DNA of 5,988 nucleotides, taken from positions 1 through 5,988 of the forward strand of contig JALGZO010000554.1 in the NCBI GenBank assembly GCA_025774865.1. The letters are read 5' to 3'. Each line of letters begins with the position of its first letter. Within the stretch, counting starts at the first letter, position 1. Below, piece after piece: positions 1 to 5,988 of the stretch. A model generated the notes under the pieces. It saw only the letters and a program-made list of their open reading frames with translations. It was not told the DNA's origin and ran no database searches. The DNA comes from a bacterium (GTDB taxonomy: Bacteria > ARS69). The position numbers and the translations under genes were made by a program.

Positions 1-68
1 ACTCCTTTCGGTGCACTCCTGTTCATCCGTCACTCCCGACGAAAGCGGCCGAGCACAGCGCTGGAAGG

Positions 69-88
69 CGAGCCAGACCGAGCCAGAT
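69..88 (+). repeat. Two adjacent 10-bp copies with one mismatch
   Basis: CGAGCCAGAC (69-78) is followed directly by CGAGCCAGAT (79-88). It lies in the leader before the cysteine synthase gene, in sequence where I see no gene on either strand. It may be a protein-binding tandem site or a chance duplication. Confidence 0.35.
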
Positions 89-186
89 CCATGCCATGAT
101 ACTCTGCGCCGGTGCCCGCATCTTCCCGTCCGTCCCGAGTACTGGCCCTGGAGCACCGGGCGGGCCGGCCACGGGCGATTCCCCCT

Positions 187-210
187 ATACCGGACTCGAA
201 ATTCCGGTAT
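187..210 (+). promoter_or_regulatory. Candidate IscR/Rrf2-type operator upstream of the cysteine synthase gene
   Basis: The arms ATACCGGA (187-194) and TCCGGTAT (203-210) are a perfect 8-bp inverted repeat around the spacer CTCGAAAT. The overall form, ATA at the left edge, GACT in the left half, an A-rich centre and TAT at the right edge over about 24-25 bp, resembles the type 1 site of IscR and related Rrf2 regulators (half-site ATASYYGACT), although several positions differ and the site is one base shorter. It ends 50 bp before the proposed TTG start. A weak -10-like TATTCT (208-213) overlaps its right arm, so a bound protein could control initiation. Rrf2 regulators commonly govern Fe-S cluster and cysteine metabolism genes, which fits the gene downstream. 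No regulator gene is present here, so the assignment is inference. Confidence 0.5.
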
Positions 211-247
211 TCTTGAGAGGACACTGATCGGCCCCATCACAAGACTC

Positions 248-256
248 GGAGGTGAT
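248..256 (+). promoter_or_regulatory. Strong Shine-Dalgarno that fixes a TTG start
   Basis: GGAGGTGAT matches the 16S anti-Shine-Dalgarno over nine bases. GGAGG (248-252) is 7 nt from the in-frame TTG at 260, the ideal spacing, but 22 nt from the in-frame ATG at 275, which is too far. This points to TTG 260 as the start of the cysteine synthase gene. Confidence 0.75.
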
Positions 257-259
257 CGC

Positions 260-1396
260 TTGCCGGGCAGCGGAATGCGCCTTCTGGACGAACGCGTTCT
301 ACGGAGGATCCGAGGGCTCAAGTGCTTGGTCGGGAACACGCCCCTTTTGGTTCTCGATTTCGAATACCGAGGTGAAAGGCGGGAGCTCTACGCCAAAGCC
401 GAGTACCTGAACATGACCGGCAGCATCAAGGACCGGATGGCGCTTCACATCATCCGGCGCGGCTACGAGCGGGGCTTTCTGTCTGGTGGCGAGCCCATCG
501 TGGAAGCGACAAGCGGCAACACCGGGATTGCCGTCGCCGGCGGCTGACGTTCCTTGGGACACCCGGTCACGATCTTCATGCCGGACTGGATGAGTCGGGA
601 GAGAATCGATCTCATCCGGAGTCTGGGTACCGAGATTCGCCTGGTCAGTAGCGAGGAGGGCGGGTTCTTGGGATCCATCCGGATGGCCGAAGAGCTCGCC
701 CAGTCCAGGGAAGGCACATTCCTGCCCCGACAGTTCTCCAACGAGGACAACATCGAAGCGCACTACGAGACCACCGGACCGGAAATCTGGTGGCAGCTTC
801 GATTCCACGGACTGAGGCCCGATGCTTTCGTCGCGGGCGTCGGGACCGGAGGCACCGTCATGGGCGCTGGACGTTACCTTCGGGAGCAGTGCCCCGACAT
901 TGCAATCCATCCCCTCGAACCGGCCAACTCGCCGACCCTCAGCCTGGGACACCGCGTGGGAAAACACCGCATTCAGGGCATCTCCGACGAGTTCGTTCCT
1001 CCCATCGTGGAGCTGGACTCACTGGACGCGGTCGTCAGCGTGGATGATGGAGACGCGATACTCATGGCCCAGAAGCTGAGCAATCAACTGGGTCTCGGGG
1101 TCGGCATTTCCTCGGGCGCGAACTTCCTGGGCGCGCTCCAGATTCAGAACGAACTGGGCGCCGAGGCCGTCGCGGTCACCGTCTTCCCGGATGACAACAA
1201 GAAGTACTTGAGCACGGATCTACTTCGGGAGGAGCCGGCGCAGGCCGGGTTTCTTTCCCCAGAAGTCGAGCTGCTCGGGTTCCGCGGATACAAGCGGGTG
1301 TGTCACACCTGCTGCGATCCGGAGGAGTGCGCGGAATCGATGCCCCGGGACGTGCTCGAATCGGCAACGCTGCCTCACTGCCCGCGCAGACCCTGA
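260..1396 (+). pseudogene. Cysteine-synthase-family PLP enzyme, interrupted by an in-frame TGA
   Basis: This is a fold-type II PLP enzyme of the cysteine synthase/cystathionine beta-synthase family, cytoplasmic, expected to replace the beta-substituent of an activated serine with a sulfur nucleophile. Numbered from TTG 260 there are 378 codons. Visible landmarks are the early GNTPLL, the PLP lysine K57 in GSIKDR, the substrate loop SGNTG (85-89), the phosphate-binding GTGGT (195-199) and SSG (284-286). The frame is broken once, at codon 96 (TGA 545-547), where family members have Gly before R-x-L-G-H; a single GGA-to-TGA change explains it, and the frame is otherwise intact. It is therefore a recent pseudogene or a sequencing error. 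The C-terminus carries C348, C351, C352, C357 and C374, an unusual cysteine-rich tail. The exact sulfur donor and acceptor cannot be assigned. No other sulfur-metabolism gene is adjacent. Confidence 0.85.
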
Positions 1397-1466
1397 ACTG
1401 TAGGTCGTCAGATCTCGTTGTGGGTCCCGAACACTCGTGTTGCATGCGTGGCAGGCGGTTATCGGC

Positions 1467-2188
<722 letters not shown>

Positions 2189-2192
<4 letters not shown>

Positions 2193-3640
2193 CCGCACGC
2201 GATCTCTTCCGCGTCGGGCTCGGCAATCTGTGGCGTCGCAAGCTCCGCAGCGGCCTGACGACGGCCGGCGTCGTGATCGCCATCGGTGCGTTCGTCACGA
2301 TGCTGTCGCTCGGCGCCGGAAACCAGCAGATGGTCACCCAGGAGTTCGAGGAGTCCGGCCTCCTCTCCGCCGTACAGGTCTATCCGAGGTCCGACGAGGT
2401 CGAAGCGGACGGTGTCGCCGCGCTGGACGATGACGCGCTCGCTGCGCTCTCCACCCTGCCCGGCGTGCGGCTGGCATTTCCGTTCGAGGACTTCGACGTG
2501 GAGGTCTCGTTCGGCGACAGCACGGTGTCCGCGAAGGCGCAGGCTCGCCCGCCGGGCGCTGAGAGCTTTCGGATCTACACGCGGCTCGTGGACGGCGAGG
2601 AGCTGACCGCGGACGACGACGACGGCGTCCTCGTAGCCGCCAATTTCCTCGACGAACTCGGGATCGACGACACGGACTCGCTCCTGGGACGGAGCGTCCG
2701 CGTATCCGTGCGCTCAGTGAGCCCGGACAGCGGCCTGGCCCGGGTGCTCGAGGGACTCGGGGACCGGCTCCGCAGCCAGTACGAGCACATCGATCGCGAT
2801 TCGCTGCACAATCGGAATTGGGTAGAGGCACAGGTGCGGCGGGAGGCGTCGGGCGCCGCGCAGCGCTTCTTCGACGGCTACCTCAACGCGCAGGTTGTCA
2901 CCGAAGACACGCTCACCGTACGCGGCGTGCTCCGGGGCGGGGATCGTCGGACGCGTCGCTCCCTTCTGATTCCCGTGGCGACAGCACGACGGTTCGCCGC
3001 GGCGGGACCCGGAGGCGATCCTGCGAAGATCCTCCCGTCGCTGCTGAGCGGGAACCTGTTCCTGCCGCCGCCAAAGGAGGGCGCAAAGAGCTACCGCCAG
3101 GCGACGCTGGTTTTGACGCCGATCGCGTCGCACTCGGCCGTCGTGGACTCGCTGGAAGCGCGGGGCTTCCGGGCGTTCAGCTACGCGGCCGAGTTCTCGC
3201 AGATCCGTCGCGCCCTGATGTTCTTCCAGCTCGGGCTCGCGTCCGTGGGGCTTGTCGCCCTGGCGACAGCGGCGCTCGGAATCGTCAACACGATGGTGAT
3301 GTCCGTGTCGGAGCGACGGCGGGAGATCGGCATCTTCAAGTCGCTCGGCGCCGAGGATCGCGACGTCCACCACCTCTTCCTGGTGGAGTCCGGTACGATC
3401 GGCGCAGTCGGCTCGGTGCTCGGCGTGCTTCTCGGCTGGGTGGTCGCACGCATCGGCTCCGCAATCGCCCAGGAGCTCATGCGGCGTCAGGATGTCCCGC
3501 CGATCGATCTGTTCGCCACGCCGCTCTGGCTCGTGGCGCTGGCGATCGGCTTCGGCACGCTCGTGGCCGTCCTGGCCGGCTGGCTGCCGGCCGCGCGTGC
3601 TTCGCGAATCGATCCGGTCCGCGCATTGCGGAACGAATGA
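2189..3640 (+). CDS. FtsX-like ABC permease with MacB-type periplasmic domain
   Basis: This 483-aa membrane protein is the partner of the ATPase just upstream; its ATG overlaps that gene's stop. The topology is the type VII pattern: a basic N-terminus, one membrane span at about 22-42, a large extracytoplasmic domain of about 300 residues (MacB periplasmic core domain), then three spans at about 345-370, 403-425 and 446-467. The SERRREIGIFKSLGA stretch after the second span and the C-terminal ASRIDPVRALRNE are hallmarks of FtsX-like permeases. Family members move lipoproteins, peptides or antibiotics by mechanotransmission rather than by a channel through the membrane. The ATPase is separate rather than fused as in E. 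coli MacB, and no HlyD-type adaptor or TolC-type gene is seen next to it. The extracytoplasmic domain holds acidic runs (ADDDD) and a possible extra helical part near residues 188-235. The substrate cannot be told from the sequence. Confidence 0.93.
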
Positions 3641-3643
3641 CCG

Positions 3644-4030
3644 CTATGGCGACCGCCGGTGAGCGGGCTGGGATCCCCAGGTCTCGCCCTCGGGCAGCAC
3701 CCGGTCACTCGGGAACTCTCCTACGAGCACCCATTTACCGGAGTCGTAGTACCAGCCGTGATCGTTTACCGTGATGAGAATTCTCTCACCCAGGAACTTC
3801 ACATCCGAAATCGGAACGGGAAGGTCGGCACCCTCCTGCCGGACCCAGCCATCCCCGTCAAGATGCCACGCTTCTCCGAAGCGATCGACGCATTCGTCAC
3901 CTCGAACCCCGATGATGCGTCCCCGCACTTCCGGGTCATAGGCGGCGTACGTCGAGCGAGATCCCAAGTGGTAGGCCATGGCAAGGGCGAGCAGGCCAAT
4001 GCACACGAACATGAAGTTTCGAGCCGTCAT
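3644..4030 (-). CDS. Small exported or membrane-anchored protein of unknown function
   Basis: I do not recognise a named family. The protein has 128 residues. Residues 5-22 (FMFVCIGLLALAMAY core) are a hydrophobic signal or anchor, with a possible signal-peptidase site after TYA near residue 29. The rest is soluble and holds two similar units: AWHLDGDGWV (54-63) and GWYYDSGKWV (92-101), both of the form W-aromatic/His-x-D-G-x-W-V followed by a beta-like stretch, as in blades of beta-propeller or carbohydrate-recognition repeats. The start is ATG 4030, preceded by a purine-rich GGAGGGGG at good spacing; the upstream extension of this frame to 4285 reads as low-complexity noncoding sequence. 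The stop (TAG) lies 3 bp from the convergent permease stop. A 10-bp tandem repeat adjoins the ribosome binding site. One Cys in the signal and one (C47) in the soluble part are present. Confidence 0.8.
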   Translation of the reverse strand: MTARNFMFVCIGLLALAMAYHLGSRSTYAAYDPEVRGRIIGVRGDECVDRFGEAWHLDGDGWVRQEGADLPVPISDVKFLGERILITVNDHGWYYDSGKWVLVGEFPSDRVLPEGETWGSQPAHRRSP

Positions 4031-4039
4031 GATCCCCCT

Positions 4040-4069
4040 CCTGCTTCCTCCTGCTTCCTCCTGCTTCCT
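4040..4069 (-). repeat. Three tandem copies of a 10-bp unit next to a ribosome binding site
   Basis: On the minus strand the unit AGGAAGCAGG occurs three times without mismatch, directly followed by AGGGGGATC and the ATG of the 128-aa gene. The Shine-Dalgarno (4041-4034) is formed by the end of the last copy and the bases after it. Such short tandem units can change copy number by slipped-strand pairing. A 10-bp change here would add or remove upstream Shine-Dalgarno-like sequence without touching the coding frame. Confidence 0.85.
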
Positions 4070-4207
4070 GGTAGCGAGGCGAACCCTACAACGTGTCGTG
4101 TCGCAGGGCGACGGGAAACCCGAGACGCGGCTCAGGAATTCCTGGCCGAATCGGAGGAAGACGGCGCCGCGGCCCCCGCGGGTCCCTGGGGATGTTGCTC
4201 GGACTTG

Positions 4208-4223
4208 CCCGCCACCTGGCGGG
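4208..4223 (-). other. SECIS-like hairpin 10 nt after a UGA
   Basis: Reading the minus strand, the TGA at 4236-4234 is followed by 10 nt, then CCCGCC (4223-4218), loop AGGT (4217-4214) and GGCGGG (4213-4208), a perfect 6-bp stem. The loop begins 16 nt after the UGA and has G as its second base. This matches the known pattern of bacterial SECIS elements (apical loop about 16-37 nt after UGA with G among its first two bases), and the AGGU loop is like that of E. coli fdhF. The bulged U of fdhF is not seen. No T-run follows on the minus strand, which argues against an intrinsic terminator in that direction; on the plus strand only TTT follows. Confidence 0.4.
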
Positions 4224-4233
4224 TTTGCGTCGT

Positions 4234-4323
4234 TCAGGTGGGGACACCGAGCTTTGGAAGGACGACGTTTCGCAGCAGGATCCACCCGCCGAGGACGAGC
4301 ACGAAGGTCAGCAAGCTATCCAT
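4234..4323 (-). CDS. 29-codon single-span membrane protein, possibly a selenoprotein extending to 4132
   Basis: The peptide starts with MDSLLTF, runs through a hydrophobic span (about residues 3-22, with GGW in it) and ends LPKLGVPT before a UGA. Translation is well supported: AAAGGAG (4337-4331) lies 7 nt upstream of the ATG. The predicted product is a one-span membrane protein with a short basic exit segment (R18, K24). I do not recognise the family with certainty. If the UGA (4236-4234) is read as selenocysteine, using the hairpin at 4223-4208, the frame continues for 33 more codons (Thr-Thr-Gln-Thr..., then a Pro/Ala/Ser-rich hydrophilic tail) to a TGA at 4134-4132, giving 63 residues with Sec at position 30, just outside the membrane. 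By my count GC3 in this extension is about 79%, above positions 1 and 2, which is compatible with coding but not decisive. No other cysteine is present. The neighbours do not reveal a role. Confidence 0.6.
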   Translation of the reverse strand: MDSLLTFVLVLGGWILLRNVVLPKLGVPT

Positions 4324-4330
4324 GGAGTGT

Positions 4331-4337
4331 CTCCTTT
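4331..4337 (-). promoter_or_regulatory. Ribosome binding site of the 29-codon gene
   Basis: AAAGGAG on the minus strand sits 7 nt before the ATG at 4323. It is the main evidence that this very short frame is translated and that the start is not the upstream in-frame ATG at 4437, whose extra residues look noncoding and overlap the 15-bp hairpin. Confidence 0.65.
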
Positions 4338-4394
4338 GGCCCATTGGATGCGAAAGGGACGTGGAGCGATTCAGAATCCGCAGGGACCTCCCGC

Positions 4395-4430
4395 CCACTC
4401 CCTCCCGGCGTGACGGCCGGGAGGGAGTGG
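4395..4430 (-). terminator. 15-bp perfect hairpin, probable terminator of the M48 peptidase gene
   Basis: Arms 4395-4409 and 4416-4430 are perfectly complementary over 15 bp (CCACTCCCTCCCGGC and its complement) with a 6-nt loop. It lies 37 bp downstream of the peptidase stop and upstream of the 29-codon gene on the same strand. No T-run follows on either strand, so it may be a U-less terminator of a GC-rich organism, a 3'-end stabiliser, or a processing site that separates expression of the two genes. Confidence 0.5.
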
Positions 4431-4467
4431 CATGCACCGTGGCGAGAAGGTGGGCGCTTCATCGGAG

Positions 4468-5745
4468 CTAGGGCCGCGCGGCGGGATCTTTCAGACGCGT
4501 TTCGGATAGCTCACGGATCCGGCGCCTGACGTACGGCCCGTCGCTCGGCGACGGCGACAGGGCAAGATACATTCTGTACTCGCGAACCGCTTCCATGACC
4601 GTGGCTCTTGCCTCCGCGATAGCCGCAAGGCCTCGATGCGGCTCGGCCATGGTCGGGTCCAGCGACGCACAAGCCGCGTACTTGCTCTCGGCGAGATCGA
4701 GAGTATCCGGATCGCTGCTCATGTGCCGTAGTGCTTCTCCGAACCAGAGCCACACTTCCGCGTCCTCCGGATCCGCTTCAAGCAACCTCTCGGCGTCTCT
4801 GACGGCCCTGTCGTACCTCCCGTTCTCCACCCAAAGCTCGACCATACTGTGCCGAACGACTCTCGTTCGGGCGGCGTACTCGTCGTTCCCCATGGTCTCT
4901 CGACCCGTGGCCACGCTTGCCCCCGCGCTCATCTCGGCGACGCGGGAGCTCACATATTCGCGTCTTGCGACGGTTCTCGGGTGATCGGCAAAGAAGAACG
5001 CAACCGGCGCCCACGGATCGTCATACTCCTCCAGAAGATGATCGAAGACCCGGGGCGCCTCTGTCACGTCGTAGTTCGCGGTCACCATGTAGTCGAGTGC
5101 CGCCAGGTCCGCCTCTGCCTCTCGGGCACGCCCGTAGCCGTTGATCGCCGCCGACGCGGTGAGATATACCGACGCTTGGGTCAGGAGATTCCAGAACAAG
5201 ACGTTTCGAGGCGCCCTTTCCGTGACGACGCCGAACACGGCGAGGCTTGCGAGTTGCGCGGCCACCGAGATGTTCTTCGTTCTCGCGTAGTTGTGGACGC
5301 CGTGTCGGTTCACCACATGAACGATCTCATGGCCCAGCACCTGCGCCAACTGGCTCTCATTCTCCAAACGGGCGACCAATCCCGCATGGATGAATATCGT
5401 ACCGTCAGGAAGCGCGAAGGCATTGAGCTCGGGGTCTCGGATCACGTGGAAACTGAAGCTGACGACAGATTCCTGAAGATGAGCGGGGACCAGACGCATT
5501 CCGACGCTCTGTACATAGTCACCCAGCACCGAATCGGCATAGACCACGCCCGCCTTTCGGAGATACTCGGTCCCGTACCGGCTCTCGCTCCAGAGCCGCC
5601 GATCCAGATCGGGTAGTTCGTCTTCCGAGACCAAGCCGGACAGGTCGAAATCACCACCCGCCGTTGCGCACCCCATGGTGGAGATCAAAAGCAATTGGAG
5701 CGCGTACCGCTTGAGGGCGTGCCGGCAGCATGAAGGTGTCCGCAT
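4468..5745 (-). CDS. M48 family metallopeptidase, lipoprotein with C-terminal TPR-like region
   Basis: This 425-aa zinc peptidase probably acts in the periplasm on misfolded or misassembled envelope proteins, as BepA, LoiP and YcaL do in E. coli. Residues 11-26 form a hydrophobic signal ending in STMGC, a non-canonical lipobox that would put the lipid on Cys26. The zinc motif HEIVH (139-143) gives His139, catalytic Glu140 and His143; the third ligand is expected to be Glu209 in EAEAD (209-213). The upstream NAFALPDGTIFIHAGL (108-123) and the later DHPRT (254-258) are also typical of the family. From about 297 to 400 there are amphipathic helices with TPR-like spacing (YDRAVRDAERLLEADPEDAE, then AESKYAACASLDP), as in BepA. 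ATG 5745 is preceded by a GAGGCGG at fair distance. The stop is TAG. It follows a partial gene on the same strand after 57 bp, so it may be in an operon with it. Confidence 0.93.
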   Translation of the reverse strand: MRTPSCCRHALKRYALQLLLISTMGCATAGGDFDLSGLVSEDELPDLDRRLWSESRYGTEYLRKAGVVYADSVLGDYVQSVGMRLVPAHLQESVVSFSFHVIRDPELNAFALPDGTIFIHAGLVARLENESQLAQVLGHEIVHVVNRHGVHNYARTKNISVAAQLASLAVFGVVTERAPRNVLFWNLLTQASVYLTASAAINGYGRAREAEADLAALDYMVTANYDVTEAPRVFDHLLEEYDDPWAPVAFFFADHPRTVARREYVSSRVAEMSAGASVATGRETMGNDEYAARTRVVRHSMVELWVENGRYDRAVRDAERLLEADPEDAEVWLWFGEALRHMSSDPDTLDLAESKYAACASLDPTMAEPHRGLAAIAEARATVMEAVREYRMYLALSPSPSDGPYVRRRIRELSETRLKDPAARP

Positions 5746-5802
5746 GTTGGTCCGCCTCGTCTCGTCCGGTCATGGAACGCGCTGATCGGCAGGCCCATGC
5801 CC

Positions 5803-5988
5803 TCAAGGAGCGTTGCCCACCGCCAACTGCGCTGGTTCCGACGCTTCCAATTCCCTTTGCGCGATTACGCTCCATCCGGAGCGCTTGAAGTCCTTCACGG
5901 CATTGCCGAAGAAGCGTCGTTCCGCTTCCTCGCCACGTTTCGCCTCGTGCAGCCAGCTCCTGTCGGCCTCCGAGTCCTGCGCCACGAC
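5803..5988 (-). CDS. 3' end of an unrecognised gene, cut by the window edge
   Basis: The minus-strand frame is open from the window edge to a TGA at 5805-5803, giving about 61 residues rich in charged amino acids (Glu, Arg, Lys, Asp), with FFGNAVKDFKRSGWSVIAQ in its middle, predicted as helical and soluble. Codon third positions are largely G or C, as in the neighbouring genes. The stop lies 57 bp ahead of the M48 peptidase start, on the same strand, so it may be the upstream gene of an operon. I see no family motif. It could also be a chance open frame, since the piece is short and no start is visible. Confidence 0.45.
   Translation of the reverse strand, partial: VVAQDSEADRSWLHEAKRGEEAERRFFGNAVKDFKRSGWSVIAQRELEASEPAQLAVGNAP

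Follow-up and report, generated by a model that had tools for sequence, protein, structure and literature searches.

A 63-codon membrane gene of an ARS69 bacterium very probably encodes a divergent member of an apparently undescribed selenoprotein family

The stretch of DNA analysed here, referred to as the window, is 5,988 nucleotides long and carries on its reverse strand a short gene (4132..4323) predicted to encode a small membrane selenoprotein of 63 residues with selenocysteine (Sec) as residue 30 and a UGA as its end. Translation of 4323-4132 through the first UGA gives MDSLLTFVLVLGGWILLRNVVLPKLGVPT-U-TTQTRQVAGKSEQHPQGPAGAAAPSSSDSARNS-stop(UGA), i.e. 29 codons, the in-frame UGA (4234..4236), 33 codons and the terminal UGA, in agreement with the frame laid out in the original prediction. 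The good start claimed there for the peptide was borne out as well: a Shine-Dalgarno sequence, AAAGGAG (4331..4337, reverse strand), lies 7 nt 5' of the ATG. AlphaFold2 predicted a single transmembrane helix (4252..4320, residues 2-24) with a pLDDT of about 92 and the tail with low confidence. The putative bSECIS hairpin (4208..4223) follows the UGA, and the 33 codons 3' of Sec (4135..4233) encode a hydrophilic tail without the partner Cys that is usual in the family described below. On the same strand, a gene for an M48 family peptidase with TPR-like repeats (4468..5745) is located upstream and an ORF of 128 amino acids with a hydrophobic N-terminal stretch and no family match (3644..4030) downstream. 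The forward strand holds a cysteine-synthase-like gene (275-1393) and a MacB-type ABC transporter pair consisting of an ATP-binding protein and a MacB/FtsX permease (1437-3640). As judged from the comparisons below, the codon-30 UGA is very probably read as Sec and the gene a genuine selenoprotein gene. SelB and tRNA-Sec would decode this UGA using the SECIS hairpin 10 nt downstream, and translation would stop at the second UGA.

In a first search of 60 genomes, unrelated families turned out to encode the peptide too, again with TGA at this site and mostly with M(S/A)xxC after it. A family profile of eight rows was then compared with 386 genomes, in most cases one or two from each bacterial family, and without codon bias at the site. 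Matches with E < 1e-5 occurred in 42 genomes, with TGA as the site codon in 41 and CGA in one; the window sequence scored an E value of 1.3e-18, itself being one of the eight profile rows. On inspection, weak matches in G065 and G145 proved to be due to chance. In the GTDB species genomes, a degenerate DNA pattern that had TGN as the site codon matched at least 116 loci. Among the pattern matches listed and the other loci collected, the site codon was TGA in at least 119, TGC in at least 3, TGT in at least 1 and TGG in none. The 145 distinct members collected comprise 141 with TGA, 3 with TGC and 1 with TGT; neither TAA nor TAG occurs among these, and one further homologue has CGA. The original prediction had proposed to look for homologues with Cys or Sec at position 30, as opposed to homologues ending at VPT with UAA or UAG. 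It was the former that we found, with UGA in 141/145 and Cys in 4/145, and the frame continues beyond the UGA. The members are membrane peptides of about 50-70 residues with a single, predicted N-out helix and the motif LP[RK]xG[VI]PT-U-M[SA]xxC. They span at least 14 named phyla, including Acidobacteriota, Thermodesulfobacteriota, Myxococcota, Planctomycetota, Armatimonadota, Spirochaetota, Chloroflexota and Actinomycetota, and cultured Geobacteraceae are among the carriers. One Desulfobacterales contig (L103) contains two tandem paralogues, around 4743 and 4968, both with TGA.

Downstream of the UGA, the sequence is conserved as protein since Ser at position U+2 is encoded by disjoint sets of codons, TCN in 61 members and AGY in 34. 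The Cys codon at U+5 is TGC in 78 members and TGT in 42. Frame 0 has no stop for 15 or more codons after the UGA in 98% of members versus 66% and 51% in the other two frames. Met follows Sec in 125 of the 141 Sec members, and 120 keep the exact Ux4C spacing. In ten of the 141, no Cys lies within 14 residues of Sec, and a mechanism based on Ux4C is therefore not universal; since such Cys-less members occur, Sec is the core residue and Cys a usual but dispensable one.

SelB was present in 174 of the 386 genomes. All 42 carriers of the family possess it, compared to 132 of 344 non-carriers (Fisher p = 1.3e-16, with genomes sampled across families and kinship unmodelled), and the carriers amount to 42/174 or about a quarter of the sampled SelB genomes. 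The search for selA, selB, selC and selD in the same genome that had been suggested as a check was positive throughout: the window genome has SelA, SelB and SelD as well as a tRNA-Sec scoring 72.7 bits at a cut-off of 47. Its selD gene (G000:C477:1420-2355, locus L186) contains one in-frame TGA, and this SelD is probably itself a Sec-containing protein.

RNA folding reproduced the perfect 6-bp stem with loop AGGU that had been noticed 10 nt after the UGA: CCCGCC (4223-4218) pairs with GGCGGG (4213-4208) around AGGU (4217-4214), with the apical loop 16 nt from the UGA and an MFE of -14.8 kcal/mol. These values satisfy a bSECIS model that follows published constraints in our own coding (loop of 3-9 nt, upper stem of 4 bp or more, G in the first two loop positions, distance of 16-37 nt from the UGA, MFE of -7.5 or lower). 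By itself, the window hairpin stands out only mildly, at a z-score of -1.73 and with 13 of 200 shuffles folding equally well, and an Rfam scan of the window gave no match. The model was satisfied by 113 of the 141 Sec members and failed, as simply coded, by 28; it was passed by 24.7% of dinucleotide shuffles made from family members and, in an upstream control covering the 60 nt 5' of the UGA, by 41/141. It is the conservation among relatives and not the single sequence that gives the window hairpin its significance. As selection by structure was to be avoided, the set for covariation was picked by protein motif and comprises all 69 Sec members with Ux4Cx4R. Among all pairs within 48 nt, the four column pairs of highest mutual information are stem pairs. 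Standard pairs occur in 72-94% of the sequences for seven of the eight innermost stem pairs, several of which are changed on both sides (AT/GC/CG). Stem pairing reached 78% of cells versus 57% in column shuffles (maximum 62%), and at most 48% when the register was slid as a control for relatedness. The apical loop has G in 59/69 and G or U at the next position in 62/69. The hairpin 3' of the UGA shows covariation across the family. The original prediction had allowed for an incidental hairpin; this caution was appropriate for the window sequence alone but does not hold in view of the covariation, and hairpin and tail, whose lack of conservation would have spoken for it, are both kept among relatives.

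The Cys forms among the matches listed belong to Acidobacteriota (L134, L146), Myxococcota (L074) and Chloroflexota (L123). Two of the four Cys-form genomes are without SelB, whereas none of four Sec-form genomes checked alongside lacks it. Furthermore, two Cys-form genes placed in the covariation register still pair at six of eight stem positions and have the loops GTC and GGC. The missing SelB and these SECIS-like remnants suggest that the Cys forms are recent conversions, for which we infer the direction from Sec to Cys. The homologue in which CGA (Arg) takes the place of the Sec codon (L174, G249:C168) has a stop soon after and resides in a SelB-positive genome. Its CGA is one transition away from TGA, and it looks like a decaying copy.

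According to the family statistics, the first six residues carry a net charge of -0.6, and the stretch between the helix end and Sec one of +1.7. By the positive-inside rule, these charges would place the N-terminus outside and Sec at the cytoplasmic surface of the membrane. This refines the earlier placement of Sec just outside the membrane: the side is probably that of the cytoplasm and not the exterior of the cell. The single helix would run N-out/C-in, with the LP(R/K)xG(V/I)PT collar setting Sec on the cytoplasmic membrane surface. A profile search of the PDB revealed no relative of the family.

Clues to the function come from the neighbouring genes. Assigned by Pfam, the first neighbours on the same strand (n = 138) include DUF302 (11), DUF72 (6), thioredoxin (7), rhodanese (4), DUF6132 (3) and ArsR-type proteins (3), and the second neighbours add thioredoxin (4) and DUF6132 (2). 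None of DUF302, thioredoxin and DUF6132 is among the families listed for opposite-strand neighbours, where rhodanese and ArsR occur twice each. A local profile placed DUF302 close to the family gene in 14 loci; the two genes often abut, and DUF302 lies on the upstream side in some loci and on the downstream side in others. DUF302 genes are also part of the sox clusters of sulfur oxidisers, where polythionate oxidation has been speculated (PMC5037610). Neighbouring ORFs come from a simple calling script and the recurrent partners cover a minority of loci; most neighbourhoods contain none, and the M48 peptidase and the 128-residue ORF of the window offer no redox clue. Based on the recurrent DUF302, thioredoxin, rhodanese, DUF6132 and ArsR-type neighbours, we favour the reading that the peptide is probably a seleno-redox element at the membrane surface and serves in the transfer of thiol or sulfane sulfur, which should be taken as a lead only. 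In most members, Sec and Cys would form the Ux4C pair, presumably as a selenenylsulfide. This pair could shuttle reducing equivalents or sulfane sulfur from or to a membrane partner, and its cytoplasmic partners would be thioredoxin, rhodanese or DUF302-type proteins. That N-out topology, selenenylsulfide chemistry and a sulfur/thiol role all apply jointly as stated is a tentative proposal, to which we assign a little less than an even chance.

The main rival to the thiol or sulfane-sulfur reading retains the selenoprotein family and assumes that Sec binds a metal or metalloid (Hg, As, Cu) for efflux or sensing rather than taking part in thiol redox reactions. Some neighbours are indeed ArsR-type regulators or RND or outer-membrane efflux components, and several members, including that of the window, have no second Cys and therefore could not form an intramolecular selenenylsulfide. 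However, ArsR regulators are also found in persulfide-responsive operons, and the commonest same-strand partners are DUF302, thioredoxin and rhodanese. The exact Ux4C spacing in 120/141 members also speaks against metal binding, which we regard as unlikely.

Within this otherwise very well conserved family, the window gene is, on the evidence of the alignment, a divergent and atypical Cys-less member with Thr instead of Met at U+1 and no partner Cys. Alignment invariants and the helix model still identify the short N-out helix, the LP[RK]xG[VI]PT collar and Sec directly next to it. The original prediction had seen no strong family signature in the tail because the window member is atypical and Cys-less; this description fits the window, but the family as such has the well conserved signature GVPTUMSxxC. 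The same Cys-less form, UAPPARQLADKSE, exists in G004, a genome of another genus in the same family as the window genome, together with a hairpin at equal distance from the UGA (loop AGUU). Between the two, RQ, A, KSE and P are kept in frame (conserved RQ(V/L)A.KSE), and the tail is poorly conserved after about codon 48. The form UAVP, likewise Cys-less, is seen in members elsewhere. A further alternative holds that the family is real but that the window copy is decaying, so that readthrough might be possible although the function of the protein is lost. This would agree with the loss of Met+1 and Cys+5, with the precedent of decay in G249 (CGA, then a stop) and with a fragmented, contaminated assembly (8.3%) in which another window gene carries a nonsense codon. 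It is nevertheless rather improbable given that Shine-Dalgarno sequence, helix, collar motif, UGA and SECIS are all intact, that G004 shares the divergent Cys-less form with its conserved residues and hairpin, and that the UAVP members exist elsewhere.

An ordinary stop after a 29-residue membrane peptide, with an incidental or terminator-like hairpin, would be compatible with the hairpin's z-score alone, the 25% of family-member shuffles that pass the bSECIS model and a Pro/Ala/Ser-rich tail that diverges between the window and G004, but is highly improbable and contradicted by the Cys replacements and the SelB co-occurrence: in the relatives collected free of codon bias, the site has TGA or Cys and never TAA or TAG across 14 or more phyla, the tail is kept as protein through the disjoint Ser codons, the hairpin covaries and every carrier genome contains SelB.

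Like the known bacterial selenoproteins (FdhA/fdhF, SelD; PMC13188914), the new family is predicted to use UGA as Sec codon with a bSECIS just downstream and a G[G/U] loop 16-37 nt from the UGA, and to depend on SelA, SelB, SelC and SelD. In contrast to them, it is unlisted, measures about 55 residues, has one transmembrane helix and lacks a Trx fold. Pfam and NCBIfam (June 2026) contained no relevant model that matched the members tested; at E values up to 10, the window and seven members retrieved only ATP synthase B' subunits from NCBIfam, at about 0.1. The GVPTU/PTUM motif is absent from the 119-family table of prokaryotic selenoproteins in a May 2026 review (PMC13188914). A tblastn search of a plasmid collection with a Geobacter member gave no relevant match, and a search of the open literature for motif strings and small selenoproteins yielded nothing relevant. 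In the profile databases and open literature covered, the family is apparently undescribed; an earlier description may exist elsewhere. TsoA (NF045695), TsoC, TsoX, TsoY and KCU-star (NF033934) are likewise short, motif-defined selenoproteins of unknown function; motif and architecture of the new family differ from theirs and the NCBIfam models do not match it.

Current selenoprotein finders depend on homologues with Cys and often on ORFs of greater length, an early survey demanded ORFs of at least 80-90 residues, and the newest predictor concedes that families without Cys homologues may be missed (PMC13188914, PMC12013277, PMC1242214). With 55 residues and almost no Cys forms, the family would escape such finders. 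We consider it likely that this is a major family, present in about a quarter of the sampled Sec-decoding genomes and at least 14 phyla, which has been overlooked as it is short and has few Cys homologues, that it acts as a near-obligate selenium-based redox or sulfur relay at the membrane surface, and that the rare Cys forms arose by Sec-to-Cys conversion. A family found in 42 of 174 SelB genomes may help to explain why many bacteria retain the Sec system, and it could serve as a natural system for the question why Cys cannot readily replace Sec.

DUF6132 (PF19628) likewise comprises small membrane proteins with a Cx4C-type motif beside the membrane and was a same-strand neighbour of the new family in five scanned cases. 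One such neighbour, a DUF6132-like protein at L131:5167-5361 (reverse strand), has GCKTGSCP, in which Cx4C resembles the Ux4C of the family, and may be a functional analogue. In the example seen, DUF6132 contains Cys only and the surrounding sequence differs; the likeness is one of motif. Separately, the cysteine-synthase-like gene of the window has an in-frame TGA at 545-547. We rejected it as a second Sec site or a change of the genetic code: relatives have Gly and not Cys at this position, and the gene for a 76% identical protein in G002 has GGG. On this comparison, the TGA is best read as a nonsense change or a sequencing or assembly error.
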